This document shows, piece by piece, positions 1-6,800 of a DNA stretch of 6,800 nucleotides. A model generated the notes under the pieces. The model was given only the letters and a program-made list of their open reading frames with translations. It had not been told where the DNA came from and searched no databases. Every line of letters starts with the position of its first letter. Position 1 is the stretch's first letter. Source of the DNA: Chloroflexota bacterium (GTDB lineage: Bacteria > Chloroflexota > Anaerolineae > Anaerolineales > UBA4823); contig JAUWLJ010000110.1 of NCBI GenBank assembly GCA_030613705.1, forward strand, positions 1 through 6,800. The letters run 5' to 3'. Position numbers and translations under genes: made by a program.

Positions 1-442
1 GGGATGAGGCAAAATTTTGATCGCGGGCGACGGGGGGCGGGTAGTTATAGCCCGTTACGGTTGCTTGAGAGAAAGGAAGCGTCTCTTCTGAAATCGTAGT
101 AATTCGCTGTCCAACCTCAGGCGGGGAACCGGGGATGATCCCAGGGGTCCCACCCGGTTTGGCCAATTCCAGGCTGACTGCTGGCTCATTGGGGAGGATT
201 TCCAGAGGGTACGGTTGGGCGGCGAGCATCATTTCCCTTGTCCAGATTTGGGCGGATGACCCTGAAAGTGTCTCAACGGCGCGGTTTGAGATATTTCCAC
301 GTCCCTGGTCTGTGGTGGCAGCGATCGCCTGGTTGTCATGTGCAGCGGTGCTGCGATCGCCGCCTAAACCGAAGACAATCACGGTGAGCAGTAGAATTCC
401 AACGGTCACACTTAAAATCCGAATCAGGTTGCGTTTCACCAT
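1..442 (-). CDS. Secreted or membrane-anchored protein, N-terminal part (possible trypsin-like protease prepropeptide)
   Basis: Reading the minus strand from the ATG at 442-440 gives 147 codons with no stop, continuing off the left edge, so only the N-terminus is present. The protein begins MVKRNLIRILSVTVGILLL and carries two basic residues followed by a hydrophobic segment (about residues 6-25), a typical signal peptide or signal anchor. A Gly/Asp/Ser/Thr/Ala-rich linker and a Pro/Gly-rich stretch (about residues 85-115) follow, as in an exported propeptide or spacer. The segment WTREMMLAAQPYPLEIL (about residues 66-82) resembles, from memory, the pro-region of secreted V8/trypsin-like serine proteases, but no catalytic domain is visible, so that call is tentative. 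A GAGGAG ribosome-binding site at 450-445 lies only 2 bases from the ATG and 5 bases from the next codon, GTG (439-437), so the GTG may be the true start. The gene is divergent from the purine operon and nothing ties it to that function. Confidence 0.7.
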   Translation of the reverse strand, partial: MVKRNLIRILSVTVGILLLTVIVFGLGGDRSTAAHDNQAIAATTDQGRGNISNRAVETLSGSSAQIWTREMMLAAQPYPLEILPNEPAVSLELAKPGGTPGIIPGSPPEVGQRITTISEETLPFSQATVTGYNYPPPVARDQNFASS

Positions 443-519
443 GTCTCCTCGAGAACTTTCTAAGCCCCTAATGGAGCGAATTAATAAATCATCGTTTCGA
501 TCTTGAAATATCGCTTAGA

Positions 520-543
520 TTGTTGATCATTACACATCAACAA
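520..543. repeat. Perfect 8-bp inverted repeat, operator-like dyad
   Basis: TTGTTGAT (520-527) and ATCAACAA (536-543) are exact reverse complements separated by 8 bases. No T-run follows on either strand, so it does not look like a terminator. It lies about 80-100 bp upstream of the start of the leftward gene, where an operator for that gene would be expected. Its owner is unknown. Confidence 0.5.
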
Positions 544-605
544 AGAATGATCTTAGGAATGATGTTATAGATTATACAATCATATTGGATTATACGAGTT
601 TTCAA

Positions 606-632
606 AGTTAACAGGAAATTATAATCCTGATC
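606..632. repeat. 27-bp direct repeat, copy 1
   Basis: Copy 1 of a repeat beginning AGTTAA and ending ATAATCCTGATC. It matches copy 2 (686-712) at 25 of 27 positions, differing only by C/T at 612 and T/C at 620. Within it AGGA and TCCT arms (613-628 region) form a weak dyad. The copies start exactly 80 bp apart. Function is unknown; a regulator-binding site or the ends of a small element are both possible. Confidence 0.6.
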
Positions 633-674
633 TACCTTCAGGACAAAGAAACCTCGGTTTCTCATTCAAGGTAG
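632..674. repeat. Nested hairpin between the two repeat copies
   Basis: An outer 7-bp stem pairs CTACCTT (632-638) with AAGGTAG (668-674). An inner 7-bp stem pairs AGAAACC (647-653) with GGTTTCT (656-662), which as RNA would be closed by a CUCG-type loop. The asymmetric internal loop is 8 bases on the left and 5 on the right. Two coaxial perfect stems in 43 bp suggest a folded RNA or extruding DNA element, but no promoter or terminator for it is obvious and I match it to no known RNA family. Confidence 0.5.
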
Positions 675-685
675 CAACTTGGGTT

Positions 686-712
686 AGTTAATAGGAAATC
701 ATAATCCTGATC
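686..712. repeat. 27-bp direct repeat, copy 2
   Basis: Second copy of the repeat at 606-632, with 25 of 27 positions identical and an exact 80-bp period. A third, shorter piece, TCCTGATCG, recurs at 741-749 and matches the end of this copy plus the following base (705-713). Conservation of both copies with only two transitions suggests recent duplication or selection on the sequence. Confidence 0.6.
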
Positions 713-798
713 GCTATCCTAAAAAATTGCAATCGATTAGTCCTGATCGTTCCAGTCGGTTCAAGCGATCTGAAAAAACATATTTAATTATGATGAAA

Positions 799-811
799 AC
801 CACGCAGTGGT
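799..811. promoter_or_regulatory. Short dyad ACCAC-GCA-GTGGT upstream of the promoter
   Basis: A perfect 5-bp inverted repeat with a 3-base spacer. Its centre (805) is 33 bp, about three helical turns, upstream of the centre of the first TTGTCAGACAA palindrome (838) and just upstream of the operon promoter. It could be an activator or auxiliary repressor site. It is short enough to arise by chance. Confidence 0.3.
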
Positions 812-832
812 ACAAGATGTGGATCAATTCAG

Positions 833-843
833 TTGTCAGACAA
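833..843. promoter_or_regulatory. Candidate GntR operator 1 (TTGTCAGACAA)
   Basis: An 11-bp palindrome around a central A, extending with one mismatched pair to 830-846. It fits the TNGTNNNACNA pattern commonly bound by GntR-family dimers. It abuts the -35 box of the operon promoter (starting at 844), so a bound dimer would compete with RNA polymerase. The same core recurs at 878-888. Assigning it to the GntR regulator encoded at 4189 is inference from family knowledge and synteny. Confidence 0.6.
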
Positions 844-872
844 TTGACAAGCAGAGGGTTCTTTGCTAAACT
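844..872 (+). promoter_or_regulatory. Sigma70-type promoter of the purine operon
   Basis: A perfect -35 box TTGACA (844-849), a 17-bp spacer, and a -10 box TAAACT (867-872; 4 of 6 to consensus) preceded by TGC, an extended -10 feature. Transcription would start near 879, about 50 bases ahead of the first operon gene. It is flanked on the left and overlapped at the start site by the two TTGTCNGACAA palindromes. This is the only strong promoter I see for the five plus-strand genes. Confidence 0.6.
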
Positions 873-877
873 AATTG

Positions 878-888
878 TTGTCTGACAA
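878..888. promoter_or_regulatory. Candidate GntR operator 2 (TTGTCTGACAA)
   Basis: Second copy of the 11-bp palindrome, differing from copy 1 (833-843) only in the central base. It sits on the predicted transcription start. The centres (838 and 883) are 45 bp apart, a little over four helical turns, so the two sites lie on roughly similar faces of the DNA and could support cooperative binding or looping. Confidence 0.6.
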
Positions 889-930
889 TTGGTTTCGTTC
901 TAATTAAGGATTTCTTTTAGGAAGGTTACC

Positions 931-2316
931 ATGTCTACCCTACTAGTTAAAAACACCACCATCCTCGTGACTATGGACGACCAGCGTCGGGAGATCAGCG
1001 ACGGTGGTCTTTTTATACGTGGTGGCAAAATTGAGCAAGTGGGAACAACCAGCGAGCTGCCCAGTGAAGCGGATGAAGTCTTAGACCTGCGGGATCATAT
1101 CCTGCTGCCCGGGCTGATCAACACCCATCACCATTTCTATCAAACGTTGACGCGAGTTGTCCCGGCTGCCCAGGATGCGAATCTGTTCAATTGGTTGAAG
1201 ACTCTCTACCCGATTTGGGAGAGAATTACACCCGAGGGGGTGCGCATCTCAACCCAAACTGCACTGGCAGAATTAGCTCTTTCTGGCTGCACAACAGCCT
1301 CCGACCATCTTTATATCTTTCCCAATGGCTCAAGTCTGGATGATGAGATCATAGCTGGCAGAGAAACTGGCCTGCGTTTGCATGCCTCACGAGGATCGAT
1401 GAGTCTCGGAGAGAGCAAGGGAGGTTTACCTCCCGACAGCATTGTAGAAAATGAAACAGACATTCTTAATGATTCACAACGCTTGATTGAGGAATACCAC
1501 GATCCGAATTGGGGCGCGATGACCCAAATTGTGCTGGCCCCTTGCTCCCCATTCAGTGTCACCGCTGAACTCATGCGGGAAAGCGCCTCCTTGGCACGCG
1601 AATATGGTGTTTGTCTGCACACGCATTTAGCGGAGACCCAGGATGAAGAGGCGTTTTGTCTTGAACAGTTCGGTTATCGCCCAGTTGAATACATGGAAGT
1701 GCTCAATTGGACCGGGAGCGATGTCTGGTTCGCCCATTCAGTGCATGTAAATCACTCAGAGATCGAATTGTACGGCATGGCAGGATGTGGAGTGGCTCAC
1801 TGTCCATCAGCGAATATGCGGCTGGCATCGGGAATTGCACCAGTTTTGGACATGCTGGCGAGCGGTGTCCGGGTTGGTCTTGGAGTTGATGGTTCGGCGA
1901 GCAATGATAGCTCCCATTTGCTGGCTGAAGTCCGGCAAGCGATGCTCATCGCTCGATTGGGATCGGCTTTAAGCGGAGCATCATTGTCCAGCGAAGGTGC
2001 TCCTGCTCTCATGACTGCCAGGCAGGCACTCGAAATTGCAACCCGCGGCGGAGCAGCGGTTCTCAGGCGGGAGGATATCGGCTGCTTAGAGCCCGGAATG
2101 TGCGCGGATTTCTTCGCCATTAACCTGAATCGTTTGGATTATGCCGGTGCTCTTCATGATCCAGTTGCCGCAGTTTTGTTTTGTGCGCCACTGCAAGTGG
2201 ATTACACAGTTGTGGGCGGCAAGTTTGTCGTCAAAGAAGGGCAAATAGTCACTCTCGACCTGCCTAAATTGATTGAAGACCACAATCGAGCTGCGCGTAA
2301 ATTGTTGTTAAATTAA
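931..2316 (+). CDS. 8-oxoguanine deaminase (amidohydrolase superfamily)
   Basis: A 461-residue cytosolic metal-dependent amidohydrolase of the TRZ/ATZ (COG0402) group, predicted to deaminate 8-oxoguanine to urate with release of ammonia. Visible landmarks are the metal motif INTHHHFYQTLTR (His66/His68), the signature around residues 75-131 (PAAQDANLFNWL, SGCTTASDHLYIFPNG), HTHLAE (His232 as metal ligand, Glu235 catalytic), FAHSVH (His269) and GLGVDGSASND (Asp320). The order and wording closely follow proteins annotated as 8-oxoguanine deaminase, formerly called hydroxydechloroatrazine ethylaminohydrolase, and the length is usual for the family. A ribosome-binding site AGGAAGG (919-925) lies 5 bases before the ATG. 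It is the first gene of the operon, 41 bp ahead of adenine deaminase. A neighbouring specificity, such as another oxidised purine or a triazine, cannot be excluded from sequence alone. Confidence 0.88.
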   Translation: MSTLLVKNTTILVTMDDQRREISDGGLFIRGGKIEQVGTTSELPSEADEVLDLRDHILLPGLINTHHHFYQTLTRVVPAAQDANLFNWLKTLYPIWERITPEGVRISTQTALAELALSGCTTASDHLYIFPNGSSLDDEIIAGRETGLRLHASRGSMSLGESKGGLPPDSIVENETDILNDSQRLIEEYHDPNWGAMTQIVLAPCSPFSVTAELMRESASLAREYGVCLHTHLAETQDEEAFCLEQFGYRPVEYMEVLNWTGSDVWFAHSVHVNHSEIELYGMAGCGVAHCPSANMRLASGIAPVLDMLASGVRVGLGVDGSASNDSSHLLAEVRQAMLIARLGSALSGASLSSEGAPALMTARQALEIATRGGAAVLRREDIGCLEPGMCADFFAINLNRLDYAGALHDPVAAVLFCAPLQVDYTVVGGKFVVKEGQIVTLDLPKLIEDHNRAARKLLLN

Positions 2317-2357
2317 TCTTCCGCGATGCTTAATGTCTGAAACGTAAAAGGGTTAAC

Positions 2358-4163
2358 ATGTCAGCAGAATCGATCGCCCGCCTAACTCGTACCCTTGTGG
2401 ATGTCTCCATGGGGCGCACACCAGCCGACATGGTCATTCGAAATGGTCGCTGGGTCTGTGTTCAATCTGGTGAGATGATCCCTGCAACGGACATTGCTGT
2501 CAAATCCGAGCGCATCGCTTACGTGGGAGCGGATGCCAGTCACACCATTGGAGATGAAACCAAGGTCATTGATGCTGCAGGGAAATACCTGGTGCCAGGG
2601 CTCTTGGATGCCCATATGCATGTTGAATCGGGTATGGTGACGGTGACTGAATTTGTGCGGGCGGTGATCCCAAACGGCACGACGGGATTATTCATCGATC
2701 CTCATGAGATCGCCAATGTATTCGGCTTGCGTGGGGTGCGGCTGATGGTTGATGAAGCTGCCGGACAGCCGATTCATGTTTGGGTGCAGATGCCCTGTTG
2801 TGTTCCCTCAGCACCTGGATTAGAAACATCCGGAGCCAGCATCGGTCCAGAGGATGTGGCTGAAGCCATGTCATGGGATGGCATCATTGGCCTGGGGGAG
2901 ATGATGAATTTCCCCGGGGTATTCATGAGCGATGAGAAAATGCATGCAGAGATGGCAGAAACCCGAGAGGCGGGTAAAGTCATAGGCGGGCATTATGCTT
3001 CGCCAGATTTGGGTATCCCCTTCCATGCTTATGCTGCTGGTGGTCCAGAAGATGATCACGAAGGTACCGTCATGGAGGACGCGATGGCGCGTGTTCGCCA
3101 GGGGATGAAGGCCATCCTGCGTGACGGTTCCGCCTGGAAGGATGTTGATAACCAGGCGCGAGCGATCACGGAAATGGGACTGGATCCACGGCATTTCCTC
3201 TTGTGCACCGATGACTCTCACGCTGAAACCCTGGTCGCTGAAGGCCATATGAACAGGGTTGTGAGACGGGCTATCTTCCAGGGTTTATCTCCGATGGTCG
3301 CCATCCAAATGGCAACCATCAATACCGCAGAGCATTTTGGCGTCTCTCGCGAAGTGGGCATGATCGCTCCGGGGAGATATGCAGATGTCTTGCTCATTGA
3401 CAATTTACCTGAGATGCAGATCAACAAGGTAATCGCTCGTGGTCAGTTAGCCGCTGAGAATGGTCAGGTCTTAATCGATATCTCACCCTATGATTATACT
3501 GAATGGGTGAAGTCGTCAATCCATTTGGGTCGAGTCCCGAGCGTAGAAGATTTTCGGTTGTTATTGCCTGCGTCTGCAGAACCTCACCCAGAGAAAATTA
3601 CCGCAAATGTGATCGGGGTGATTGAAAACCAGGCGAAAACCCGCCACCTGAAAGTCGAACTTCCCCTGGTTGCAGGTGAAATACGCGTAGACCTTTCTCA
3701 AGATATCGCTAAGATCGCCTTGGTTGAACGCCATAAGGGAACGGGAGATATCCAGGTTGGGCTGGTGAAAGGGTTTGGTTTCAACGTGCCGTGCGCAGTA
3801 GGAACCACTGTGGCTCATGACAGCCATCATATGATCGTTGTCGGAACAGATGATAATAATATGGTAAAAGCTACCGAAATTTTGGCTAACATGGGGGGCG
3901 GACAAGTGGTGTTGAGGGAGGGAGAGGTAATCGGGCAGGTAGCTTTACCGATTGCGGGTTTGATGTCGAACGAACGCGCAGAAGTCGTCGCCCAGCAAGC
4001 TTCAACCGTGCTTGCTGGATTTAGAGCTTGTGGATGTGTACTCAATAATCCAAATATGCAGCTCAGTTTGTTGGCTCTAGTCGTGATCCCGGAATTAAGG
4101 ATCTCGGACCTGGGCCTGGTAGATGTGACCAGTTTTGAATTTATTCCGGTGATCGAAGGTTGA
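2358..4163 (+). CDS. ade: Adenine deaminase
   Basis: A 601-residue adenine aminohydrolase, slightly longer than the usual 570-590, converting adenine to hypoxanthine and ammonia in the cytosol. The N-terminal amidohydrolase domain (about 22-375) has DAHMHVES (His86, His88), DPHEIANV (114-121), GLGEMMN (Glu181), GGHY (His212), DDHE (His234) and LCTDDSH (282-288, metal-binding Asp), all characteristic of Ade. The C-terminal Ade domain (about 410-600) contains VGTTVAHDSHHM (481-492) and the AGLMS segment near 533. The His212 loop reads GGHYASPDLG rather than the more common GHAPGLSG form, marking a divergent subgroup in which substrate range may differ. The start follows a modest AAGGG site (2348-2352) and gives an N-terminus like that of other Ade proteins. 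It is 25 bp upstream of the GntR gene. Confidence 0.9.
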   Translation: MSAESIARLTRTLVDVSMGRTPADMVIRNGRWVCVQSGEMIPATDIAVKSERIAYVGADASHTIGDETKVIDAAGKYLVPGLLDAHMHVESGMVTVTEFVRAVIPNGTTGLFIDPHEIANVFGLRGVRLMVDEAAGQPIHVWVQMPCCVPSAPGLETSGASIGPEDVAEAMSWDGIIGLGEMMNFPGVFMSDEKMHAEMAETREAGKVIGGHYASPDLGIPFHAYAAGGPEDDHEGTVMEDAMARVRQGMKAILRDGSAWKDVDNQARAITEMGLDPRHFLLCTDDSHAETLVAEGHMNRVVRRAIFQGLSPMVAIQMATINTAEHFGVSREVGMIAPGRYADVLLIDNLPEMQINKVIARGQLAAENGQVLIDISPYDYTEWVKSSIHLGRVPSVEDFRLLLPASAEPHPEKITANVIGVIENQAKTRHLKVELPLVAGEIRVDLSQDIAKIALVERHKGTGDIQVGLVKGFGFNVPCAVGTTVAHDSHHMIVVGTDDNNMVKATEILANMGGGQVVLREGEVIGQVALPIAGLMSNERAEVVAQQASTVLAGFRACGCVLNNPNMQLSLLALVVIPELRISDLGLVDVTSFEFIPVIEG

Positions 4164-4188
4164 TATTTCAGACTCAATAAGGATATTC

Positions 4189-4926
4189 ATGACAAAATCA
4201 ATACCCAATCACATTACTTTATCGCAAAGGCTGCATGAAGATCTGGCAGAGATCATCTCTACAACTAAAACTGGAGATCGTTTGCTAACAGAACCAGATC
4301 TTGCCAAGCAGCTTGGTGTTTCCCGGGCAACATTACGGGAAGCGATGAGAACGTTCGAGACTCAAGGGTTTCTCCTGCGTAAGCAAGGGGTTGGCACATT
4401 CGTAGTACGACCAACCCAGGTACTGGAAAGCGGATTGGAAGTGCTTGAATCGATAGAGACTCTGGCCAAGCGGACAGGTCTTCCGGTATCATCTGGGAAA
4501 GTAGATCTCGAACAGCGTCAGGCGACGAGTGAGGAATGCGATGCGCTGGGCATGGAACTTGGGTGCACCGTTATCTCTGTATCCAGGGTGATTATGGCAG
4601 AAGGTCGTCCGGCTGCATACCTGGTGGATATACTCCCCGAGGATGTCCTTTCTCCAGATGAGTTGCAACAGGGTTTCAGCGGATCAGTCCTGGATCTGCT
4701 GCTCGAGAGAGGCAACCCACAGCTGGTGAACTCACACTGTGAGATCGCAGCAGTGGCTGCTGATTCGACCATCTCCCGGGCGCTTCATATCCAGCGTGGG
4801 GACGCCATCCTAAAATTCAGTTCACGGCTTTTCGCTCTCGATGGCAGAGTTGTAGATTGTTCTTACAGCTACTTTCTACCCGGTTATTTCAGGTTTCACG
4901 TGGTCAGAGAATTGGCTGCCAATTAG
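4189..4926 (+). CDS. GntR-family transcriptional regulator, HutC/UTRA type
   Basis: A 245-residue regulator. The N-terminal winged helix-turn-helix (about 10-76) has the core TEPDLAKQLGVSRATLREAM and the wing KQGVGTFV. The C-terminal part (about 95-240) has the UTRA effector domain pattern: a VSRV strand at 131-134, RPAAYLVDILP (140-150), and the closing DCSYSYFLPGYFRF segment (223-236). This is the HutC-type layout rather than the all-helical FCD type. Such proteins are usually dimeric repressors released by a small pathway molecule. It is embedded in the operon 25 bp after adenine deaminase, so it probably controls its own transcription through the paired TTGTCNGACAA palindromes at 833-888. 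The effector is unknown; a purine or a ureido intermediate is a reasonable guess. The ribosome-binding site is AAGGA (4179-4183). Confidence 0.9.
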   Translation: MTKSIPNHITLSQRLHEDLAEIISTTKTGDRLLTEPDLAKQLGVSRATLREAMRTFETQGFLLRKQGVGTFVVRPTQVLESGLEVLESIETLAKRTGLPVSSGKVDLEQRQATSEECDALGMELGCTVISVSRVIMAEGRPAAYLVDILPEDVLSPDELQQGFSGSVLDLLLERGNPQLVNSHCEIAAVAADSTISRALHIQRGDAILKFSSRLFALDGRVVDCSYSYFLPGYFRFHVVRELAAN

Positions 4927-5018
4927 GTGGTTATAACCTATTCCATCGTATGGAATCCAGGCTGTATGAATTCCATCGATTGATCAATTAACATACTTAG
5001 TAATAAGGAGATTTTCCA
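4927..5018. promoter_or_regulatory. 92-bp gap with dyads before the carbamoyltransferases
   Basis: This is the largest gap inside the operon. It contains a perfect 10-bp palindrome GGTTATAACC (4929-4938), an inverted repeat ATTCCAT-CGT-ATGGAAT (4940-4956), and a second ATTCCATCG (4970-4978) that repeats 4940-4948 exactly 30 bp downstream. The hairpin has only 7 bp and no T-run, so it is not a convincing terminator. I see a possible TATAAC box at 4932-4937 but no good -35 partner, so an internal promoter is possible but unproved. AAGGAG (5005-5010) is the ribosome-binding site of the next gene. Confidence 0.45.
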
Positions 5019-5969
5019 ATGCGAAGTTTTAACGGACGAGATATTCTTTCCCTCAAGGAGTTTGGCAGAGAGGAATATTTCCGAATTTTTGAGGTGAGTG
5101 ATCGTTTAGCACCCTTTGCTCGCGATCGCCAAAACACAGATCTATTAGCTCACAAGACCCTGGTTACTGCATTCTACCAACCAAGCACTCGCACCAGGTT
5201 AGCCCATGAAGCTGCCATGCATAGATTGGGTGGTCATGTGCTTGGCTTCTCAGACGCAAAAATGACCAGGGCAGGAGATTTTTACCAGGAGTCGATCAAG
5301 GATACTGTCCGGATGCTGGAATTTTATGGTGATGCGCTTGTTATGCGCCATTTTCAACAAGGCGCACCTCACGAAGCTGCTAGATGGGCCAGCATTCCGG
5401 TGATCAACGCGGGCGATGGTTGGGGAGAACATCCGACGCAGGTACTTACCGATCTTTACACTATCCTTAAAGAGAAAGGTCGCCTGGATGGCTTGAAATT
5501 CCTATTGATCGGTGATATGCGCATGCGCACCATGCATAGCATCTCCTATGCGATGACGCAATTTGACATCGATGCATTCTATGTTTCTCCCCCTGAAATG
5601 AGTCTGACGGATGAATTCAAGGGTGAAATCACTGCGCTCAACTTGAATTTCCGCGAGATCGAGCACGTTGAAGAGGCGATTGGGGAAGTCGATGTGATTT
5701 ACATGGAACCGGTGGTGCAACCAGATTACACCAAATCACGCGATGAGCGGTCAGGCGATGTCGGTATGACCCCGGCAAATTATAAGGTGACCAAGGATTT
5801 ACTGCGTAAAGCAAAACAGGATGCGATCATTTTACATTCCCTGCCGCGCATGGACGAACTTCCGATGGATGTGGATGATACCCGTCACGCTCGATATTGG
5901 ATCGAAGCATATAACGGGGTGGTCGTACGTATGGCTTTGCTGGCGTTAATCCTTGGGGCAATGGAATAG
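5019..5969 (+). CDS. Aspartate carbamoyltransferase-like protein, substrate uncertain
   Basis: A 316-residue protein of the aspartate/ornithine carbamoyltransferase family, near the usual length of an ATCase catalytic chain. The carbamoyl-phosphate residues are intact: STRTR (56-60), Arg110 in VMRH, His138 and Gln141 in EHPTQ, and SLPRMDE (274-280). Its closest recognisable relatives are PyrB chains, with the C-terminus DVDDTRHARYW...RMALLAL matching the PyrB pattern. Two ATCase features are absent. The 80s loop lacks the Lys pair of SLGKKGE (E. coli Lys83/84), reading TRAGDFYQE (83-91). The 240s-loop TRVQ (E. coli 228-231, holding the aspartate side chain) reads EPVV (230-233). It is therefore probably not biosynthetic PyrB; no regulatory PyrI chain is nearby. 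A catabolic role on a ureido compound is inferred from the purine genes around it. It is 11 bp before a second carbamoyltransferase gene. Confidence 0.8.
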   Translation: MRSFNGRDILSLKEFGREEYFRIFEVSDRLAPFARDRQNTDLLAHKTLVTAFYQPSTRTRLAHEAAMHRLGGHVLGFSDAKMTRAGDFYQESIKDTVRMLEFYGDALVMRHFQQGAPHEAARWASIPVINAGDGWGEHPTQVLTDLYTILKEKGRLDGLKFLLIGDMRMRTMHSISYAMTQFDIDAFYVSPPEMSLTDEFKGEITALNLNFREIEHVEEAIGEVDVIYMEPVVQPDYTKSRDERSGDVGMTPANYKVTKDLLRKAKQDAIILHSLPRMDELPMDVDDTRHARYWIEAYNGVVVRMALLALILGAME

Positions 5970-5980
5970 AGGAGAATAAG

Positions 5981-6800
5981 ATGCAGACAGATTTACGAGG
6001 CCGAGATTTGATCGGTGATCTGGATTTCAGCAAAGAAGAAGTCGAAACTGTTTTAGAGGTAGCTTTCGACCTTAAACGCAAACGCGCCCTGGGTGAATCA
6101 CACGCTTATCTGCGCGATAAGGTCCTGGCTATGCTGTTCTTTTTCTCAAGCACTCGCACTAGAGGTTCGTTCGAAGCCGGGATGGCTCAGCTGGGCGGTC
6201 ATGCCGCCTTCATCGAATCAAAGACCACCCAGATTTCTCATGGAGATACCGAGAAGGAAATTGGCGAAATCTTCGGGCGTTATTTTGATGGGATTGCCAT
6301 CCGCCATGTTGATTGGGGTATCGGGAACAAGTACCTGAACCTGGTTGCCGAAGCTTCCCGAGAGCCTGTGTTGAACATGCAATGTGAGATTTACCATCCA
6401 TTTCAAATCCTTGCCGATTTGATGACTATTGTGGAAAAGAAAGGCCGGGATCTGCGGCGGAAGAAGATGGTCGTCTCTTGGGCCTATGCCGCCTCTTACC
6501 AGAAGCCGATGTCTGTCCCCCAGAGCCTGGTCCTGCAAATACCGCGTTTTGGTTTAGATGTAGTCCTGGCACATCCACCCGAGTTTGAGCTCATGCCGGA
6601 AATCATGGATCAGGCGCGTGAGCAAGCCCGCAAGTTCGGAGGCGGGTTTGAGGTGGTCGATGATATGGAATTAGCTTTCAAAGATGCGGATATCGTCTAC
6701 GCCAAATCTTGGGGGGCGATGGTCCATTCAGCGGATGCAGATGAAGGCGCCCGGCTCATCCAAAAATATAAGCACAGGATTACCGATGCGCGCAAGATGG
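5981..6800 (+). CDS. ygeW: YgeW-like carbamoyltransferase, C-terminus cut by window end
   Basis: The reading frame is open from ATG 5981 to the right edge (273 complete codons); roughly the last fifth to third is missing given usual YgeW/SOTCase lengths of about 330-400. The carbamoyl-phosphate motif SSTRTR (56-61), Arg108 in IAIRH and HPFQ (139-142) are present; HPFQ replaces the commoner HPTQ. The loop SWAYAASYQKPMSVPQ (166-181), then RFGLDVVLAHP (189-199) and AFKDADIVYAKSW (232-244), agree closely from memory with E. coli YgeW (MTWAYSPSYGKPLSVPQ, RFGMDVTLAHP, AFKDADIVYPKSW) and set it apart from ArgF and PyrB. In bacteria with the yge cluster the enzyme is placed in anaerobic purine/urate breakdown, releasing carbamoyl phosphate from a ureido intermediate. 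A strong AGAGGAG site (5968-5974) overlaps the stop of the preceding gene, indicating translational coupling. The symbol marks similarity, not proven function. Confidence 0.82.
   Translation, partial: MQTDLRGRDLIGDLDFSKEEVETVLEVAFDLKRKRALGESHAYLRDKVLAMLFFFSSTRTRGSFEAGMAQLGGHAAFIESKTTQISHGDTEKEIGEIFGRYFDGIAIRHVDWGIGNKYLNLVAEASREPVLNMQCEIYHPFQILADLMTIVEKKGRDLRRKKMVVSWAYAASYQKPMSVPQSLVLQIPRFGLDVVLAHPPEFELMPEIMDQAREQARKFGGGFEVVDDMELAFKDADIVYAKSWGAMVHSADADEGARLIQKYKHRITDARKM

Follow-up and report, generated by a model that had tools for sequence, protein, structure and literature searches.

The window analysed here is an entire contig of 6800 bp (G000:C342), and its source genome, from an uncultured Chloroflexota bacterium, is 58% complete and split over 351 contigs. 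It carries five co-directional genes on the forward strand, and recomputation from the open reading frames reproduced the spacers of 41, 25, 92 and 11 bp given in a preliminary description of this DNA. The contig end falls inside gene 5. All features are listed in Table 1.

Table 1. Genes and candidate regulatory elements of the window.
Feature	Position	Strand	Basis or remark
Operator-like palindrome TTGTCAGACAA	833..843	+	Exact match, upstream of the -35 hexamer
Promoter-like TTGACA-17-TAAACT	844..872	+	Consensus scan; prediction
Second operator-like palindrome TTGTCTGACAA	878..888	+	Downstream of the -10 hexamer
Gene 1, 8-oxoguanine deaminase family, predicted 8-oxoguanine to urate	931..2316	+	NF006055
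Gene 2, adenine deaminase Ade, predicted adenine to hypoxanthine	2358..4163	+	TIGR01178, Adenine_deam_C domain
Gene 3, GntR/UTRA regulator, predicted binder of both palindromes	4189..4926	+	PF00392, PF07702
Gene 4, ATCase-like carbamoyltransferase ATC2 (pseudo-ATCase), predicted ureido phosphorolysis	5019..5969	+	
Gene 5, second carbamoyltransferase YGW, open at the contig end	5981..6799	+	

Family models bore out the earlier naming of the first three genes. Gene 1 scored 681 bits against the 8-oxoguanine deaminase model (cut-off 532), and its best solved relative is 3hpa, followed by 7ww2, which is named 8-oxoguanine deaminase. Gene 2 reached 502.7 bits with the adenine deaminase model (cut-off 472.5) and possesses the Adenine_deam_C domain of Pfam, while gene 3 combines the Pfam GntR and UTRA domains, with no NCBIfam equivalog above its cut-off.

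The five genes had been placed behind one promoter. A promoter-like site does lie ahead of gene 1 and agrees with the consensus at 10 of 12 positions, yet the hexamers by themselves are weak evidence because the site shares a three-way tie for best among the 11 sites of our scan, for which shuffled sequences gave a mean of 7.5. It is the only one of the 11 in which TG precedes the second hexamer. Flanking it are two perfect copies of the palindrome TTGTCNGACAA (TTGTCWGACAA), a sequence that occurred in none of 200 shuffles, and these paired sites are not due to chance. The upstream region of the operon in a close relative with a complete chromosome (L148) also carries two such palindromes. Of 59 distinct loci, 51 have the 9-bp core TGTCnGACA no more than 250 bp ahead of the 8-oxoguanine deaminase gene, compared with just 9 of 44 regulator-first clusters that possess this core. 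The GntR protein probably acts on the operon through the two palindromes around the promoter.

The final 171 bp of the window overlap another contig from this genome (C136) at 92% identity. This contig extends the frame of gene 5 to its stop and then encodes a carbamate kinase (TIGR00746, 380 bits; cut-off 358), as had been anticipated to the right of the window, followed by an ABC ATPase, four permeases and a BMP lipoprotein, that is, a BMP-type ABC transporter. Arginine or pyrimidine biosynthesis genes, which had been named as the downstream content that would tell against a role in purine use, were not seen on C136. The complete chromosome CP070764 of the relative mentioned above (L148/G396), whose ATC2 is 96% identical, contains the entire gene order uninterrupted, and a threonine-synthase-like gene lies on the same strand about 1.6 kb past the stretch examined there.

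The wider distribution was assessed in 80 of the 95 genomes of the class that possess ATC2, together with the best 80 of 514 database loci, which gave 150 distinct ATC2-containing loci after deduplication. Where 1.5 kb or more of downstream sequence is available, a gene 5 homologue adjoins ATC2 in 132 of 135 distinct loci. Of the 111 loci that extend 6 kb or further downstream, 103 contain a carbamate kinase, 76 a threonine-synthase-like gene (at least 40% identity) and 43 an 8-oxoguanine deaminase (at least 60% identity). One stretch (L071) unites 8-oxoguanine deaminase, hydantoinase, an adenine-deaminase-like gene (36%), ATC2, gene 5 and carbamate kinase, as well as both PLP genes, SsnA and an F420 oxidoreductase. 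The window holds the opening five genes of a cluster conserved in many relatives, and the 8-oxoguanine entry point, which had been regarded as an unfamiliar arrangement, is not odd within its own lineage. Gene 4, rather than this entry point, is the truly unusual part of the operon.

That gene 4 encodes a carbamoyltransferase, as first proposed, agrees with its 256 bits against the aspartate carbamoyltransferase model TIGR00670 (cut-off 237). In the alignment, however, the RxQxER motif of the 240s loop occurs in 0 of 16 ATC2 rows versus 10 of 10 rows of PyrB from the class, such that ATC2 is without the residues at R229 and Q231, which hold the β-carboxylate of aspartate. Its motifs are STRT, HPTQ, HSLP and EPVVQPDY without RxQ, the signature of a pseudo-ATCase, and the carbamoyl-phosphate motifs are invariant across 26 aligned proteins. 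ATC2 forms a clade of its own, with PyrB and ArgF of the class in separate clades; we accordingly rejected gene 4 as the housekeeping PyrB. It is found in 95 of 396 genomes of the class, and the best 80 of the 514 database loci include bins labelled Neomarinimicrobiota, Armatimonadota, Actinobacteria and others.

Gene 5 had been called YgeW-like, and of this the carbamoyltransferase part stands. The truncated piece matches YgeW as its best model at 177 bits, far under the cut-off of 453, and two full-length relatives reach 188-207 and 182-195 bits with the YgeW models NF005538 and TIGR03316 (cut-offs 453 and 500), so membership in the YgeW equivalog was rejected. The same two relatives also miss the ornithine and N-acetylornithine carbamoyltransferase cut-offs. 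Like YgeW (YTCase), the gene 5 family possesses STRT, HPFQ (or HPHQ) and H-x-LP motifs and a proline-rich insert, but it is shorter, at about 324-329 residues versus 396 model positions. The insert of the relatives (SWAYA-SYQKPMSVPQS) aligns with the proline-rich AOTCase loop of the knotted group; the predicted structure of gene 5, made from 19 close sequences, has a pLDDT of 54, a quality too poor to see a knot.

These matches bear on whether the two carbamoyltransferases and the carbamate kinase might form a catabolic module of the arginine or pyrimidine type, acting on citrulline, carbamoyl-aspartate or carbamoyl-β-alanine, with the deaminases merely sharing the operon. Gene 4 does exceed the aspartate carbamoyltransferase cut-off, and the full-length relatives of gene 5 score highest with ornithine carbamoyltransferase models. 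We nevertheless consider such a module very improbable given the lost RxQxER motif, the separate PyrB and ArgF clades, the failure of both gene 5 relatives to reach any equivalog cut-off, and neighbours that include SsnA, YgeY, XDH-like and PLP genes.

The reductive urate pathway, resolved only in 2025, supplies a different frame. In E. coli, one ureido group is phosphorolysed by YgeW and the other cleaved by YgeY (PMC12507026, PMC12990295), and the latter, a commentary, treats the order of the two cleavages as open. In relatives that lack ATC2, we found YgeY in the ATC2 slot of an otherwise equal operon (L227-L230, L242, L244-L246), an exchange that occurs even within one genus (L234 with YgeY versus L076 and L081 with ATC2).

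To quantify this we compared 50 ATC2-positive genomes, made up of the source genome and 49 of the other 94 drawn from those at least 90% complete, with 30 ATC2-negative genomes that were a hand-picked part of the remainder. Among those with gene 5, a YgeY above the curated cut-off was present in 29 of 48 ATC2-positive genomes (omitting G123, in which no gene 5 was found) versus 28 of 28 ATC2-negative ones (including G253 and G015, whose gene 5 relative is 45-50% identical), for a Fisher p = 5e-5 that ignores kinship. Genomes with gene 5 but neither ATC2 nor YgeY numbered 0 of 76, with about 7 expected. Ten of the 29 YgeY matches score 338-396 bits and do not share a contig with ATC2; they may represent another M20 group. 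A split at 420 bits, a threshold picked post hoc, gives 19 of 48 versus 26 of 26 (p = 4e-8, kinship again ignored). On the gene 5 tree, six independent pairs showed YgeY opposite to ATC2 in two to three and concordant in none, which is not significant, and opposite in one to three of the six when weaker YgeY matches were counted. YgeY lies near gene 5 in all of 20 ATC2-negative loci, which is partly selection because these were chosen by the coordinates of YgeY and gene 5 from 26 genomes with gene 5 (at least 65% identity); across the 26, YgeY is near gene 5 in 23 and on another contig in G033, G170 and G340. ATC2 does not exclude YgeY: when distinct loci with 3 kb or more to either side are counted, the two lie within 6 kb of each other in 25 of 100. 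From the shared slot and the lack of any genome without both, we infer that ATC2 would stand in for YgeY, phosphorolysing the ureido group that YgeY would hydrolyse.

It is conceivable, if unlikely, that ATC2 is instead a redundant partner of gene 5, working on the same ureido group or joining it in a mixed trimer as a regulatory or inactive subunit, with the second ureido group leaving otherwise, e.g. as urea during cleavage of albizziin by the PLP enzyme. The near-constant adjacency of the two genes would suit such a partnership, as would the trimeric nature of transcarbamylases (PMC4581275) and the co-occurrence of YgeY and ATC2 in a quarter of loci. Against it, the invariant carbamoyl-phosphate motifs make a dead ATC2 unlikely, and every genome without YgeY among the 76 with gene 5 has ATC2.

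Other members of the route had been expected to the right of the window, and several are encoded elsewhere in the genome. SsnA is encoded at G000:C66 (512 bits; cut-off 444), where it adjoins an XDH-like fused FeS and Mo subunit and a FAD subunit (L268; best model TIGR03311, 792 bits versus a cut-off of 830) and an NpdG F420 reductase (182 bits; cut-off 150), after which the contig ends. A predicted hydantoinase is found at G000:C247 (TIGR02033, 526 bits; cut-off 393). In relatives an LLM-class F420 oxidoreductase and CofC/D/E adjoin SsnA. A 2025 paper had already described Chloroflexota SsnA accompanied by a putative F420-dependent reductase in place of YgfK (PMC12507026). SsnA-like and XDH-like genes adjoin ATC2 in L179, L181, L185, L188, L189, L196 and L205, from Neomarinimicrobiota-labelled bins and others. 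All 18 named ATC2 genomes contain SsnA at E ≤ 1e-80, 14 of them above the cut-off. Its presence alone is weak evidence because it is near-universal in the class (315 of 396 genomes; 84 of 95 with ATC2 and 231 of 301 without), and it was dropped as a marker for ATC2 genomes. On the same examined stretch as ATC2, SsnA (at least 40% identity) occurs in merely 9 of 111 loci, an XDH-like gene (at least 30% identity) in 10 and hydantoinase in 2. The 11-bp operator was absent from the SsnA contig of the source genome and from all 20 SsnA loci examined, 4 of which hold the 9-bp core once, so one regulon spanning the operon and the SsnA loci is not supported.

YgeX and YgeY had been expected as well, and neither was found in the source genome at its 58% completeness. 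YgeX was absent from all 50 ATC2-positive genomes, the source genome among them, and present in 4 of the 30 ATC2-negative ones, and the complete close relative G396 yielded no YgeY at E ≤ 1e-50. Thermanaerothrix daxensis GNS-1, which carries the ATC2 operon (L164), has YgeY-family matches solely under the cut-off. The only threonine-synthase-like match in the incomplete source genome has 34% identity and contains stops.

Taken together, the continuation into carbamate kinase and a BMP transporter and the presence of SsnA, XDH-like subunits, an F420 reductase and hydantoinase support the earlier reading of the locus as part of an anaerobic purine/urate route. In our proposal, 8-oxoguanine deaminase would yield urate directly and adenine deaminase would yield hypoxanthine, to be fed in by the xanthine-dehydrogenase-like enzyme. 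Urate would be reduced, probably with F420 as the reductant, and then opened by SsnA and hydantoinase. The two carbamoyltransferases, gene 5 standing in for YgeW, would share a ring-opened substrate, likely 2,3-diureidopropionate; the threonine-synthase-like PLP enzyme would replace YgeX in converting diaminopropionate to pyruvate and ammonia; and carbamate kinase would likely turn two carbamoyl phosphates into two ATP per urate, versus one in the known gut-bacterial pathway. The balance of the evidence leans towards a cluster that catabolises purines to urate and beyond without oxygen, each carbamoyltransferase phosphorolysing one ureido group for two ATP per urate. The more specific claim, that ATC2 is a new transcarbamylase for the second ureido group of urate, displacing YgeY in a two-ATP fermentation that is widespread in numerous Chloroflexota and sporadic in further phyla and is fed by 8-oxoguanine, adenine and other purines, we put at an even chance. 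The direct observations are which genes are present and how they are ordered, the operator-like sites, the matches to family models, and the alternation of ATC2 with YgeY at a single position of otherwise equal operons. With its predicted chemistry, the cluster would be a new form of the reductive urate pathway that yields more energy.

A further possibility, for which we see rather little prospect, would place ATC2 in an oxidative route as a ureidoglycine (allantoate) carbamoyltransferase, with urate passing through allantoin and allantoate to ureidoglycine and carbamoyl phosphate. Uricase requires oxygen, which speaks against this route, and the neighbours of ATC2 include SsnA, XDH-like genes, YgeY, gene 5 and PLP genes. 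In its favour, PMC4016543 describes a Rubrobacter pseudo-ATCase, encoded beside carbamate kinase and allantoinase, that performs allantoate phosphorolysis in vitro, and a review (PMC4581275) gives H(T/S)LP as the UGTCase motif, where ATC2 has HSLP. However, the uricase and allantoinase of the published Rubrobacter context have no counterpart among the annotated neighbours of ATC2, and the ATC2 240s-loop motif EPVVQPDY is unlike the row GX[SC] in the published table.

If the reductive, two-carbamoyltransferase reading is true, a second phosphorolytic step has naturally taken the place of a hydrolase, which would make the order of ureido cleavage directly testable and should give twice the ATP. 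Many proteins at present annotated as aspartate carbamoyltransferase would need a new assignment, and the pathway would point to a way in which anaerobic Chloroflexota might subsist on purines. The ATC2 and gene 5 enzyme pair could serve the engineering of urate-degrading bacteria. In the open-access literature that we searched, most subscription papers lying outside this scope, we found no published account of two carbamoyltransferases for urate.

Among known systems, ATC2 resembles the pseudo-ATCases of Barba et al. 2013 in being an ATCase-like protein without the RxQ motif. As far as the accessible part of that paper goes, their subgroup 2 is known from one organism, Nocardioides sp. JS614, in which it adjoins a ygeW homologue, xdhABC and hyuA, and is assigned no activity; ATC2, in contrast, is spread through the class and bins of other phyla, and its loop motif fits no row of the published table unless the alignment is shifted. 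This subgroup would gain a function if our reading holds. The ureidoglycine carbamoyltransferase of Rubrobacter xylanophilus is a catabolic enzyme likewise of the ATCase branch, phosphorolyses a purine-derived ureido compound and has an adjoining carbamate kinase, but belongs to an oxidative pathway with uricase and allantoinase and has other neighbours and another loop motif. The DPTCase of antibiotic clusters converts diaminopropionate to β-ureidoalanine, the predicted chemistry in reverse, yet is an ornithine-branch, biosynthetic enzyme with an HDLP motif (PMC4581275). The reductive urate pathway of E. coli and Clostridium comprises XdhD, YgfK or UacX, SsnA, HyuA, YgeW or UacY, YgeY, YgeX and the carbamate kinase YqeA, and the present system shares with it SsnA, hydantoinase and XDH-like genes in the genome and a carbamoyltransferase and carbamate kinase in the operon. 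It differs in possessing two carbamoyltransferases instead of one, in that YgeY is absent or optional, in the probable replacement of YgeX by a threonine-synthase-like PLP enzyme, and in uniting purine deaminases and a BMP/ABC importer within the same operon.

The window is one entire contig (C342, 6800 bp) of a genome that is 58% complete, and ORF calls together with recomputed gaps bear out the preliminary description's five co-directional genes separated by 41, 25, 92 and 11 bp. Family matches give the order 8-oxoguanine deaminase, adenine deaminase, GntR/UTRA regulator, an ATCase-like carbamoyltransferase (ATC2) and a second carbamoyltransferase (YGW), whose reading frame is broken off by the contig end. 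A promoter-like site lies between two palindromes, and the core TGTCnGACA recurs in the 250 bp ahead of the 8-oxoguanine deaminase gene at 51 of 59 distinct loci, the same count being 3/60 for adenine deaminase and 0/147 for ATC2; it is rarer (9/44) in clusters beginning with the regulator gene. An operon starting at 931 under GntR control is therefore well supported, with the regulator predicted to bind at these sites.

Features located in the window and in related loci
Feature	Location	Remarks
ORF of at least 147 codons	window 2-442, minus strand	start signal-peptide-like by eye; Pfam scan, no match
27-bp direct repeats	window 606-632, 686-712	93% identical, 80 bp apart; intergenic, upstream of operon
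Third, partial repeat copy	window 738-749	intergenic, upstream of operon
Perfect 11-bp palindromes	window 833-843, 878-888	either side of promoter-like site
Promoter-like site	window 844-872	TTGACA-17-TAAACT
ABC transporter	L003:953-5037	two permease pairs (four permease genes); likewise L148, L149
Threonine-synthase-like gene	CP070764 1158869-1160095	same strand; ~1.6 kb past downstream edge (1161718) of fetched stretch
~677-residue protein	L069:12865-14898	downstream of carbamate kinase; no Pfam or NCBIfam match
642-residue protein	L240:13191-15119	between threonine-synthase-like and second PLP genes of YgeY-type cluster; no Pfam match
SsnA and F420 gene run	L249:4525-11080	SsnA, NpdG, CofE, nitroreductase-family protein, CofD, CofC, LLM-class F420 oxidoreductase

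Our central finding is that the additional, ATCase-like carbamoyltransferase ATC2 swaps with the ureido hydrolase YgeY. Relatives that lack ATC2 have an otherwise equal operon with YgeY in its slot; in L227 the order runs 8-oxoguanine deaminase, adenine deaminase, GntR, YgeY, YGW, carbamate kinase, unknown protein, BMP, ABC, two permeases and threonine-synthase-like. The order GntR-YgeY-YGW of L227 stands beside GntR-YgeY-ATC2-YGW in other genomes and GntR-ATC2-YGW in the window's kind, and within genus g8 there are loci with YgeY (L234) and loci with ATC2 (L076 and L081). We searched 80 genomes, 50 with ATC2 and 30 without, leaving the window's own incomplete genome out of the YGW-bearing counts. 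YgeY exceeded its curated cut-off in 29/48 YGW-bearing genomes with ATC2 versus 28/28 without, and no YGW-bearing genome lacked both (0/76 against about 7 expected). In the two ATC2-free genomes without YgeY (G089 and G298), YGW and the threonine-synthase-like protein are missing too. YgeY passed the cut-off in 3 of the 18 named ATC2 genomes and had no match at E <= 1e-50 in the complete chromosome of G396; YgeY and ATC2 genes occur together at one quarter of loci (25/100). A kinship-controlled test found just 6 independent pairs, with 2-3 opposite and 0 the same, a trend that is not significant.

Beyond the contig end, the final 171 bp of the window match the end of own-genome contig C136 at 92% identity, which suggests slightly different strains, and the two contigs were therefore kept separate. 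C136 finishes the YGW frame and supplies the carbamate kinase sought to the right (TIGR00746, 380 bits versus a cut-off of 358), followed by an ABC ATPase, four permeases and a BMP-type lipoprotein. An uninterrupted run of genes in the same order is seen in L148, the complete chromosome CP070764, whose ATC2 is 96% identical. Many other relatives have a single permease pair in the transporter, as opposed to the two tabulated. Counterparts of the ~677-residue protein occur in L066-L068, L070, L075, L080 and L227-L230, the listed copies being just 40-58% identical to that of L069.

The reading of the operon as anaerobic purine/urate catabolic proved right in outline, given the kinase on C136 and the SsnA, XDH-like subunits and hydantoinase of the window's own genome, and a role in purine catabolism of some kind is very probable. 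The 8-oxoguanine entry, part of an arrangement that the preliminary description did not recognise, is ordinary for the lineage. Contig C66 of that genome carries on a single strand an FAD subunit, an XDH-like FeS/molybdenum fusion subunit, Nudix-like and phosphatase-like proteins (named by eye), the aminohydrolase SsnA (512 bits, cut-off 444) and NpdG (182 bits, cut-off 150), and the hydantoinase lies on C247 (526 bits versus 393). Some relatives' clusters are near complete: L071 holds in one stretch 8-oxoguanine deaminase, hydantoinase, an adenine-deaminase-like gene (36% identity), ATC2, YGW, carbamate kinase, two PLP enzymes, SsnA and an F420 oxidoreductase. XDH-like and SsnA-like genes adjoin ATC2/YGW in Neomarinimicrobiota-labelled bins (L188, L189, L196) and in other bins (L179, L181, L185, L205), SsnA scoring below cut-off in G406 (L188, 420 bits) and G407 (L189, 396 bits). 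Only a minority of the 111 ATC2 loci have SsnA (9, at 40% identity) or an XDH-like gene (10, at 30%) within the fetched stretch.

SsnA presence alone tells little, since 315 of 396 class genomes have it (84/95 with ATC2, 231/301 without). This marker of urate breakdown elsewhere is far commoner in the class than ATC2 (95/396), and its role there may be more central. Runs joining SsnA to F420 biosynthesis genes, as in L249, also occur in L247, L254, L257, L258, L265 and L266 (7 of 20 fetched SsnA loci in total), which points to a link between F420 and the SsnA pathway in these Chloroflexota. In a 2025 paper on the reductive pathway, Chloroflexota already figure among the bacteria with SsnA, and an F420-dependent reductase is proposed for them (PMC12507026).

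The diaminopropionate ammonia-lyase YgeX was found in none of the 50 ATC2-bearing genomes searched, and 46 of the 49 genomes searched for a threonine-synthase-like PLP protein have one that is at least 51% identical (the exceptions being G089, G298 and the window's own incomplete genome). We infer that the latter protein would act as the diaminopropionate lyase. The cultured relative Thermoflexus hugenholtzii is described as taking up adenine and adenosine (PMC8129789); ATC2 is found in a Thermoflexus bin (L178).

In E. coli, YgeW is described as taking one ureido group of 2,3-diureidopropionate as carbamoyl phosphate and YgeY as cleaving the other, the order of the two cleavages being disputed (PMC12990295). 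Were ATC2 to do YgeY's job by phosphorolysis, a second ATP would be gained via carbamate kinase. Carbamoyltransferase equilibria are reported to lie toward carbamoylation (PMC4016543), so that a carbamate kinase next to the ATC2/YGW pair is what a phosphorolytic route would need. We class the operon as a novel variant on the reductive urate route and lean, with moderate confidence, towards a mechanism in which two phosphorolyses would replace the phosphorolysis and hydrolysis of E. coli.
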